DNA of 64,000 bases from assembly GCF_963666525.1 (NCBI RefSeq), contig NZ_OY762905.1, forward strand, positions 744,001 to 808,000. Direction: 5' to 3'. Numbering within the stretch: the first letter of the stretch is position 1; each line of letters opens with the position of its first letter. Of this stretch, positions 1 through 64,000 are shown in pieces. The translations under genes and the position numbers were made by a program. The notes beneath the pieces were generated by a model, which did no database searches, was not told where the DNA came from, and saw only the letters and a program-made list of their open reading frames with translations. Source of the stretch: an uncultured Cohaesibacter sp. (GTDB taxonomy: Bacteria > Pseudomonadota > Alphaproteobacteria > Rhizobiales > Cohaesibacteraceae).

Positions 1-918
1 CCCACCTTGCACGACCTGATAGTCGCGGCGGGAAATACTATCAACCATCCACTTGCCGATCCCCGGCCAGGAAAAGATGGTCTCGGTGAGAATGGCCCCA
101 GCCATCAGCACACCGACCTGCAGGCCGATGGTCGTGACCACCGGAATGAGTGCGTTGCGCAAGGCATGCATGCCGACGATCCGCAGTTTGGAAAGCCCCT
201 TGGCCTGAGCCGTTCGCACATAATCCTCGCCAAGCACTTCCAGCATCGCAGACCGGGTCTGGCGCGCAATCACGGCCATCGGAATGGTCGCCAGCACGAT
301 GGAAGGCAGGATCAGATGGGAGATGGTGGACCCGAAGGCACCGCTCTGATCGGACAGCAGAGAATCGATCAACATGAAGCCGGTTACCGGTTCAAAGAAA
401 TACATCACCGAAATCCGGCCCGAAACCGGGGTCCACTGCAACCACCCCGAAAAAACGATGATAGCCAGAAGCGCCCACCAGAAGATAGGCATCGAATAGC
501 CGACAAGCGCACCGGTCATGACCGAATGGTCAAAGAACGAACCGCGCTTCACGGCGGCGATCACGCCTGCCGGGATGCCGACAAGAACGGCGATGATGAT
601 GGCCACGAAGGACAATTCAAGCGTTGCCGGAAACAGCGCGAAGAACTCGTCCCAGACCGGCCGCCGGGTCACCATCGACATGCCGAATTCGCCATGGAAC
701 AGCCCCATGAGATAATTCAGATACTGGATGATCACCGGCTGGTCGAAGCCGAAGGAATGCTGCAGTTCGGCATAGCGCTCGGCGGAAATCCCGCGTTCGC
801 CAGCAAGCAGCAGAATTGGGTCACCCGGCAAAAGCCGAATGAAGAAAAACGCAACTAGCGTCACGCCGATAAAGGTCGGAATAAGCATCCCAACTCGGCG
901 CATGATAAAACCAAACAT
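1..918 (-). CDS. dppB: dipeptide/oligopeptide ABC transporter permease, DppB type (3' end outside window)
   Basis: Inner-membrane permease of a peptide-type ABC importer. Translation of the minus strand from 918 runs 306 codons to the window edge without a stop. It opens with a typical DppB N-terminus (a Met-Arg-Arg then a hydrophobic first helix, then LLPGDP near residue 30). The EAA-type cytoplasmic loop is visible (EDYVRTAQAKGLS, then ALRNALIPV), followed by the conserved ETIFSWPGIGKW segment. The C-terminus lies outside the window. The start at 918 has only a weak Shine-Dalgarno sequence; the Met at 903 is an alternative. It lies 222 bases downstream of dppA on the same strand, past a terminator-like hairpin, so it is probably transcribed by read-through from dppA. 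Confidence 0.93.
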   Translation of the reverse strand, partial: MFGFIMRRVGMLIPTFIGVTLVAFFFIRLLPGDPILLLAGERGISAERYAELQHSFGFDQPVIIQYLNYLMGLFHGEFGMSMVTRRPVWDEFFALFPATLELSFVAIIIAVLVGIPAGVIAAVKRGSFFDHSVMTGALVGYSMPIFWWALLAIIVFSGWLQWTPVSGRISVMYFFEPVTGFMLIDSLLSDQSGAFGSTISHLILPSIVLATIPMAVIARQTRSAMLEVLGEDYVRTAQAKGLSKLRIVGMHALRNALIPVVTTIGLQVGVLMAGAILTETIFSWPGIGKWMVDSISRRDYQVVQGG

Positions 919-1095
919 AGATATTGCCAGCCCGGTTGAGAGAAGGTCTTGCGCCCTTCCCTGTCAGTGTAGCAGCCCTCTTGCACATCTCTTTTTCTGT
1001 ATTCGCACGAACAAAGTGCCGCGCTTTTCTGTCGAGAGGCAAGTCTTCAGGCCATCTTTTAGCGGAACAATCCCGAATATTCCATAGGCCTGATA

Positions 1096-1130
1096 CAAAA
1101 AGGGTGAAGGCGGGAATTCCCGCCTCCACC
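1096..1130 (-). terminator. intercistronic hairpin/attenuator between dppA and dppB
   Basis: An inverted repeat (1103-1130) has a perfect 18-base palindromic core at 1108-1125 and a GGTG/CACC extension with one mismatch. Read on the minus strand, it is followed by a TTTTT tract (1101-1097). This is an intrinsic terminator placed just after the dppA stop. It probably attenuates transcription, so that more binding protein than permease is made. Confidence 0.75.
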
Positions 1131-1140
1131 TGATACCGGA

Positions 1141-2733
1141 TTATTTGTCGATATCCACACCGTAGAAGATGTGGCCGCCAAACGGATCAATCTTGTAGTT
1201 CTTGACCTTGCTGCTGATCGGCATGAAGACAACCGAGTGAGCAATGGTAGCCCAAGGTGCTTCGCGCTTGAAGACAACCTGAGCCTCTTCATAGAGCTTG
1301 GTGCGTTCGGCAACGTCAGTGGTCTGCTTTGCCTTGACCAGCAGATCATTGAATTCCTTGTTGCACCATTTTGCACGGTTCGCACCGGACTCGACGGCAT
1401 CACAGCCAAGCAGGACATACATGAAGTTGTCCGGGTCGCCGTTGTCACCGGTCCAGCCGAGCAGCACGGTATCGTGTTCGCCAGCGGAAGAGCGCTTCAG
1501 ATATTCGCCCCACTCGTAGGAAACGATCTCGGCATCCACACCGATAGCCTTCCAGTCAGCCTGGATCAGTTCGGCCATGCGACGTGCGTTCGGGTTGTAA
1601 GGACGCTGAACAGGCATTGCCCAGATGTTGGTCTTCATGTCGGTGACGCCAGCTTCGGCAAGCAGCTTCTTGGCGGCTTCCGGATCGTAGGCATCGTCAA
1701 CGACCTTGTCGTTGTAGGACCACATGGTCGGCGGGATCGGGTTCTTGGCAACCTGACCGGCGCCCTGGAAGACTGCGTCCAGAATGGCCTGCTTGTTGAT
1801 GGCCATGTTCAGGGCCTTGCGAACGCGCACGTCCTTGAACTTGTCTTTCTGGTTGTTGTAGGCCAGATAGCCAACGTTCAGACCAGCCTGTTCCATCATG
1901 TTGATATTCGGATCGGCCTTCATGGATTCGATGTCAGCCGGGTTCGGATAAGGCATGACGTCGCATTCGCCAGCTTTCAGCTTCTGGTAACGGACAGAGG
2001 CATCAGGCGTGATGGCAAAGATCAGATCGTCGATGGCAGCCTTGCCACCCCAGTAGTCGGCGAAAGCCTTGTAGCGGATGACGGCATCTTTCTGGTAGGC
2101 GACGAGCTGGAAAGGACCAGTGCCGACCGGATTCTGGTCGAGCATGTCGAGATTGCCGGCCTTTTCAACCTGGGCGGCATATTCGGCAGATGCAATGGAA
2201 GCGAAGTCCATGGCCATGTTGGCGATGAATGGCGCTTCAACCTGGCTCAGAACGAACTTGACGGTATAATCGTCTTCCTTGACGATATCCTTGATCAGGC
2301 TGTCCATGGACATGCCGCCGAAATATTCGTAGGTGCCGCCGGAAACCTTGTTGAACGGATGGTTCGGATCTTTCTGACGCATGAAGGAGAAGATCACGTC
2401 ATCGGCGTTGAAATCGCGGCTCGGAGTAAAATCTTTGGTCGTGTGGAATTTCACGCCCTTGCGCAGATGGAAGGTATATTCCAGACCATCTTCGGATACA
2501 TCCCAGCTTTCTGCCAGTCCAGGAACAACATTCGTGCTACCACGTTCAAACTCGACGAGTTTGTTGTAGATGGTGTGGGAAGACGCGTCAAAGGTCGTAC
2601 CGGCCGTGTAGAGTGCCGGAGTAAAGCCTTCCGGGCTACCTTCGGAGCAGTAAACCAGTGTCTTCGCCTGAGCTGTCGTAGACAACACGGCCGCAAGAGC
2701 GGTGGCAGCCAAAGCCTTGGTAAGCAGCTTCAT
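1141..2733 (-). CDS. dppA: peptide ABC transporter periplasmic substrate-binding protein, DppA type
   Basis: Periplasmic binding protein of solute-binding family 5 (dipeptides, oligopeptides or related cargo), 530 aa. The start at 2733 gives a clean signal peptide (MKLLTKALAATALAA, cleavage after AQA) and is preceded by GAGAGG. The mature protein begins KTLVYCSEGSPEGF and has the family landmarks: GLAESW..DGLEYTFHLRKGVKFH near residues 75-100, FSFMRQKDPNHPF, and the DPNPVGTGPF-type segment. Six Cys residues in the mature protein suggest disulfides, common in DppA-like proteins of this group. It is the first gene of a leftward dpp operon, with dppB next. The exact ligand cannot be read from sequence; dipeptide or haem/peptide roles are family knowledge. 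Confidence 0.93.
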   Translation of the reverse strand: MKLLTKALAATALAAVLSTTAQAKTLVYCSEGSPEGFTPALYTAGTTFDASSHTIYNKLVEFERGSTNVVPGLAESWDVSEDGLEYTFHLRKGVKFHTTKDFTPSRDFNADDVIFSFMRQKDPNHPFNKVSGGTYEYFGGMSMDSLIKDIVKEDDYTVKFVLSQVEAPFIANMAMDFASIASAEYAAQVEKAGNLDMLDQNPVGTGPFQLVAYQKDAVIRYKAFADYWGGKAAIDDLIFAITPDASVRYQKLKAGECDVMPYPNPADIESMKADPNINMMEQAGLNVGYLAYNNQKDKFKDVRVRKALNMAINKQAILDAVFQGAGQVAKNPIPPTMWSYNDKVVDDAYDPEAAKKLLAEAGVTDMKTNIWAMPVQRPYNPNARRMAELIQADWKAIGVDAEIVSYEWGEYLKRSSAGEHDTVLLGWTGDNGDPDNFMYVLLGCDAVESGANRAKWCNKEFNDLLVKAKQTTDVAERTKLYEEAQVVFKREAPWATIAHSVVFMPISSKVKNYKIDPFGGHIFYGVDIDK

Positions 2734-3066
2734 TGTTTGAATCCCTCTCAAAATTTTTTCATTAATAGGTGCTGGCAAAAAGAAGTGTGTCTCGTCAATC
2801 GACGGACACATCTCATCTGGCCTGACGTCTGCAGAGCCGGTCAGGAGCCCCCCTGTGGCTGCAGCAAACAGCACGCGCAAAAGTCGAATACAAACTGAAG
2901 AGAAAAGCAATCACTTATTGAAAATTATTCACCTCATTTAGAACAAAATAATCAAATTGGCGTGAAATACAGAAATAAATTTTCCAGAGCTGGTGGCGGG
3001 CTCTGTAATTTTGATAATTGATGAACTTAATAATTGTAATTTTTGCCAAGATACTTGACAGCCAGG
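2734..3066 (-). promoter_or_regulatory. long AT-rich leader/promoter region of the dpp operon
   Basis: This 333-base stretch lies between the dppA start and the end of the NUDIX gene. The part from about 2905 to 3060 is strongly AT-rich and must carry the dppA promoter. I do not see a convincing -35/-10 pair. The stretch next to dppA (2760-2900) is GC-normal, giving a long untranslated leader. No gene is supported here. Confidence 0.4.
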
Positions 3067-3657
3067 TCACATTTCAGATGTAGCACTGATGCGCGATAGC
3101 AAAAACTGTGAAAGCATAAGAAGCCGTGGGCAGCGAATGGTGCCCTGCCCCAGCCAATTCTTCAGATCATCAACGGATACCTCAACAACTTCAATATCTT
3201 CGTCTTCATCCTGCTGACGATCTTCCGGATGCTGCTGACCGGACTGATAGCTTGCCAGAAACAGGTTGGCCTTTTCCACCATCTGCGAGGGGTTGATGAA
3301 AACCTGCGCCACCTGTTCCAGTGTGCCAAGCGTCACCCCAAGCTCCTCGGCGGCCTCCCGCCGACAGGCTTCCTCGACCGACCCGTCAGATGCCTCGATC
3401 CCGCCTGCGCAGGCCTCCAGGATCATGCCCTTGTCGCGCAGAAAGATCGCCGTCCGCATCTGTCTGACCAGCAATACCGTCCGCGTCTCTGCATCATAGG
3501 GAAGCACGGCAATCGAATCCCGGTCCGACCAGACCGGTTCGGAAATGACGTGTTCGCGCCCGTCACCATGCACCGTGCGCACCGTCGCCTGATCAATGGT
3601 CCCCTTGTCGAGGATGAAAATGGTTTCTCGCGCAAGCAATTCGTGGCGATCAGACAT
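3067..3657 (-). CDS. NUDIX hydrolase, NudK/ADP-ribose pyrophosphatase-like
   Basis: Hydrolase of nucleoside-diphosphate-linked substrates, 196 aa. The start at 3657 is preceded by GGAG seven bases upstream. The Nudix box is visible around residues 110-135 (EACAGGIEA, then REAAEELG with the metal-binding Glu pair). The EACAG motif and overall layout resemble E. coli NudK (GDP-mannose hydrolase) more than NudF. The usual Glu six residues after the Nudix Gly is a Gly here, although the catalytic REXXEE core is intact. A very acidic stretch follows (about residues 155-170). It lies 70 bases downstream of cutA on the same strand, probably co-transcribed. The substrate is inference. Confidence 0.85.
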   Translation of the reverse strand: MSDRHELLARETIFILDKGTIDQATVRTVHGDGREHVISEPVWSDRDSIAVLPYDAETRTVLLVRQMRTAIFLRDKGMILEACAGGIEASDGSVEEACRREAAEELGVTLGTLEQVAQVFINPSQMVEKANLFLASYQSGQQHPEDRQQDEDEDIEVVEVSVDDLKNWLGQGTIRCPRLLMLSQFLLSRISATSEM

Positions 3658-3727
3658 GCAGTTCTCCAATTCGTCCGTTCCTGACAATAAACAATGGCAA
3701 AGGTCATGCACCCGCTGGCGCAATCTT

Positions 3728-4090
3728 TCAAGGCAAAGGATCCCGCAGGGTATCCTCATCACCTGTTGGCATGGTCTCCGCCCGAACCCAGTTCATGAAA
3801 CCGGGCAGTCCCTCTGTCACCGGCAAGGCGACCAGCGCCGGCTCCTCATAGGGGTGCAGCGACCGATATAGTCGCGCCACTTCATCCCAGACGCCGCGTC
3901 GGCTCTTGGCGATCAGAACAACCTCGCTGCATTCCTCCATCTGACCCTGCCATTGAAAGAGCGCCGTCATTCCTGTTAGGATGTTGACGCAGGCAACCAG
4001 TTTCGCCTCAAGCAGGGAACGGCCAATGGCGCGCGCCGTTTCACCATCGGGACAAGTTCCATACAACAACAAGATTTCATCATTTTTCAT
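3728..4090 (-). CDS. cutA: CutA family divalent-cation tolerance protein
   Basis: Small trimeric signalling-type fold, 120 aa. The conserved core is readable: LLLYGTCPDGETARAIGRSL, then LVACVNI, the WQGQMEE..E strand, and LHPYEEPALVALPV near residue 90. The start chosen at 4090 (Met-Lys-Asn-Asp) has GGGG about nine bases upstream; Met at 4099 and 4123 are alternatives in the same frame. CutA proteins are linked to copper tolerance in E. coli, but their biochemical role is not settled. It is followed by the NUDIX gene. Confidence 0.9.
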   Translation of the reverse strand: MKNDEILLLYGTCPDGETARAIGRSLLEAKLVACVNILTGMTALFQWQGQMEECSEVVLIAKSRRGVWDEVARLYRSLHPYEEPALVALPVTEGLPGFMNWVRAETMPTGDEDTLRDPLP

Positions 4091-4296
4091 GTTTGCCATC
4101 CCCCTCTCGTCATTGGAAATCATCTACATTCGTGCTACTCCACTAAAGCATAATGTGTCCAATACTACGGGAAGTGGACAAAGAATATAGAAATCGACAG
4201 CCCTGACCGATGCTCCGGCAGAGGATCCAGGCCAGCAATTTTGATCCCGCAGCTGTCGGGACGCCGCACAGGCGGCGAACAAAACGGACAGAGCAA

Positions 4297-5070
4297 ATGT
4301 CACGGCCCTTTCAGAAAATTGCCTTCATTTCCAGCGGAACCGAAGAGTCGCTGGAGGCGAAAGAACGGCTGACCCACATTTACGGCTCCGTCCCTTCCGA
4401 TCAGGCTGATGTCATTGTTGCCCTCGGCGGAGACGGCCTGATGCTGCAGACCCTGCACGGCAACATGAACAGCCAGATCCCCATCTACGGCATGAATTGC
4501 GGCTCGATCGGCTTTCTGATGAACGAGTATTCCGAAGACGGGCTGCTGGATCGGCTCGACAATTCCGAGATCTCCGAGATCCGACCGCTCATCATGCGCG
4601 CCCTGACAGCGGACGGCACCGTGCACGAAGGCATGGCCATCAACGAGATTTCCGTGTTCCGGCAAACCGCCCAGGCAGCCAAGATGGAAATCCGCATCGA
4701 CGGCAAGGTCCGCATGGAAGAGCTGATCTGCGATGGCGCCCTGGTGGCAACCCCGGTCGGCAGCACCGCCTATAATCTGTCCGTGCACGGGCCGATCCTG
4801 CCCATCGATTCGCCGCTTCTGGCTCTTACGCCCATCAGCCCTTTCCGTCCTCGCCACTGGCGCGGCGCACTTTTGCCCAACACCGCAAAGGTCAAGCTGA
4901 TCGTCAAGGAGCCGAAGAAGCGCCCGCTGAGTGCGGTTGCCGACCACGCGGAAATCCGTTCGGTGCTTGAAGTCGAGATCACCGAGAGCCGCGAGAAATC
5001 CTGCAAGATCATGTTCGACCCGGAACATGGCTGGGCCGAACGCATCCTGACCGAACAGTTCCGTTACTGA
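4297..5070 (+). CDS. nadK: NAD kinase
   Basis: Phosphorylates NAD to NADP in the cytoplasm, 257 aa, the usual size for alphaproteobacterial NAD kinases. The GGDG motif ([14 protein letters not shown]) is near residue 45, NEISVFR near 115, and the conserved substrate-binding segment [16 protein letters not shown] near residues 150-165, followed by LTPISPF. The frame is open further upstream, but the start at 4297 matches the short N-terminus of homologues ([13 protein letters not shown]). It is a monocistronic-looking gene, divergent from cutA. Confidence 0.95.
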
Positions 5071-5327
5071 TCGCAAACCTGTCACGCCCTGCCCTTGCAC
5101 CCTTAAATCGCTACAGATCAAGACTTTGCTCTGCGCTGGCGCAAAGCAAACGGCAGTGACATTGCAGCGTCATGGAAAAATCTCGCGCAATGCCCCTTCC
5201 GTCCCGAAGCCGCCGCTTTTTGAAGGAAATCCTTCATTAACTGTCTATCGTTATAGTAAACGCGATTTTCTCCGCCTTCGCACAAGCGCGTGAAAAATCA
5301 GAGAAACGACGGACAGGGCCTAACAAG

Positions 5328-5846
5328 ATGATCAAGGTTGACCTCTCACAATTGCGTTTTCTGATTGTGGAAGACAACGCCCATATGCGACGTGTCGTGC
5401 GCACGCTCATCAACAGCTTCGGAGCAAGAGAGATAACCGAGGCAGAAGATGGTGCGTCCGGTCTTGAGATGTTTCAGACCAACTCGCCCGATATCGTGAT
5501 CACTGACTGGTTCATGCCTATCTTCTCGGGCATCGACTTGACGCGCATGATGCGCCACCCTGAAACATCGGCCAATCCGACGGTTCCGATTATCATGTTG
5601 ACAGGACATTCGGAAAAAAGAAAAGTGATGGAAGCACGCGATGCCGGCGTGACGGAATTTCTCTGCAAACCAATTTCCGCCAATGCCCTGTATGCCCGTG
5701 TTGCAAACTGTGTTGTCAACCCGCGTTACTTTGTGAAAGCGGGAGGGTTTTACGGACCTGATCGCAGGCGTTTTTCGAACCCTTCCTACAAGGGAGCTGA
5801 ACGCCGCGCATCCGAAGCTTCTCCTGCCCAAAAATTGGCGGGTTGA
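5328..5846 (+). CDS. single-domain response regulator
   Basis: CheY-like receiver protein, 172 aa. The acidic pocket is at E15/D16, the phospho-acceptor D60 (ITDWFMP), the switch Thr at T92 (MLTGHS) and the conserved Lys at K114 (CKPIS). The receiver fills residues 8-125. The remaining 45 residues are a basic tail with Tyr-Gly-Pro-Asp-Arg-Arg-Arg and no recognised output domain. The next gene, 55 bases on, encodes a histidine phosphotransfer protein, so the two are probably partners in one phosphorelay. No histidine kinase is adjacent. Confidence 0.92.
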   Translation: MIKVDLSQLRFLIVEDNAHMRRVVRTLINSFGAREITEAEDGASGLEMFQTNSPDIVITDWFMPIFSGIDLTRMMRHPETSANPTVPIIMLTGHSEKRKVMEARDAGVTEFLCKPISANALYARVANCVVNPRYFVKAGGFYGPDRRRFSNPSYKGAERRASEASPAQKLAG

Positions 5847-5901
5847 GCGTTTATACTCCTTTGTAATCCGACAAGAGACCTGAACCTGAAGGACCAATCC
5901 T

Positions 5902-6411
5902 ATGGCCGACTATGAGATCATCAAGCCCAAAGTCGACTTGAGAAAGAAGATCAAGATTCTGCCGAACAGCAGTGGCTTTGACCCTGTTGCCAAGGCTGAA
6001 CAGGCCATGGAACGGCTGTCCCTCAATTTTGGCAACTGGATGCGCGACGAAATTGCCAAGCTCCAATTCTCCTGGGAACAGGCCGAGAAGGCCGGTCTGT
6101 CAGAAGAGAATCTGGACAAACTCTTTCGCTCCTGTCACGACATCAAGGGGCAGGCCCACACCATGGGCTTTCCGCTGGCAGGCCTGATTGCCGGTTCAAT
6201 GTGCGACCTGATCGAGAACATCCCGAGCCCGGAAAAGTTGCCCGTCGAGCTGCTGCGCAAGCATGTTCAGGCCATCACCGCCGTGGTCAAGGAAGATGCG
6301 CGCGAAGAGGACAATGCCATCGGCAAGCAGCTCGCCGAGAAGCTGAGCGTGCTGGCAGCAGACTACATTGCCCAGAACACGGAAACGGACCCATCGAAAA
6401 ACGAAGGCTGA
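5902..6411 (+). CDS. histidine phosphotransfer (Hpt) domain protein
   Basis: Helical phosphotransfer protein, 169 aa, expected to shuttle phosphate between a hybrid kinase and a response regulator. The phospho-accepting His is H79 in CHDIKGQAHTMGF, the classical HxxKG Hpt motif. The N-terminal 30 residues are basic and the C-terminus is acidic and helical. GAAGGA sits eight bases before the start. It directly follows the single-domain response regulator on the same strand, which suggests the pair forms the downstream half of a relay with a kinase encoded elsewhere. Confidence 0.88.
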   Translation: MADYEIIKPKVDLRKKIKILPNSSGFDPVAKAEQAMERLSLNFGNWMRDEIAKLQFSWEQAEKAGLSEENLDKLFRSCHDIKGQAHTMGFPLAGLIAGSMCDLIENIPSPEKLPVELLRKHVQAITAVVKEDAREEDNAIGKQLAEKLSVLAADYIAQNTETDPSKNEG

Positions 6412-6566
6412 CCATCCCGCCGGATCGGCCAGCCCTTGCTTGATACCAGCATCTTTTGTCAGACCAAAAGATGCGCACCCTGCCCACGTTCAATCGCTTT
6501 GGCAGGCTTTCCTTCTTTCCTCCAGCATCGATTTTGCGCCTTGAAGGAACCGTACCGGGAGCGTGC

Positions 6567-7721
6567 TCAGGCAGCGGAAATCTGCTTGTAGCGAGCCGTC
6601 AGCGCTCGCGCCTCGTCTCGGGCTATCTGGGTCGCAAAGCGCCGCAGCAGGGCCAGAAGATCATCAAGTTCATCCTCGGCATAGTCGTTGTAATCGCTCA
6701 GAATGCGCTCGACCATCGCCCGCCCGAAGCGGCTCGTCGTGGTATCGCTATCCATGCTGCCTTGCAGTTGGCGATAGGAATCCAGTGCCGACAGAATGAC
6801 CGGAGCAACCCGCTCGGAAATTCCGGCCTTCTTGCACAGTGTCACCACCAGCGCCTCCGACGGATCTGCAACGCATGCCCGTATCCGCTTCTCGCTGATG
6901 TCGGTCAGACTGACCAGCGCCTTGACGAACATCTCGACGTTGCCCATGCAAAGGGCCCGGATCAGCAGATCGGCCGTCAGCTGGCCAGACAGCCTCAGAT
7001 GTTCCACCAGAGCCTCCAGCTCGTCGCCATGCGCACAACAGGACGCGAGGTCGATGGTTGCCTTGTCACAGGCATCCTTGACGAGGGACGTGCGCCGTTC
7101 GGAACTGACGAAGGACTGCACCAGATTCAGTTGCTGCAAGGCATCACCGAGCTGCACGATCAACATCTGGCGAATATCGATCGGAAGGCCGTCAAGCGAC
7201 AGCAGCATGTTGCGCACGGCGGGCTTCTGACCAAACCGTTCGGCAAGGCGACGCAAGCTGAAAACGGCAATCTGAGCACCGGGGTTTTCCAGCATCACAC
7301 AACAGGCATCGGCTTCGGCAACCTCGGACATGGCAGCACACAGTGCCGGGCTGACCGAAGGGCGCGATGCGACGGCACACTGGATGGCAAGGCCACGATC
7401 AGCCACCAGATCCACCAGCTCCGAATCGAGCAGAACAGGAGAACAGGCAATGACGGGCATGGCGACGCTGTCGATATCCTGCACCAGAGACAGGACAACC
7501 TGACGGGGAGCATAGGGAGACTGCCGGAGAGCCTGCGCCAGCGCTTCCCTTACCACGGGAGCCGGATCGTCAAGGAGAATGGTCAAAGCCGTTTCAGCCG
7601 CCGCCTTTTCGTCTTTATCAAGCGGTGAATAGAGGTAGGCCCGCGCAAGGGCGCTCGTCGCTTCAGCGCGACGATCAACAGGCGCGGTCTCTATCCAGGA
7701 GAGAAACTTCGCTACGATCAT
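6567..7721 (-). CDS. DUF2336 family protein
   Basis: All-helical cytoplasmic protein of 384 aa with the DUF2336 pattern: HEAT-like helical repeats such as SALARAYLYSPLDKDEK, ILLDDPAPVVREALAQAL and ALAQRF-type helices. Function is unknown for the family, which is largely restricted to Alphaproteobacteria. The start at 7721 (Met-Ile-Val-Ala-Lys) is favoured over the Met seven codons upstream because GGACGAG lies just before it. It is convergent with the Hpt gene and downstream of the lytic transglycosylase on the same strand. Confidence 0.8.
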   Translation of the reverse strand: MIVAKFLSWIETAPVDRRAEATSALARAYLYSPLDKDEKAAAETALTILLDDPAPVVREALAQALRQSPYAPRQVVLSLVQDIDSVAMPVIACSPVLLDSELVDLVADRGLAIQCAVASRPSVSPALCAAMSEVAEADACCVMLENPGAQIAVFSLRRLAERFGQKPAVRNMLLSLDGLPIDIRQMLIVQLGDALQQLNLVQSFVSSERRTSLVKDACDKATIDLASCCAHGDELEALVEHLRLSGQLTADLLIRALCMGNVEMFVKALVSLTDISEKRIRACVADPSEALVVTLCKKAGISERVAPVILSALDSYRQLQGSMDSDTTTSRFGRAMVERILSDYNDYAEDELDDLLALLRRFATQIARDEARALTARYKQISAA

Positions 7722-7907
7722 TACAACTCGTCCCCGCTCCATCAGGCCACTTCTAGAGCGGTCCTTTCAGAGCCAAAACATGCACTACAAAAACGGGAGC
7801 AACAGCCCCCATACGCTTGCAGTCATTCTGGACCAGCAACTGTTAACGATCGGTTCACCATAAATGGAAAAGTGGTTGAGGGACTGCGTCAAGGCCGTTG
7901 GACAGGG

Positions 7908-9215
7908 TCAGCTCTTGTCACGCGAGTTGAAGACGTCGCCATTGAGAAAGGAACTGAGATCCATGGCACCTGCCCGCTTGATTGCAGAAGCCGGGGGCCG
8001 CTCGGTACGGGTCAGGTCCAACGGAACGCTGGTCGCTGTTGTTGCCGAGGCTATAGAGGCCCGAGACCCTGACGACTGTGTGTCCTGAGCCTTGATTTGC
8101 GGCTTGTCCTGCGGCATGGCGCCGTTGAGACTGTTAACATAGACATCCGCCGTTGTCGGCTTGCGCCGCGGCAATGGCATGTCGGAAGCAGAAGCATCAC
8201 TTGCGGCAACGGCTGTCGCCTCATCACCGCCCTGACTGACATAACGACTGGCCAGCACGCCGCCATCCGATTCATTGACCGCTCTCTCTCCGTCATCCCC
8301 TGTCGCATAACGCGACGCGCGCGCAACGGCAGACACGGAACTTTCGGGCATATAGCTCAGACCATAGCGGGAGGGCAGCGCTCGCTGCAACGGTTGGGAG
8401 AAGAAGGACTCAAGGGATTCCTGACTGTCGCTGATCACAGGCGTGCTCGCCTGAGCCTGCTGCAGCTGCACCACATGTTGCGTCTGCATGGTCGGCGTTT
8501 CCGGACTACGCGTCAGTTGCACCTGCCGGGTTGATTCCTTGGCACTGAACAGATTGCCCAAACCAAGCATATCCAGCAGCCCCTTCTTCTTCGTGGAAGC
8601 GGGTTCGGAGGATGCGGTGGAAACCAGATTGTCATAGACCTCGGATACGCTTCTGGCGTTGCCCTGCCGATCATAGAAGATATTGCGATTGGCCTCGGCC
8701 TGTGCGGGAAACACGGCCGCAGCTGTCGTATCCGGAGCTTTCTCGGCGAGAGTGATCAGCTTGCCGCTGCCCTGTGCTCCAAGGAAATGCGCTGCGTATA
8801 ACTCACCCTGCGACGGTGTCCGGTTGAGCTGTTCGCTCAGTTGCTCACGATTGCTCTGGGCATAGGCCCCAGCCATCAGGGCGGCGACCTTGGGGTCGTT
8901 ACGCATATCCAGAATCTGCTGCCGCATTTCCGGATCCCGAACATAATATCTGTCACCGGACTGGGAGATCTGAGAAGCCACATTGCCAAGGCCAAGTTCG
9001 GGGCCGGACTGCTTCATGGTCTCAAGCCACGTTTGCTCGACAAACTGGAACAGGCCGGAAGCGGAAGACGTTGGTGCCTTGGCCGAGGCATTGAAGTTGC
9101 TCTCGCGCTTGGCCGTGTTCAGAAGAAACTCGAAGTCAGTACCGGTCGTCCGGCTCGCCTCTTCAAAGGCTGCCTGAAATCTGATCGAGTTGTTGAACGA
9201 AACAGAGCTGGCCAA
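7908..9215 (-). CDS. lytic transglycosylase domain protein
   Basis: Putative peptidoglycan-cleaving enzyme, 435 aa with the start chosen here. The catalytic Glu lies in TAKRESNFN (E38), followed by the family signature SSASGLFQFVEQTWLE and a later AAHFLGAQGSGKLI segment. The SLT-like domain fills about residues 1-185. The rest is a long low-complexity Ser/Ala/Thr/Gln-rich tail. No classical signal peptide is visible, as in flagellum- or secretion-associated lytic transglycosylases. A TTG at 9215 has GGAG six bases upstream and is preferred; a GTG at 9299 is possible but has no ribosome site and abuts a CtrA-like box. Two CtrA-like boxes lie 89-137 bases upstream. Confidence 0.82.
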   Translation of the reverse strand: MASSVSFNNSIRFQAAFEEASRTTGTDFEFLLNTAKRESNFNASAKAPTSSASGLFQFVEQTWLETMKQSGPELGLGNVASQISQSGDRYYVRDPEMRQQILDMRNDPKVAALMAGAYAQSNREQLSEQLNRTPSQGELYAAHFLGAQGSGKLITLAEKAPDTTAAAVFPAQAEANRNIFYDRQGNARSVSEVYDNLVSTASSEPASTKKKGLLDMLGLGNLFSAKESTRQVQLTRSPETPTMQTQHVVQLQQAQASTPVISDSQESLESFFSQPLQRALPSRYGLSYMPESSVSAVARASRYATGDDGERAVNESDGGVLASRYVSQGGDEATAVAASDASASDMPLPRRKPTTADVYVNSLNGAMPQDKPQIKAQDTQSSGSRASIASATTATSVPLDLTRTERPPASAIKRAGAMDLSSFLNGDVFNSRDKS

Positions 9216-9303
9216 GGGGTTCTCCAAGAAAGCGTTTAACGTGCCCAGATTGCATTTGTTCGCGATTGCATGCACCGCACCGGATTTGTACAGACTCACA
9301 CCG

Positions 9304-9318
9304 TTAAAACTTGATTAA
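9304..9318. promoter_or_regulatory. CtrA-like binding box 1
   Basis: Perfect match to the CtrA consensus TTAA-N7-TTAA (TTAA at 9304-9307 and 9315-9318, the second extended to TTAACC). It lies upstream of the lytic transglycosylase gene. CtrA is the alphaproteobacterial master cell-cycle and flagellar regulator; binding here is inferred from sequence only. Confidence 0.55.
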
Positions 9319-9337
9319 CCATTGTTTTCCGAAATAG

Positions 9338-9352
9338 TTAACAGACTGTTAA
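9338..9352. promoter_or_regulatory. CtrA-like binding box 2
   Basis: Second perfect TTAA-N7-TTAA match, also a palindrome (TTAACAG-A-CTGTTAA). It is 34 bases from box 1, centre to centre. Two perfect copies this close are unlikely by chance. Confidence 0.55.
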
Positions 9353-9565
9353 TATGTAAATCGAGAAGTAAACGCGAAGCGAAAATGCCCACGTTTATCG
9401 ATGGGCATCGCTTTTGGAAATCGGCATGAAAAGCCGCTCCCTACGTCGACGCTCAGCCCGACACAAGGCGGCCTAAAGACCTTCAGACTGATGCGCCGGA
9501 GGACCGAATCGCATTTAAAGAATAAATATTTTATATTTAAATTCAATGCCTTGGTCAAGAAACCC

Positions 9566-9634
9566 GAATCAGTTTGCAAGCAACATGAATCATTGTCGCA
9601 AGTCATTGAATCACTTTCTCAAGAAGGTGAATCA
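9566..9634. repeat. four GAATCA-headed 21-base repeats (GANTC array)
   Basis: GAATCA occurs at 9566, 9587, 9608 and 9629, spaced exactly 21 bases, with the following TTTCTCAAG partly conserved. Each unit contains GAATC, a CcrM methylation site. Three more GANTC sites lie at 9506, 9669 and 9754. The repeats would read as heptads in two frames, but no convincing gene covers them. Confidence 0.7.
9607..9621 (+). repeat. 15-base direct repeat, left copy
   Basis: TGAATCACTTTCTCA, identical to 11722-11736. It is part of the 21-base repeat array. The two copies bracket the secreted three-module protein gene and the gene after it. Confidence 0.6.
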
Positions 9635-9945
9635 GTTTCTCAGCAAAGCTGAACAAATACCCGACCAGGATTCCCCGCAAGGCTTCATCACCAGCACCAC
9701 CTTTTACTCGACATTTCCACGAAGGCACCCGGGCCTCGATCCGCAATGCCACTGATTCCTTCCAGGGCAGCCAGCAAATCAGCCAAGCAGCCCCTGTTCC
9801 GGATGCGCCTTTTTATCAGCCCGCGCCCTCAAATAACCACGGTTTTTGGATTTGCTATCGGGCAATCAAATGCTACACAAAGCGATGGCTGAGCTTGAGA
9901 CTCACCTCGCATCCGATGATATTGGCGCTACGCAAGGACAGATCT

Positions 9946-11166
9946 GTGAACTCCATGAACCAAACCGGTCAAACGCTTCCGCACAGGCTTTTGCAGGCTC
10001 TTCGCGTCTCCCTGTTTGTCGCCCTTGGCACCCTTTCGCTGAACGGCGCCATGGCTCAGGGCACACAGGCCCCTCTCAATCTTGGAACCATTATCGAGAA
10101 GAGCAACAACGAGCGACCGGTCTATCTCAAGCTGCCAGAAACAGTCCCGGTACCAGCCTCAAACCCGATCAAGAACGATGCAGCAGGAGCCGGAGAGACG
10201 AGCCCGCAGCCCGACACCGAGACTGCACCAGCCGCTCCGCAGGAAGCCACCACACAGACAGATTCACCTCAGCCAGCCAGTCCAGCAACCGAGGTTGACG
10301 CCGAGGCCGAAACTCCCGTGACAGCAAGCGCCGCAGAGTCGGCGGAAGCCCTGGCCGCGAAGCAGGAGCCAGAAAAGCCGAAGATCGAGCCCGGCGGCAT
10401 TGCCCGCCTTGAACTGACCGCCCTGCTCTCCGACGATGAGCAGATCCTGCAGCGAGGCATCAACTGGCGTATCTTCAGCGACGAAAAGGATGCCGAAGGC
10501 CACCTGCCGATGCTGAACAATGTCGAGGGCGGCCCGCTGGAGGTTGACCTAGAGCCGGGCAGCTACATTGTCTACGCAGGCTATGGCTATGCCAACCTGA
10601 CCAAGCGCGTCATTCTGCCCAAGGCAGGCGATTATCGCGAGAGCTTCAACCTTCACGCCGGAGCCATGCGCCTCAACGCCGTGGCCGCAGGCGACATTCC
10701 GCTCGACAGCAACATCCTGAAGTTCGACATCTACACCGGCGAAGATACCGACACCGGCGCACATACGCTGCTGATCAAGAACGTCAAACCCGACCATGTC
10801 GTCAAGCTCAGTCAGGGCGTCTACCACGTGGTCTCGAACTACGGCACAGCCAATGCCAAGGTCCGCGGCGACGTCGAGATCACCGAAGGCAAGCTGATCA
10901 ACGTAACCATGATCCACAATGCCGCCAAGGTGACCCTGCGTCTCGTCTCGGAACCGGGTGGCGAAGCCCTGGCCAACACTATCTGGACCGTGTTCACTCC
11001 CGGCGGTGATGTGGTCAAACGTGCCATCGGCGCCTTCCCGACGCTGGCGCTGGCCGCCGGAGACTACACCGCCATCGCCAAGCAGGGCAACGAAGTCTAT
11101 AACCGCGACTTCTCCGTCAACCCCGGCCTCAATCGCGATATCGAGGTTCTGGCCACCGCCCAGTAG
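9946..11166 (+). CDS. secreted/periplasmic protein with three repeated beta-rich modules (unrecognised)
   Basis: 406 aa, function unknown. A GTG at 9946 has AAGGA seven bases upstream and is preferred over the ATG at 9955. There is a signal peptide (basic N-region, LLQALRVSLFVALGTLSL core, cleavage after AMA). A disordered Pro/Ala/Glu/Thr-rich linker spans about residues 55-150. The C-terminal 250 residues appear to hold three similar modules of about 80 residues, each with an I/W-x-[IV]-[FY] strand, an L-x-x-G-x-Y turn (LEPGSYIVYAGYG, LSQGVYHVVSNYG, LAAGDYTAIAKQG) and a closing strand. Such modules resemble small beta-sandwich (carboxypeptidase-regulatory- or PEGA-like) domains, but I cannot assign a family. 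The next gene follows 48 bases downstream. Confidence 0.75.
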   Translation: MNSMNQTGQTLPHRLLQALRVSLFVALGTLSLNGAMAQGTQAPLNLGTIIEKSNNERPVYLKLPETVPVPASNPIKNDAAGAGETSPQPDTETAPAAPQEATTQTDSPQPASPATEVDAEAETPVTASAAESAEALAAKQEPEKPKIEPGGIARLELTALLSDDEQILQRGINWRIFSDEKDAEGHLPMLNNVEGGPLEVDLEPGSYIVYAGYGYANLTKRVILPKAGDYRESFNLHAGAMRLNAVAAGDIPLDSNILKFDIYTGEDTDTGAHTLLIKNVKPDHVVKLSQGVYHVVSNYGTANAKVRGDVEITEGKLINVTMIHNAAKVTLRLVSEPGGEALANTIWTVFTPGGDVVKRAIGAFPTLALAAGDYTAIAKQGNEVYNRDFSVNPGLNRDIEVLATAQ

Positions 11167-11214
11167 GGTTGCCCTCTTCTATACGCCAGCCCTGCAGCAA
11201 AGGACTGACCTGCG

Positions 11215-11724
11215 ATGAGCTCACCGACAGAAGACGACAGCAAGCCGATCATTGCCGCCCTGCCCGAGCAGGAAACCCGATGGGAGACCATCCGCCATCG
11301 TCTCCGTGCGTTTCTTCGGTCAGAGCCATCCTACGATCCGGCCACACCACCCGGCCCGCCGCCGGGTGAGCCAGCAGGAGAGGAGAGCTTTCTGACCAGC
11401 CTGTCGTTTGATGCGCTGTTTGATGGCCTGGAGGTCACCTGCCGCTTCCAGTATCACTACGACCCGGCCTGCTGCCTCAATGTGCTGATCTACACAGAGA
11501 AAGGCTACATTCTCTATTCCTTCGAGACGCGCGCCTACAGCTTCCAACACGCCCTTGCCCATGTCGCCCAGTCCAACCGGCACATGCGCATTGCCATCCC
11601 CGTAGCAGGTCTGCACCCGCAAGCCAAATGGCGCTCGAAGGAAAGAACCTGCGACACGGTCTCCCTGCCCGACATGCCGGACAGTCACCCGCTAGCGCTT
11701 GTTGCCAGCTGGCAAAGGCAATGA
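11215..11724 (+). CDS. conserved-looking protein of unknown function
   Basis: 169 aa, not recognised. AAGGA lies about ten bases before the ATG. It has a Pro/Gly-rich segment at residues 42-56, then a compact globular part with a CCLN motif and a Ser-Phe-rich strand (GYILYSFETRAYSFQHAL). No signal peptide or membrane helix is seen, so it is probably cytoplasmic. It follows the secreted three-module protein by 48 bases and is likely co-transcribed with it. The stop codon overlaps the right copy of a 15-base direct repeat. Confidence 0.6.
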   Translation: MSSPTEDDSKPIIAALPEQETRWETIRHRLRAFLRSEPSYDPATPPGPPPGEPAGEESFLTSLSFDALFDGLEVTCRFQYHYDPACCLNVLIYTEKGYILYSFETRAYSFQHALAHVAQSNRHMRIAIPVAGLHPQAKWRSKERTCDTVSLPDMPDSHPLALVASWQRQ

Positions 11725-11736
11725 ATCACTTTCTCA
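11722..11736 (+). repeat. 15-base direct repeat, right copy
   Basis: Identical to 9607-9621. Its first bases include the stop codon of the upstream gene. A further GAATCA occurs at 11812, so this spacer shares sequence vocabulary with the region at 9566-9634. Confidence 0.55.
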
Positions 11737-11868
11737 CCCGACAAGAGAAAGCCCCCTGAAATGACTCAAGAATTCCTCCCACCTTAAAGTGATGAATTGC
11801 GCCCGTTTCTTGAATCATTTTGTGAAGAGACCTACCAGCCGCATTTCTCCCGACTGACTGCAGGCGAC

Positions 11869-11898
11869 AAAAAAGGCGGCACCGTAAGCGGCACCGCC
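11869..11898 (-). terminator. intrinsic terminator of thrS
   Basis: A ten-base-pair stem (11875-11884 with 11889-11898, two G-U pairs, four-base loop) is followed on the minus strand by six T residues (11874-11869). It lies 26 bases after the thrS stop. Confidence 0.8.
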
Positions 11899-11924
11899 TC
11901 TTTCAATCCTGATCCTGAAACCGC

Positions 11925-13880
11925 CTATTCGGCAGCCTCGATCTTGTCGGCTTCCATGGCACGACGCATGTCCGGGGCAATGGCTTCATCTACCAGCGAA
12001 GCAATCGCGTCGGCAAGCGACATGGAGACCTGATTGTTGGATCCGAGACGACGGATGGAAACTCCGTGCTCTTCGGCTTCCTTCTTGCCGACGACAAGCA
12101 GGGCCGGGACCTTGGCCAGCGAATGCTCGCGGACCTTGTAGTTGATCTTCTCGTTCCTCAGGTCGGTCTCGACATTGAGGCCAGCCTTGGTCAGCTGCGC
12201 TGCCACGTCACGGGCATAGTCATCCGCTTCCGACGTGATGGTCGCGACGACCACCTGCAGCGGCGCAAGCCACAACGGGAAGTGACCGGCGTAATGCTCG
12301 ATCAGGATGCCCGTGAAGCGTTCCAGCGAACCGAACAGGGCGCGGTGGATCATCACCGGATGCACCTTGTTGCCATCGGTATCGATGAAGAAGGCACCAA
12401 GGCGACCAGGCAGGTTGAGGTCAACCTGAACCGTACCGCACTGCCAGTCACGCCCAATGGCGTCACGCAGCACATATTCGAGTTTCGGGCCGTAGAAGGC
12501 ACCCTCACCCGGGTTCAGCGTCCATTCCTGACCGGCAGCATCAATAGCCGTCTTCAGAGCATTTTCAGCTGCATCCCAGACCACATCCGAACCGACGCGC
12601 TTTTCAGGACGGTCGGAGAATTTGACACGAATGTCGGTGAAGCCGAAGTCATGATAGATCGACATGATCTGCTGATGCAGGTCGACGCAGACCTCGGTGA
12701 TCTGATCTTCGCCACAGAAGATATGGGCATCATCCTGCGTGAACGACCGAACACGCATCATGCCGTGCAGAGCACCCGACGGTTCATAGCGATGAACCTT
12801 GCCGAACTCGGCCAACTTCAATGGCAGATCGCGGTAGGACTTGAGGCCGTTCTTGAAAATCTGGACATGACCCGGGCAGTTCATCGGTTTGCAGCAGAAG
12901 ATCCGCTCGTCCGGGGTCTGGGTGGTGAACATGTTCTCACCGAATTTCTCCCAGTGACCGGACTGCTCCCACAGGGTGCGTTCCATCATGTCAGGGCTGT
13001 TGACTTCCTTGTAGCCCCAGCTCCTCTGACGACGGCGCATGTAGGTGATCAGGTTCTGGAACAGGGTCCAGCCCTTGTCATGCCAGAACACGGACCCCGG
13101 AGCCTCTTCCTGGAAATGGAACAGATCCATTTCACGGCCGAGCTTGCGATGATCGCGTTTTTCCGCTTCTTCCAGACGGGTCAGGTGATCTTTCAGATCC
13201 TGCTCCGATGCCCAGGCCGTGCCATAGATGCGGCTTAGCATGGCATTGTTGGAATCACCGCGCCAATAGGCACCGGCCACCTTCATCAACTTGAAGGCCT
13301 TGCCGATCTGGCCGGTCGAGGCCAGATGCGGACCACGGCACAGATCAAGCCAGTCGCCCTGACGGTAGATCTTGACGTCTTCCCCTTCAGGAATCGCGTC
13401 CACCAATTCTACCTTGTAGCTTTCCCCCTTGTCGGAGAAATGCTTCTTGGCCACATCCCGGCTCCACACTTCCTTGGTGAAGGGTGCGTTGCGATCGATG
13501 ATCTCAGCCATCTTCTTTTCGATCAGGGCGAGATCTTCGGTCGTGAAGGGTTCATTGCGTGCAAAGTCGTAATAGAATCCATTATCGATGACCGGCCCGA
13601 TGGTGACCTGGGTGCCTGGGAACAGTTCCTGCACGGCTTCAGCCATCACATGGGCAGCATCGTGGCGGATCAACTCCAGCGCAGCTTCATCGGTGCGCGT
13701 CACGATTTCGATTTTGGCATCGCTGGAGATCGGATCGGCCAGATCGGCCAATTCGCCATTCAGCTTCACAGCCACGGCTTTTTTTGCCAGAGATTTGGAA
13801 ATGCCCTGCGCGACTTCGACGCCACGAACGCCGTCGTCAAATGCACGAACAGATCCATCAGGGAAAGTCAGATTGACCAT
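11925..13880 (-). CDS. thrS: threonine--tRNA ligase
   Basis: Charges tRNA-Thr with threonine, 651 aa, full length. Domain order is TGS (residues 1-63, [13 protein letters not shown]), the editing domain with the HxxxH metal motif near residue 75 ([11 protein letters not shown]) and a later C..H pair, the class II catalytic core ([14 protein letters not shown] and the RYEPSG motif 2 loop), and a C-terminal anticodon-binding domain ([11 protein letters not shown] onward). AGGAG lies six bases before the start. It may share a transcript with yidD upstream, with a 116-base spacer. Confidence 0.97.
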
Positions 13881-13996
13881 TGTAGTCTCCTGCTCAACTC
13901 CTGCCTACAACGCAGGTAAGCTGTCGGGTTCGAAACCCTTAGGTTTGTCTTGAATACGAAATGTAAAATTGGTCCGTCGAAGCCGGCGAGAATACA

Positions 13997-14305
13997 TCAT
14001 TTACGCTTATCCAGACGTGTCTCCGGATCAATGTGATCGCCGCCCCAAAGGCCATAGGTCCATGGTTTATACCAGCACGCGCCCTGAGGCAACTGTCGAG
14101 GCACAGGATCAAACCCGCTATGCCCGAATGGATGACAACGCAGGATGCGCGCAAGCCCCATCCAGCCCCCCGCCCAGAAGCCGAACCGGCCAATGGCCTC
14201 CTCCGTGTAGCGCGAACAGGTCGGCTGATAGCGACAGGCCCGCCCGATGAAGGGAGACAGGAAAATCTGGTAGAGCTTGATGAGCCCGATGGCGAGATAT
14301 TTCAT
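13997..14305 (-). CDS. yidD: membrane protein insertion efficiency factor YidD
   Basis: Small amphipathic membrane-associated protein, 102 aa, that assists YidC-dependent insertion. The full signature is present: [31 protein letters not shown] and a later [12 protein letters not shown]. It overlaps the upstream Fe-S scaffold gene by four bases (ATGA), so the two are translationally coupled. Confidence 0.95.
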
Positions 14306-14733
14306 GATGCCGGTTCGATCTGCTCAAACGCATCGACGACGGCATCAAACACCAGAAGGGTGGAGGCATGACGCGCCGGATAGTTTCTGACCGGCTCGAG
14401 ATACTGCAGGTCTTCCCATTTTCCGGCAGGTGGTGCCCCCTCCTCCTTGAGCATGGCCCGCATGGTTTCGCGCAGCTGTCGCAACTCGGCAAGATCCGAA
14501 CCGATGATCTGGCGCCCGACGACAGAGGAAGCCGCCTGTCCCAGGGCACAGGCGTTGACCGTCTGGCCATAGTCACTGACCTTGCCATCGGTCACCACAA
14601 GATCGACCTCGATGGTTGATCCGCACAGCTTGCTGTGGGCCTTGGCGGACGCCTGCGGCTGCTCGAGCCGTTGAAGACGGGCGATATTTCCTGCGAATTC
14701 CAGAATCTTCTGATTGTAAATGTCGTCCAGCAT
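14302..14733 (-). CDS. NifU/IscU-like iron-sulfur scaffold family protein
   Basis: 143 aa, NifU N-terminal fold. The start at 14733 follows an AGAGA sequence. Two of the three canonical scaffold cysteines are present (C37 in KLCGS, C62 in NACALGQAA). The third position falls in YPARHAST, where the expected Cys appears to be His, and the usual Asp next to the first Cys is not seen. This variant, paired with yidD, occurs in many Alphaproteobacteria (recalled, not checked here). It may bind Zn or Fe-S differently from IscU. Confidence 0.82.
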
Positions 14734-14841
14734 GGAAATTCTCTCTTTTGCCCTGGCTTGCGATCCAATACTCGCATTTACCCCTATAATGCCTATATAG
14801 GAAGAAAAACAAGGAATGCAGGTTCGATTCCTTGGGAATCG

Positions 14842-14871
14842 TTGACAGGTAAGGTTATAGTGTAACATAAC
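14842..14871 (+). promoter_or_regulatory. candidate folE promoter
   Basis: Consensus -35 TTGACA at 14842-14847 and a 4/6-match -10 (CATAAC, 14866-14871) with an 18-base spacer, 114 bases upstream of the folE start. The -10 overlaps an imperfect GTTAT/ATAAC inverted repeat (14854-14871). Sequence match only. Confidence 0.4.
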
Positions 14872-14984
14872 CCACCTACTATGATTTCCTGCTGACAAAT
14901 TGGAAAAAAAGTGCATGATGGCGCCACCGAAAGATCAGGTTCGATCGCAATCATGCTCCGTTATGAAAGGCGCACAGGTCTGTC

Positions 14985-15701
14985 ATGGATATGATTGTCG
15001 ACCCCAGCAATTCCGCTGGCGAAAAGGCTGAAGAGGGGCAGGATATCGCCTTGAAAAACAACAACAACCAAACGCAGCTACAGGCAGTGGCCAAATCCGG
15101 TGATCAGGCAGACGACTGGGCGCTGGTAAAGCGACCATCCCGCCATGAAGCCGAGGAGGCCGTGCGCACGCTGATCAAGTGGATCGGCGACGACCCGGAT
15201 CGCGAAGGCCTGCTCGACACGCCAAAGCGTGTCGTCAAAGCCTACGAAGAACTCTACCGCGGCTACCGCGAAGACCCGACCGAACCCCTCGCCCGCACCT
15301 TTGAAGAGGTGAACGGCTATGAGGATATGGTGCTGCTACGCGATGTCGAATTCTTCTCGGCCTGCGAACACCACATGGTGCCTTTCGTTGGCAAGGCTCA
15401 CATCGCCTACTATCCATCCAACGGCGTGGTTGGCCTTTCGAAACTGGCACGCGTGGTAGACACCTTTGCCCGCCGCTTGCAAACGCAGGAAAGCTTCACG
15501 GCGCAGGTCATCGACACCATCGAGGCCACCCTTGCCCCACGCGGCATCGCGCTTCTGGTGGAAGCCGAGCATATGTGCATGACCATGCGCGGGGTCCGCA
15601 AGCGCGGTGCAAATACCGTGACCATGCGCTTCACTGGCGTATTCCAGGAAGATTTCGAAAAGCAGAACCGCTTCCTCAATCTGGTGGGTGAGAGCCGCTG
15701 A
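14985..15701 (+). CDS. folE: GTP cyclohydrolase I
   Basis: First enzyme of tetrahydrofolate synthesis, converting GTP to dihydroneopterin triphosphate; homodecamer with a zinc site. 238 aa, with a 45-residue N-terminal extension that is acidic and Gln/Asn-rich. The catalytic core is intact: [26 protein letters not shown] with the zinc-binding Cys and His, and a second zinc Cys in [10 protein letters not shown] near the C-terminus. The hisI gene follows 62 bases downstream on the same strand. Confidence 0.96.
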
Positions 15702-15763
15702 TTGCGGCGCCCCACTCAGCATTGCCCTCCCCGAGAACCCATTCAGCACAAGAGGCCCCGGCC

Positions 15764-16216
15764 ATGCCCGTCATCTTTTCGGATCAACAGGGAAAAAGCC
15801 ATGACGAGATCGAGCTGGGGCAGGACTTCCTGCCCAAATTCGACGACAAGGGCCTCATTGCCTGCATCGTGACCGACGCCGATAGCGCTGATGTGGTGAT
15901 GTTCGCCTATATGAACGCCGAAAGCCTCGGCCTCACATTGCAGACCCGCCAGGCCCACTATTGGAGCCGCTCTCGACAGGAGCTGTGGCACAAGGGCGCG
16001 ACAAGCGGCAACATTCAGGATGTCATCGAACTGAGAACCGACTGCGATCAGGATGCGATCTGGATCAAGGTACGGACCCGCGGCGCCACGGCCAACTGCC
16101 ATCAGGGCTACAAGTCATGCTTCTATCGCGCAGCCACGCTGGAGAAAGACAGGGCCAGACTGTCTTTCAGGGAAGACAAGCCGCTGTTCGACCCAAAGGA
16201 AGTCTATAAGAAATAG
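15764..16216 (+). CDS. hisI: phosphoribosyl-AMP cyclohydrolase
   Basis: Third step of histidine synthesis, opening the adenine ring of PR-AMP; 150 aa, the stand-alone cyclohydrolase without the HisE domain. Core motifs are FAYMNAESL, HYWSRSRQELWHKG, TDCDQDAIW with the metal-binding Asp residues, and C..HxGxxSCF near residue 125. The ATG at 15764 is preceded by AGAGG at good spacing and fits the family N-terminus. It is downstream of folE; both enzymes open a purine-type ring, which may explain the pairing. Confidence 0.95.
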   Translation: MPVIFSDQQGKSHDEIELGQDFLPKFDDKGLIACIVTDADSADVVMFAYMNAESLGLTLQTRQAHYWSRSRQELWHKGATSGNIQDVIELRTDCDQDAIWIKVRTRGATANCHQGYKSCFYRAATLEKDRARLSFREDKPLFDPKEVYKK

Positions 16217-16274
16217 CTGGGCGGGACAGCCCCCCTACGCTTGCCGAACAGTCTCAAAATCCATAAAGCGAAAC

Positions 16275-16291
16275 GGGCGGCAAAACCGCCC
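16275..16291. terminator. hairpin between convergent hisI and CBS gene
   Basis: A GGGCGG/CCGCCC stem with a five-base loop lies between two convergent genes. On the minus strand it is followed by a modest T-rich stretch. It probably serves as a weak terminator for one or both genes. Confidence 0.4.
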
Positions 16292-16370
16292 ATCTGAAAA
16301 GAGACACGCATCCGTCCCAGGCCGCTGTTTTATGTGACGAAACGGCAGAACAACTCGGTCCGCCCGATGC

Positions 16371-16799
16371 CTAGCCTGCCGCGATATAGGCGCGCATGTC
16401 TTCCGCCTCGCGTTCGGTTTCCTCGATGCGAAACTTCACCACGTCGCCAATCGACACCAGTCCGGCAATCTTCCTGCCCTTGACAACCGGCATGTGACGG
16501 AAACGGCCCGTAGTCATGCGCGACATGACCGAAACGATCGTCTCGTCCTCGGAGCAGGTCATCACGTCCTTTGTCATGAATTCACTGGCTGGCCGAAGCA
16601 AGGCCGAACCACCATGATTGCTGAGAGCGCGAACGATATCGCGCTCCGAGAGAATGCCGCACAGTGTCTCGCCCTCGGCAACAAGAATGGCTCCCACGCC
16701 CTTGTCGCGCAGCATCTTGACCACCTCGACCAGTGTGGTGGCGGGATTGGTCTTGAATACCTCTCGTCCCTTTTGATTGAGTATGGTGGCAATCGTCAT
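16371..16799 (-). CDS. CBS domain-pair protein
   Basis: Cytoplasmic Bateman-module protein, 142 aa, made of two CBS domains (about residues 8-62 and 75-128). Landmarks are LRDKGVGAILVAEGETLCGILSERD and FRHMPVVKGRKIAGLVSIGDVV. CBS pairs bind adenine nucleotides and act as energy or redox sensors; the target is unknown. The start at 16799 has GGGAGA eight bases upstream. Stand-alone CBS pairs of this type are common in Rhizobiales. Confidence 0.9.
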   Translation of the reverse strand: MTIATILNQKGREVFKTNPATTLVEVVKMLRDKGVGAILVAEGETLCGILSERDIVRALSNHGGSALLRPASEFMTKDVMTCSEDETIVSVMSRMTTGRFRHMPVVKGRKIAGLVSIGDVVKFRIEETEREAEDMRAYIAAG

Positions 16800-17015
16800 T
16801 AAACGGGTCTCCCTCTTGAAAGGTTGGCTCAAAGCACGCTTTGCGCCTCATGCGCCCGCGGGCCGAGGCAAATGCATGTCTTTGAACCTTAAAGTGTGCG
16901 ACATGTTGAAGCGTCTGACAAGCGCGACAGGCCCAGAACTTAAGCATAACAGCAAGGCATGCCCGGCCTGACCTTGGGGCACAGCACCACCGCCGTGCGA
17001 GCGAGCACCAGCAAA

Positions 17016-17060
17016 AAGACAAAGAAAAAGAGGCAGTTTCCTTGACGGAACATCTGCCTC
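17016..17060 (-). terminator. terminator of the rhomboid gene
   Basis: A GAGGCAG/CTGCCTC stem (17030-17036 with 17054-17060) with an inner TTCC/GGAA pair is followed on the minus strand by a T-rich run (17029-17016). It lies 56 bases after the rhomboid stop. Confidence 0.65.
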
Positions 17061-17115
17061 CTGACCTTATTTTCTGTTTGCCCGAGCTGTCGCTAGGTTG
17101 TCGCCCGCGCAGCCT

Positions 17116-17928
17116 CTACTTGATCACTTTAAGGTGATCTGGCCGCTTCTTGGGAGGATCCTGCCTCGGCGGCTTCGGCTTGCGTGGGGTCCGCGAATAG
17201 GGATCCAGATAAGGAAAGACCAGCAATCCGGCGATGAAGCCGCCCAGATGCGCTTCCCATGCGATGGATGCTCCGCCGCCCAGAATCGCGAAGACACCGA
17301 ACACCAGGTTCAGCACCAGCCAGATGCCGATGAAGCCCATGGCCTGACGGTTGCGGCGCAACGCGGAAAGGCTCTGGCAAGGATACCGGTTAAGCCCCTG
17401 CAGGCCGGCAAAGCCCATTCCGCTGCTGAAGGCAAAGCGCGCCGAGGCGGCCATGGCACCGGACAGAACCGCCGACACGCCAACCAATGGTGACTGGCTG
17501 CCGAAGTGGATGATCAGATGCACCAGAGCACCGGCTGCGGCTGTGATGATGAAGAACAGAGCGAAGTTGAACGTACCAATGCGCCGGACGATCACCGTCG
17601 CAAAGATCATCATCCAGACAACATTCATCAGCACATGCCCCCAACCGCCATGCAGGAAGGCATAGGTGACGAATGTCCAGATATCGCCCAACACACCGCC
17701 GGGGAAGGTAAAGAGTCCTGCCGCAGCACCAAAACGAGCTGGCAGGAAAGCGAAGGTCAGCAGCAGGAATTCCCTTTGATCAAGCGAAAGGAAATAAGAT
17801 TGCGCAGCCTGAATGGCAATCATGATGCCCGCCAGAACCAGAACCGGGGTCGGCAAATTGAACATCGGCTCTCTTGGAGGCTTCATGCCCGGGGGCATGT
17901 GCCATGAACCACGCGGTTGCAAAGCCAT
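17116..17928 (-). CDS. rhomboid family intramembrane serine protease
   Basis: Inner-membrane serine protease, 270 aa, six or seven predicted helices. The catalytic Ser is S152 in the GVSA motif and the catalytic His is H227 in WEAHLGGFIAG. The structural HGGWGHVLMN motif (N102) on the second helix is present. The C-terminal 35 residues are Pro/Lys/Arg-rich and cytoplasmic. AAGGA sits seven bases before the ATG. Substrates are unknown. A candidate small RNA or attenuated leader lies upstream on the same strand. Confidence 0.92.
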   Translation of the reverse strand: MALQPRGSWHMPPGMKPPREPMFNLPTPVLVLAGIMIAIQAAQSYFLSLDQREFLLLTFAFLPARFGAAAGLFTFPGGVLGDIWTFVTYAFLHGGWGHVLMNVVWMMIFATVIVRRIGTFNFALFFIITAAAGALVHLIIHFGSQSPLVGVSAVLSGAMAASARFAFSSGMGFAGLQGLNRYPCQSLSALRRNRQAMGFIGIWLVLNLVFGVFAILGGGASIAWEAHLGGFIAGLLVFPYLDPYSRTPRKPKPPRQDPPKKRPDHLKVIK

Positions 17929-18431
17929 GGGGGATCCTTCTCTCTTCTTTGATCTTCAGTCCCTAGAAATAAGGCGATGGGCTGCCCAGACAAGCCATAA
18001 GGCGGCAATAAGGCAATCTGCTGGCGAATATTAAAAGAAAGAACGTTAACAGCAGCGCAAGAATGCCAGCACAACCGACAAAAAAGCGACAGACAAAAAA
18101 AAGCCATCCGAGGATCTGTTGATCATCAGGATGGCCGGCGTTCCCGAATTCGGGAAGTCTTAGAAGAGCCGTGGCACCAGACTAATGGAGTCCGATCCGG
18201 CGCCAGTGGATCTGTTAATCCCATTTTTACACTATTCCACGATTGCCCACAACGAAAACCCGTCATTAACCTTAACTGCACTGTTGGAAATGCCCGCCCC
18301 CGATTTGTCCGGTTCAACCCCAACGTTTGGCACGTCCCCTGCTTCGTATCAGTCGCAAGACAAAAACGACCCCTGTTCTGCCCCATGATGAAACAGATTG
18401 GATGCGGAACTGCCCCAGATAGAGACTCGAC
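17929..18431. other. 503-base region between divergent rhomboid and PAS genes
   Basis: Holds the rhomboid leader, a minus-strand terminator with three upstream stem-loops (18095-18205, described separately) and, from about 18240, the promoter area of the PAS gene. No protein-coding gene is supported. The long minus-strand open frame here is antisense to the PAS gene and lacks family features. Confidence 0.5.
18095..18222 (-). ncRNA. candidate small RNA (or attenuated leader) with intrinsic terminator
   Basis: Reading the minus strand from about 18222: a hairpin with nested stems (18199-18205 with 18172-18178, and inside it GACT/AGTC); a perfect 16-base palindrome (18141-18156); then a terminator stem GCCATCC/GGATGGC (18103-18109 with 18129-18135) followed by eight T residues (18102-18095). 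No minus-strand gene ends here, so the terminator belongs to a short orphan transcript or to the rhomboid leader. A weak -10 (TAGTGT) lies near 18229-18234. Confidence 0.45.
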
Positions 18432-19091
18432 ATGAAACATCAGGTAACGCGCGAACTGTTTTCCTATTGGGATGGACTGAGAGGCGGACGAACTGCCCCT
18501 GAGCGCAGCGATATTGACCCGGCTGAAATTCACCAGATCCTTGGCGACACCTTCATACTGGAATATGATAATGAAAACAGCCTGACTTTCCGTCTGGCAG
18601 GCACTCGCCTGTGTGGCTCCTTCTGCCGCGAACTCAAAGGCCGCAATTTCTATGACTTGTGGAGCACGGAAGATCTTTCGAGCATGAAGCTGTTGTTGAC
18701 GGCTGTTGTCGAAGACGAAGCCGCGGCCGTCATAGGGTTCAAGGGCAAGACCGAACGCAATCAGGAACTGGAGTTTGAAGCGATCCTGCTGCCGTTGCGC
18801 CACTACGGCCAGCCAAGGAGCCGGCTGCTCGGTGCGGCCAGCCCAGTTGACATGCCATACTGGATCGGCATCTGGCCGGTGCGGGAACTGTCCATCTCCT
18901 CCATGCGCCTGATCTGGCCTGACGAACGGCCCGCCTTCATGCGCACCCAGGAGCAGCCGCCCAAGGCTCAGCACAACTTCGGCCTCACCCCGACCACCTC
19001 GATCCTGTCGCCAGTCGTCGGCCATGCCCACATCCGACCGGAGCGCCGGATCGGCCATCTGACGGTCATCGAAGGCGGTCGCAGCGATTGA
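18432..19091 (+). CDS. PAS domain protein (PAS_5 / alphaproteobacterial type)
   Basis: 219 aa. The N-terminal 150 residues follow the PAS_5 pattern of Rhizobiales proteins: LFSYWDGLRGGRTAPERSDIDPAEI, then FRLAGTRLCGSFCREL and GRNFYDLW. PAS_5 proteins are stand-alone and of unproven function, possibly sensory. The C-terminal 60 residues are less conserved. A double-PilZ protein follows on the same strand, and the two often neighbour each other in Rhizobiales genomes (recalled). The antisense frame is an artefact. Confidence 0.85.
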   Translation: MKHQVTRELFSYWDGLRGGRTAPERSDIDPAEIHQILGDTFILEYDNENSLTFRLAGTRLCGSFCRELKGRNFYDLWSTEDLSSMKLLLTAVVEDEAAAVIGFKGKTERNQELEFEAILLPLRHYGQPRSRLLGAASPVDMPYWIGIWPVRELSISSMRLIWPDERPAFMRTQEQPPKAQHNFGLTPTTSILSPVVGHAHIRPERRIGHLTVIEGGRSD

Positions 19092-19251
19092 TTGGCACCA
19101 CATCCACAACACAACCCTAGGGTATAGTGATTTATTTACGATAGCTTTGAATGAAGCATGCTGACACAAGGCTTTGTTAACCATGCGGGGAATAGGATGG
19201 CGTAACGTTCGTCCATCGTGTCCAACCCTGGCCGGGAAGCAGTCTGTCCTT

Positions 19252-19860
19252 ATGTCGGCAATAGCGAGAAAATCTGTTCTACCGCGCATTACCGAGCGCC
19301 GTCGTCATCAACGCGTGAAAGTGAACCTTCTGGGTCGCTTCATGCTTGAGAACAAGACGGAGTATCCGTGCCAGGTCATCAACATGTCGCCAGGCGGCAT
19401 GGCCATGATCACGCCGATCCGGGGTGAAATCGGTGAACGGGTGATTGCCTATATCGACCACATCGGCCGCATTGAAGGCAAGATCGTACGCAAGATCGAA
19501 GGCGGCTTCGCCGTCACCATCGATGCGACCCTGCGCAAGCGGGACAAATTGGCCTCTCAGCTCACATGGCTTGCCAACCGCCATCTTCTGGACCTGCCGG
19601 AAGATCGCCGCCATGAACGTCGCCAGCCAAAGCATCCGATCACCAAGCTGATCCTTGCGGATGGCTCGGAACACATCTGCCGTGTACTCGACCTGTCCCT
19701 CTCCGGTGCTGCCATCAAGACCACTGCTCGCCCGGCAGTTGGCAAGGAAGTCAACATCGGCAAGATCCGTGCCCGCGTGGTTCGCCACCTCGAGGATGGC
19801 CTGGCTGTCGAATTCTCAGCCGTACAGGATAGCTCCGCGATCGACCGGAACCTGCGATAG
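19252..19860 (+). CDS. protein with two PilZ domains
   Basis: Probable cyclic-di-GMP effector, 202 aa. The first PilZ has RRRHQR with NMSPGG (residues 16-75). The second has RRHERRQ with DLSLSG (residues 115-180). Both carry the RxxxR and (D/N)xSxxG c-di-GMP-binding signatures. The start at 19252 is chosen from the length of the core; ATG 19183 has no better ribosome site. No output domain is present, so it may act by protein contact. The GGDEF-EAL protein at 34511 could influence its ligand level, though they are not linked. Confidence 0.85.
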   Translation: MSAIARKSVLPRITERRRHQRVKVNLLGRFMLENKTEYPCQVINMSPGGMAMITPIRGEIGERVIAYIDHIGRIEGKIVRKIEGGFAVTIDATLRKRDKLASQLTWLANRHLLDLPEDRRHERRQPKHPITKLILADGSEHICRVLDLSLSGAAIKTTARPAVGKEVNIGKIRARVVRHLEDGLAVEFSAVQDSSAIDRNLR

Positions 19861-20424
19861 GCAGGCTCCCCTTCCCCTGCTCATGTTAAGGGATCGGACT
19901 TCCTATTGAGGTCCGACTAAAGGCGTTTGCCTGCCCCAAAGGCATTCCCCGAGCAGTATCGGCAAAGTTATTCGCCGAAATAATGCAACAAAAATCGGCT
20001 TTTTCAATTTTTTTGCCGCCAGAAACAAGCAGCAGCACAACTCTTTTTGCGATAAATTTTTCACAGCGCAAATCTATTGGTGCAATTCCATTTGCTACCA
20101 CACGTGCCAAACAATGCTCTGGACGCTCTCCTTCCATGACAACGCAGCCAGCTTCCCTGCACACCCAAGAATTCAAAACATTGATATTTATACGTTTTTT
20201 ATCATTACAATTTTAATTGAAATTGACTCTGACTTTACGCAAATTAACATCGAATTAAAACTCAATTTCATTCAAATGCCATTAAAATAAAAATACAATT
20301 CAATTTAAATATAAGTAGAATTTTACTACAGTTTACAAATTTTTTTACTCAAATTTCGCAGCGAATATTCGATAAATATCAAATGAATACTTCTAATAAT
20401 CTCCCATAACGACGGGAGATAAAA
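19861..20424. other. 564-base intergenic region, right part very AT-rich
   Basis: Begins with a TCGGAC/GTCCGA hairpin (19894-19916) that may end the PilZ transcript. From about 20180 to 20400 the sequence is extremely AT-rich with many A/T tracts, and leads into the BTLCP gene, whose promoter must be here. I see no gene in it. Confidence 0.45.
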
Positions 20425-21006
20425 ATGAAGAAACGCATTTGGGGATTTGCTTTTTTCAGCCTTGCCTGCCTTGCCATGCCTTGGGAAGCGGCGGCTGCCA
20501 GTTACTCACCATTCATGACCATTACGGGCCTGACGTCGGCTCCGATCGGGCATGTCAACTTCTGCCGGAATTATCCGTCGGAATGCAATCTTTCATTCAA
20601 TTCGGATCAGGCCGTGAAGCTGTCCAAGGCGAGCTGGACCAAGCTGATCGAGATCAATACCTATGTGAATGACTCTGTCCGACCGGTGACGGACGAGGAA
20701 CAATACAAAACGGAAGAGCTGTGGACCTATCCCGGGGCAGCAGGCGACTGCGAAGACTTCGCCCTGCTCAAACGGCGTATGCTCATCAAGGCCGGTTGGC
20801 CTACAACCGCACTTCTTATCACGGTCGTCAAGGAAAAGAACGGCAATGGCCATGCAGTTCTGACCGTGCGCACGGATAGGGGCGATCTCATCCTAGACAA
20901 TCAGGATCCGCGGATCCTGCCATGGGACAAAACCCCCTATCACTACATCAAGCGCCAGGCTGCGCTTCACCCCTCACAGTGGACCGCCATTGCTGACACT
21001 CGCTAA
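20425..21006 (+). CDS. secreted transglutaminase-like cysteine peptidase (BTLCP, C93 type)
   Basis: 193 aa, exported (signal peptide to about residue 25, cleavage near AAA-S). The catalytic triad is visible: C109 in GDCEDFALLK, H143 in GHAVLTV and D158 in LDNQD. This family (bacterial transglutaminase-like cysteine proteinase) is common in Rhizobiales. Relatives in other groups act on c-di-GMP-linked adhesin release (LapG), but that is only family knowledge. GGGAGA lies five bases before the start. Two terminators follow. Confidence 0.9.
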   Translation: MKKRIWGFAFFSLACLAMPWEAAAASYSPFMTITGLTSAPIGHVNFCRNYPSECNLSFNSDQAVKLSKASWTKLIEINTYVNDSVRPVTDEEQYKTEELWTYPGAAGDCEDFALLKRRMLIKAGWPTTALLITVVKEKNGNGHAVLTVRTDRGDLILDNQDPRILPWDKTPYHYIKRQAALHPSQWTAIADTR

Positions 21007-21011
21007 TGAGG

Positions 21012-21037
21012 AAGAGCCCTCGACGGCTCTTTCTTGC
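21012..21037 (+). terminator. terminator after the BTLCP gene
   Basis: Stem AAGAGCC/GGCTCTT (21012-21018 with 21025-21031), six-base loop, followed by a short T-rich run. It begins six bases past the stop codon. Confidence 0.7.
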
Positions 21038-21096
21038 TCACACTTTGCTTTGCAAGCCTGATCGCGTCCCCACATCCCGTCCATTGCGATCAGGAT

Positions 21097-21129
21097 GGGC
21101 CAGTCGTCCCCGCGACTGGCCCTTTTTTT
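21097..21129 (+). terminator. strong intrinsic terminator
   Basis: Perfect ten-base-pair stem (21097-21106 with 21113-21122), six-base loop, followed by seven T residues. It lies between the BTLCP gene and the convergent carbonic anhydrase gene and reads rightward. Confidence 0.85.
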
Positions 21130-21152
21130 CGTCCATTGCGAAAGGGACTGGA

Positions 21153-21680
21153 TCAGAGCGGCTTCAGCTCCGCTGCGAAGCGTTTCCAGTTGAGCACATA
21201 ATTGGCTGCTGAGCGCCGCAACTTGTCGATCGCCTCTTCATCGAGCGTCCGCACGACCTTGCCGGGCATTCCCATGACCAGCGAATTGTCCGGAATGACC
21301 TTGCCCTCCGGAATCAGCGCCTTGGCACCGATAAGGCAATTGCGGCCGATCCTTGCGTGATTCAGTACCACCGCACCCATGCCAATCAGCGAATTGTCGC
21401 CGATCGTGCAGCCATGCAGGATTACATTGTGACCGATGGTGCAATCGGCGCCAATGGTCAGAGGCGCGCCCATATCGGTGTGCAGGGTGCTGCCTTCCTG
21501 AATATTGCTTCGGTCACCAATCGTCAGCGGTTCATTGTCACCCCTGAGGACTGCGCCGAACCATACGCTGGCGTCCTGACCAAGAATGACCTTGCCGATG
21601 AGGCTGGCGTTTGGTGCCACCCAATAGGAACCATCCTCCGGCACGCTTGGTTTGAACTCTCCGAGTTGATAAAGGGTCAC
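21153..21680 (-). CDS. gamma-class carbonic anhydrase family protein
   Basis: Left-handed beta-helix hexapeptide protein, 175 aa. The three zinc-binding His are H67 (LHTDMG), H84 (IGHNV) and H89 (ILHG), and the trimer-forming hexapeptide repeats (IGxxxxIG pattern) run through residues 25-140. The C-terminal helix is present (ANYVLNWKRFAAEL). The GTG at 21680 has AAGG eight bases upstream and fits the family start (TLYQLGE); a GTG three codons earlier is possible. Activity as a carbonic anhydrase or as a complex I-associated subunit is family knowledge. Confidence 0.9.
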   Translation of the reverse strand: MTLYQLGEFKPSVPEDGSYWVAPNASLIGKVILGQDASVWFGAVLRGDNEPLTIGDRSNIQEGSTLHTDMGAPLTIGADCTIGHNVILHGCTIGDNSLIGMGAVVLNHARIGRNCLIGAKALIPEGKVIPDNSLVMGMPGKVVRTLDEEAIDKLRRSAANYVLNWKRFAAELKPL

Positions 21681-21746
21681 GGCTTCCACCTTTCAGAACT
21701 GTCTGGCTATCGTTGCGTCAACTGATAGCCAGTGTCGACAGCGAGA

Positions 21747-22085
21747 TCAACTCATTGCGTTGGCAGCAACCGAAAGAACGTTGAGCAGCAGCACCCCGGA
21801 ACAGGCGCTCCAGACACTGGCAATTGCAGAAGAGCCAAAAAGCCAGCCAATCGGCCGGTTCTCAAGCCGCCGCCCGCGCAGAGCATTGCGCATGATGATG
21901 AAGGGACCGGCAAAGGTGCAGATGATCACCGAGGCAAACACCCCCGGCCAGCTGTTGATTGTCACGCGGAACCCGGCCGGTCGCCGCGCCATGATCTGAT
22001 AGAGGCTGGCCAGAATACCGGCGCAGACAAAGCCCACCGAGGTGACATAAACAAGTGCGAACAATTCAGGTCCCACGACTTCCAT
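21747..22085 (-). CDS. small inner-membrane protein of unknown function
   Basis: 112 aa with three hydrophobic helices (about residues 6-29, 45-68 and 82-105) and a short basic loop between the second and third. I do not recognise the family. It lies 66 bases upstream of the carbonic anhydrase gene on the same strand, so it may be co-transcribed. The ATG at 22085 is the best start. Confidence 0.65.
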   Translation of the reverse strand: MEVVGPELFALVYVTSVGFVCAGILASLYQIMARRPAGFRVTINSWPGVFASVIICTFAGPFIIMRNALRGRRLENRPIGWLFGSSAIASVWSACSGVLLLNVLSVAANAMS

Positions 22086-22471
22086 CCTTTTCTGGTTGGG
22101 CCAGGTGCCAGGTGCGTCGCATACCAGTCGCGCCAGATGCCAGTTACGCCGAAAGCAGGGCAACCAGTGATCCGATGGTCCGCGTTGCCCTTTCCAAATT
22201 GGGTCAATTCTGCGTCAAACGGCAATCCCGACGGCCACACTGTCCCATTGTGACACAAAGGCCAATTTCCTCTTAACAAAGGAGCAAGACTTGTGCCGAC
22301 AGAAATGTCGCCCTTGCTGTCTGAGCGTCTCTCCCCGGAGACAAAAGCAAAGCGGTTGTGTGCGTAGTTCCGTTTGGATGATTGAAGCTTTGCAGGGGAT
22401 TGCCTAGAGTCATCGCGAATCCCGGCGCACTTTTCCTGCCCATTTCTGCCCATGACCAAAATGAGAATTCG
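22086..22471. other. 386-base region between divergent genes
   Basis: Contains the 5' regions of the small membrane protein (leftward) and the next gene (rightward). I see no clear promoter, repeat or gene. Confidence 0.4.
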
Positions 22472-23176
22472 ATGCAGCATCAGACACCGGAAGAACAGGG
22501 TTCGGCACAGCGATGGATCTTCTTCATTCTGATCGCCGGCCTGATCGCTATCACATTTCTCTATGTGCTCAGTCGTGTCTTTGAATATTCAGGCCCAAGC
22601 CTGATCAACAGCCCCTACAGCTTCGAGACTTCGCCCCGCCAGATCACCATTGGCGAAAGACGCCTGTCGGTGCCGGAAAACGTCATCAGAAGTGCAGACC
22701 AGCGCGCCGCAAATACCCTCAAACAGCTTGATCTGGTGTTCCTTTGGCCAACATTGGAAGGCTTCAGTCGCGAGAAGCAGGTCGCCTTCAGTGACGCAAC
22801 CGAAGCCTCCAGCCTGCTCTTTGTCTCGCTCAGTCAGCCCAAGGAGCTATTGCAGAGCTCCGAACGACTGTTCAGCGTCTACAGCCAGTTTTTCACAGGT
22901 ACGCCGATCAAGGGGCCAGCCACACTCATCGGCTTCGAAATGGACAAGGCATCCGGATTTGGCGGCGAGACCATCTATTTCAAGCCGGAAGCAACCGAAC
23001 CTTTCGTCGCCCGCTGCATCGCCTCAAACGACAAGGAGCCGGCCTTTTGCATGCGGGAGATTGCTCTTGGCGGCAGTCTTCAGGTGAGCTACCGGTTCCG
23101 CCCACATCTGCTCAACTATTGGAAAAGCCTAGATGCAGCACTGCTTGAGCGATTGAACCGATTCCTTCTGCCCTAG
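22472..23176 (+). CDS. membrane-anchored protein of unknown function
   Basis: 234 aa, one N-terminal transmembrane helix (about residues 16-37: WIFFILIAGLIAITFLYVL) and a large periplasmic domain. The soluble part has a conserved-looking ERRLSVPENVIR segment, which occurs in uncharacterised Rhizobiales proteins, and two Cys about ten residues apart near residue 198. The start at 22472 is preceded by GAGAA. It has a monocistronic layout, convergent with the DUF3126 gene. I do not know its function. Confidence 0.65.
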   Translation: MQHQTPEEQGSAQRWIFFILIAGLIAITFLYVLSRVFEYSGPSLINSPYSFETSPRQITIGERRLSVPENVIRSADQRAANTLKQLDLVFLWPTLEGFSREKQVAFSDATEASSLLFVSLSQPKELLQSSERLFSVYSQFFTGTPIKGPATLIGFEMDKASGFGGETIYFKPEATEPFVARCIASNDKEPAFCMREIALGGSLQVSYRFRPHLLNYWKSLDAALLERLNRFLLP

Positions 23177-23311
23177 CGTAAACCGTCAGCGTAAACCGTC
23201 GGCCAATGACCAAAAAAGGCTGCCGCCCCGGAAGGGGATCGACAGCCTTGAATTTTGGATCGGCTCTACGGCTTGATCATCGACACGGTAACAGGGCGTT
23301 ACCATGCGGCA

Positions 23312-23527
23312 TCAGGCTTCTTCCAGATCGTAATCGAGAATCGCCATGGAGAAGTTATAGGACAAATCACCATCTTCCTCATCGCGGAACAGCACGCCGA
23401 CAAAATCGTCTTCTACATAGACCTCGGCGGAATCATCCTTGCGCGGACGGGCGCGCACTTCGAGGTTGGCAGACTGAAGGGTCTTGCGCATGAAAGCTTG
23501 AAGTTTTGCCAGTTCGGTCTTGTCCAA
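23312..23527 (-). CDS. DUF3126 family protein
   Basis: Short cytoplasmic protein, 71 aa, matching DUF3126 (VRARPRKDDSAEVYVEDDFVGVLFRDEEDGDLSYNF-like core, here split over residues 25-60). The start is a TTG at 23527, chosen because AGGAGG lies five bases upstream; a GTG nine codons further upstream has no ribosome site. The family has no known role and is typical of Rhizobiales and Rhodobacterales. It is probably in one transcript with cysE, upstream of it on the same strand. Confidence 0.88.
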   Translation of the reverse strand: MDKTELAKLQAFMRKTLQSANLEVRARPRKDDSAEVYVEDDFVGVLFRDEEDGDLSYNFSMAILDYDLEEA

Positions 23528-23731
23528 AATAGCCTCCTGCAGGTTACACAACACTGATCATAATAGACCAATCCAGGATTGATCAAAAATCCGGCGGGGG
23601 TAAGACCCCACCTGGAACTCATGACCGGTTGAGTGGCATAGCACACATGCAGAGTAAAGCCGGTTTCCACATGATTTCAAGTTTTTCTGCATGGATAAGC
23701 GGACAAATGAGCACACAACCACCGTTGAGGC

Positions 23732-24559
23732 TCAATCCGTGTCCCGAAGAATCTGATCCATGCTGATGGCTGGCTCGGCGCAACCGGCCTGTCCGACGAC
23801 CTTGGCCGGAACCCCGGCCACCGTGGTGTTGTGCGGCACTGCCTTGAGCACCACCGAACCGGACGCCACGCGGGAGCAATTGCCGATCTCGATGTTGCCC
23901 AGCACCTTGGCTCCGGCACCGATCAGCACGCCATGGCGGATCTTCGGATGCCGATCTCCGTCCTCCTTGCCCGTACCACCCAGTGTAACGCCCTGAAGGA
24001 TAGAGACATCATCCTCCAGAACCGCGGTTTCGCCGATGACGATCCCGGTCGCATGGTCAAAGAAAATGCCCTTGCCGAAAGATACCCGCGGGTGAATGTC
24101 CACCTGATAGACCTGGGAACTGACGCTCTGCAAATAGAAGGCAAAATCCCTGCGGCCGTTCTTGTAGAGCCAGTTGGCCAGACGATGGGTCTGGATCGCA
24201 TGGAACCCCTTGAAATAGAGGATCGGATCGACAAACCGCTCGCAGGCCGGGTCACGATCGGCGACAGCCCGAATATCGGCGCGCATCGCTTCGGCTATGA
24301 ACGGGTCAGCTTCGCAGGCTTCGCGATAGGCCTGCCGGATCGCTTCCGAATCCATGGCAGGATTGTGCAAGCGATCGACAATGCGATGAATGACCGCGTT
24401 TTCCAGCCGCTTGTGACTGAGGATGGTTGAATAGATGAAACTGCTAAGCACCGGTTCGGTGCGCACGATAGTCTCGGCTTCCGCACGCACGCGCTCCCAA
24501 ACAGGGTCGATGACGTTGGGCTGTGTGTAAGCGCTGTGGCTAAGGCTTGCCTCTACCAT
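23732..24559 (-). CDS. cysE: serine O-acetyltransferase
   Basis: First step of cysteine synthesis: acetyl-CoA plus serine to O-acetylserine. 275 aa. An N-terminal helical domain (residues 1-140) precedes a left-handed beta-helix with DIHPRVSFGKGIFFDHATGIVIG and the CoA-binding hexapeptide repeats to residue 235. The ATG at 24559 has GGAG five bases upstream. The C-terminal tail ends in an Asp rather than the usual Ile seen in CysK-binding CysE proteins, so a cysteine-synthase complex may not form the classical way. Confidence 0.95.
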   Translation of the reverse strand: MVEASLSHSAYTQPNVIDPVWERVRAEAETIVRTEPVLSSFIYSTILSHKRLENAVIHRIVDRLHNPAMDSEAIRQAYREACEADPFIAEAMRADIRAVADRDPACERFVDPILYFKGFHAIQTHRLANWLYKNGRRDFAFYLQSVSSQVYQVDIHPRVSFGKGIFFDHATGIVIGETAVLEDDVSILQGVTLGGTGKEDGDRHPKIRHGVLIGAGAKVLGNIEIGNCSRVASGSVVLKAVPHNTTVAGVPAKVVGQAGCAEPAISMDQILRDTD

Positions 24560-24848
24560 AATATCTCCGTTTCCCGCATCCGGGCGAAACGACACCATGT
24601 CGAAGTGCGCCCCTCGTGAGCCGCAAGGGGCATCATTGTCAGTTGCTCATCGGGTCCACTGAGATGGACCTGTCTTTCTGGCATCCCCGGCAAAAAGGGA
24701 GTTTGCCGAAATCACCTAGTCCGTTCGCATGCCTTTTGTTTGGCATACAATCCCGCTACAGATAGGCTGCGTAACATGGGTCTTCAAGAATAAAAACCCA
24801 CTCTTTTAGGCCTTGAGTAAAAAATTATCCCACAAAGTTAGCACACAT

Positions 24849-25649
24849 ATGACCGACACCCAAAATTCAGACAAGATCCTGATCGAGCGCAGCGGTGCCA
24901 TCGGCCGCATTGTCATCAACAACGAAGCCAAGCGGAACGCCGTTACGCTGGCCATGTGGCAGGCCATCCCCTCCGCGCTCAGGGAGCTTGATGCCGATCC
25001 AGCCATTCATGTCATCGTCCTTGAAGGACGTGGCGACAAGGCCTTCGTCTCCGGCGCCGACATTTCCGAATTTGACACGGTGCGCAAGGATACCCCTTCG
25101 GCAGCCCACTACGACGACGTCAATGCCGAATGCTACCGCGTGGTCCGGCAGGCATCCAAACCAACCATCGCGCTCATCAAGGGCTTCTGCATGGGAGGCG
25201 GCTTCGGCTTGGCGGCAGCCTGCGACCTGCGCCTCTCCAATGAAGCCGGGAAATTCGGCATTCCCGCCGCAAAACTCGGGATCGGCTACCCCACCCGCGC
25301 CATCGCCGACGTGGTCTCCATCGTCGGACCGGCCAACGCACGGGAGATCTATCTCACGGCAAAGGTCTACAGCGCCGCAGAGGCCCAGAGGATCGGCTTT
25401 CTCAATGGGGTCTTTGCCGACGAAAGCTTCGACGCAGAGGCTGCGGCCTATTGCCAGTCGGTCGCCCGCCTCGCTCCGCTCAGCGCCAGCTACCACAAGG
25501 CAGGCATCAACAATGCCATTGCACAGGAAGGCTGCATTTCCCTTGACGCACTGTTCGCCATGGCCAGCACATGCCTTGACAGCGAGGACTACAAGGAAGG
25601 ACGCCGTGCCTTTGCCGAGAAGCGGGCTCCCGTCTTTGAAGGCAGATAG
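24849..25649 (+). CDS. enoyl-CoA hydratase/isomerase family protein
   Basis: Crotonase-fold CoA enzyme, 266 aa. The oxyanion-hole segments are visible (FVSGADISEF at residues 67-76 and KGFCMGGGFGLAAACD near 111-126). The position of the second catalytic Glu falls in IPAAKLGIGYP, where no Glu is seen, so it may not be a canonical hydratase (isomerase, hydrolase or other). It is convergent with an alpha/beta hydrolase gene across a shared terminator. Substrate unknown. Confidence 0.85.
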   Translation: MTDTQNSDKILIERSGAIGRIVINNEAKRNAVTLAMWQAIPSALRELDADPAIHVIVLEGRGDKAFVSGADISEFDTVRKDTPSAAHYDDVNAECYRVVRQASKPTIALIKGFCMGGGFGLAAACDLRLSNEAGKFGIPAAKLGIGYPTRAIADVVSIVGPANAREIYLTAKVYSAAEAQRIGFLNGVFADESFDAEAAAYCQSVARLAPLSASYHKAGINNAIAQEGCISLDALFAMASTCLDSEDYKEGRRAFAEKRAPVFEGR

Positions 25650-25690
25650 TCCGGCCCGCAGCACCAGAAAGTGACGCCGACCGGAAACAT

Positions 25691-25728
25691 AAGAAAGGGA
25701 ACAGCGGCCAGACCGTGCTCCCTTTCTT
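25691..25728. terminator. bidirectional terminator between convergent genes
   Basis: A ten-base-pair stem AAGAAAGGGA/TCCCTTTCTT (25691-25700 with 25719-25728) with an 18-base loop lies between the convergent enoyl-CoA hydratase and hydrolase genes. A/T-rich ends serve both directions. Confidence 0.65.
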
Positions 25729-25753
25729 GCTAGCCGATAGTGCCTTGGGAGCG

Positions 25754-26503
25754 TTACGCCTCGGCGAAGAACTCCAGAACGGCCTTCTTAAAAACCTTGT
25801 CCCCGACAGCGACCATGTGGTCCCGCCCGGGAATATCGCAGATGCGGGCATCCGGCAGCACATCCGCCAGCTCCTTGGCTGTGCCCGCAATGGCATCACG
25901 CGTGCCAACGGCCACCAGCGCAGGCACCTGCAGCTTGGACAATTCATCGACCGAAATCTTCTGACGTGCAGACCCCATGCAAGCAGCAAGAGCCAGCCGA
26001 TCGCTCTTGGTCTGGTCGGCAAACTGGCGAAAAGCCCGCCCGACCGCACTGGTCGCCTTGGCTCCGTCTTCTGCCTTCAGTGCATCGATGATCGGTTGCG
26101 GGTCGCCCGTGCCGTTGATCATGCCACCGCCAAGTCCACCAAATACCACCTTCTTGACCCGCTCGGGGTATTTCAGCGATAGGAAGGCCGATATTCTGGC
26201 CCCCATGGAATAGCCCATCACATAGGCCTGCTCGATACCGAGATGGTCCAGCAAGGCCCGGGCATCTTCTGCCATCAAAGGCGACGAATATAGCGCCGGA
26301 TCATAGAGCTTCTGACTCTCCCCATGGCCGCGATTGTCAATCGCCAGCACACGATAACCGGCGCGGGTCAGGGTCTGAACCCAGCCCGGATTGACCCAGT
26401 TGACCATCTTGTTGGAAGCAAAGCCGTGAATGAGCAGAACCGGTTCGCCAGCTCCCTCGTCGAGATAGGAAATCGTGTAATCGTCTGATTTGAAATAGGG
26501 CAT
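25754..26503 (-). CDS. alpha/beta hydrolase
   Basis: 249 aa. The catalytic Ser S99 lies in GYSMGA, with D203 in GTRDAIAG and H229 in GRDHMV completing the triad. The oxyanion HGFAS (residues 26-30) and the GHGES motif (residues 59-63) are typical of small esterases or hydrolases. Substrate unknown. Ends at the bidirectional terminator. Confidence 0.88.
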   Translation of the reverse strand: MPYFKSDDYTISYLDEGAGEPVLLIHGFASNKMVNWVNPGWVQTLTRAGYRVLAIDNRGHGESQKLYDPALYSSPLMAEDARALLDHLGIEQAYVMGYSMGARISAFLSLKYPERVKKVVFGGLGGGMINGTGDPQPIIDALKAEDGAKATSAVGRAFRQFADQTKSDRLALAACMGSARQKISVDELSKLQVPALVAVGTRDAIAGTAKELADVLPDARICDIPGRDHMVAVGDKVFKKAVLEFFAEA

Positions 26504-26752
26504 GTCAAAATTGGATTCACATTGAGAAAAAAAGAAAGCTGTCGCTCACACCTGAGTCTTCTTAGCAGCTTGGCAAAAAAGCGCAATCGCGAAACGAGGC
26601 GATTGGAGCAGCCCCTGCTGGAAAAGCCGCAGAGAATATACGTATATCTTTGGATAGGGGCAAGGTTTATCCGGACAGACAATAGGAATCTCTAGCGCAA
26701 AGCCTTATGGTTATCGGCATACGGAATCCATTGCAAAAGAAAGCGGTTTACA

Positions 26753-26989
26753 ATGGCCAGCTCGAATATTCCCCATTTCAAGAATGATCAGGGCGTACCG
26801 GTGATCCATATCGGGTCGAAGGAATTCCAGTGTATTGGCGCGACGCCGCCTCAGGATCACCCGCACATCTTTCTCGACATGGGCGATGCGGAAGAAATCC
26901 TCTGCCCCTATTGCTCGACCCTCTACAAATATGACGAAGATCTCGGCCCGACCACGACCCGTCCTGTGGGCTGCTTCCACGAAGACTGA
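26753..26989 (+). CDS. zinc-finger domain protein (NDUFS6-type CHCC)
   Basis: 78 aa with the CHCC zinc-binding pattern: C27, H37, C51 and C54 (PYCSTLYKY). Mitochondrial NDUFS6 is a complex I subunit, and its bacterial relatives of this size are widespread in Alphaproteobacteria. It is followed at 27292 by an FAD monooxygenase, with a short unassigned reading frame between. Confidence 0.88.
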   Translation: MASSNIPHFKNDQGVPVIHIGSKEFQCIGATPPQDHPHIFLDMGDAEEILCPYCSTLYKYDEDLGPTTTRPVGCFHED

Positions 26990-27136
26990 TCCCTCGTTTC
27001 CCGCGTGTTGCAGCACGTTGAAAAGTTGCAGTTGCCGGCACCTCAATCACCAATCTGGGGACGAGCAAGTGTGACGCCCATATGACACGGGTACTTTTGT
27101 TTTTGATCAAGACCACCTATAAGGGGGCCGACTAAC

Positions 27137-27262
27137 GTGCCCGTGGCTTCGTCAGAGTCTGTTAAAAAACGCAATCTGCTCTATCGGATAGCCTTCTCGC
27201 CGCCTATTGTGGAAAGAAGCCTTGATGAAGCCCTTGCCCGTATTGGCCCAGCGCCAAAGTGA
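27137..27262 (+). CDS. possible small protein, 41 aa (unverified)
   Basis: GTG-initiated frame of 41 codons. AAGGGGG lies nine bases upstream, and the frame ends 29 bases before the FAD monooxygenase start. The protein is basic then acidic (VPVASSESVKKRNLLYR...). It could be a real small gene or a chance frame; no homologue recognised. Confidence 0.25.
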   Translation: MPVASSESVKKRNLLYRIAFSPPIVERSLDEALARIGPAPK

Positions 27263-27291
27263 ACAAGAGGACCAGTTCGAAAGATCCTGTC

Positions 27292-28497
27292 ATGACCGAA
27301 CGACTGCCGATCATTGTTGCAGGTGCTGGCCCGGGCGGCCTGTCCGCAGCCCTTGCAATCGCCTGCAAAGGCTTTCCCGTTCTGCTGCTTGAGCGCAACA
27401 GGATCCCCACCGAGGTGGGCGCAGGCATCCAGATTTCGCCCAATGCGACCAACAGTCTCAAGGAATGGGGCGTCTGGCCCTATATCGCCAAGCTGGCCGT
27501 AACTCCTGACAAGATCTGCATCAATTCCGGCGTGACAGGCGCCAGACTGTCCGAGATCTCCACCAGCGACATCTCACACCGCTTCGGCTCGCCTTACATG
27601 GTGATCCACCGCGCAGACCTGCAACAGGCGCTCTATCATCGCGCCAGCCAGTCCGACCTCATCGAAATGCTCGATGAACGCGAAGTGCGTGAGATCACCG
27701 AAACCGAAACCGGCGTCGAAGTGCGCTGCAAGCTGGCTGATGGGGAACAGATCTTCTACCGCGGGGCGGCGCTGATCGCAGCGGATGGGGTCTGGTCGCG
27801 CATCCGGACGGATTATTTCGGCAACAGCCCGGCTGCCTATAGCGGCAAGACCGCGTGGCGCGCCACCCTGCCCATGCAGATGGTGCCAAGCAGCATCGAC
27901 AGCGACAATGTCGGCCTGTGGCTCTCGCCCAAGGCCCACCTTGTACATTACCCCATCGTTTCGGGCCACATGATGAATATCGTGGCAATTGTCGATGAAG
28001 ACTGGTCGGAACAGGGCTGGAACACCAAGGGCGACGCCGCCTGGCTCAACAAGCGCTTCGCTCGCTGGCCGCGCGAAGTCAGGGATCTACTGGCTGAGCG
28101 CGAAGACTGGCTGAAATGGGCGCTCTGCGGTCAGGATCCGACCCAACCCTGGGTGCGCGGCAAGGTGGCCCTTCTGGGGGATGCCGCCCACGCCATGTTG
28201 CCTTTCATGGCGCAAGGGGCCGTGATGTCCATCGAGGATGCCGCCATTCTCGCCCGGGCGCTGGACGAGGTCGACGGGTCAATGGAAGATCGGCTTGCGG
28301 CCTACGAACACGCCCGCAAGAAGCGCGTCTGCCAGATTGTCAACCGGGCACGCCAGAACGGCCGCATCTATCACATGCGAGGCCCGCTCGCCATGGCCCG
28401 CAATCTGGTCATGCAGATGATGCCTGCCGGACAGATGCTCAAGCAGTTCGACTGGATATATGGCTGGCAACCGGAAGACGTGAAATTCGGTCTCTGA
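27292..28497 (+). CDS. FAD-dependent monooxygenase (salicylate hydroxylase-like)
   Basis: Class A flavoprotein hydroxylase, 401 aa. The N-terminal Rossmann motif GAGPGGLSAA is at residues 11-20, the DG motif (ADGVWSRIR) near residue 165, and GDAAHAMLPFMAQGA, the FAD/phosphate-binding motif, near 295. Substrate is uncertain; relatives are annotated as salicylate or related aromatic hydroxylases. The ATG at 27292 is favoured over a GTG 33 bases upstream, which lacks a ribosome site. It follows the zinc-finger gene. Confidence 0.88.
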   Translation: MTERLPIIVAGAGPGGLSAALAIACKGFPVLLLERNRIPTEVGAGIQISPNATNSLKEWGVWPYIAKLAVTPDKICINSGVTGARLSEISTSDISHRFGSPYMVIHRADLQQALYHRASQSDLIEMLDEREVREITETETGVEVRCKLADGEQIFYRGAALIAADGVWSRIRTDYFGNSPAAYSGKTAWRATLPMQMVPSSIDSDNVGLWLSPKAHLVHYPIVSGHMMNIVAIVDEDWSEQGWNTKGDAAWLNKRFARWPREVRDLLAEREDWLKWALCGQDPTQPWVRGKVALLGDAAHAMLPFMAQGAVMSIEDAAILARALDEVDGSMEDRLAAYEHARKKRVCQIVNRARQNGRIYHMRGPLAMARNLVMQMMPAGQMLKQFDWIYGWQPEDVKFGL

Positions 28498-28596
28498 ACC
28501 GCGGCAAGCCGATGGGCACCAATGGAAAAGGGGCGCCCTGATAGCGCCCCTCATAACATTTGATGTTGCATTCTCCGATCTGTGCCTCTTTGGTCC

Positions 28597-30156
28597 CTAT
28601 CGGGTTTCCCCTGCCTGCAGCGCCTTCGACAGATCCAGTCGGCCAAAGCCGAATTGCGGATCGCGACCTGCCGGCCCGAGATCTTCGGTGCTCTGCGACA
28701 GACGAGCCTTGATTTGCGCAAGCCCAAGCCCCGGCTCCTTCTGCAACAGAAGCGCAATCGAGCCGGAAATATAGGCAGTCGCCATCGAGGTTCCCGACTG
28801 CAGCGCAAAGCCTTCGTCCCCGGCAGCCACCAGAACATCGACACCGGGCGCAGCAAGCTCCACCTTGTCCCCCTGGTTGGCAAAGACATAGAGCGCATCG
28901 GCATCATCGGTAGCGGTAACCGCGATCACCGACGGATAGGCAGCGGGAAAAGCCACCGGGGCCTCGCTGCCTTCGTTGCCTGCTGCGGCAACCGACACGA
29001 CGCCCCGCTCGGACGCTTTGGCAAGCGCCGCTTCCATGAGCGCATCCCGGCCACCGGCAAAACTGAGATTGAGGATCTCGGCCCCCTGCTCGACGGCCCA
29101 GTCGATCCCGCCCACGATGTCGTAGCTGTCTGCCACCATGTTGCCCCGTTCATCGGCCCGGAAGACCTCGGCGGAAAGCAGCGACACCTTCTCGGCGATG
29201 CCGCGCATGCCCGATCGCGCCGCTATGATAGAGGCGATCGCCGTGCCATGTGCTGGCACCAGCTCCCCTTCGGCGGCATCGGGAAAGGCCGAATAGTGCG
29301 CAGCAACCACACCGGCAACAGCCGGATGGGAGGCATTGACGCCACTGTCGATAACAGCAAGCCGCACCCCTTCGCCACTGACACCATCAGCCATCTGCCC
29401 TGTTCCCAAGCCCAGCCGGTCAAACGCATATTGCAGCCCGGCAAACGGAGGCTGCGGCACGGAAGTGCCATCATCGGACGGATAGTAGAAATAGTCAGGC
29501 TGGGCCCTGAACACCCGCTCGTCACCGGCCAGCTGCAGGATATCCCGCACCGACATGCCCTCCGGATAGGCCAGCTTCAGAACATATTGATCCAGAAGCT
29601 TGATCTTCGTCTGCTCAATCAGATCCAACCCATAATCACTGAGGAAAGTTGCCACATCGCTCTCGGACAGACCGGGATTGAGCGTCACCACAAATTCGGT
29701 GTCACTGGCCCACGGCTTGTCTCCGATGGAATAGACCCGCGGCTTTGCCGCAGCCACACGCAGGGTTTCTGGCAATTCAATGCGCGGGGTTTCTCTGGGC
29801 GGCCTTGGCGAACGGGCCTGTTGCGACGGCTTGCGCGGTGCAGGTCGATAGCCCTGCCTTGGAGGCGGCGTCTCGGGTGGCGCATAGTCGGGTGGCGGCT
29901 GACGCATCTGGTTCTGCCGACTGATGCCGTCGATGATGGTCAATCCCAATCCCAGCCCCACGCCAAAGGCGGCACCAGACCCGATCCCGCGAGACCCGCG
30001 GCGATCAGGCTCTGTGCCACGCCGTGGATATTTCGGGATGTAACGCTGATCCGTGTAGGTCTGGGCACCGGCAGCTCCGGGCAGTGCCACAACAGGCACA
30101 GCCAGAAGTCCGGCGACTATCAGGGCTATAGCTGACTTCTGAAAGCGCATGCGCAT
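28597..30156 (-). CDS. secreted subtilisin-like (S8) serine protease
   Basis: 519 aa. Signal peptide (RMRFQKSAIALIVAGLL, cleavage after GAQ), then a Gly-rich hydrophobic patch (about 58-75), a Pro-rich linker (about 85-130), a prodomain-like alpha/beta segment (about 150-222) and the S8 catalytic domain. Catalytic D270 (VIDSGV), H303 (AHGTAIAS), oxyanion N394 (AGNEGS) and S457 (SGTSMATA) are all present. The prodomain segment (FVVTLNPGLSESDV...) resembles the C-terminus of the anti-sigma factor encoded just upstream. It is the last gene of a sigma/anti-sigma/protease operon, with GGAG six bases before the start. Confidence 0.92.
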   Translation of the reverse strand: MRMRFQKSAIALIVAGLLAVPVVALPGAAGAQTYTDQRYIPKYPRRGTEPDRRGSRGIGSGAAFGVGLGLGLTIIDGISRQNQMRQPPPDYAPPETPPPRQGYRPAPRKPSQQARSPRPPRETPRIELPETLRVAAAKPRVYSIGDKPWASDTEFVVTLNPGLSESDVATFLSDYGLDLIEQTKIKLLDQYVLKLAYPEGMSVRDILQLAGDERVFRAQPDYFYYPSDDGTSVPQPPFAGLQYAFDRLGLGTGQMADGVSGEGVRLAVIDSGVNASHPAVAGVVAAHYSAFPDAAEGELVPAHGTAIASIIAARSGMRGIAEKVSLLSAEVFRADERGNMVADSYDIVGGIDWAVEQGAEILNLSFAGGRDALMEAALAKASERGVVSVAAAGNEGSEAPVAFPAAYPSVIAVTATDDADALYVFANQGDKVELAAPGVDVLVAAGDEGFALQSGTSMATAYISGSIALLLQKEPGLGLAQIKARLSQSTEDLGPAGRDPQFGFGRLDLSKALQAGETR

Positions 30157-30181
30157 GCTCGTCTCCCCGGCTGATCCGCAG

Positions 30182-30913
30182 CTACTGGCTTGCGGATGCG
30201 AACTGAACCACGTCATTTCTTGCCTTGAGCTGTTCCAAAACAGCTTGTGTTCCTCCCGCCGGCAGATGCCCCTGAGCAATCACGATCTCATAGAACCCGC
30301 CCGCCTTGGGACCGTCCTTGATAATCGCGCCAAGCTCCTTCAGCAGCCCATTGACCGCCTCGATGCTGGCATCCTTGCGGAAGGCCACAAGCAAACTGCC
30401 CGATGGCATACCGGCTTGCGAAAGCGTTTTCGCCTGAGGCCCGGCAGCAGTGGTAAAGGTGCTGACAGACGGAATGTCCGTCGTCTGGCTTCCGCCATGA
30501 ACAAGATTGCCGATGATCACGGCCTGAGCAACTATCACGACAGCAACCGCCGCAGCGACAAATTGCATCGAAGGGGTCGAAAGACCGGCAAGGAAATCAC
30601 GGATCCAGCCGGACAGCCCGCGCCCCGCACGGCCAGAAGCCGCGACAGATGCCGCAAGGGAGGCTGCCGGTCCGCTTTTTGCTTCAAGCGCATCGATCGA
30701 GCCTAACAGACGATCAAGCCCGCCAGCAGAAGGTGCGCCAAGCGCAGCATGCTGCTGCTCCACCGCCAGGGTTTCCTCGGCAATGAGGCCGAGCTGCATG
30801 TGCATTTCGGGGTGAGCGGCGAGATAGGTTTCCACCTTCTCGCTATCATCAGGCTCCAGCAATCCCTTGGCAAACCAGGGCAGGAGCTTTTCGATTTCCG
30901 GATCGTAGGTCAT
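30182..30913 (-). CDS. membrane-anchored anti-sigma factor
   Basis: 243 aa. The N-terminal cytoplasmic anti-sigma domain (about residues 1-55: LLPWFAKGLLEPDDSEKVETYL) has no zinc-binding Cys. One transmembrane helix lies near residues 116-137 (FVAAAVAVVIVAQAVIIGNLV). The periplasmic tail of about 100 residues ends in a ferredoxin-like segment similar to the prodomain of the neighbouring subtilase. The start at 30913 has AGGA seven bases upstream. Its gene is between the sigma and protease genes on the same strand. Confidence 0.85.
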   Translation of the reverse strand: MTYDPEIEKLLPWFAKGLLEPDDSEKVETYLAAHPEMHMQLGLIAEETLAVEQQHAALGAPSAGGLDRLLGSIDALEAKSGPAASLAASVAASGRAGRGLSGWIRDFLAGLSTPSMQFVAAAVAVVIVAQAVIIGNLVHGGSQTTDIPSVSTFTTAAGPQAKTLSQAGMPSGSLLVAFRKDASIEAVNGLLKELGAIIKDGPKAGGFYEIVIAQGHLPAGGTQAVLEQLKARNDVVQFASASQ

Positions 30914-30962
30914 GTCTTTTTCCTCAACACTGGTATCCAAGGGCTTCATTGATCCAAGGGCC

Positions 30963-31532
30963 TCATGGCCAGCCCCGGTCGATGCCGGATTTGGCCAGAA
31001 GATCTGACAGTTTCTTGCGTGCATGGAACACCCGCGTCTTCACCGTGTTTTCCGGAACGGACAGGATCACGGCAATCTCCTTGATGGCCATTTCCTGATA
31101 GTAGACAAGATCGATCACTTCCCTGTGTTCATCGCTGAGCCGGTCGATACACAACCGCATGGCAGCCGCCTTGTCCTGCTTCAGCGTGGTAACCTCCGGC
31201 GTGTCCGTATCATCTTCAAGCCCGGAGGCATAATCGTCATCAAGCGCGGCATCCGATCGCTTGCGCAACTGGGATATCGCCTTGTTGCGGCCAATGGAAA
31301 GGATCCAGGAGGCAACCTGTGAGCGCCCCTCGAACTTTTCCGCGGACCGCCAGACATCGATGAAGGTCTCGTTTACAAGTTCCTCTGCCAACGCCTCGTT
31401 CTTCACGAAGCGCAGCAGAAAGCGGTAAAGCCGAAGATGATGCCTCTGATAAAGCAGAGCAATGGCCTTGCGATCATTTCTCGCGATCAGCTCCAGAAGG
31501 GCAAGATCACGGGTGTTTTCCGCTCCAGACAT
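30963..31532 (-). CDS. ECF-family RNA polymerase sigma factor
   Basis: 189 aa. Region 2 (ALLYQRHHLRLYRFLLRF, then DVWRSAEKFEGRS with ASWILSIGRNKAI) and region 4 (RLSDEHREVIDLVYY, EIAVILSVPENTVKTRVFHARKKL) are clear. GAGGA lies five bases before the start. It overlaps nothing and is followed 49 bases on by its anti-sigma gene; the cognate signal is probably at the envelope. Divergent from the first BA14K gene. Confidence 0.93.
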   Translation of the reverse strand: MSGAENTRDLALLELIARNDRKAIALLYQRHHLRLYRFLLRFVKNEALAEELVNETFIDVWRSAEKFEGRSQVASWILSIGRNKAISQLRKRSDAALDDDYASGLEDDTDTPEVTTLKQDKAAAMRLCIDRLSDEHREVIDLVYYQEMAIKEIAVILSVPENTVKTRVFHARKKLSDLLAKSGIDRGWP

Positions 31533-31729
31533 GCATTCCTCAATTTCACTGTCATACCTGTGTCGTTTGAGCGCGCCGTCAGGTTCAAATTTTTTTGCAA
31601 ATTTTCAGCAGGACAAACGCGCCCCATCTTGGCACAGCTCTCTTCTTTGAACCAGTCAAAGAAGGTCAAGGCCAACCTAAGCGGGACAACCACTGGAAAA
31701 CACCGGAAACAAAATAAACAAAATATATT

Positions 31730-31754
31730 GGAACCATGTCTCTCCATGGCCGTT
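31730..31754 (+). promoter_or_regulatory. EcfG-type (general stress response) promoter match
   Basis: GGAAC at 31730-31734, 16-base spacer, CGTT at 31751-31754: a perfect match to the alphaproteobacterial EcfG consensus GGAAC-N16/17-CGTT. It lies 75 bases before the start of the first BA14K gene. Sequence match only. Confidence 0.6.
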
Positions 31755-31828
31755 TATTTGACAATATCGCCATTTATGTAAAGCAGATACAAATCAGAAA
31801 AACTGAAAACCAGCGAAGGAGAACACCG

Positions 31829-32236
31829 ATGATCCGCCACAAGTTAATGACACTGGCCATGATTACAGCTCTCGGTATGACCGCCGCCGTTACTGGAACG
31901 GCTCCACAGGCCCAGGCAAAGGACGGCAAGAACGCAGCTCTCGCAACAGGTATCATCGTCGGCACGGTGGCAGGGGCCATCGCCGTCAATGCGGCCAAGG
32001 ACAACAAGCGCCCCGTAACAGTGCACCGTGCGCCTCCACCGCCAAAGCACTACGCCCCGGCACCGCGCAAGGCCTATGCTCCGAACCCACCACGGCATTA
32101 CGCGCCAAATCCGCGCTCAATCGTCATGAGCAGGGAACAGATCAGGCGCTGCTCCGAACGCTACCGGTCCTTCAATCCCAGAACCGGCTATTACACCGGT
32201 TATGACGGCAGAAAGCACCTGTGCACGCTGCGCTAA
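31829..32236 (+). CDS. BA14K family protein
   Basis: 135 aa, exported (signal peptide to about residue 30, QAQA). A Gly/Ala-rich zipper helix (GKNAALATGIIVGTVAGAIAV) is followed by a Pro/Tyr-rich segment and the BA14K core with the paired Cys (C109 and C132) bracketing ERYRSFNPRTGYYTGYDGRK. AGGAG is seven bases before the start. The family was named for a Brucella abortus immunoreactive protein. First of three paralogues here. Confidence 0.88.
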   Translation: MIRHKLMTLAMITALGMTAAVTGTAPQAQAKDGKNAALATGIIVGTVAGAIAVNAAKDNKRPVTVHRAPPPPKHYAPAPRKAYAPNPPRHYAPNPRSIVMSREQIRRCSERYRSFNPRTGYYTGYDGRKHLCTLR

Positions 32237-32552
32237 CACGAGCAGCCTTGTAACGACAACAGACCCGGCCCGATCACACAGGGCAAAGGGATGAACGGAA
32301 CGAAAATAAGCCGCCGACAAGGCGGCTTATCCGCAACAGGAGCGGGGAAGCCCCGACTGCCGCCGATTTTTGACATTGGTAAGCCATTGAAATTGCGTCA
32401 CTTACGAAAAATTTCGAAATTTTCAGAACTTTTTTAGAACCAACTCGCACCCCACGGCGACTGATGAGTATGAGCGCAACAGACAGCGCACCGAGTTAAG
32501 CCAGACAAAGCAAAACGACAGCAACAGTCGAGAAACCCAACGGAGAGAGACC
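32237..32552. other. 316-base spacer between BA14K genes, with hairpins
   Basis: Includes a strong stem (32306-32315 with 32321-32330, five-base loop); its T-rich side faces the minus strand. A near-palindromic GAAAA/TTTTC element lies at 32406-32424. Nothing else is recognised; the promoter for the second BA14K gene should lie here. Confidence 0.5.
32306..32330. terminator. hairpin downstream of the first BA14K gene
   Basis: Perfect ten-base-pair stem ATAAGCCGCC/GGCGGCTTAT. The T tract follows it only on the minus strand (TTTT), yet no minus-strand gene ends here. For the plus-strand gene it would be a stem without a T run. Confidence 0.5.
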
Positions 32553-32888
32553 ATGTTCAAGAAAACCATCGCAGCTTTCGCAATGATCGCAACCATCGCA
32601 ACGACCGCAAGCTTGGCCGTATCCACCACCGAAGCCGAGGCCGCAGGCGGACGCCACGCTGCCTTCGCAGTTGGCGCAATCACCGGCCTTGCAGTCGGAG
32701 CCATCGCAGCCAACGGCAACTATCACCGCCCATATTATGGCCCGCGCGGCCCGGCACATGGCTACTATGGTCGCCCGGCCCCTTGGACGCCAGCCTGGTA
32801 TCGCTACTGCTCGAACCGTTACCGGTCTTTTGATCCGCATACCGGCTACTTCGTGACCTATGGTGGTCACCACCGCTTCTGCCGTTAG
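32553..32888 (+). CDS. BA14K family protein
   Basis: 111 aa, exported (signal peptide to about residue 31). It has a Gly/Ala zipper (FAVGAITGLAVGAIAA), then a His/Tyr/Pro-rich region and the BA14K core (YCSNRYRSFDPHTGYFVTYGGHHRFC). GGAGAGAGACC precedes the start. Its C-terminal core is closer to the third copy than to the first. Confidence 0.88.
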   Translation: MFKKTIAAFAMIATIATTASLAVSTTEAEAAGGRHAAFAVGAITGLAVGAIAANGNYHRPYYGPRGPAHGYYGRPAPWTPAWYRYCSNRYRSFDPHTGYFVTYGGHHRFCR

Positions 32889-32944
32889 GCTCTGCGGTCT
32901 CTGGTGAAAGCCGGCAAAGAGACCTCCGCTTCAAAGGTCGCCAT

Positions 32945-33004
32945 CCGGCGGCCTTTCCCTCTGTTGCCCGGTCATTTCCCGGACATATCCAAAGAGGCCG
33001 CCGG
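32945..33004. repeat. long inverted repeat between BA14K genes
   Basis: CCGGCGGCC (32945-32953) is exactly complementary to GGCCGCCGG (32996-33004), extended by CTTT/AAAG with a two-base bulge; a small CCGG/CCGG stem sits in the loop. No T tract follows, so it may be an mRNA-stabilising hairpin or rho-type terminator structure rather than an intrinsic terminator. Confidence 0.5.
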
Positions 33005-33172
33005 CCACTCTTGCCCCCCCCTAAAAAGCCGGTGGAAACAAAAAGAAAAAAATCAAATCACTTTGAAGTGTTTTGAAAAATTACAATTCGGAAACAATAA
33101 TTCTGCCATTATTCAATGCATACTCGCAGGCATTGACTATTGGTTGCGACAGTCCCACTCTTGGAGCATTCA

Positions 33173-33595
33173 ATGATGAAACACAAAATCAGTATCTATC
33201 TATTGCTTGCAGCCTTGTTGCCTGCAATTGCAATGACGATGGCGACGCAGAAAGCCAACGCCAGAGATGGTCGGAATGCAGCCTTTGCGACAGGGCTGAT
33301 CGCAGGGGCCGTTGGTGGTGCTGCAATCATGGCGAATGATCGCTACTACAACCCGCCACGCCGCTATTACCGCCCGGCTCCGCCACCACCACGCTACTAT
33401 CGTCCGGCACCGCCGCGCTATTATCGCCCAGTAGCGCCGCGTTACTATCGTCCGGCTCCTCCACCGCGCTATTATGGCCGTCCGGCGCCCTGGACCCCTG
33501 AATGGTACAGCTATTGCCATTCCAAATACCGGTCCTTCAACCCGCGTACCGGCTATTTCACAACGTATGGCGGACAACAGAGATTCTGCCGTTAG
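33173..33595 (+). CDS. BA14K family protein with Tyr/Pro repeats
   Basis: 140 aa, exported (signal peptide to about residue 29). After a Gly/Ala zipper (AAFATGLIAGAVGGAAI) comes a low-complexity array of YYRPAPP-like units (residues 58-101), then the BA14K core (YCHSKYRSFNPRTGYFTTYGGQQRFC). GGAG is six bases before the ATG. The repeat array is much longer than in its two neighbours. A strong terminator follows. Confidence 0.87.
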   Translation: MMKHKISIYLLLAALLPAIAMTMATQKANARDGRNAAFATGLIAGAVGGAAIMANDRYYNPPRRYYRPAPPPPRYYRPAPPRYYRPVAPRYYRPAPPPRYYGRPAPWTPEWYSYCHSKYRSFNPRTGYFTTYGGQQRFCR

Positions 33596-33609
33596 GCCTT
33601 GATGACCCG

Positions 33610-33644
33610 AAGACCCTCCTGCCTTGCATGAGGGTCTTTTTTTG
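33610..33644 (+). terminator. intrinsic terminator after the third BA14K gene
   Basis: Nine-base-pair stem AAGACCCTC/GAGGGTCTT (33610-33618 with 33630-33638) followed by a T tract, 15 bases past the stop. This closes the BA14K cluster on the right. Confidence 0.8.
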
Positions 33645-33851
33645 CCCATCTTCTGCTTTTTGTTCATGCACCGTAGCCTGCATCCCTTGTATATCGGCCA
33701 CATAAAAAATGGTCTGACTTTTCATCGAGCGCCTTTGCCTTTATACCTTTGGCAATCGCACTCAACCGAGGTGACCCCGGCCTGTCCAACAAAGCCGGCC
33801 GAGCCATGGCAGCGCACCTTCTGGCCAACCGACAGAAAAGCGGACGGAACA

Positions 33852-34127
33852 ATGGACATCGATACAATTGCAAAAATCTTCCTCTCTGCCATGTTCAGCC
33901 CTCCCGGCATTGCCAACTTCGTGGTTTCAACCGTTCTGAAGAAGCGCCTGCATGCAACGGCTGCCGCCTTTATCGCTTCGGCTGCGCTTGTGTTCATGAA
34001 CAGCAAGGGCCTCGCCACTATCCCTCTGGGGCAATATGTCACTGTCGTCATTTGCACTGTCATCGCCATGATGATCGTCGCCCATTTCGCTTTCACCATT
34101 GGCGAAAAAGTGAGAAGCAAGAAATAG
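33852..34127 (+). CDS. small membrane protein of unknown function
   Basis: 91 aa with two or three hydrophobic helices (AMFSPPGIANFVV; ATAAAFIASAALVFM; YVTVVICTVIAMMIVAHFAF). A basic C-terminus ends in Lys-Lys. ACGGA precedes the start. Function not recognised. Confidence 0.6.
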   Translation: MDIDTIAKIFLSAMFSPPGIANFVVSTVLKKRLHATAAAFIASAALVFMNSKGLATIPLGQYVTVVICTVIAMMIVAHFAFTIGEKVRSKK

Positions 34128-34510
34128 CGGAGGTTCTGCCTCAGGAGCAAAGAGCGCCGGCATCGGCTGACATCGCCACTTGACACGGCCACAAGCGATA
34201 CATCCAAGCCATTGAAATTAAATATTATTTCTGATTTTTCTTTTGCGAGCGCCTCTTCCCCGGCGACCAGCAGCCCACCTCGATTTTGCAATTCGGGCAC
34301 TGGCAGAACCCCTCTCCACATGCCCGCATCAGCAGTTGTGCGGGCTCCGGTTGCCGGAAGAATCCTTTCCAGATCACAACTCAGAGGCGGCACACCGAAT
34401 GACATCATTAACATTGATATTTTTCAGGAGTGATATCTTTTTACAAAATTAAACACTCCTGTCGTAAAACGTTGCAACTTTTGAATACAAGAAAACGTGC
34501 AGAAACCGGA
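34128..34510. other. 383-base intergenic region
   Basis: Between the small membrane protein and the GAF-GGDEF-EAL gene. It is GC-normal at the left and AT-rich at 34210-34245 and 34410-34460. I see no gene or clear terminator; it must contain the promoter of the c-di-GMP gene. Confidence 0.4.
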
Positions 34511-36364
34511 ATGATCGAAAATTTGACAGAAGGCCAGGAAAGAGCCGAATACGGAACCTTCGACGCTTCCCTTCTTTCAGGTGGTCTGATTGCCCGCAGT
34601 GAGGCCGATCGACTGGACGCCCTCAGCGATCTCAACATCATGGACACGCCGCCGGACGAACGGTTTGATCGCGTGGTTCGCCTCGCCACGGCCTACTTCG
34701 GCATGCCGGTATGCAAGATCACGCTCGTCGGCAAAGATCGCAACTGGTACAAGGCCTGCGCAGGGACCAGAGAGACGGACGCGCCCCGATCCAAGGCCAT
34801 CTGTTCCTACGCCATTCTGTCGAACGAACCACTCGTGGTTCCGGATCTGACAGAGCATCCCCGTTTCCGCACATATCCAGCGGTGACAGGAAATGGCAAA
34901 TTCCGTTTCTATGCCGGAGCCCCGATCACTCTGGAAAACGGCATAAGGGTTGGGTCATTCTGTCTTATGGACACCAAACCTCACCCGGAATTTGGCGAAG
35001 AGCAGATCCGATTCCTCACCGACCTTGCGCAGATCGTCGCCCATGAACTGATCCTGCATCGCGATGTTGAGCGCGCGGGCGCAAATCGTGAGGAACGGGA
35101 CGCACTGACCGGCCTGCTCAACGCGGTGTCCATCGAGCGCGAATTGCAAATCGCCATTGATCACCCGATGGCCGATGCGCAGGGCATGGCGGTACTCTAT
35201 GTCGACATCGATGACTTCGGTGAAGTGAACAACGACTATGGAAAACATGCCGGCGACCTGCTGCTGAAGGCAACCGCGCGGCGACTTGAAGATCTCGCAG
35301 GGCAGGACCTGGCCATCGGGCGCATCTCTGGTGACAAATTCCTTGTCATGGTCAAGTCCGTGCAATCTGCTGCAAAGCTGCACAGACTGGTCCGCCAGGT
35401 GCAACAACTGCTCTCTGCGCCGGTGCATATCGGTGAAGGCTTCATTCATCCAACAGTGAGTATCGGAGTGGCGCTCGGTCCGCCTTCAGACGGCAAGGCC
35501 ACCACTTTTCAGCGCCATGCCAGCTGGGCGATTCAGGAAGCGAAATCACTGGGCATCAACCAGCTGAAATTCTTCTCCGAAAAAGAGTATGAGCGCAATC
35601 AGGACGACCTGCGCCTCGCAACCGACCTTCGCAATGCCATCGCCAACAACGAGCTGGAGCTCTATTACCAGCCCTTTGTCGATCTGAAGAACGGTCGGGT
35701 CGTAGGGTATGAAGCGCTGTTGCGCTGGCATCATCCCGAAAAGGGCATGATCATGCCGAGCAAGTTCATTCCCATCGCCGAGCAGACAAGGCAGATCAGT
35801 GCACTAGGCACATGGGCGCTCAACCGGGCTTGTGAAGATGCTATGAGCTGGAACGAGAACCTGTTTGTATCAGTCAATCTCTCGCCCTTGCAATTCAAGC
35901 GGCAGGACGTCACCGAAGTCATCAGCACTGCCCTCAAAAGCAGCGGCCTGCCCGGTCATCGGCTGGAAATAGAAATCACCGAGAATGCCCTCATTGATGA
36001 TTTCGAGGCGGTCAACGACAAGCTGCAAGCCATTTCTGCTCTGGGCGTGACCGTCACTTTGGACGATTTCGGCACGGGCTACTGTAATCTGAACTATTTG
36101 GCATCCCTGAAAATCGACAAGCTGAAGATCGACAAGGCGTTCATCGGCAGCGTTGAACGGGACGACCGCACCCGCACGATCGTAGCGATGATCGCCAACT
36201 TGTCGCGCTATCTGAATACGAGTGTCGTCGCAGAGGGGGTGGAACTGCACACCCAGCATGAAATTGTCCGTATGATCGGTTGTGATATCGGACAGGGGTT
36301 CCTGTACGGCAAGCCCCTGCCCAAACAGCAGCAGGACGCCAACCGGGTCTATTCCTTCGCCTGA
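34511..36364 (+). CDS. GAF-GGDEF-EAL protein, probable c-di-GMP phosphodiesterase
   Basis: 617 aa. Domain order is GAF-like sensor (about residues 40-185), GGDEF (about 195-355) and EAL (about 370-612). The GGDEF signature is degenerate: SGDKF at residues 273-277. So cyclase activity is unlikely. The EAL part keeps EALLRW (401-406), an ITENAL segment and DDFGTGY, which suggests an active phosphodiesterase with the GGDEF as a regulatory module. The ATG at 34511 is used; an upstream GTG in frame is not supported. Cytoplasmic, with no membrane helix. Confidence 0.9.
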   Translation: MIENLTEGQERAEYGTFDASLLSGGLIARSEADRLDALSDLNIMDTPPDERFDRVVRLATAYFGMPVCKITLVGKDRNWYKACAGTRETDAPRSKAICSYAILSNEPLVVPDLTEHPRFRTYPAVTGNGKFRFYAGAPITLENGIRVGSFCLMDTKPHPEFGEEQIRFLTDLAQIVAHELILHRDVERAGANREERDALTGLLNAVSIERELQIAIDHPMADAQGMAVLYVDIDDFGEVNNDYGKHAGDLLLKATARRLEDLAGQDLAIGRISGDKFLVMVKSVQSAAKLHRLVRQVQQLLSAPVHIGEGFIHPTVSIGVALGPPSDGKATTFQRHASWAIQEAKSLGINQLKFFSEKEYERNQDDLRLATDLRNAIANNELELYYQPFVDLKNGRVVGYEALLRWHHPEKGMIMPSKFIPIAEQTRQISALGTWALNRACEDAMSWNENLFVSVNLSPLQFKRQDVTEVISTALKSSGLPGHRLEIEITENALIDDFEAVNDKLQAISALGVTVTLDDFGTGYCNLNYLASLKIDKLKIDKAFIGSVERDDRTRTIVAMIANLSRYLNTSVVAEGVELHTQHEIVRMIGCDIGQGFLYGKPLPKQQQDANRVYSFA

Positions 36365-36412
36365 GGGCCACCAGCCGCCAGTCCCGGGGGCAGTCAGTCC
36401 CGGGGAGAGACC

Positions 36413-36874
36413 CTACCGGCAGCTCTTGAACTTGTACACATTGACCGGCAGGGCCATGCCCGCGATGAAATCGTCTGGCCGTGCCATGTGCCAGTCGGCA
36501 ACCGTGTCAAACTGCTCGTCGTTCATCTTCATGCTGGCCAGTGTCTGACGCAGATGGGCAAAGACGTAATACTTCACCTGACCATCTTCCAAGATTGTCT
36601 CGACAGGTACATCGACGGGCTCTTCATCTGTCGTCACGACCTGCATCCAGCAGGCCGAATTGCCGTTCGAGCAGCCCTGCTCCGCCTCAATGGTCCAGAC
36701 AGCCTGCCCATCGGCCTGCTTTTCGAGCACAAAGGGATCTGAGGGGCCTGACGTTTTCAGCATCTGCAGATTGCCGTCGGTATCTTCGGCTTGATAGAGG
36801 GCACCATTGGCGCATTCCTCTGCATGAGCGGTGGCAGACAGCAACAAAAGGGCGGGAAGGATATAGCGGATCAT
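36413..36874 (-). CDS. small secreted protein of unknown function
   Basis: 153 aa, exported (signal peptide MIRYILPALLLLSATAHA, cleavage before EE). The mature part is acidic with four Cys (C23, C105-type pairs in CSNGNSACW, and the C-terminal C). Start at 36874 (an in-frame extension upstream has no signal peptide). Function not recognised. It is followed upstream by the RpiR gene on the same strand. Confidence 0.6.
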   Translation of the reverse strand: MIRYILPALLLLSATAHAEECANGALYQAEDTDGNLQMLKTSGPSDPFVLEKQADGQAVWTIEAEQGCSNGNSACWMQVVTTDEEPVDVPVETILEDGQVKYYVFAHLRQTLASMKMNDEQFDTVADWHMARPDDFIAGMALPVNVYKFKSCR

Positions 36875-36956
36875 GATGGTCGTCTTTCCTTGGATTCGCC
36901 AGCATCTTTTCACACTGCAAGTTGAAACAAAAGGAATTTCAGATCTGCCCACAGGG

Positions 36957-37799
36957 TCAGATATGCTTGTAGATGACCGAGTCCGTGGCAAGATCGATCC
37001 GTTTGCGAACACCGGCATCGCGCCAATACAGCGTCTCGTAGATCGTGTCGGCAACCGAAATCTGGCTGATAACCGAAAGCCCCGATCCGCTGGTGATCGG
37101 ACTGTCCGACGCCACGGCAAGCAGATGGTGTGAACTCAGATCGGCCACGGCATTGCGCCGCCGCCCTGTTATGCTGACAATCGAGGCCTTGGCACGTTTG
37201 CCGATCTTGAGCACATCGATGATGTCGCGCGTGCCGCCCGAAGCCGAGAAGGCGATGATCATGTCCCGCTCATCCACGTTGGAGGCAAGCATGGTTGCCA
37301 GATGCATGTCCGTTGGACGATGGCTCATCAGCCCAGCCCGCATCAGCTTGTAATGCATGAAGGTCGCAGCAACGGAGGAAGCACCCACGGCTACGATGAT
37401 GATCCGCCGCGCCGATACGATCAGATCGGCAACCTTGTCGATCTCCTTGAGTTCCAGCAGGTCCCGCGTCGCCTCCAGCCCCTTGAGATAATCCGGGAAC
37501 CGATGGGTATCATCCTTGCCCGCACCGGTCTCCGCATCCGGCTTGAGGGCATTTTCGACCGAGATCTCCTTGGCAATCGCCAGCTTGAGCTGGGAGAAGG
37601 TCTGATATCCGAGTTCGCGGCAGAAGCGATAGATGGTCGCCACGCTGATGTTGGCACTGGCCGCCAGCTCATCAACAGACATGGTTGTCACTTCAACGGG
37701 ATGCAGGTTGATGAACTGGGCAATCTTGCGCAGTTTCGGCGTCATGTTTGCGCTGTTGAAGCGGAGTTCCGAAAGAACTGGGGTCGTGCCTTGGTTCAT
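36957..37799 (-). CDS. RpiR/MurR family transcriptional regulator
   Basis: 280 aa, HTH_6 DNA-binding domain (about residues 10-80: VDELAASANISVATIYRFCRELGYQTFSQLK) and a C-terminal SIS sugar-phosphate-binding domain (about 120-260: IIIVAVGASSVAATF, IAFSASGGTRDIIDVLKIG). Such regulators are commonly controlled by amino-sugar phosphates. It is divergent from nanE and the amino-sugar operon and is the obvious candidate repressor. Confidence 0.9.
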   Translation of the reverse strand: MNQGTTPVLSELRFNSANMTPKLRKIAQFINLHPVEVTTMSVDELAASANISVATIYRFCRELGYQTFSQLKLAIAKEISVENALKPDAETGAGKDDTHRFPDYLKGLEATRDLLELKEIDKVADLIVSARRIIIVAVGASSVAATFMHYKLMRAGLMSHRPTDMHLATMLASNVDERDMIIAFSASGGTRDIIDVLKIGKRAKASIVSITGRRRNAVADLSSHHLLAVASDSPITSGSGLSVISQISVADTIYETLYWRDAGVRKRIDLATDSVIYKHI

Positions 37800-37991
37800 C
37801 TGTTCAATTGCCCGGTATCAGAGTGATGGGTGCAGAATCGGGTTCTGCCATTCTGAAGCAGTTGCTTCATCTGCGAAAGATCCAAAAGACTTGCAGGATC
37901 AGTTTCCCTTTCCCGCACGGCAAGAAACAGGCCAGGGTGAAACCGAGGAAAAGGCCGCAACGCCGCACTTCTGGTAGCCAAGTCTATTGGA

Positions 37992-38007
37992 GCTATTTTA
38001 AAATAGC
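37992..38007. promoter_or_regulatory. candidate RpiR operator 1
   Basis: Perfect 16-base palindrome GCTATTTTAAAATAGC in the RpiR-nanE intergenic region. A second A/T-rich palindrome of similar composition lies at 38028-38040. Binding by the adjacent RpiR protein is inference. Confidence 0.4.
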
Positions 38008-38027
38008 AAAATATTGTCAAACTAATT

Positions 38028-38040
38028 TATTTTGAAAATA
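38028..38040. promoter_or_regulatory. candidate RpiR operator 2
   Basis: Palindrome TATTTTGAAAATA with a central G, centred about 34 bases from operator 1 and just upstream of the candidate nanE promoter (TTGTCA at 38046). Many RpiR-type sites contain a similar TTTTGAAAA core (recalled). Confidence 0.4.
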
Positions 38041-38045
38041 GATTA

Positions 38046-38074
38046 TTGTCAAAATTATTTTTCCGCGATATGGT
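38046..38074 (+). promoter_or_regulatory. candidate nanE operon promoter
   Basis: -35 TTGTCA (38046-38051), 17-base spacer, -10 TATGGT (38069-38074), about 55 bases before the nanE start. It is adjacent to the two candidate operators. Confidence 0.45.
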
Positions 38075-38129
38075 CAACCCAACCGGGCATCCCCGTGCCA
38101 CTCAATATTTGAAATGCTTAGGAAACCTG

Positions 38130-38846
38130 ATGACGGGAACAGCAATCGACACCAAGGCTGGAATTCTGAAGGCGCTGCAAGATGGCCTCATTGTTTCAGT
38201 GCAACCAATTGATGGTGGGGCAATGGATCGCGACGAGGTCGTTGTGGCCATGGCTTCGGCTGCGGTGGATGGAGGCGCTCAAGGACTGCGGATCGAAGGC
38301 GCCAGCCGACTGGCCGCTGTTCGCGCTGCATTGCCAAACACGCCAATTGTCGGCCTCGTCAAACGGGACTTCGAAGAGTGGCCCCTGCGCATCACCGCCC
38401 TGATGGAAGATGTCCACGCTCTGGCCAAGGCCGGTGCCGACATCATCGCCATCGACGGCACCGATCGCCCCCGCCCCTATCCCTTTGCCGAGCTGGCAAA
38501 GGCAGCCCATGACCATGGCTGTCTCGTGATGGCCGACCTGTCCACCGAACAGGAGGCAGACAACTGCCTCAGGGACGGCGCAGACATCATCGGCACAACC
38601 ATGTCCGGCTACACGGGCGAAGCCCCGACACCGGAAGAGCCAGACTTTCCCCTGCTCGAAGCTGTGGCTAAAAAAGACTGCTTTGTCATTGCCGAAGGGC
38701 GCTTCTCGACGCCAGACCTCTGCCGCGCTGCCATCGAACGCGGCGCAGACTGCGTGACCGTCGGCTCCGCCCTCACCCGTCTGGAAATCATGACCCAGCT
38801 GTTTTCCAACGCGGTCGCAGCCGCGCGCAAGGATCACCGGTCATGA
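38130..38846 (+). CDS. nanE: putative N-acetylmannosamine-6-phosphate 2-epimerase
   Basis: Converts ManNAc-6-P to GlcNAc-6-P; 238 aa TIM-barrel. The family motifs are clear: GLIVSVQPIDGGAMD at the N-terminus, ADIIAIDGTDRPRP near residue 125 with a catalytic Lys-type position upstream (GLVKRDFEEW), and VIAEGRFSTPDLCR near 190. AGGA is six bases before the ATG. First gene of the operon. Confidence 0.93.
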   Translation: MTGTAIDTKAGILKALQDGLIVSVQPIDGGAMDRDEVVVAMASAAVDGGAQGLRIEGASRLAAVRAALPNTPIVGLVKRDFEEWPLRITALMEDVHALAKAGADIIAIDGTDRPRPYPFAELAKAAHDHGCLVMADLSTEQEADNCLRDGADIIGTTMSGYTGEAPTPEEPDFPLLEAVAKKDCFVIAEGRFSTPDLCRAAIERGADCVTVGSALTRLEIMTQLFSNAVAAARKDHRS

Positions 38847-38903
38847 CGACTTTCCTGCCGATCCTCTCGAGCTTCAACGCCAGCTGAAAGCGAGTATGAC
38901 GCC

Positions 38904-39803
38904 ATGATCGCCAATCATCTCAGTGGGACGGGCCTTGATGTCGGCGGAACAAAAATCGCAGCCGCCCGCTTCGAAAGTGGCCAGATTGTCGCCCGAGCCC
39001 GTGCCGAGACGATAGGTCAGGCGGACATCACCAGCCAACTCGATTGCATGGCCGGCCTTCTGCAAGAAGTGGGGCATGTGAGTGGAAGCCCCGTCGGCGT
39101 GGCGCTGACCGGGCGCGTGACCCGCACCGGCGACTGGATGGCGGTCAACCGCTCGACCCTGTCCAACCTGACCGGCCCCAATCTCCAGACTCTCGCAACC
39201 GAGCGTTTCGCCGGCCCGGTGTCGCTGATCAACGATGCAGCCGCTGCGGCCCTTGGCGAATACCGCTTCGGAGCGGGAGTCGGCTCCAACAGCATGGCTT
39301 TTGTCACCGTCTCAACTGGCGTCGGCGGCGGTCTTGTGCTCGATGGCAAGCTGTTGCAGTCCGATGATGGCCTTGCCGGACACATCGGCTTCTCCAGCGC
39401 CCGACAAGGCAATGAGCGCTGCGGCTCCGGGCGCATCGGCACCATGGAATCCATCGCCAGCGGAAGGGCGATCGCCCGCTACGGCTCGCAGCTGGCGGGC
39501 AAGGACGTGGACACCCCCGAGATTTTCGCGCTGTGGCGTCAGGGCACGCCGTGGGCAACCACCGCCGTCGAGCAGTCAGCCCGCTCCATTGCAGAGCTTT
39601 GCGCCAACCTGCGCGCCATTCTGGGCCTGGACCGGATCGTCATCGGCGGCAGCGTGGGGCTTGCTGCCGGCTATCTGGATTGCGTTTCGCAGTTTCTTCA
39701 AAGCGAAGAGCCAGCCCTTTTCCATGTCGACCTGAAGCCGGCCGAACTCGGCCAGGACAGCCCGCTGTTCGGGGCCTTGCAGTTTGCTGCGGATCGGGCG
39801 TGA
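38904..39803 (+). CDS. nanK: ROK family sugar kinase, probable N-acetylmannosamine kinase
   Basis: ATP-dependent sugar kinase, 299 aa. The phosphate motif DVGGTK is at residues 12-17, with the catalytic Asp in INDAAAAALGE near 112, and STGVGGG near 140. The canonical ROK zinc motif (CxCGxxGC) is largely lost: in NERCGSGRIGTME two of three Cys are Ser and Thr. Position beside nanE supports ManNAc as substrate. Follows nanE by 57 bases. Confidence 0.85.
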   Translation: MIANHLSGTGLDVGGTKIAAARFESGQIVARARAETIGQADITSQLDCMAGLLQEVGHVSGSPVGVALTGRVTRTGDWMAVNRSTLSNLTGPNLQTLATERFAGPVSLINDAAAAALGEYRFGAGVGSNSMAFVTVSTGVGGGLVLDGKLLQSDDGLAGHIGFSSARQGNERCGSGRIGTMESIASGRAIARYGSQLAGKDVDTPEIFALWRQGTPWATTAVEQSARSIAELCANLRAILGLDRIVIGGSVGLAAGYLDCVSQFLQSEEPALFHVDLKPAELGQDSPLFGALQFAADRA

Positions 39804-39918
39804 CCATGACTGACTGAATTTCCCTTCCGGATGCGATCACCGACGGAACACGGATGATCACGCTGCAGGGGATGGGACTGAATTGAGCAACAAGTCATAA
39901 GCAACAGAGGAGAATAAA

Positions 39919-41241
39919 ATGAAATTGCGATATCTGTTACCAGCAGTGCTTCTTGGCGCCCTGAGCACGGCGTCCATGTCGGCTCAGGCCGCTGTCACCG
40001 TTCTGGGCTGGCCGGGCGGGCCGGAAGAAACCGCCTTGCGTGCCGCGGCCAAGGCCTACAACGCCCTGCCGGACGTCACCGCAGACAACAAGGTCGAATT
40101 GCTGTTCTTCAGCCGCGACGGCTTCTATGACAAGCTGGCCGCCGATCTTGCCGCCAACACCGATGCCTTTGATGTCAACCTGATTGCCACCTATTCGATT
40201 GGCCGGTATGCCCCCTTCATGGAACCGGTAGACCTGGGCGCTGGTGCAAAGGACGTCTTTGGTGACGCCGTCCTCAGCACCATGCAGTATGAAGGCAAGC
40301 AGTTTGGCGTTCCCACCGACCTGTCCCTGCATTTCATGTATTACCGCAGCGACCTGATCGATGCCCTGTTGTCCGATGACGCAGCCAAGGCCCGCTATTC
40401 CGAAATCGCCGAAAAATATCTCGGCAAGGCAATGCAGCCCAAGAAGCCGGAAGACTGGAGCTGGAACGACTGGGCAGCCACAGCTCTCTACTTCACCAAG
40501 GCAGTCAACAGCGACAGCCCGACCCGCTACGGCACCGTTCTGCAGATGAAGAACCTGCTGTTCAACATGATGGTCTTCCAGTCCTTGCCGCGCGCCTATG
40601 GAGCCGACTGGATGGATGCCGATGGCAACATCACCGTTGATTCCGACGCCTACAAGACCGGCCTTGAACTCTATCGCAAGCTGCTGGATGCCGGTGCAAC
40701 GCCGAAGGATTCCCTGTCCTACGAATATCCGGAAGCCAACGCCGCCTTCGGCTCTGGCCAGGTAGCCACCATGCTGCAGTGGAACGCTGCCGCTGGCGAT
40801 CTGCTCAGCACCGAGAAAAACCCGGTTGTTGCCAGTGTCACCAAGACCATGGCCCCTCCGTCCGGTCCGGAAGGCCGCTTTACCCATGTGCATGGCCTGG
40901 GCCTTGGCATCAACATGTCCGGCAAGAACAAGGAAGGTGCCCAGAAATTCCTGCAATGGCTGGCAACGGCCGACGCCATGGAAATCTACGCCAAGGCTGG
41001 CGGTGCTCCGGGTCTGACCGGCCCTGCGCTTGATGCTGTAGCCGCAGAGCGCCCGGATCTGGTACCATTGGGCAGCTACGCCTCCCAGTATGGCTATGTA
41101 ATGCGCGGGGCAACCTCTGCATCGGCCCTCTCGGTCTATGAACTGCAGGCCAAGGCCTTCACCGGCTATTGGGGCGACGTCAAGAGCCTCGACGACGCAC
41201 TGGCCGAAGCCAAGTCCGGCATGGCCGAGCTGTTGAAGTAA
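39919..41241 (+). CDS. sugar ABC transporter substrate-binding protein
   Basis: Periplasmic family 1-type sugar-binding protein, 440 aa, with signal peptide (MKLRYLLPAVLLGALSTASMSAQA, cleavage before AV). GAGGAG precedes the ATG. Mature motifs include GVPTDLSLHFMYYRSDLI near residue 135, NAAFGSGQVATMLQWNAA and the usual C-terminal WGDVKSLDDALAEA. Encoded inside the nanE/nagBA operon, so it probably captures N-acetylated amino sugars, possibly ManNAc; ligand is inferred from context. Confidence 0.88.
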   Translation: MKLRYLLPAVLLGALSTASMSAQAAVTVLGWPGGPEETALRAAAKAYNALPDVTADNKVELLFFSRDGFYDKLAADLAANTDAFDVNLIATYSIGRYAPFMEPVDLGAGAKDVFGDAVLSTMQYEGKQFGVPTDLSLHFMYYRSDLIDALLSDDAAKARYSEIAEKYLGKAMQPKKPEDWSWNDWAATALYFTKAVNSDSPTRYGTVLQMKNLLFNMMVFQSLPRAYGADWMDADGNITVDSDAYKTGLELYRKLLDAGATPKDSLSYEYPEANAAFGSGQVATMLQWNAAAGDLLSTEKNPVVASVTKTMAPPSGPEGRFTHVHGLGLGINMSGKNKEGAQKFLQWLATADAMEIYAKAGGAPGLTGPALDAVAAERPDLVPLGSYASQYGYVMRGATSASALSVYELQAKAFTGYWGDVKSLDDALAEAKSGMAELLK

Positions 41242-41254
41242 TCATCAAGATCGA

Positions 41255-41291
41255 CCGGAGTACGCCCTCTCCTTCCCGGGGCGCACTCCGG
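41255..41291 (+). terminator. intercistronic hairpin after the sugar-binding protein gene
   Basis: A twelve-base-pair stem (CCGGAGT/ACTCCGG and CGCCC/GGGCG with one internal mismatch) between the binding-protein gene and the permease genes. No T run follows. Such structures typically stabilise the binding-protein mRNA relative to the permeases. Confidence 0.6.
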
Positions 41292-41316
41292 CCTTCCATT
41301 GACGAGGAAATGCATA

Positions 41317-42186
41317 GTGGCCAATGAAAGTCTCAAGGAAAACCGGATCCTTGCAGCGCCGGTCGTCGTCTTTCTGTTGGCGATGCTGGGGTTTCCTGCG
41401 GTCCTTGACCTGATCTATTCCGTATCGACCGTCAGCTTCGAGAATTTGCGCGATCCGACCATCTCGGGCTTCGGCAACTATCGTGCGGTGCTCGGCGATC
41501 CCTATTTCTGGAGCGCGGTCAGCTTTTCCACCCGCTTCGGCCTTCTGACCGCAGCACTTGAGACAGCGCTTGGCCTGTTCCTTGCCGTTTTCCTCGCACC
41601 GCTGATCCAGAGGCGCTTCTGGCTGATGGCCATCTTCATGATGCCGATGATCATCGCCCCCTCCATGATGGGCCTGATGTATCGTCTGGTGCTGCATGAA
41701 TTCGTCGGCCCACTGCCCTACTATCTGTTTGAATTCTTTGGCGAGAGCCCGGCTTTCCTGAGCCCGCAGCTGGCCTTCAGGACGCTGGTGGTCATCGAGA
41801 CTCTGCAGTGGACGCCCTTCACCCTATTGCTGTTCTATACAGCCTATTCCTCCATCCCCAACGACATCCGGGAAGCGGCCAAGGTGGACGGCACCCGTGG
41901 CCTGAGGCTGTTCACCCACATCGAGCTGCCCGCCCTCCTGCCAACCCTCGTGGTGGCCTTCGGCATCCGCTTCATCGACGGCTTCCGGGTATTTGACAAT
42001 ATCTACGTCCTGATCGGATCCGGCGCCGGTGGTTCCAGCACATCCCTGTCGATCTATATCTACACCGCCTTCTTCAAATCCGCCGACATCGGCAAGGCGC
42101 TGGCGGCTTCAGTGCTGCTGTTCGTTGTCGCCTTCGGCCTGCTCTGGCTGGTCGGCTGGTTGCTGAAAAAGAGGAGACCGGCCTGA
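41317..42186 (+). CDS. carbohydrate ABC transporter permease, MalF type
   Basis: 289 aa, six hydrophobic helices; the EAA loop (DIREAAKVDGTRGLRLFTHIELP) near residue 190 is clear. The GTG at 41317 has GAGGA eight bases upstream, giving a start VANESLKENRI; a TTG 18 bases earlier is less likely. Overlaps the next permease by one base. Confidence 0.9.
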   Translation: MANESLKENRILAAPVVVFLLAMLGFPAVLDLIYSVSTVSFENLRDPTISGFGNYRAVLGDPYFWSAVSFSTRFGLLTAALETALGLFLAVFLAPLIQRRFWLMAIFMMPMIIAPSMMGLMYRLVLHEFVGPLPYYLFEFFGESPAFLSPQLAFRTLVVIETLQWTPFTLLLFYTAYSSIPNDIREAAKVDGTRGLRLFTHIELPALLPTLVVAFGIRFIDGFRVFDNIYVLIGSGAGGSSTSLSIYIYTAFFKSADIGKALAASVLLFVVAFGLLWLVGWLLKKRRPA

Positions 42187-43010
42187 TGGTCATGAATGCA
42201 ATCCGCTGGCTGGTGTTTGCCATTGCAGCGCTGGTGATGAATTTCCCCGTCATCGCGACAATCGTCACCGCCCTCAAGACCCCGGCCGACGTCATCTCCA
42301 ACGCCAGCCTGATCCCGCGGGCCATAACCCTCGATAATTTCGCAGCCGTCTTCACGGTCAGTGAGCGCCTGAACATCTGGAAATATCTATGGAACTCGCT
42401 GTCGGCTTCGCTGATCGGCACGATCCTGCCGATTTTGCTCTGCCTGCCGCTGGCCTATGCCATTGCCCGGCGCGACTTCGGCCGTGACCTGCTGCTGCCG
42501 CTGGTGGTCAACCTGCGCGCGATGCCGCTGATCATCTTCGCGATCCCGCTCTACATGATGTACCAGACTCTTGGCCTGCTCGACACGCGCTTCGGCCTCG
42601 GGCTCATTCTGGCGGTGATCAACCTGCCGCTGGCGCTGGTGCTGCTGACCAACGCGGTTGCCGAAATTCCGCGTGAGCTTGACGAGGCCGCAGGCATGGA
42701 TGGTGCACGCACCGGACGCATCCTGACAAGGCTGACCCTGCCCTTGATCCGTCCGGCCATCGCCACCACCTTTGTCTTTGGTTTCATCACCGCCTGGAAC
42801 GAATTCCTGTTCGGCCTGATGCTCACCACAAGCAAGGCGGTGCCCATGACGGTCGGCGCTTCCTTCTTCTTCTCGGCAGGCGGCGGCGGCGTTCAGTGGG
42901 GCGTTGCGGCGGCGGTCATCGTTGTGGCCTCGGCCCCCCCTGTCATTCTCGGACTTATCATGTATCGTCAGATCGGCCGGTCGATGTTGGCTGGCGCTGT
43001 GAAAGGATAA
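42186..43010 (+). CDS. carbohydrate ABC transporter permease, MalG type
   Basis: 274 aa inner-membrane permease with six helices and the EAA loop (IPRELDEAAGMDGARTGRILTRLTLP) near residue 155-180. Starts within the stop of the previous gene (TGATG), indicating coupled translation. Together with the MalF-type partner and the ATPase at 44973 it forms one importer. Confidence 0.92.
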   Translation: MVMNAIRWLVFAIAALVMNFPVIATIVTALKTPADVISNASLIPRAITLDNFAAVFTVSERLNIWKYLWNSLSASLIGTILPILLCLPLAYAIARRDFGRDLLLPLVVNLRAMPLIIFAIPLYMMYQTLGLLDTRFGLGLILAVINLPLALVLLTNAVAEIPRELDEAAGMDGARTGRILTRLTLPLIRPAIATTFVFGFITAWNEFLFGLMLTTSKAVPMTVGASFFFSAGGGGVQWGVAAAVIVVASAPPVILGLIMYRQIGRSMLAGAVKG

Positions 43011-43013
43011 CCC

Positions 43014-43802
43014 ATGGCTACTATTCTCATTCATGCCGACGCCAAAGCCGCAGAAAACGCCACCGCAAAACGCCTGCTTGACAAGATCGCGGCAAAACCG
43101 GACGCAACGCTGGGGCTGGCCACCGGCGGAACGATGGAACAGGTCTATGCCATTCTGATTGAAAAGGCTCGCGAACTGAACCTGTCCTTTGCCGGGCTGA
43201 AGAGCTTCAACCTTGATGAATATATCGGCCTGAGCGCCGATCACCCCCAGTCCTACCGGACCTATATGAACAAGCTGCTGTTCGACCATGTCGACATCAA
43301 GCCGGAGAACACCCATCTGCCCCGCGGCGATGCCGCCGACCCGGCAGAGGAAGCCCGCCGTTATGAGGCCATGATAACAGAACAGGGTGGCATTGATCTG
43401 CAATTGCTGGGGATCGGCATCAACGGCCACATCGGCTTCAACGAACCATCCTCGTCGCTCGGCTCCCGCACCCGGATCAAGAAGCTCGCCAGTTCCACCA
43501 TGGAGGCCAACCACCGCTTCTTCAAACCCGGTGAAGCCGTGCCGACCCACGCCCTGACCATGGGCATTGCCACCATCATGCAGGCCCGCAAGGTCATTCT
43601 GCTGGCAACAGGGGCTGCCAAGGCCGACGCCATTGCCGCCGCGCTCGAAGGCCCTGTCAGCACCGCCTGCCCGGCTTCGGTCCTGCAGTTTCACCCCGAT
43701 GTCACCGTCATCATCGACGAGGACGCGGCCTCGAAGCTGAAACTGCGCGACTTCTATGAAAGCATCCACCCCGGTGGAGAAGAGGTGTATTTTGTCAAGT
43801 AA
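43014..43802 (+). CDS. nagB: glucosamine-6-phosphate deaminase
   Basis: Converts GlcN-6-P to fructose-6-P and ammonia; 262 aa. Motifs are TGGTMEQVY near residue 37, SFNLDEYIG with D68, and GINGHIGFNEP with the catalytic H139 and E144. AAAGGA is six bases before the ATG. It overlaps nagA by 11 bases. Confidence 0.95.
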   Translation: MATILIHADAKAAENATAKRLLDKIAAKPDATLGLATGGTMEQVYAILIEKARELNLSFAGLKSFNLDEYIGLSADHPQSYRTYMNKLLFDHVDIKPENTHLPRGDAADPAEEARRYEAMITEQGGIDLQLLGIGINGHIGFNEPSSSLGSRTRIKKLASSTMEANHRFFKPGEAVPTHALTMGIATIMQARKVILLATGAAKADAIAAALEGPVSTACPASVLQFHPDVTVIIDEDAASKLKLRDFYESIHPGGEEVYFVK

Positions 43803-44973
43803 GCCCGACTTCGTCATCGATGCCGAGCAGCTCTATCCCGGTCATGGAGCGCCCGCCGAACGGGGGCGTTCGGTCCTGATCCGCGATGGCCGGATCGAGG
43901 CTGTCGCCGACGTGGGCGCGTTCAGCGGAGAGACAAGACACAAGATCGCAATCCTCGCCCCCGGTTTCATCGACATCCAGATCAACGGTGCAGGTGACCG
44001 CCAGTTCAACGACACCCCGGATGCAGACAGCCTCGCCATCATGGCGAAAGCGGCGGCGCGCGGCGGCGTGGCCCATATCATGCCGACCTTCATCACCGCC
44101 ATGGACAAGGCCTATCAAACGGCCATGACCGCCGTGGAAGAGGCAACTGCCAAGACCGCTCCCGGTGTGCTCGGCCTGCATCTGGAAGGCCCCTTTCTGA
44201 GCCCGGAGAAGCCCGGCATCCATCCGCTTGAGGCCGTACGCCCGATCGATGAAAGCGACATGGCGCTCCTTGAAGCCAAAGCCTGTTATCCGCGCATCAT
44301 CACATTGGCTCCCGAGGAAACAACCCCGGACAAGATTGACCGGCTGGTCAAGGCTGGCTGGCGAGTGTTCGTGGGGCACAGCGCCGTCAGTTATGATCAG
44401 CTAAGGGATCTCAAGGGCCATGGGCTGGCCGGGGCGACCCATCTCTTTAATGCCATGCCGCCGTTGATGGGGCGCGAACCAGGGCCGATCGGTGCCGTGA
44501 CCGACGGAACCCTGCCCTTTGCCGGCCTCATTGCCGATGGCATGCATGTCCATCCGGCCAACCTGCGCATGGTTTTTGAGCACGTTGGCCCGGACCGGAT
44601 CGCACTGGTCACCGACGCCATGCTGACGCTCGGCGGCACGGTGACCGAATTCGATATCGGCGAAAAGCGCGTCTATCTCCGGGACGGACGCCTGTGCGAC
44701 GAAACCGGTCGCCTAGGCGGTGCCCATCTGTTCATGGACGAAGCGGTCCGCAACATGATCCGCTTTGCCGACGCCCCCGTTGAAGCAGCGCTGGCGATGG
44801 CAGGCTCAACCCCGGCCATGGCGCTCGGGATCGGCAACGAACTGGGACGGATCGCACCTGGCTACAGGGCCAGCCTGACTCTTCTGGACAATGCCCTGTC
44901 TGTTTCGGCAACGATCAGCGACGGCACATTCCTCTTCAAGGCCAACGACAAACACACTGCGAAGGAAAAGTGA
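43792..44973 (+). CDS. nagA: N-acetylglucosamine-6-phosphate deacetylase
   Basis: 393 aa amidohydrolase. Metal and catalytic residues: E132 (HLEGPF), H196 (VGHSA), H217 (ATHLF) and D275 (TDAM). The start is TTG at 43792, inside nagB, preceded by AGAGG six bases upstream; no ATG fits better. Removes acetate from GlcNAc-6-P ahead of nagB. Confidence 0.93.
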   Translation: MSSKPDFVIDAEQLYPGHGAPAERGRSVLIRDGRIEAVADVGAFSGETRHKIAILAPGFIDIQINGAGDRQFNDTPDADSLAIMAKAAARGGVAHIMPTFITAMDKAYQTAMTAVEEATAKTAPGVLGLHLEGPFLSPEKPGIHPLEAVRPIDESDMALLEAKACYPRIITLAPEETTPDKIDRLVKAGWRVFVGHSAVSYDQLRDLKGHGLAGATHLFNAMPPLMGREPGPIGAVTDGTLPFAGLIADGMHVHPANLRMVFEHVGPDRIALVTDAMLTLGGTVTEFDIGEKRVYLRDGRLCDETGRLGGAHLFMDEAVRNMIRFADAPVEAALAMAGSTPAMALGIGNELGRIAPGYRASLTLLDNALSVSATISDGTFLFKANDKHTAKEK

Positions 44974-46043
44974 TGGGTAGCATCCAACTGAAAGACCTCA
45001 GGAAGTCCTTTGGTGACCTCGAGATCATCAAGGGCGTCAATCTGGAGATCAAGGATGGCGAATTCATGGTGTTTGTCGGCCCGTCCGGCTGTGGCAAATC
45101 CACCCTGCTGCGCCTGATCGCCGGGCTTGAGGAAGTGACCTCTGGCACCATCATCAGCGACGGACGCGACGTGACCAGATTGCAGCCCTTTGACCGCCAC
45201 ATGGCCATGGTGTTCCAGTCCTATGCCCTCTACCCCCACATGACGGTCCGGCAGAATATCGAATTCGCCCTCAAGACCATCAAGTTACCCAAGGCCGAGA
45301 TCGCCCGGAAGACGGCAGAGGCGGCACGCATCCTCAAGCTGGAGCCCTATCTTGATCGCAAGCCCGCAGCCCTGTCCGGTGGCCAGCGCCAGCGGGTGGC
45401 TATCGGTCGGGCCATTGTGCGCGAGCCATCCGCCTTTCTGTTCGATGAACCGCTCTCCAACCTTGATGCTGCTCTGCGCACCGAGACCCGCATCGAGATC
45501 GCCCGCCTGCATGAGACCCTGTCCGGCACCATCATCTATGTAACCCATGATCAGGTCGAAGCCATGACACTGGCTGACCGCATTGCCGTGTTGTCCGATG
45601 GCCAGTTGATGCAATGCGATACGCCACAAATGCTCTATGAGCGCCCGGTCAACCGCTTCGTTGCCCAGTTCATTGGCAGCCCCAAGATGAACCTGCTGCC
45701 CGCCAACGGCGAAGACGGCAAGACCGTCATGCTCGCAGGGGGATCAAAGGCTATCACCGTTGAAGGTGGCTATATGGGCAGGGTTGCCGAACTGGGTCTG
45801 AGGTCCGAGCATTTGAGGTTGGGCAACGCCGCAGACGCCCCCCTTACCGGCACTGTCTCCCACGTCGAATATCTGGGGGCCGATGCCAGCATCTTCGTAA
45901 CGTTGACAAGCGGTGAGACTCTCAACCTGCGCGGCATCGGCCGCGAACTGCCAGAGGTTGGCTCTGAGGTCGGGCTGTTGTTCGAGCCATCCGACATCCA
46001 CCTGTTCGATGCCGACGGGCTGGCTCTGCGCGAGTATGCCTGA
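44973..46043 (+). CDS. sugar ABC transporter ATPase, UgpC/MalK type
   Basis: 356 aa. Walker A GPSGCGKST near residue 37, signature LSGGQRQR near 134, Walker B with DEPLSNLD near 155-162, and the H-loop THDQ near 188; a C-terminal TOBE-like domain follows. Starts within the nagA stop (TGATG), AAGGA seven bases upstream. Energises the permeases at 41317 and 42186. Confidence 0.93.
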   Translation: MGSIQLKDLRKSFGDLEIIKGVNLEIKDGEFMVFVGPSGCGKSTLLRLIAGLEEVTSGTIISDGRDVTRLQPFDRHMAMVFQSYALYPHMTVRQNIEFALKTIKLPKAEIARKTAEAARILKLEPYLDRKPAALSGGQRQRVAIGRAIVREPSAFLFDEPLSNLDAALRTETRIEIARLHETLSGTIIYVTHDQVEAMTLADRIAVLSDGQLMQCDTPQMLYERPVNRFVAQFIGSPKMNLLPANGEDGKTVMLAGGSKAITVEGGYMGRVAELGLRSEHLRLGNAADAPLTGTVSHVEYLGADASIFVTLTSGETLNLRGIGRELPEVGSEVGLLFEPSDIHLFDADGLALREYA

Positions 46044-46108
46044 GGGCCAGCTCCCCTGCTCCCCATGGCTCAGAGCAGCAGCAACTGACAAGTCATCCAG
46101 ATATAAAC

Positions 46109-46134
46109 ATGCCCGCGCCTTGCGGCGCAGGCAT
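46109..46134. terminator. hairpin between convergent operons
   Basis: ATGCC/GGCAT and GCGCC/GGCGC stem with a mismatch between them and a four-base loop, lying between the ATPase gene and the convergent aldolase gene. On the minus strand it is followed by a T-rich stretch. Confidence 0.45.
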
Positions 46135-46216
46135 GCTGCATGGTCTCTGGCATCAACGGTGCGGGGCCTGTAGCTCCTCTGCCCCGTCACAACCTCGGGC
46201 CGGGTGAACCCGGGTA

Positions 46217-46981
46217 TCACCCAACCTCTTTTTTCATCGATTCATTGGCAGCCTTGGCTGCTTCCATGAACAGGCCGATATCGCCCGGGCCAGCAAGGAA
46301 ATTGTGGCCACGATCTTTCAACTCGCCAAAGCTCCAGCGAGGCCGTTTGACCGTGCCCATATACTTGCCTGCAGCCTTGATCTTTTCCTCGGCTTCCGCA
46401 GCCAGAGCCTCGGCAGCATCTTCACCCAACTGTTCCAGCAGACCGATGGTACCGGCGAGGTCATTGGGGCCGATGAACAGCATTTCGATGCCATCAACCT
46501 GGGCAATGGCTTCAATGTTCGGCAGGGCATCCTTGTGCTCGATCTGGCCGATGACAAAGACTTCCTCGTCAGAGGTCTTGAGATAGTCGGTCTTGGCACC
46601 ATAGTGAGACGCACGGCCACAGGGAGCGGCATAGCCACGGGTTCCTGTCGGAGGATAGTGGGTTGCAGCCGCAGCTGCCTCAGCAGATTCCTTGTCGCAG
46701 ATCATCGGGATCATCAGGGATTTGATGCCGAGTTCGAGAATGCGCTTCAGATAGACCTGATCATTCCACGGCACACGCACGATCGGGTGACCGCCAGCGG
46801 CCTCGACAGCACGGACCATGTTGACCGTGGCTTCCAGATCAGCCGGGCCATGCTCGTTGTCGATCAGGACACAGTCCCAACCAGCCCAGACGGCGGCTTC
46901 GGCTAGTGCCGGAGACGCCAGTTCCAACCAGATACAGCGAACACAACGCCCACTTTTGAGTTGTTCACGCAACCAGTTCAT
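46217..46981 (-). CDS. HpcH/HpaI-type aldolase/citrate lyase family protein
   Basis: Class II pyruvate-type aldolase, 254 aa. Family motifs: DNEHGPAD near residue 45, VRVPWND near 72, metal and substrate segment with GQIEHKDAL, and GPNDLAG near 180. AAGG is eight bases before the ATG. Last gene of the dha/TTT operon (61 bases after tctA), so it likely splits the 2-oxo-acid product of the pathway; substrate unknown. Confidence 0.9.
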   Translation of the reverse strand: MNWLREQLKSGRCVRCIWLELASPALAEAAVWAGWDCVLIDNEHGPADLEATVNMVRAVEAAGGHPIVRVPWNDQVYLKRILELGIKSLMIPMICDKESAEAAAAATHYPPTGTRGYAAPCGRASHYGAKTDYLKTSDEEVFVIGQIEHKDALPNIEAIAQVDGIEMLFIGPNDLAGTIGLLEQLGEDAAEALAAEAEEKIKAAGKYMGTVKRPRWSFGELKDRGHNFLAGPGDIGLFMEAAKAANESMKKEVG

Positions 46982-47042
46982 TTCACACCTTCTTTCAGTT
47001 ACAGGCACGCGGTTCCTTGGCTCTTGACCCGTGCCAGAAAAC

Positions 47043-48605
47043 TCAACCTTGCAACACATCCGGTTCGGATGTCTGCGTATCTTTTTTCCGGGAATTTGCA
47101 GAGGCTCTTTCCCGCTGATCGCCAGCGATCATCTCGCGTACGGCCCGGATGATGAGCAGGGTCCAGATGATCAGCGTCAAAATGCCCAGCACGAGAGAAT
47201 AGGTCCGTTCGAAGAATGCCAGCAGATCGCCCTGCGCCTTGATGATCGAAACCATGAAATTGTCTTCGATGATCTTGCCCAGCACGATACCGAGAATGGC
47301 CGGTGCCAGCGGAATCTCCACCACTGCCATCAGATAGCCCACGAGGCCAAGCACCAGCACGATCCAGATCGCCGTGACCGTTCCGGAAATGGCATAGGCC
47401 CCCACCAGCGAGAACAGCAGAATGACGGGCGCCATCACGGCACGGGGGACCTTCAGGATGTATGTCGAGCAGAAGATGGCAAGCATCCCCACCGGAACCA
47501 TCATGATGTTGGCCACCAGAAACGAGCCGAACAGTGCCGAGGTCAGCTCCGGCTGATCTATAAAGATCCGCGGCCCGGGCGTCATGCCCTTCAGCAGCAA
47601 AACGCCAATGGCGATGGCGGTAACGGAGTCGCCCGGAATACCGAACACCAGCGCAGGCGTCCAGGCGCCACTGATAGCGGCATTGTTGGCCGAACCACCC
47701 GCAGCGATGCCATCCATGCTGCCCTTGCCGAAACTGTTTGGCTCCTTTGAGAAGCGCCGCGCAAGAGCGTAGCAAATCCAGGCCGCGATATCGGCCCCCG
47801 CCCCAGGCAGAGCTCCGACGACGGTACCGATCAGCGACGAGCGCAATATCGTAACCGCAAAGCGGCGAATGGCTTGCAATGCACCTGCCAAGGCAGAGAA
47901 AAACGGTTCGGTGATGGTCTGTAGTTGCGCCTCGTTCTTCTTCAACGTCTGAACCGTGCGCAACACCTCGGAAAAGGCAAAGATCCCGATCATCGCGGGA
48001 ATGAAGGTGATCCCGTCCATCAGGTCGTCGACCCCGAAGGTATAGCGGGGATAGCCGACGGCCACGTCGATGCCGACACAGGCAATGGCCAGACCAATGA
48101 ACAGGCTGGCAAAGCTCTTTGGAACCGATCCCCCGCCGACGAACACTGCGCAACTCAATCCCAGACAGGCCAGCCAGAAGGTTTCATAGCTTGAGAAGCT
48201 GATTGCGATATGCGCCAGTTGCGGAGCGACCAGCATCAGGATGATCACCCCGATCACGCCGCCAATTGCAGCGGTGGAGAGAGAAATCAACAGCGCCGTG
48301 CGCGGCTTTCCGTTTTGGGAAATGGTGTGGGCGTCATCCACATAGGCTGCAGAGGCAGGAGTGCCGGGAATGCGCAGCAGCGTGCCCGAGATGTCGCCGG
48401 CGAAAATGGCCGTAGTCGTCGTCGCGACAATCGCGCTGATCGCCGGAATGGGATCCAGGAAAAAGGTGAATGGCACCAGAAGGGCAACCGCCATGGTCGC
48501 TGTCAGCCCGGGAACGGCTCCGATGAAGCAACCGTAGATCGTCGTAAGAACGATGATCAGCAGATTGTCCGGCGCCAGCACCGTCATAAGAACATCTGTC
48601 AGCAT
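47043..48605 (-). CDS. tctA: tripartite tricarboxylate transporter large permease, TctA
   Basis: 520 aa, about 12 hydrophobic helices, with TctA signatures GAVPGLTATMAVALLVPFTF near residue 20 and ALPGAGADIAAW near 290. GAGG is five bases before the start. Works with TctB and the TctC binding protein for secondary uptake of carboxylates. Starts eight bases after tctB. Confidence 0.93.
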   Translation of the reverse strand: MLTDVLMTVLAPDNLLIIVLTTIYGCFIGAVPGLTATMAVALLVPFTFFLDPIPAISAIVATTTTAIFAGDISGTLLRIPGTPASAAYVDDAHTISQNGKPRTALLISLSTAAIGGVIGVIILMLVAPQLAHIAISFSSYETFWLACLGLSCAVFVGGGSVPKSFASLFIGLAIACVGIDVAVGYPRYTFGVDDLMDGITFIPAMIGIFAFSEVLRTVQTLKKNEAQLQTITEPFFSALAGALQAIRRFAVTILRSSLIGTVVGALPGAGADIAAWICYALARRFSKEPNSFGKGSMDGIAAGGSANNAAISGAWTPALVFGIPGDSVTAIAIGVLLLKGMTPGPRIFIDQPELTSALFGSFLVANIMMVPVGMLAIFCSTYILKVPRAVMAPVILLFSLVGAYAISGTVTAIWIVLVLGLVGYLMAVVEIPLAPAILGIVLGKIIEDNFMVSIIKAQGDLLAFFERTYSLVLGILTLIIWTLLIIRAVREMIAGDQRERASANSRKKDTQTSEPDVLQG

Positions 48606-48612
48606 ATCGGCC

Positions 48613-49098
48613 TCACCACGCGATCGGTTCCAGCAGTCCCCATGGAAGCGGAACATGCAGGAATGAGTAGAACAGGAAATGGACAAGCATTGTCACACCA
48701 AGCGCCAGCAGCACCGACTTCCACCAATTGATGCCGAAGAGCAGCAACAGTCCCAACATCAGCGGCAGCGCCAGAAGATGGAAGCCGACTGTGTCAAGAA
48801 AAGCGGCGAACAGGATGACACCCAAGACAAGACAGATGGAATTGATCCAAGCCTTGGGTGAAAGACGCGGCATGAGGCCGAACGAAGCCTGCCCACTCCC
48901 TCCGGACCGAACCATGGACAGAATGCCCGTGAGCAGAACCAGAAGTCCGCAGATTGCCAATCCGCTTCCGGCAATTGTCGGAAAAAGACCTGGACCAAAT
49001 TTCATACCAGCAAGCGAGGGAAAGTCCCGTGCCTCCCAGGCTGTCCAGACCCCAGCGCCTGACAGGATCACTCCTGTCAAAATATCCTTGCTAAACAT
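48613..49098 (-). CDS. tctB: tripartite tricarboxylate transporter small permease, TctB
   Basis: 161 aa, four hydrophobic helices, a typical TctB. The start at 49098 (Met-Phe-Ser-Lys-Asp) gives the family N-terminus; the ribosome site is weak. Sits between tctC and tctA. Confidence 0.88.
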   Translation of the reverse strand: MFSKDILTGVILSGAGVWTAWEARDFPSLAGMKFGPGLFPTIAGSGLAICGLLVLLTGILSMVRSGGSGQASFGLMPRLSPKAWINSICLVLGVILFAAFLDTVGFHLLALPLMLGLLLLFGINWWKSVLLALGVTMLVHFLFYSFLHVPLPWGLLEPIAW

Positions 49099-49275
49099 GA
49101 AGAATCTCGCGTTTCTCGACCTCACACCGTCAAGCGCGGGGTCTTTTTCAAAGCAGCTGAATGCCAACGGGCAGATCACCAGCCTGTCGAACGGCCCATC
49201 GACGGAGCCTGTCGGTATCTGGCTGGACATGAACCGGCCGTCTGGTGCCCCTCGGCGTCCTGACAGACGCGCAGC

Positions 49276-49298
49276 GGTCTGCCCTATTGGGAAAGACC
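49276..49298 (-). other. intercistronic hairpin between tctC and tctB
   Basis: GGTCT/AGACC stem with an inner CCC/GGG pair in the 238-base spacer between the binding protein and small permease genes. No T run. It may modulate relative levels, as in the other transport operons here. Confidence 0.4.
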
Positions 49299-49336
49299 TG
49301 ATCTGCTGCGCGCCCGATTGGAAAGATCAGCCCGTT

Positions 49337-50323
49337 TTATTTGGCCAGACCGATCGCCTTGATGGTTGCTCCGAGGCTTTCGTCGGATTTGGCCAACATG
49401 CTGGCATATTCATCCGAGCCCATGAGCACAACATCAGCACCGCGGCTATCCTTGAACTCGGCCCACTGCTTCGTCTGCATCACCTTCAGGGCTGCTTTTT
49501 CGTAGGAGCAGGCAATTTCCTTGTCCATACCGGCAGGGCCAGCCAAAGAACTGAAGGCAGAGAGGGTCCAGCCGGACTTGATCTGCTCGACAGTTGTCGG
49601 CACGTCAGGCAGAGCCGGCATGCGCTTGTCGTTCATGTAGGCAAGCCCCTTGAGCTCACCCTGCTCGATCAGGGACTTGGCTTCGGACTGGGCAACCGTA
49701 ATGACGTCGACACCGCCAGCCATCAGTTCCTTGATCGCCGGTCCTGCACCCTTGGATGGAACCCAGCGGATCGCTGCAGGATCCATGCCCTCGGCATTGA
49801 GCAGGCCAGCCAGAGCAAGATGCCAGATGCCGCCCTGAGCGGTACCTGAACCGGTCAGCTTTCCGGGTTCTGCCTTGGCTGCATCGAGAACTTCCTGAAG
49901 ATTCTTGTAGGGAGAATCCTTGGCGACGGTAAATCCGGCGGGCACCATGTCGACCATGGCGATTGGCGTAATGTCCTTGTAGGTAAGATCCGTAAGACCG
50001 ACCCAGTGCATGGTATTGATCTCGACCGTTGCAGCACCGATGGTGTAACCATCCGGTTTGGCACGCGCCAGTGCAGAGTGCCCGGTAACACCGTTACCGC
50101 CCGTGCGGTTGACTACGTTGAATGGCTGCCCCATTTCCTCGCTCAGCAGGCTGGCCAGCATGCGGGCATTGGCATCGGTTCCGCCACCAGCGCCCCATGG
50201 CACAATGTAGGTAACGGCGCGCTCTGGTTTCCAATCGCATTCGGCAGAAGCTGCCGTAGCGGCCAGAGCCCCGATTCCCAAAGCGGTTGCCCCCAACAGG
50301 GCAGTAATCATTTTTCTCGTCAT
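49337..50323 (-). CDS. tctC: TTT-family periplasmic substrate-binding protein, TctC/Bug type
   Basis: 328 aa with signal peptide (cleavage after ASA). The Bug-family features are visible: VTYIVPWGAGGGTDANAR near residue 40, and NRTGGNGVTGH near 70. AGGAGG is five bases before the start. Binds a small carboxylate for TctAB. Confidence 0.93.
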   Translation of the reverse strand: MTRKMITALLGATALGIGALAATAASAECDWKPERAVTYIVPWGAGGGTDANARMLASLLSEEMGQPFNVVNRTGGNGVTGHSALARAKPDGYTIGAATVEINTMHWVGLTDLTYKDITPIAMVDMVPAGFTVAKDSPYKNLQEVLDAAKAEPGKLTGSGTAQGGIWHLALAGLLNAEGMDPAAIRWVPSKGAGPAIKELMAGGVDVITVAQSEAKSLIEQGELKGLAYMNDKRMPALPDVPTTVEQIKSGWTLSAFSSLAGPAGMDKEIACSYEKAALKVMQTKQWAEFKDSRGADVVLMGSDEYASMLAKSDESLGATIKAIGLAK

Positions 50324-50477
50324 CGTGTCCTCCTACTCGATGTAAAAAACAGAAATCCTCCCGGATTCTTTTGAATGAAACCAGCCAGACAAGCCGCCCC
50401 CGCGGCAAGTGTCTGCACCGGTCCTGCATTTCCTGCGTGCGGTTGACGTCGTACGCAGGAGAAGCTTTCAGAACGGA

Positions 50478-51125
50478 TCAACCGGCGGCCTGCGCCTGCA
50501 TGAACCCGTTGAATTCGTCGGCAAGAATACAGGCGACCGTACCGCCCGCATCCTGCAACCCGCGTGACTTTTCCTGAAACGCTGCGGCCTTGCCGTGCTG
50601 GGCTACCAGCTCCTTGGTGGCTTCCAGAGCGTCAGCGGCAGCTTGGGCGGCAGTCGCACAGGCAACCTCCAGAGACGCACCCTTGCCAGCTTCGGCCGCA
50701 CAACAGCGCGCAATCGGATCAAGGACATCCAGCACGGTCTTGTCGCCGAGCGCCGCCTTGCCGCGCATGGCAACTCCGTTGGCGTAGGCATCCCAGAAGG
50801 CCGCAAGCCCCGCCACATCAAGCGCTGCAGCGCCATCCAGCGCCTTGGACCCGCGCAGGAAGCCCGTCGCCATCAACGTCCCCATCGTCGATGGGGCAGC
50901 CTTTGCAATCGCGGCGCCGGCCGTTTTCATCTGGGTCGACAGATCGGGAGCGTCCAGCGCCCCGACCGCTTCACTTGCCGCGCGAAAGGCTTTCGCCATT
51001 GTCAGCCCGAGGTCGCTGTCGCCCACCTTGCTGTCGAGTTCGATGAGCGCATCCCGCTCCGCCTCGAAGCGGGCAGCCAGACGGGGAAAGAGGCCGGCAA
51101 CGGTCTTTGCATCCAGAGTCTGCAT
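50478..51125 (-). CDS. dhaL: dihydroxyacetone kinase subunit DhaL-like
   Basis: 215 aa, all-helical ATP-binding subunit. The Asp-rich nucleotide motif is DSKVGDSDLGLTM near residue 32-44. GGAGG five bases before the ATG. No DhaM (PTS phosphodonor) is encoded nearby, so the phosphate source and the substrate are open; it pairs with dhaK 11 bases upstream. Confidence 0.9.
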   Translation of the reverse strand: MQTLDAKTVAGLFPRLAARFEAERDALIELDSKVGDSDLGLTMAKAFRAASEAVGALDAPDLSTQMKTAGAAIAKAAPSTMGTLMATGFLRGSKALDGAAALDVAGLAAFWDAYANGVAMRGKAALGDKTVLDVLDPIARCCAAEAGKGASLEVACATAAQAAADALEATKELVAQHGKAAAFQEKSRGLQDAGGTVACILADEFNGFMQAQAAG

Positions 51126-51136
51126 CGCTTCCTCCC

Positions 51137-52138
51137 TCAACCGGCGAAATGCTTGAAGAAAGGCGTGTCGACTTCCGCAGCGATCAGCGGTTCCAGCTCG
51201 TCGTCCAGTTTCAGAATGGAGATCGAGAAGCCCGCCATTTCCATGGAGGTGGCGAACTCGCCCAGCCAGACATGGCGGATCTTGACGCCCTTGTCGTCCA
51301 GCAACTGGCCAAGACGCCGGTAGGCAATGTAGAGTTCCTCAAGCGGCGTACCACCAAGGCCATTCATCAGCACGGCCACCTCATCACCGGCCACATAAGA
51401 CTGTTCGGCAAAGATCCGATCAGCCATTTCCTTGACAACAGCATCCACCGGCTCCAGCGTCTTGCGCGTGATACCTGGCTCGCCATGGATGCCCATGCCG
51501 ATTTCCATCTCGTCATCGCCAATCTGGAAACTTGGCCTGCCCACTTCTGGCACGATGCAGGGAGACAGCGCGACACCCATGGTGCGCACCTGTTCCTTTG
51601 CCTTCTCGGTCAGTCGCTTGACTTCAGCCAGCGGCTTCATCTGGGCTGCAGCCGCACCAGCCACCTTGTAGAGGAAGAAGATGCCGGCAACCCCGCGCCG
51701 CTTGTGTTCTTCACCAACCACCGACGAGGCAACATCATCATTGCCTACGACGGTTGCTGTTTCGATGTCGTCCAGCTCGGCCAACTCGCCAGCCATATCA
51801 AAATTCATGATGTCGCCAGTGTAGTTGCCATAGAGATAGAGAACGCCAGCACCCTGATCGACATATTTGGTAACCGAAAGCAGCTGGTCGGAACTGGGCG
51901 ACTGGAACACGCCACCGACCCCTGCCCCGTCGAGCATGTTCTTGCCGACATATCCAAGGAAAAGCGGCAGATGGCCGGAGCCACCACCCGTGACAATGCC
52001 CACCTTGCCCGGAACGGGATTGGCGGTGACGAAACACCGCATGTCACCATCGGCAAAGGTTACTTCCGGATGCGCACGATAAATGCCTTCCAGCATCTCA
52101 TCGACAAAATCTTCGGGGTTGTTGAGGAACTTTTTCAT
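51137..52138 (-). CDS. dhaK: dihydroxyacetone kinase subunit DhaK-like
   Basis: 333 aa. The ketose-binding His is H218 in MGIHGEPG, with TGGGSGHLPLFLGYVG near residue 50 and the YLYGNYTGD motif near 100. First gene of the operon after a 300-base structured leader. Related DhaK paralogues phosphorylate erythrulose or other ketoses, so DHA is not certain. Confidence 0.9.
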   Translation of the reverse strand: MKKFLNNPEDFVDEMLEGIYRAHPEVTFADGDMRCFVTANPVPGKVGIVTGGGSGHLPLFLGYVGKNMLDGAGVGGVFQSPSSDQLLSVTKYVDQGAGVLYLYGNYTGDIMNFDMAGELAELDDIETATVVGNDDVASSVVGEEHKRRGVAGIFFLYKVAGAAAAQMKPLAEVKRLTEKAKEQVRTMGVALSPCIVPEVGRPSFQIGDDEMEIGMGIHGEPGITRKTLEPVDAVVKEMADRIFAEQSYVAGDEVAVLMNGLGGTPLEELYIAYRRLGQLLDDKGVKIRHVWLGEFATSMEMAGFSISILKLDDELEPLIAAEVDTPFFKHFAG

Positions 52139-52410
52139 TGGACTGGATCTCTTCTTGGAACAATGGGCAATATGAACCGGGTGCATGACTGCGGCCACAA
52201 ACCGTTGTTGTCTCACCCTCAAAAAGGGAAAAACGGGCGATAGTCGGAAATGGAGAAAACAAGTCGCACGCGCAGCTGGTCGGCAGCACACTCACATGGA
52301 AACCGGCAGCATTCGACGGCCTTGTTCCATCAATGAGCGACTCGTTGCGGTCTCATATTCCAATCGGGCTATAGGGAAAAAGCCGACGTAGCGTCTGGCC
52401 TGTCAAATCT

Positions 52411-52449
52411 GCGCGTTGACGCGCCAACCCACCCCGGCAATTGGGGTGG
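52411..52449 (-). promoter_or_regulatory. two hairpins in the dhaK leader
   Basis: GCGCG/CGCGC stem with a four-base loop (52411-52424) and CCACCCC/GGGGTGG stem (52429-52435 with 52443-52449). Read leftward they lie between the operator array and dhaK, about 290-310 bases before the start. No clear terminator run follows. Confidence 0.45.
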
Positions 52450-52481
52450 TAAATATCAGTGCGCATTGCTCATCCTCCCTG

Positions 52482-52535
52482 TTTAGTGAACATTACGACT
52501 TTATTAGTAAACAGATATCATGTAATTTAGTGATG
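52482..52535. promoter_or_regulatory. three TTAGTRA-type repeats, candidate LacI operators
   Basis: TTAGTGAAC (52483), TTAGTAAAC (52504) and TTAGTGATG (52527), spaced 21 and 23 bases, with a CTGTTTA/TAAACAG inverted pair around the first two. They sit between the divergent dhaK and lacI genes, as expected for the LacI protein here. Sequence inference only. Confidence 0.45.
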
Positions 52536-52640
52536 TTCAATAATTTTTTCCAATTGCCCCTTGGCAGACTGTTGTCTTATTGGTAGGCCCTCACAAAACC
52601 GCCATGCCAAAAGAGAAAAAGAAAGAGGAAACCACGGCAC

Positions 52641-53699
52641 ATGGATTCTGCACCGAAAAAGAACGCTACGCTCAGACAAGTCGCAGACCACGCTGGTGTT
52701 TCTGTCACCACGGCTTCACTGGTACTCAATCGCAAGGGGGAGATCTCCGAAAGCACGAGAACAAATGTACTGCGTGCCATGGATGAGTTGAACTACACCC
52801 CGAGAGGGGAGCGCAGCTCGGCAGAGAATCTTGCCTCTGATGCCCAGAACGCCGTCCGCTTCCTCAAAATCGCCCGCCACGGCCAGACCGTGAACCGGGA
52901 CCACAATGTCTTCATTTCCGACTATATAGACGGCATGTCCTTCGAAGCGACCCGACGCGATTACTCGCTACAGGTCGTCTCTCATGAAGCGACTGATATT
53001 TCTACGATAATTGAAGAAATATCCACCTCTGACCTGCGCGGCATCGTTGCCCTGGGCACCGAGTTGAGCGACGAGGATATCCGCCTCATCACCAACTGTG
53101 GCATCCCCAACGTGATTGTCGACACCTACCGCCCGTTCGTCGATGGCAATTTCATCGACATGGACAACGACCAGCTTGTGCATCTAGCCCTCGATCATCT
53201 CATCTCGCAGGGCTTCAGCCGAATCGGTCTGGTCAGCAGCTATTCCGAGGTGAACAACTTCAAGCTCCGCCATGAAGCCTATCTCAGGGCCATGAATGCC
53301 CACAAGCTGGTGATCGAGGAAGAAAACATCCTCTCGGTCTGCGCGACCAGCGAAGACGCCTATGCTGATTCTCTCAAGCAGTTGGCAGGCATCAAGACCC
53401 TGTCGGACGCCTATTTCTGCTCGAACGACGTAATCGCCTTTGGCTTCATCCGCGCATTGCGCGAGATGGGCTACTCCGTTCCGGCTGACATTTCGGTGAT
53501 CGGTTTCGACAATTTGCCGATGGCCAACATATTTGACCCGCCACTAACTTCACTAAACGTTCCCAAACAACGCATCGGTGCCATGGCGATCCGCATTCTG
53601 GACGACCTGATCGTTGCCAAGGTCAAGCAGCCCTCAGTCAAGGTGCTGGTGTCGGGCGACCTCGTCATCAGACAGAGCGTCAGGCTGAAAGCTGATTAG
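52641..53699 (+). CDS. LacI family transcriptional regulator
   Basis: 352 aa. The N-terminal HTH (ATLRQVADHAGVSVTTASLVLN) is at residues 9-30 and the periplasmic-binding-like effector domain fills residues 70-345 (SVIGFDNLPMANIFDPPLTSL). GAGGAAA precedes the start. Divergent from the dhaK operon and its likely regulator. Confidence 0.92.
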   Translation: MDSAPKKNATLRQVADHAGVSVTTASLVLNRKGEISESTRTNVLRAMDELNYTPRGERSSAENLASDAQNAVRFLKIARHGQTVNRDHNVFISDYIDGMSFEATRRDYSLQVVSHEATDISTIIEEISTSDLRGIVALGTELSDEDIRLITNCGIPNVIVDTYRPFVDGNFIDMDNDQLVHLALDHLISQGFSRIGLVSSYSEVNNFKLRHEAYLRAMNAHKLVIEEENILSVCATSEDAYADSLKQLAGIKTLSDAYFCSNDVIAFGFIRALREMGYSVPADISVIGFDNLPMANIFDPPLTSLNVPKQRIGAMAIRILDDLIVAKVKQPSVKVLVSGDLVIRQSVRLKAD

Positions 53700-53701
53700 A
53701 C

Positions 53702-53731
53702 CGATGTCCGATCGCCAGATCGGACGCATCG
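53702..53731. terminator. hairpin after lacI
   Basis: CGATG/CATCG and GTCCGATC/GATCGGAC stem with a four-base loop, just past the lacI stop. No T run follows, so it is a stem of uncertain terminator strength. Confidence 0.45.
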
Positions 53732-53944
53732 CGTGGAGGTCGGCACATGCTGACTTTCTGCGCTCCGTCCCATTAGTGTTATTGCGCATCGCGCCCTTAT
53801 CCCTCAGGCTCTGAATACCCATCTCTAAGGCATATGCCCTTTGCACAGCAGAACGGCGCACGCCTGACATCGCCGCCCGGACCAAAGCCAGACTTGCTAC
53901 CGGGCTGCCTAGAGACAGCTCAACAGACCCAAAGGATACACGAC

Positions 53945-55141
53945 ATGAATGTGACGACTTTCGCCCAACTTCTTGCCGTTGGCCTGATCGCTGGAACCAG
54001 CCCTGCCCTCGCCCAGTCCTTCAATGCGGCCCCGCCCAATGCGGAAAGACAGCAACCAGCCTTTGCGGGGCAGACGAGAGCACCCATCCTTGCCGATAGC
54101 ATCACCCTGGAACGGACAGTCATCGCCCGAGGCCTTGATCACCCATGGGGAATGGATCAATTGCCAGATGGCCGCTGGCTTGTTACCGAGCGCTCGGGAA
54201 CTCTGCGCATCGTCGGGGCCGATGGCAGCAAATCCCGCGCTATTGCCGGTCTGCCGGAGGTTGACGCCAGACAGCAGGGCGGCCTGCTCGACGTAACGAT
54301 CCGAGATGATTTCACCTCCTCGCGCCGGGTATGGTGGAGCTATGCCGAGCCGCGCGGCAACGGCACCAACGCAACAGCGGTGGCGACCGGCACCCTTTCC
54401 TCCGACGAACAGCGCATGGAAAATGTCGAGGTCATCTTCCAGCAGCAACCCGCCTGGCGCTCGGCCAACCATTTCGGCTCGCGGCTGGTCTTCGACAAGA
54501 CTGGCGCCCTGTTCGTGACAACCGGCGAACGCTACTACGAAGCCTCGCGGCAACTGGCGCAGGACTTGGGAACAACCCTTGGCAAGGTTGTTCGCATCAC
54601 CCCCATGGGCGGCGCAGCAGCGGGCAACCCAGAGCTCCCCGGCGGTCTGCCGAAAATCTGGTCCTATGGTCATCGCAACATCCAGTCAGCAGCACTCGGG
54701 CCGGATGGCACCCTGTGGACCGTGGAACATGGTCCCAAGGGAGGCGACGAGCTCAACCACCCGCAGGCAGGCCGCAACTATGGCTGGCCGATCATTGCCT
54801 ATGGTGAAAACTACTCCGGCACTCCGGTTGGCGAGGGATTGACGGCGAAAGACGGCATGGAACAGCCGGTCTATTACTGGGACCCGGTGATCGCCCCTTC
54901 CGGCATGGTCTTCTACGATGGTGCCATGTTCCCCGAATGGCAGGGCGATGCCCTCATCGGCGGCCTGGCAAGCCGGGCTCTGGTCCGCCTGAAACTGGAC
55001 GGGGAAAAGGTCACTGGTGAGGCCCGTTATCTCGAAGGGCGAAGCCGCATCCGCGACGTCGATGTCGATGCCACCGACGGCTCGATCATCATCTTGACAG
55101 ACGCGGCCAACGGAACCCTCACCCGCCTGACGCGGCGATAA
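53945..55141 (+). CDS. PQQ-dependent sugar dehydrogenase (aldose dehydrogenase family)
   Basis: Periplasmic six-bladed propeller, 398 aa, with signal peptide (cleavage after ALA). GSDH motifs: GLDHPWGMDQLPDGRWLVTE near residue 60 and WSYGHRNIQSAA near 240. AAAGGA is eight bases before the ATG. Oxidises sugars using PQQ (family knowledge); substrate unknown. Confidence 0.92.
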   Translation: MNVTTFAQLLAVGLIAGTSPALAQSFNAAPPNAERQQPAFAGQTRAPILADSITLERTVIARGLDHPWGMDQLPDGRWLVTERSGTLRIVGADGSKSRAIAGLPEVDARQQGGLLDVTIRDDFTSSRRVWWSYAEPRGNGTNATAVATGTLSSDEQRMENVEVIFQQQPAWRSANHFGSRLVFDKTGALFVTTGERYYEASRQLAQDLGTTLGKVVRITPMGGAAAGNPELPGGLPKIWSYGHRNIQSAALGPDGTLWTVEHGPKGGDELNHPQAGRNYGWPIIAYGENYSGTPVGEGLTAKDGMEQPVYYWDPVIAPSGMVFYDGAMFPEWQGDALIGGLASRALVRLKLDGEKVTGEARYLEGRSRIRDVDVDATDGSIIILTDAANGTLTRLTRR

Positions 55142-55322
55142 TAGCAGACTGGGATCGTCTCCCCCGCCCCAGCCGGGAGCGAGCAATATCGGGGCACTTC
55201 CGCCAGATTAGGGGATTCACCGGAAAGACAGCGTGCAAGGGCAGTTATACAAGTAAGCCACATATCGGAATTTGATCCATTCCTTTTCATGCCCTTGTGC
55301 CAATTCTTTTCAGGTTTGTTCC

Positions 55323-56471
55323 ATGCATCGCTTCATGATCCAGCTCACCAGAGCCTTACTGCTGATCGCAGCCGTCGGGCTGTTCGTCCTGTCCATCACC
55401 AATCTGATCGATGGCTTCAATCTGGATGGCGATGACGTCGAGACCTGGCCGATTGTTGCCAGCACCTTGCTGTTCATTCTGGCTCTGGTCGTGCTGCAGT
55501 TCTCCGATCCGGGCCTCTACAACAAGTTCAACGACACCGTAAAGCTGATCATCAATACGCGCGGATCAAGCCTTGAGGAGATTTTCAAAGCTTTCAAGGA
55601 TATGGACACGGCCTGGGGCAAGCCATGGATGGGCAGGATCTCCACAATCGGCAGGGATGTCATTATCCTCGGCCCCAATGCGGAAGAAGAATATGTCTTC
55701 ATCCGGCCGCTTCTCGGTATCTTCATCAGCGTGAATTTCGGCCATCTGACGTCCTTCCTGCGCCCGGGCAGCGGCGAGGAATGGCGCCTTGAGAAAACGG
55801 AGAAGCCGGCCAGCACAGCAGACGCCATCCGTTATTCCTTCGGCTCCGCCTGCCTGATGCCAACCCTGATCGACAGACTGCAGGGTTATTTCAACACCGG
55901 AAGAGCAGACAATTCAACGCTCGGCATGGACAGCAAGGAAGAGATCTTCCTGTTCAACGAAGAGTTCAAATGGACCGGTCAGGACTTCCATCTGCTCGAT
56001 GTCACCATGAAACCGCGCCTGACCATTTCATCGCATATTCCCTGCAAGACCTTCCACATCAGTGATGCCCGGAGCGGCAAGGAGCTTTTCATGCTCACCA
56101 AGCGCCTGTTCCACATCTTCACCTCCTATGACCTCTATCAGGGTGGCGTCAAATTCTGCCGTCTGAAGAGAAGGCTCGTGCTGCATCACACCTATTTCTC
56201 GGGCGATACGAGAGAGGGCAAGCTGGAGCTGATCAGGATGAACGCCATGTTCGGCTCCAACTATCAGGTCAAGCTGGCTGGCAAGCAGATCGGCACCATT
56301 GCGCGGAAGCTGAACGCGACCCTGTCCAACGTCGTCTTCGACAATTTCATTCTCTCGGTGGCGGATCCCAGGTGGCTGCCGCTGATGGCGGGGATGAGCG
56401 TCATGGCCGCACGACAGGCCCAACGGGAGAAGGTCAGCGACGCGATATCACTCTCCGACACACTGGACTGA
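55323..56471 (+). CDS. membrane protein with LURP-one/tubby-like C-terminal domain
   Basis: 382 aa. Two N-terminal helices (about residues 8-28 and 42-60) are followed by a soluble domain. The C-terminal 170 residues (FHISDARSGKELFMLTKRLFHIFTSYDLY onward, ending DNFILSVADPRWLPLMAGMSVM) show the beta-strand pattern of LURP-one-related/tubby-C-like proteins. The family call is pattern-based inference. CAGG lies eight bases before the ATG. Confidence 0.65.
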   Translation: MHRFMIQLTRALLLIAAVGLFVLSITNLIDGFNLDGDDVETWPIVASTLLFILALVVLQFSDPGLYNKFNDTVKLIINTRGSSLEEIFKAFKDMDTAWGKPWMGRISTIGRDVIILGPNAEEEYVFIRPLLGIFISVNFGHLTSFLRPGSGEEWRLEKTEKPASTADAIRYSFGSACLMPTLIDRLQGYFNTGRADNSTLGMDSKEEIFLFNEEFKWTGQDFHLLDVTMKPRLTISSHIPCKTFHISDARSGKELFMLTKRLFHIFTSYDLYQGGVKFCRLKRRLVLHHTYFSGDTREGKLELIRMNAMFGSNYQVKLAGKQIGTIARKLNATLSNVVFDNFILSVADPRWLPLMAGMSVMAARQAQREKVSDAISLSDTLD

Positions 56472-56525
56472 GGGCCGGGTCGGCAAACCATCTCGCCCAT
56501 CCTCCAATGGCAGTGATGGCGCGCC

Positions 56526-56972
56526 TTAGCGCTCACCATCCTCCGCGCCGGGGCTGGTTTCGATAACTTTCTGCATAAGGGCAACAAACTGTTGCTGTTC
56601 AGCTGAGCTGAGGACTGACAGCGCATCCTCATTTTCCGCAAGTGCTGCCGATATCGCCGGGGCACGCAAAGCCCGGGCGCGTTCGCTCAGCCACACCCGC
56701 TGCACCCGCCCATCGCTCTCGTCCTTCCTTCGCGAAATCAATCCGTCCCGCTCCATTCGCGACAGGGTATTGGCCATCGTCGCCTGTTCGATGTCGAGCC
56801 GCTCAACCAGCTGTTTCTGGGTCAACCCGTCCGTTTCCCATAACTCCAGCAACGCCGGAAAGGTCCCGGTCGTCATGCCAAGCGGCTTGATCCGTGCAGA
56901 AAGGCCGCGCGCGAAAATGCGGGCCAGATGATTGAGCAGATAGCCAGCAGATTGGTTTTTTCTGAATTCCAT
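56526..56972 (-). CDS. MarR family transcriptional regulator
   Basis: 148 aa winged-helix repressor type: LTQKQLVERLDIEQATMANTLSRMERDGLISRRKDESDGR near residues 50-88. The start at 56972 (Met-Glu-Phe) is the usual length. Divergent from the small membrane protein at 57051 across twin palindromes (56993-57004 and 57015-57026). Confidence 0.92.
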   Translation of the reverse strand: MEFRKNQSAGYLLNHLARIFARGLSARIKPLGMTTGTFPALLELWETDGLTQKQLVERLDIEQATMANTLSRMERDGLISRRKDESDGRVQRVWLSERARALRAPAISAALAENEDALSVLSSAEQQQFVALMQKVIETSPGAEDGER

Positions 56973-56992
56973 GCCATCAGGATAGCACTTGT

Positions 56993-57004
56993 ATAGCAAG
57001 CTAT
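56993..57004. promoter_or_regulatory. MarR operator palindrome 1
   Basis: ATAGC-AA-GCTAT in the marR-57051 intergenic region, paired with an almost identical site 22 bases away. Both palindromes are strong and lie where MarR would repress both genes. Confidence 0.65.
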
Positions 57005-57014
57005 GCAATGTTAT

Positions 57015-57026
57015 ATAGCTTGCTAT
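57015..57026. promoter_or_regulatory. MarR operator palindrome 2
   Basis: ATAGC-TT-GCTAT, one central-base difference from site 1, spaced two helical turns away. Confidence 0.65.
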
Positions 57027-57050
57027 ATTGTTTTTTTTGGAGATAACCTG

Positions 57051-57500
57051 ATGATCAAGAACCTTCATCCCGTTGCTGGCACAACAGCCCTTATCCTGAT
57101 CCTCGCTTTCTGGTCTTCAACGGCCCTGTCGGAACTGTTTGCCGAACCCGCCACGGTAATCATGGTCAAGACACTGATCCCGTATGGTTTCATTATTCTG
57201 ATCCCGGCCATCATGGTGGCAGGCGCCTCCGGTTTCCGGCTGGGCAAGGGCTGGCGGGGGCCTGTGATCACACGCAAGCAAAGGCGGATGCCATTCATTG
57301 CGGCGAACGGCCTCTTGATCCTCATTCCGTCGGCCCTCTACCTCTCGGCCAAGGCCGAGGGTGGCACCTTCGACACCGGCTTCTATCTTGTCCAGGCTCT
57401 GGAGCTGATCGCCGGGGCCATCAACATAACGCTGTTGACACTCAACATGCGCGACGGGCTGCGGCTTTCGGGAAACCGGCGTACCCGCCCACAAGACTGA
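57051..57500 (+). CDS. small membrane protein, likely MarR target
   Basis: 149 aa, four hydrophobic helices. GGAG is eight bases before the ATG. Not recognised. The position opposite marR suggests it is the regulated gene, perhaps a small transporter or stress protein. Confidence 0.75.
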   Translation: MIKNLHPVAGTTALILILAFWSSTALSELFAEPATVIMVKTLIPYGFIILIPAIMVAGASGFRLGKGWRGPVITRKQRRMPFIAANGLLILIPSALYLSAKAEGGTFDTGFYLVQALELIAGAINITLLTLNMRDGLRLSGNRRTRPQD

Positions 57501-57513
57501 CAGGCGCATAAAA

Positions 57514-57547
57514 ACCGGCCCTGCCCGTTGATTTGGGCAGAGCCGGT
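57514..57547 (-). terminator. terminator of the Cys-rich protein gene
   Basis: ACCGGC/GCCGGT and CTGCCC/GGGCAG stem (57514-57526 with 57535-57547) with an eight-base loop, followed on the minus strand by TTTT. Lies 33 bases past the stop of the leftward gene. Confidence 0.7.
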
Positions 57548-57579
57548 CGATGAGGCAGCTTCACGCTAATGCGCAGCGA

Positions 57580-57840
57580 CTAGTTTTCCTGCTGCTGCTT
57601 GATCAGGGCGTCGATCATCTGCTTGCACTTGGCAGAGATGGAGTTTTCATTATCCTTCAGGCACATCACAAGACGCCCACCCCCCGGTTCAACCGATCCG
57701 CAATAGGCCTTGACGTCGGCCTTGCAGGCAGACTTGATGTCCCGCATCTGCGACATCGACATCGAGCCTTGCGCAAAAGCACCAACAGAGAGCAACGAAA
57801 ACACTGCGACCAGAGCGGCAATGGCGATCTTTCTTGTCAT
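57580..57840 (-). CDS. small secreted cysteine-rich-repeat protein
   Basis: 86 aa, exported (signal peptide to AFA). Four Cys (C39, C47, C60, C72) in the C-x7-C-x12-C-x11-C pattern of the Cys-rich GLG1-like repeat family. AAAGGG precedes the start. Function unknown. Confidence 0.8.
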   Translation of the reverse strand: MTRKIAIAALVAVFSLLSVGAFAQGSMSMSQMRDIKSACKADVKAYCGSVEPGGGRLVMCLKDNENSISAKCKQMIDALIKQQQEN

Positions 57841-57938
57841 GACATATCCCTTTCCTGTTTGTCATGGTTGACTGAAGGGAGTTCTAGACGGTGCCCTTTG
57901 CCGGCGTTTTTCTCTGCAATTTCATTTTGTAAAAACAG

Positions 57939-59306
57939 TTAGCGCTCTTGGGGCCCGAGGCGATCGGAAAGCGGCGGCAGGCTTATGACAACCCGCCCAT
58001 GCCCCTGAGGCGTTGCCGCAAGCGTGATCGTGCCGTTGTGAGCACCGAGCAAGGCCTGGGCGACAGCAAGCCCGAGCCCGGCCCCGCCTGTCTTGCGTGC
58101 CCGAGACGGCTCGGCCCGTGTGAAGGGTTCGAGCAACAGGGCACGTGCGCCCGTATCCTTGCTGAACCCGAGCCCTTCGTCGTCGATCGTGATATAGACA
58201 CCATCGGCTTTCTGCTCGGCCCGAACATGCGCGCATCCGCCATATTTGATCGCATTGTCGATGACATTGACGAGCACCCGCCGCAGGGCAAGCCGGTCTC
58301 CCAGTACAAGAATTTCCTCACCTGCAGGCACCAACTCCAGCGCGACCCGCGCTCCAGCCTGCCGGAAATCGGCCAGTTCACCGCGTAGCAATCCACCGAT
58401 ATCAAGCAGCTCCTCATTGAGCGCTCCCACCTCGGCACGGGAAGTCATCAGCGCATTGTCAAGCAGCTCGATCATGTCGCGGATATCGGCAGTCGCCCTC
58501 TGGCGATCCTGCTCATCCGGCAGTTTTTCCACCCGCAAATGCAGACGGGTGGCAAAACTGCGAATATCATGCTGGATCCCGCCAATCAGCGCCACACGCG
58601 ACCGCGCCAGCGTGTGCAATCGCTCCTGCAGCCGCGTGAAGGCACCTGCCAGCGCGGCGACCTCCGGCGTTGCCGACCGGAACTGCGGCAGTTCAACCAT
58701 ATCCCCGCCGGGGTCAATCCGCTCCACCGCCTTTGCCAGCCGCACGAGCGGCCTGATCTCCCGATGCAGCAGGAAGAAGGCCACCGCCGACAGGATGGCG
58801 CCCAGCAAACCGGCATAGATGCCCGCTGGCACTCCGCTCCTCGTTGAAATGAAGGAAGCCTTCATCTCGACGACCATGAGACTGCCATCGTTGAGCCTGA
58901 TCCAATATTCGAGTGGAAAGGCTATCCCGGCGAAGAACCGCGCTCCCGGACGCCCCTTCAGGATAGCGTTGGGCTGGATACGGACCAATCGATCCCCCAA
59001 GACCTTCCGATAAGCAGCCATGTTCGCACGGCCCGTCAGGTCGGTGTCCATACGCATCTGTTCGGTCTGATCATGGATGCGGATCGAGATCATCGCAGAT
59101 GCCGTTGCCGCTTCCAGCATCGGGTGCCCTTCCGGGCCAAGCTGGTTGGCCAGGTTCGTCAGGGCCAGCAACTGCTGCGGTTCGGGGTTGACCTGCCGTT
59201 CAATGCCGTTGCCCGACCAGTAGAAAGACACGATCAGCACGATCCAGAGCACGACAAACAGACTGGAGCCGATGGCGAGAAGGCGTGTCGTGAGCCCGAA
59301 GCGCAT
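57939..59306 (-). CDS. two-component sensor histidine kinase
   Basis: 455 aa. Two transmembrane helices (about 9-28 and 163-182) flank a periplasmic sensor; HAMP follows; the phospho-acceptor H246 lies in GGIQHDIRSF; N347 and N351 in the N box, and G boxes in DEGLGFS and GGAGLGLAVAQ. The H-box lacks the usual HELRTPL pattern. Overlaps closely with the upstream regulator gene (two bases between them). Confidence 0.92.
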   Translation of the reverse strand: MRFGLTTRLLAIGSSLFVVLWIVLIVSFYWSGNGIERQVNPEPQQLLALTNLANQLGPEGHPMLEAATASAMISIRIHDQTEQMRMDTDLTGRANMAAYRKVLGDRLVRIQPNAILKGRPGARFFAGIAFPLEYWIRLNDGSLMVVEMKASFISTRSGVPAGIYAGLLGAILSAVAFFLLHREIRPLVRLAKAVERIDPGGDMVELPQFRSATPEVAALAGAFTRLQERLHTLARSRVALIGGIQHDIRSFATRLHLRVEKLPDEQDRQRATADIRDMIELLDNALMTSRAEVGALNEELLDIGGLLRGELADFRQAGARVALELVPAGEEILVLGDRLALRRVLVNVIDNAIKYGGCAHVRAEQKADGVYITIDDEGLGFSKDTGARALLLEPFTRAEPSRARKTGGAGLGLAVAQALLGAHNGTITLAATPQGHGRVVISLPPLSDRLGPQER

Positions 59307-59308
59307 GG

Positions 59309-60028
59309 TCAGGACACCTGTTTGACTGGCACGGCGAGAAGATAGCCGCCATTGCGCACGGTGCTGATCAGATCGCCGCCACTTTCGAGTGGCCCCAGCT
59401 TCTTGCGCAACCGGGACACCAGAATGTCGACGGATCTGTCATAGGGATTGGCCTGCCGCCCGTGGGTAAAGTCCAGAATCTGGTCGCGGGAGAGCACCCG
59501 CCTCGGCCGCAGGATGAAGCAGGCCAACAGCTCGAACTCGGCACTTGTCAGCGCAACGAGTTCCTGATCATTGGCAAGCAGCTGACGCGCATCCAGATCG
59601 ATGACAAACCGGTCGAAGGCCATCCGCCGCGTTTCCAGCACCGGAGTCGAGGGCCCGCCAATCCTGCGCAACAGCGCCCTTGTCCGCGCCAGAAGCTCCC
59701 GGCTGGAAAAAGGTTTGACCACATAGTCATCTGCCCCGATCTCCAGCCCGACCACCCGGTCCAGTTCCTCGCCCTTGGCAGTCAGCATCAGGATCGGCAG
59801 GGAATGACGCGCTCTCAGACGGCGGCAGATCGACAGCCCGTCCTCACCGGGCAGCATCAGATCGAGAATGATCAGGTCCGGAAATGTCCGGTCCATGATC
59901 AGATCCATTTCCAGACTGTCCTGTGCAGTGGACACGGCATAGCCCTCCCGCTCGAACAGCTCGGCAATGAGGGAGCGGATATCGTCGTCATCATCAACAA
60001 TGAGAATGCGTTTGCTTTGAGAGTCCAT
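59309..60028 (-). CDS. OmpR-family response regulator
   Basis: 239 aa. Receiver with D56 (LILDLMLPGEDG), T83 and K105, then the winged-helix DNA-binding domain (SAEFELLACFILRPRRVLSRDQIL). First gene of the TCS operon with the kinase. Divergent from the CANG-repeat protein gene; probable targets are that gene or the exporter operon. Confidence 0.94.
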   Translation of the reverse strand: MDSQSKRILIVDDDDDIRSLIAELFEREGYAVSTAQDSLEMDLIMDRTFPDLIILDLMLPGEDGLSICRRLRARHSLPILMLTAKGEELDRVVGLEIGADDYVVKPFSSRELLARTRALLRRIGGPSTPVLETRRMAFDRFVIDLDARQLLANDQELVALTSAEFELLACFILRPRRVLSRDQILDFTHGRQANPYDRSVDILVSRLRKKLGPLESGGDLISTVRNGGYLLAVPVKQVS

Positions 60029-60343
60029 GCTCGTCTTCGCTCATCTGTTGGGTGTCGGTCTAATTCAAACCGGCCCTGTCAAAGGACCCTTGCTGCAGCG
60101 AAAGGTCGGCGTTCGGGAGGTTTCGGCCATATGCTGGTCTTCCCGCCGACGAAAATCAATCAGTTTTCCTTGCTGGTTACAAAACGAAACATTCCAGAAA
60201 CAAACTGGAACAGCTTGAAAAGGCTCATTCATTTTGAAGAAAACTGCAGCATGCATCCTCTGTTCACAGGCTGCCCATCAGCATTTGCACCCCAAAACGA
60301 AATCCAGACAGAGGCCAGATAGAGGCCAGATAGAGGATCGAAT
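60029..60343. other. 315-base region between the TCS and the CANG-repeat gene
   Basis: Includes a CCAG/CTGG inverted pair (about 60193-60208) and the tandem GAGGCCAGATA repeats just before the next start. No gene; both promoters must lie here. Confidence 0.45.
60310..60342 (+). repeat. tandem 11-base repeats at a ribosome-binding site
   Basis: AGAGGCCAGAT occurs twice in tandem (60310-60320, 60321-60331) and a third partial copy (AGAGGATCGAA) is the probable ribosome site for the gene at 60344. Three AGAGG motifs are thus lined up at 11-base intervals. Confidence 0.6.
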
Positions 60344-60646
60344 ATGAGCAAGAAACTGACAACCGCATTGATGACGGGCATGATTGCCCTTGCAATGGCG
60401 AGCCAGGCAAATGCCTGGACCCGCAGCGGTACGGTCACAGGACCTCGCGGCACCTCCAGCGTACAGGCCTCGGGCAGTTGCGCCAATGGTGCCTGCAGCC
60501 GTCAGATTACCCGAACCAATCCCTATGGCCAGACCAGCACCCGCACCGGTTCAACGGCATGCGCCAATGGTGTCTGCTCCGGCTCCTCCACGACCACCGG
60601 GCCCTACGGTGGCACCGTTACCCGGCAGGGAACCATCAGCCGCTGA
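60344..60646 (+). CDS. small secreted protein with repeated Cys-Ala-Asn-Gly motifs
   Basis: 100 aa, exported (cleavage after ANA). The mature protein has two similar halves, each with CANGxCS and a Thr/Gly-Pro-Tyr-Gly segment. Four Cys. AGAGG is seven to eight bases before the ATG. Family not recognised. Lies between the two-component system and the export operon. Confidence 0.75.
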   Translation: MSKKLTTALMTGMIALAMASQANAWTRSGTVTGPRGTSSVQASGSCANGACSRQITRTNPYGQTSTRTGSTACANGVCSGSSTTTGPYGGTVTRQGTISR

Positions 60647-60720
60647 GGCCCTGCCCGCCCGGCAGATCCCCGTGCCACACACCAAAATCTGCCGGGCCAC
60701 CCTTTTGAAAGCTCCCCGCA

Positions 60721-62103
60721 ATGTTTGATACCACCCCCGATGAGAGCATGAAGGACAACCGGTTGCCGGATACACAGGATCCCGCCTTGCCCCCGCTCCT
60801 TGTCGGCCCGCCCATGAAAGCAGAGGGACAGCCCACGCTCGATAATAGGCAAGCCGCTCGCTCTCCCGCCCCTGCTCCCGCCAGAACCGGCAAGAACAGC
60901 GACAGCCTGCCATCACGCCCGCCATCGAGGCGGCGAAACCGCAGGCGGGAGTTGCTGCTTGGCGCCGGTATCCTGCTGCTATCGGTTGTCGGCTGGCTGG
61001 GCTGGCGCTATGGGGCTATCCATACCATGGCGTTGACAAAGGCAGAGGCGACAAGCTTCCAGCCCGAAATCACCGGCCCCGGCACACTGGATGTCACACG
61101 CAAGGCCAGCATCTCGAGCACGGTTCAGGCGCGCCTTCTGCATTTGGCAGTCGAGGAAAACGACAGCGTCCGTGAAGGTGAGCTGCTGGCCGAGCTCGAC
61201 GACGCCGAGGCGAAAGCCCAGCTTGCCTCTCTGGAAGCCAGCGTCGAGGCATCGCGTCAGGCGGTTGTCATGGTCAAGGCAGAGCTGCAACAGGCTCTGG
61301 TCGGACTAGCCAACGCCAGGGCTGAATTCGGGCGACAAACCCGGCTGTTGGAAACGAACACCACCAGCCGCTCGTCCTATGAGACAGCAGAAACAGCCCT
61401 TGCCCGGTCCGAGGCCGACAAGGCCAAGGCGGAAGCCAACATCCAGCAGAGCCAGTCCCAGATGATTGCCTCAGCCAAGAGCGCCGAGGCCCAAAGAGCC
61501 CTGCTCGACAAATACCGGATCCATGCGCCGCTTGCCGGCATCATCGTCGACCGCAGCAAGGATATCGGCGACACGCTGACGGTGGGCAGCAGCTTCATTG
61601 AGATTGTTGACCCGGACAGCATTGTCGTCACCACGCGGTTTGATGAAAGCCTGATCACCAGAGTCGATCAGGGTCAAACAGCCTACGTCACCTTTTCCGC
61701 CAGTCCGGACGATCCCGTCTTCGCCGAAGTCACACGCGTTGGACGTCAGGTCGATGAAGAAACCCGCGAATTCGAGGTCGATGTCAAACCAGACCGTCTG
61801 CCCGCCCATTGGGCTATCGGGCAGCGGGCAAATGTGGTGGTGAAGCTCGCCCCACAGGCTGCAACAATCACCATTCCAACCACTGCGCTCAAGCGGGTGG
61901 AAGGCACACCGGGGGTATGGCTGTCCGATGATGGGCGAGCCAGATGGCAGCCGGTCACCGTTGGCGCGGTGGCTGGAGAGCGCATCGATGTGCGTTCCGG
62001 GCTTGCCGCTGGTGACATCTATGTGACCGCTCCGACCCGCCTTTATCGCGGCATGCGCATCCAGACGCAGACCGATCTGGCGGGAGGCAAGGAACGCAAA
62101 TGA
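60721..62103 (+). CDS. HlyD/DevB-type periplasmic adaptor
   Basis: 460 aa. Pro/Arg-rich cytoplasmic N-terminus (about 75 residues), one transmembrane helix (about 78-96), biotinyl-lipoyl halves (LAVEENDSVREGELLAELD near 145-163), a coiled-coil hairpin (about 165-260), and beta-barrel domains. Bridges an inner-membrane ABC exporter to the envelope. Overlaps the permease by four bases. Start at 60721 has no strong ribosome site; 60748 is an alternative. Confidence 0.9.
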   Translation: MFDTTPDESMKDNRLPDTQDPALPPLLVGPPMKAEGQPTLDNRQAARSPAPAPARTGKNSDSLPSRPPSRRRNRRRELLLGAGILLLSVVGWLGWRYGAIHTMALTKAEATSFQPEITGPGTLDVTRKASISSTVQARLLHLAVEENDSVREGELLAELDDAEAKAQLASLEASVEASRQAVVMVKAELQQALVGLANARAEFGRQTRLLETNTTSRSSYETAETALARSEADKAKAEANIQQSQSQMIASAKSAEAQRALLDKYRIHAPLAGIIVDRSKDIGDTLTVGSSFIEIVDPDSIVVTTRFDESLITRVDQGQTAYVTFSASPDDPVFAEVTRVGRQVDEETREFEVDVKPDRLPAHWAIGQRANVVVKLAPQAATITIPTTALKRVEGTPGVWLSDDGRARWQPVTVGAVAGERIDVRSGLAAGDIYVTAPTRLYRGMRIQTQTDLAGGKERK

Positions 62104-63284
62104 ATCTGGCGATCAAGGATATCCGCTACAGTCTTGGCCGCTTTCTGCTGACGGCAGCAGGGGTCGGTTTCCTGATCACAGCCTCCATCGGCATGGTCGG
62201 GCTCTATCGCGGCATCGTCGCAGATGCACTGCTGCTGATCGAGCAAATCGGCGCCGACCTCTGGGTCGTACAGGGCGGGCATTCCGGCCCCTTTTCGGAA
62301 AGCTCGGCCATTTCGACCGACATGGATCGCAGGGTTGCTGGTGTGGTCGGCGTTGCCGCCGTGCGTCGCTTCACACAGACCAGCCAGCAGGTGAGTTTCA
62401 ATGACAGGAGCGTTCGCGCCACCATCACCGCAATCGACTTTCCGAGCGACACGGGCGACTGGATCAACCTTACGGCAGGGCACCATCTGCGCAATGGCCA
62501 CTATGAGGTGATTGCCAACGACAATCTCGGCCTTGCGCTTGGCACCTCCATCACCGTGGGACGTGACCAGTATCGTGTGGTCGGGCTGACCTCCGGCATG
62601 GTCGACATGGGCGGTGACGGCCTGATGTTCATGAGCGTCAATGACGTGATCACCATCATGAAGCGCCGGACCAACGAAGAGATCCTGCTGGCGCGCAACT
62701 CCGATCTGGCGTCAGGCCTTGCTACCGGCAGCTCTGGTGTCAATGGCGGCTCCGTGGATGGCGCGCTCGACAACCAGAAAATCGCTGCCGTGCTGGTAAC
62801 CCTCAGCCCGGCGGCCGATGAACAGGCCGTGCGCGAAGCCCTGCTCGCATGGGGCGATGTCAATGTAATGAGCGGACAGGACCAGAAGGATCTGCTGCTC
62901 AACCAGCGTCTGCTCCGCCTGCGCATCCAGATTCTCGCCTTCACCGGCGTTCTGCTGGTCGTGATGGCCATCGTCATCTCCCTCATCATCTACATGCTGA
63001 CGATCGAAAAACTGCACCAGATTGCCATGCTCAAGCTGATTGGTGCCCGCAACAGTGTGGTGATCAACATGATCGTGCAGCAGGCCTTTCTGATCGGAGC
63101 GGGAGGCTTTGCCTTCGGCATCGGATTGGCCCGCCTCATCTTCCCGCATTTCCCACGCCGGGTGGTGATGGACCTTCACGATCTGGGCCTCTTGGCAATG
63201 ACCGTTGCGGTCATCTGCGCATTTGCCAGTCTGATGGGAATTTCGCGCGCCCTCAAGGTGCGGGCCCAGGAGGTCCTGTCATGA
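62100..63284 (+). CDS. FtsX-type ABC export permease (DevC-like)
   Basis: 394 aa. An N-terminal helix, a large periplasmic domain (about 50-270) and three C-terminal helices (LAFTGVLLVVMAIVISLIIYML onward), the MacB/DevC/FtsX arrangement. The layout adaptor-permease-ATPase matches DevBCA exporters. Overlaps both neighbours by four bases (ATGA). Confidence 0.88.
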   Translation: MNLAIKDIRYSLGRFLLTAAGVGFLITASIGMVGLYRGIVADALLLIEQIGADLWVVQGGHSGPFSESSAISTDMDRRVAGVVGVAAVRRFTQTSQQVSFNDRSVRATITAIDFPSDTGDWINLTAGHHLRNGHYEVIANDNLGLALGTSITVGRDQYRVVGLTSGMVDMGGDGLMFMSVNDVITIMKRRTNEEILLARNSDLASGLATGSSGVNGGSVDGALDNQKIAAVLVTLSPAADEQAVREALLAWGDVNVMSGQDQKDLLLNQRLLRLRIQILAFTGVLLVVMAIVISLIIYMLTIEKLHQIAMLKLIGARNSVVINMIVQQAFLIGAGGFAFGIGLARLIFPHFPRRVVMDLHDLGLLAMTVAVICAFASLMGISRALKVRAQEVLS

Positions 63285-63994
63285 CCGCAACACCTGTTCT
63301 GTCGATCCGAAACGCCAGCCGCCATTATCAGAGCGGCGACAGCATCGTCAAAGCGCTCGACGATGTCTCGATGGACATCATGCCCGGCGAGGTCGTCGGC
63401 ATCCTTGGCCCCAGCGGTTCCGGCAAGAGCACTCTCTTGCTGATCGCCGGCCTCCTGGAGCCGCCGACCCTCGGCGAAGTCTATATCGGTGGCGAGCGGG
63501 TATCCTATCCGGACGCCATGCTGGAGGGTCTGAGAAGCTTCCGCCGCCACAATATCGGCTTCGTCTTCCAGAAGGCCAATCTCATTCCCTTCCTCACCGC
63601 GCTGGAGAATGTCGCTCTGGCACTGGAGATCGATGATGTTACACCGCGCGATGCCCGGGACTATGCCCGATGGCTGCTCGGCAGCCTCGACCTTGCTCAC
63701 CGCCGCAACAACCTGCCCAAGCAGCTTTCCGGCGGCGAGCAGCAGCGGGTGGCCGTTGCCCGGGCGTTGGCCAACGATCCCCGGCTGATCCTTGCCGATG
63801 AGCCGACCGCTGCCCTTGACGGTGAGCGCGGAAAGCAGGTGATACGGCTCTTCCGGCAGATCGCCACCGAGGCCGATGCTGGCGTCGCGGTCGTTACCCA
63901 TGATCCGCGCGTGCTATCGCTGTTCGATCGCAGTTATGAGTTGCGCGACGGCAGGATCGTAAAAGGCCACCACCCTCGTCAGGAAACAGCCTGA
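63281..63994 (+). CDS. ABC transporter ATPase, LolD/DevA type
   Basis: 237 aa. Walker A GPSGSGKST near residue 45, signature LSGGEQQR near 151, Walker B LILADEPT near 170. AGGAGG seven bases before the ATG. Powers the DevC-like permease. The stop is six bases before the window end. Confidence 0.95.
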   Translation: MTATPVLSIRNASRHYQSGDSIVKALDDVSMDIMPGEVVGILGPSGSGKSTLLLIAGLLEPPTLGEVYIGGERVSYPDAMLEGLRSFRRHNIGFVFQKANLIPFLTALENVALALEIDDVTPRDARDYARWLLGSLDLAHRRNNLPKQLSGGEQQRVAVARALANDPRLILADEPTAALDGERGKQVIRLFRQIATEADAGVAVVTHDPRVLSLFDRSYELRDGRIVKGHHPRQETA

Positions 63995-64000
63995 CAGAAA

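Follow-up and report, generated by a model that had tools for sequence, protein, structure and literature searches.

The anti-sigma factor encoded in a three-gene operon of an uncultured Cohaesibacter sp., between an ECF sigma factor and a secreted subtilase, ends in a tail that is, judged from family profiles and predicted structures, homologous to the prodomains of subtilases. In Pseudomonadota, the occurrence of such tails is tied to that of a neighbouring protease gene, a link supported by the gene neighbourhoods of homologs, and the most likely role of the tail, as far as comparisons and models indicate, would be to dock the co-encoded protease in the periplasm.

Operon anatomy and predicted topology

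The window (the whole stretch of DNA analysed, 64,000 nucleotides) carries the genes of an ECF sigma factor, a single-helix anti-sigma factor and a subtilase, all on the minus strand, and the coordinates and gene order given for this cassette in the first-pass annotation are correct. The features are as follows:

31562..31588, minus strand: promoter-like element TTGAACC-N16-CGAC ahead of the sigma gene (59 bases counted from its first base through the ATG)
30963..31532, minus strand: ECF sigma factor, 189 aa (Sigma70_r2 and r4_2; NCBIfam PRK12515 above cut-off)
30182..30913, minus strand: single-helix anti-sigma factor, 243 aa, directly after the sigma gene and in the same orientation (NCBIfam anti-sigma match, E 1.1e-7, below the model's cut-off)
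30497..30571, minus strand: predicted transmembrane helix of the anti-sigma factor, residues ~115-139 (hydrophobic stretch by eye; AlphaFold helix 114-139, low pLDDT)
30440..30457, minus strand: membrane-proximal linker motif FTTAAG, residues 153-158 (loose motif in tail-bearing linkers)
30185..30403, minus strand: predicted periplasmic tail, subtilase-prodomain-like domain, residues 171-243 (hhalign, PF22148, AlphaFold, Foldseek)
28597..30156, minus strand: secreted subtilase (S8), 519 aa (PF00082, E 1.4e-42)
30064..30156, minus strand: putative subtilase signal peptide, residues 1-31 (by-eye call from a basic N-terminus, a hydrophobic core and AGA ahead of Q32)
29479..29703, minus strand: subtilase prodomain, residues ~152-226 (profile A5; secondary-structure order as in the tail, low confidence)
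28642..29376, minus strand: S8 catalytic domain, residues 261-505 (PF00082; D270, H303, S457)
28526..28550, minus strand: possible operon terminator just past the subtilase stop, read from the sequence as a GC-rich stem-loop followed by TTTT

The sigma factor scores 255.8 bits against PRK12515 (NF009168; curated cut-off 236) and contains Sigma70_r2 (E 2.4e-17) and r4_2 (E 4.2e-14). The conserved promoter-like element, whose assignment to the operon is supported by upstream sequence comparison, was found in 15/15 Cohaesibacter upstream regions (the window counted), with an identical 16-base spacer and 58 or 59 bases between the start of the element and the end of the start codon. The 5.18 Mb genome has two exact copies of TTGAACC-N16-CGWCA; when one mismatch was allowed there were 54 matches vs 36 in a reversed control, and this modest excess means that a wide regulon of the sigma factor cannot be defined from the motif. 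At the other end of the operon, the putative terminator has a fold z of -1.5, with 18 of 200 shuffles folding equally well, and is absent from the list of a terminator scan.

The anti-sigma factor has the layout of a membrane anti-sigma factor, with its gene right after that of the sigma factor, an N-terminal cytoplasmic part and one predicted transmembrane helix, the orientation being judged by eye from positive charges. No anti-sigma domain was found in a Pfam scan, and the score against NF052375 is 32.1 bits, below the cut-off of 100. Homologs were detected in 26 of the 61 genomes searched, its own included, and Q130, within the transmembrane helix, is invariant across 19 aligned homologs. 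A loose FTTAAG-like motif, defined by eye on the same sequences in which it was counted, is found in 49 of 101 tail-bearing linkers (mean of 4 and maximum of 11 in shuffled linkers). This membrane protein appears to silence the ECF sigma factor.

The catalytic residues of the subtilase, D270, H303 and S457, sit in their usual motifs, and this protein is the only S8 protease above cut-off in its genome. An NCBIfam mycosin match is below cut-off and probably just reflects the S8 domain. The AlphaFold model of the subtilase is poor (mean pLDDT 34), so that only the order of secondary structures in the prodomain was used from it; the Foldseek matches of this model (DAHP synthase, RuBisCO) are meaningless given its quality.

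Relationship of the tail to subtilase prodomains

The first-pass annotation had aligned the last 70 residues of the anti-sigma factor by eye, without gaps, to the segment preceding the subtilase catalytic domain. The register of this alignment is sensible; taken alone it is weak, with 8/71 ungapped identities. Of 2000 shuffles, 6 scored at least as high, and the register ranks third among all ungapped placements of the tail along the subtilase; local alignment of the two segments is at chance level (609 of 1000 shuffles reach the score), and BLASTP reported no match between them. The absence of gaps holds only approximately, since the families' profiles align with a gap of 4 residues plus some short ones. 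The window pair does share the Ser-x3-Val and the helix Gly, though neither belongs to the columns that are invariant, or almost so, at family level. Pairwise comparison of the window proteins thus gave no support, and the comparison was moved to families.

At that level the proposed resemblance was borne out. Profiles of tails and prodomains aligned in hhalign with a probability of 88.5% (E 2.7e-6, for one comparison), while 100 column-shuffled control profiles reached 1.9% at most and other ferredoxin-like profiles gave 0.38% (Lrp-RAM), 0.51% (ACT) and 13.95% (HMA) against the tail. PF22148, the fervidolysin prodomain, matches 12 of 33 tails (best E 1.3e-6, at a permissive limit) and 5 of 24 prodomains (best E 1e-6), and is the only Pfam family matched by more than one member of each set. 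The window tail alone scores 18.4 bits against it (E 0.003), below the curated cut-off of 21, and the family is not listed for the full-length window anti-sigma factor; the subtilase's own prodomain has no match to it, and neither do four full-length caspase-linked anti-sigma factors at E 0.1. A search of the own genome with PF22148 yielded no match at E 1, which indicates that single-sequence searches miss the tail. With plain HMMER the prodomain profile matched 0/101 tails, and searching PDB sequences with profiles of the anti-sigma factor, the tail and the prodomain returned only matches at chance level (E of at least 0.25). Two S8 prodomains in other genomes were also matched by the tail profile (G475, E 0.001; G707, E 0.0095, over just 25 positions); no weight is given to them, as plainly unrelated proteins reached comparable scores (G681, E 8.9e-5; G604; G774).

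The tail is predicted by AlphaFold to fold as beta-alpha-beta-beta-alpha-beta with moderate confidence (block pLDDT 60-83), and the strand and helix pattern claimed to be common to tail and prodomain is found in the same predicted order in both, with poor confidence on the subtilase side. In Foldseek, the first match of the tail is POIA1, a free-standing subtilisin inhibitor, and six other prodomain entries are in the top 20, at E-values of 0.04 or worse and with Lrp-type ferredoxin-like folds also among the top matches. The tail has therefore the topology of the prodomain fold, and prodomains among its nearest solved structures, within the limits of weak E-values and a model of moderate confidence. 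It is on family profiles, the shared PF22148, the AlphaFold order and the first Foldseek match that we interpret the resemblance as homology. The idea that the tail was copied recently from the subtilase of the same locus was rejected, with a score of 29.5 for prodomains of the same locus vs 27.6 for those elsewhere and a mean rank of 19 of 44.

The motif [VIL]x[LF]AEP closes 11 of the 101 tails (11 read out of 18 listed matches) and resembles the A[EQ]P found near the end of the S8 prodomain in 30 of 87 S8 ORFs. The window tail overlaps in position the AQPDYFYY stretch of the prodomain without having its residues; by predicted strands, in a register of low confidence, its ASA aligns with the prodomain's AQP, and it stops about 2 residues past its last predicted strand (AlphaFold, likewise a low-confidence register). 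With ASA for AQP and such a short end, the window tail may not reach the active site.

Coupling of tails to protease genes

The neighbourhoods of 101 unique tail-bearing ORFs in Pseudomonadota were compared with those of 14 tail-less loci. A subtilase (S8) gene lies within 3 kb in 84/101 of the former and 2/14 of the latter (Fisher p 5.5e-7), and in 80 of those 84 it is downstream on the same strand. For six tails, from 4 loci, the neighbouring protease is caspase-like rather than a subtilase, and at six tail loci with intact flanks neither an S8 nor a caspase-like gene was found within 3 kb. No sigma factor was found near 10 of the 101 tails. The first-pass annotation had regarded an unrelated tail on the same anti-sigma factor as evidence against its reading; anti-sigma factors without a prodomain-like tail do occur beside S8 (S. 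meliloti EcfR6 and two others), which touches this point, yet they are only distantly similar to that of the window.

Distances between tails correlate slightly with those between S8 catalytic domains beyond what sigma accounts for (partial r 0.17, p 0.008, a small effect); for the cytoplasmic part the correlation is not significant (partial r 0.05, p 0.18). With prodomain distances, on the other hand, it is the cytoplasmic part that correlates significantly (0.115, p 0.03) and the tail that does not (0.069, p 0.13). Given each other, tail (0.35) and cytoplasmic part (0.32) correlate about equally with the catalytic domain.

Candidate mechanisms and known systems

Anti-sigma factors destroyed by regulated proteolysis are represented by RseA/DegS, RsiW/PrsW and RsiV/signal peptidase, and the window protein resembles this type in having a putative sigma-binding part in the cytoplasm, one helix and a periplasmic domain near a would-be site-1 cut. 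In Myxococcus, PopC-PopD is a subtilisin-like protease under the control of an operon-encoded partner which, unlike the window locus, involves no sigma/anti-sigma circuit. The tail belongs by profile and fold to the same domain family as the fervidolysin-type prodomain (PF22148), but here it forms the C-terminus of a membrane anti-sigma factor, in trans to the protease, and is without the AQPDYFYY-like end. It shares with POIA1 and other free subtilisin inhibitors a prodomain fold without an attached catalytic domain; POIA1 is not an anti-sigma domain, and the tail is a putative inhibitor. Searches of an open-licence library turned up no description of such a tail and no anti-sigma factor with a periplasmic domain homologous to the prodomain of its co-encoded protease.

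The closest arrangement is S. meliloti RpoE6-EcfR6-SMa0142 (ECF26 group), for which PMC6180224 describes, as here, an ECF sigma factor, a one-helix anti-sigma factor and an adjacent protease gene. In positions 70000-90000 of pSymA we found an S8 gene, a divergent sigma factor and an anti-sigma factor, which are taken to be these genes from their arrangement, in a record without annotation. The window shares the S8 gene beside sigma; it differs in that EcfR6 is without the prodomain-like tail, in the orientation of the protease gene (divergent in S. meliloti, on the same strand as sigma here) and in the promoter type (GGAATA according to PMC6180224 vs TTGAACC). Overexpression of RpoE6 is reported there to raise the neighbouring serine protease gene by log2 4.7 (PMC6180224), a result from a tail-less relative that makes the sigma-to-protease half of a loop plausible. 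In the ECF54 group, conserved subtilase, carboxypeptidase and CHAT-domain (caspase-related) proteins lie beside the ECF sigma factor and proteolytic control has been proposed; the group is described as lacking an anti-sigma factor in PMC8999054, whereas here there is one with a prodomain-like tail.

We give nearly an even chance to the operon being a self-contained protease-control circuit in which the tail docks the exported protease and a cut frees sigma. The sigma factor would transcribe its own operon, subtilase included, and the anti-sigma factor would keep it at the membrane; the periplasmic tail, prodomain-like but belonging to another protein, would dock the exported mature protease and so place it near the periplasmic linker, where a site-1 cut would trigger regulated intramembrane proteolysis and free sigma. 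The analysis shows how the operon is built, that the tail is a prodomain homolog in sequence profile and fold, and that it is coupled to protease genes; that the element serves as a promoter, that the protease docks and cuts, that sigma is freed and which sign the feedback has are inferences. The feedback loop proposed in the first-pass annotation, with a tail bound or cut by the protease, is partly supported; its strict form is weakened by the absence of AQPDYFYY in the window tail, by the tail-less anti-sigma factors beside S8, by the caspase-like neighbours and by the six protease-free loci.

A homeostat is another possibility: the tail would bind the mature subtilase and inhibit it, remaining uncut itself, and while occupied would stabilise the anti-sigma factor; after the protease has been consumed or exported, the empty tail would expose the anti-sigma factor to another site-1 protease, and the freed sigma would replenish the subtilase. 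The inhibition in trans by POIA1, the position of the domain at the end of the protein, as in free inhibitors (78/101 tails end within 5 residues of the end of the matched domain), the AEP kept in 11 tails and the coupling to S8 genes all speak for this, but the ASA of the window tail with little beyond it, and the caspase-like partners in four loci, which do not suit a serine-protease plug, make it rather doubtful. That the tail is a prodomain-derived sensor no longer in contact with any protease, the subtilase being a mere output gene of sigma, would agree with the anti-sigma factors with unrelated tails that also adjoin S8, with the six loci devoid of S8 or caspase-like neighbours and with tails being hardly closer to the prodomain of their own locus than to others (the mean rank given above); we consider it unlikely in view of the strong tail-protease linkage across many families and the weak co-variation of the tail with the catalytic domain. 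Finally, subtilase prodomains act as folding chaperones, and by-eye prediction has both proteins reaching the periplasm, where the membrane-tethered tail might aid subtilase folding or retention during export, regulation being secondary; a prodomain region is nevertheless still present in the subtilase itself across 32 aligned S8 ORFs (11 further ORFs fall outside the alignment), and this role seems very improbable.

That the anti-sigma factor carries, beyond the membrane, a relative of the built-in inhibitor of the enzyme encoded beside it suggests that the switch may gauge this protease. More tentatively, there may be a general class of protease gauges, in which a prodomain has become a membrane-anchored receptor in anti-sigma factors and transcription tracks how much of one exported protease is present or how active it is; in some lineages a caspase-like protease would have replaced the subtilase as partner of the retained receptor. 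Many ECF systems lack a known site-1 protease and a known signal. Where an anti-sigma factor carries a relative of its protease's prodomain, the acting protease could be guessed from sequence, and, if the reading is true, the sign of the feedback would reduce to a simple genetic test, and these operons would illustrate clearly how an inhibitor domain has been put to new use as a receptor in signalling, across many families of Pseudomonadota.

The operon and its promoter-like element

The cassette of ECF sigma factor, anti-sigma factor and subtilase proposed in the first-pass annotation is borne out by the gene order on the minus strand, the type of the sigma factor and the triad of the S8 domain.

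30963-31532, minus strand: sigma gene, ECF factor of PRK12515 type
30182-30913, minus strand: anti-sigma gene, between the sigma and subtilase genes
28597-30156, minus strand: subtilase gene, S8 domain with intact triad
28550-28526, minus strand: GC-rich stem-loop and TTTT, directly 3' of the subtilase gene
31829-32236, plus strand: BA14K-like gene (PF07886, E 3.2e-12)
32553-32888, plus strand: BA14K-like gene (PF07886, E 6.6e-12)
33173-33595, plus strand: BA14K-like gene (PF07886, E 9.3e-11)

The sigma and anti-sigma genes are separated by 49 bases and the anti-sigma and subtilase genes by 25; folding of the stem-loop barely beats that of shuffles (z -1.5). The three consecutive BA14K-like genes point away from the operon. 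In the subtilase, a probable signal peptide (judged by eye) precedes a Pro-rich linker, the prodomain and the S8 domain, and the protein is the sole S8 member over the cut-off in its genome (5.18 Mb, one contig), a second match being partial and under the cut-off. Its residues about 55-105 (30156-29840, minus strand) hold, after the signal peptide, a second Gly-rich hydrophobic stretch and the Pro-rich linker. The anti-sigma factor of C. haloalkalitolerans, the closest named relative found, is 95% identical to that of the window.

TTGAACC, 16 bases and CG[AT]C stand upstream of the sigma gene in all 15 Cohaesibacter sequences, window included, and at a constant distance: counted from its first base to the G of the ATG, the interval is 58 or 59 bases. 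The exact TTGAACC-N16-CGWCA occurs twice in the genome, the second copy about 280 bases before an ORF reading like a response regulator. This conserved promoter-like element would be the pattern expected of an autoregulated ECF operon, without being proof of one. In Sinorhizobium (S. meliloti), overexpression of RpoE6 raised the anti-sigma gene by log2 3.6 and the neighbouring serine protease gene by log2 4.7 (PMC6180224). On S. meliloti pSymA, whose genes were equated with the RpoE6 system by arrangement, the record being unannotated, S8, sigma and anti-sigma genes lie together as in the window; however, the sigma gene there is divergent from the S8 gene and the anti-sigma factor lacks the tail.

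Kinship of the tail with subtilase prodomains

That the periplasmic tail of the anti-sigma factor (residues 171-243) resembles the prodomain of the neighbouring subtilase hardly holds for the two single sequences, but it does for the families. BLASTP gave no match between the window's tail and prodomain segment, local alignment stayed at chance level (609 of 1000 shuffles reached the score), and the ungapped register originally proposed has 8 identities in 71 positions, with a score equalled in 6 of 2000 shuffles. Alignments were built from anti-sigma homologs (42 rows in the first comparison, 33 of them in alignment A4) and from neighbouring subtilases (32 rows, 24 of them in A5; 11 of 43 S8 ORFs were left out, being missed by the catalytic-Asp motif used). 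The two profiles matched in hhalign with 88.5% probability (87.2% with A4 and A5), the maximum for 100 column-shuffled prodomain profiles against the tail being 1.9%.

The ferredoxin-like fold is common to many unrelated domains, and control profiles of that fold were therefore built for Lrp-RAM (13 of 13 matches), ACT (9 of 11) and HMA (5 of 5), the source being the same genome. They reached 0.38%, 0.51% and 13.95%, respectively, against the tail, and 1.43%, 0.31% and 14.39% against the prodomain. Among 24,736 Pfam families, PF22148 (fervidolysin prodomain) alone matched two or more members of the tail set, and it alone did so in the prodomain set. It matched 12 of 33 tails at a permissive limit, with a best E of 1.3e-6 (the tail of the window gave E 0.003, under the cut-off), and 5 of 24 prodomains, with a best E of 1e-6 (that of the window not among them). 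This independent curated family agrees with the kinship. Plain HMMER with the prodomain profile matched 0 of 101 tails, and four full-length caspase-linked anti-sigma factors showed no PF22148 at E 0.1, so that the kinship is old.

Structure prediction upheld a common order of strands and helices. The AlphaFold2 model of the anti-sigma factor, built on a three-row alignment, gives the tail strand 171-178, helix 184-194, strands 196-203 and 207-213, helix 221-231 and strand 236-241 (block pLDDT 60 to 83, the remainder being mostly poor). The subtilase model is unusable as a whole (mean pLDDT 34); its prodomain (block pLDDT 45 to 76) nevertheless has this order, with a strand (154-159), a helix (165-174), two strands (178-185, 190-196), a helix (203-210) and a strand (215-220). 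The top Foldseek match of the tail was the subtilisin inhibitor POIA1 (1itp; probability 0.99, E 0.04), and the top 20 also hold the subtilisin prodomain entries 3afg (two chains), 2z58, 1spb, 3whi, 1scj and 3cnq, with Lrp-type regulators interspersed; the weak E-values are perhaps due to the uncertainty of most of the model.

Distribution of the tail and its protease neighbours

The full anti-sigma query found homologs in 26 of 61 genomes (own and relatives). Class-level searches were positive in 29 of 385 genomes (16 with the tail, 13 without) and, in a second sample, in 25 of 369; the tail profile at E 0.01 matched 41 of 398 genomes across the phylum, five of these being S8 proteins or unrelated. 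Once duplicates and one spurious match were removed, 101 unique tail-bearing ORFs were left, 91 of them adjoined by a sigma gene. An S8 gene lies within 3 kb of 84, downstream on the same strand in 80, upstream in two (loci L093, L094) and on the opposite strand in two (L127, L181). For tail-less anti-sigma loci of the 385-genome sample the figure is 2 of 14 (Fisher p 5.5e-7, indicative because the samples include related genomes). Outside the 101, a 'hypothetical protein' adjoining sigma and S8 on Methylocapsa polymorpha plasmid pRX1 aligns full length to a tail-bearing anti-sigma factor (29% identity).

Caspase-like proteases (Peptidase_C14, E 2.8e-32 or better; signal peptides by eye) occur near six tails in four loci. 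The gene is immediately downstream of the anti-sigma gene in genomes G660 and G1033 and 1.4 to 2.5 kb off in G640 and G729, where the search recognised no sigma gene near the tail proteins. G640 and G729 have two tail proteins apiece; at L095, L174, L100 and L101 a caspase-like protease is nearby in place of a subtilase. The remaining 11 tails have neither S8 nor caspase-like gene, the two families searched, within 3 kb. Five of them lie near the end of a contig, less than 800 bases from it, among them L172, with a cut-off S8 prodomain visible, and that of G874, interrupted by stops; the other six are real exceptions. At L157, L160 and L161, from three related genomes, the sigma and tail anti-sigma pair lies near carbamoyl-phosphate synthase genes and has neither of these two protease types within 3 kb; L157 and L161 are also near dapB- and Gfo/Idh-like genes (names from reading ORFs).

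In one tail-less anti-sigma factor adjoining S8 (L115, 5664-6428, minus strand) the periplasmic part is a 17 kDa surface antigen domain (PF16998, E 1e-9), so that periplasmic domains may be exchanged among such operons.

Protease docking as the putative role of the tail

Distances were compared across 44 non-redundant loci out of 77 with all parts. With sigma allowed for, the tail co-varied with the S8 catalytic domain (partial r 0.17, p 0.008), in contrast to the cytoplasmic part of the anti-sigma factor (0.05, p 0.18), whereas with the prodomain the tail was not significant (0.069, p 0.13) and the cytoplasmic part was (0.115, p 0.03); tail and cytoplasmic part conditioned on each other were about equal (0.35 and 0.32). 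The tail-protease signal is weak. The own-locus prodomain is hardly nearer to the tail than those of others (mean rank 19 of 44), and the split between the two therefore looks ancient. A tail descended from a prodomain and no longer in contact with the protease could be set beside these values, and we regard it as quite improbable.

The tail might also inhibit the mature subtilase without being cut, which we consider rather doubtful. POIA1, its closest structural match, is an inhibitor; on the other hand, the caspase-like partners argue that the reading of a protease is conserved, not the inhibition of a serine enzyme. The end of the tail bears on the same point. [VIL]x[LF]AEP closes the last strand in 11 of 101 tails (read from 18 matches, the other seven being AAQPF elsewhere in the sequence), and A[EQ]P stands ahead of the catalytic domain in 30 of 87 S8 proteins. 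Aligned by predicted last strands (236-241, 215-220), the window's tail ends VQFASA-SQ and its prodomain reads VFRAQP-DYFYY and continues; the tail thus covers the motif position without its residues, which weakly favours docking over plugging of the active site.

Our searches of an open-licence library turned up no description of an anti-sigma factor with a periplasmic domain homologous to the prodomain of a co-encoded protease. Two further elements of the anti-sigma factor may take part in its cleavage.

30440-30457, minus strand: loose membrane-proximal motif in the helix-tail linker (FTTAAG in the window; FTTAAG- or YxTASG-like)
30524-30526, minus strand: Q130, Gln within the transmembrane helix, invariant in 19 aligned homologs

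The linker motif, defined by eye from the same sequences, is present in 49 of 101 tail-bearing anti-sigma factors (shuffled maximum 11) and is a candidate place of the site-1 cut, or a recognition site; Q130 may matter for the cut after site 1. Most likely, the mature protease would dock on the tail and so be led to the anti-sigma factor.
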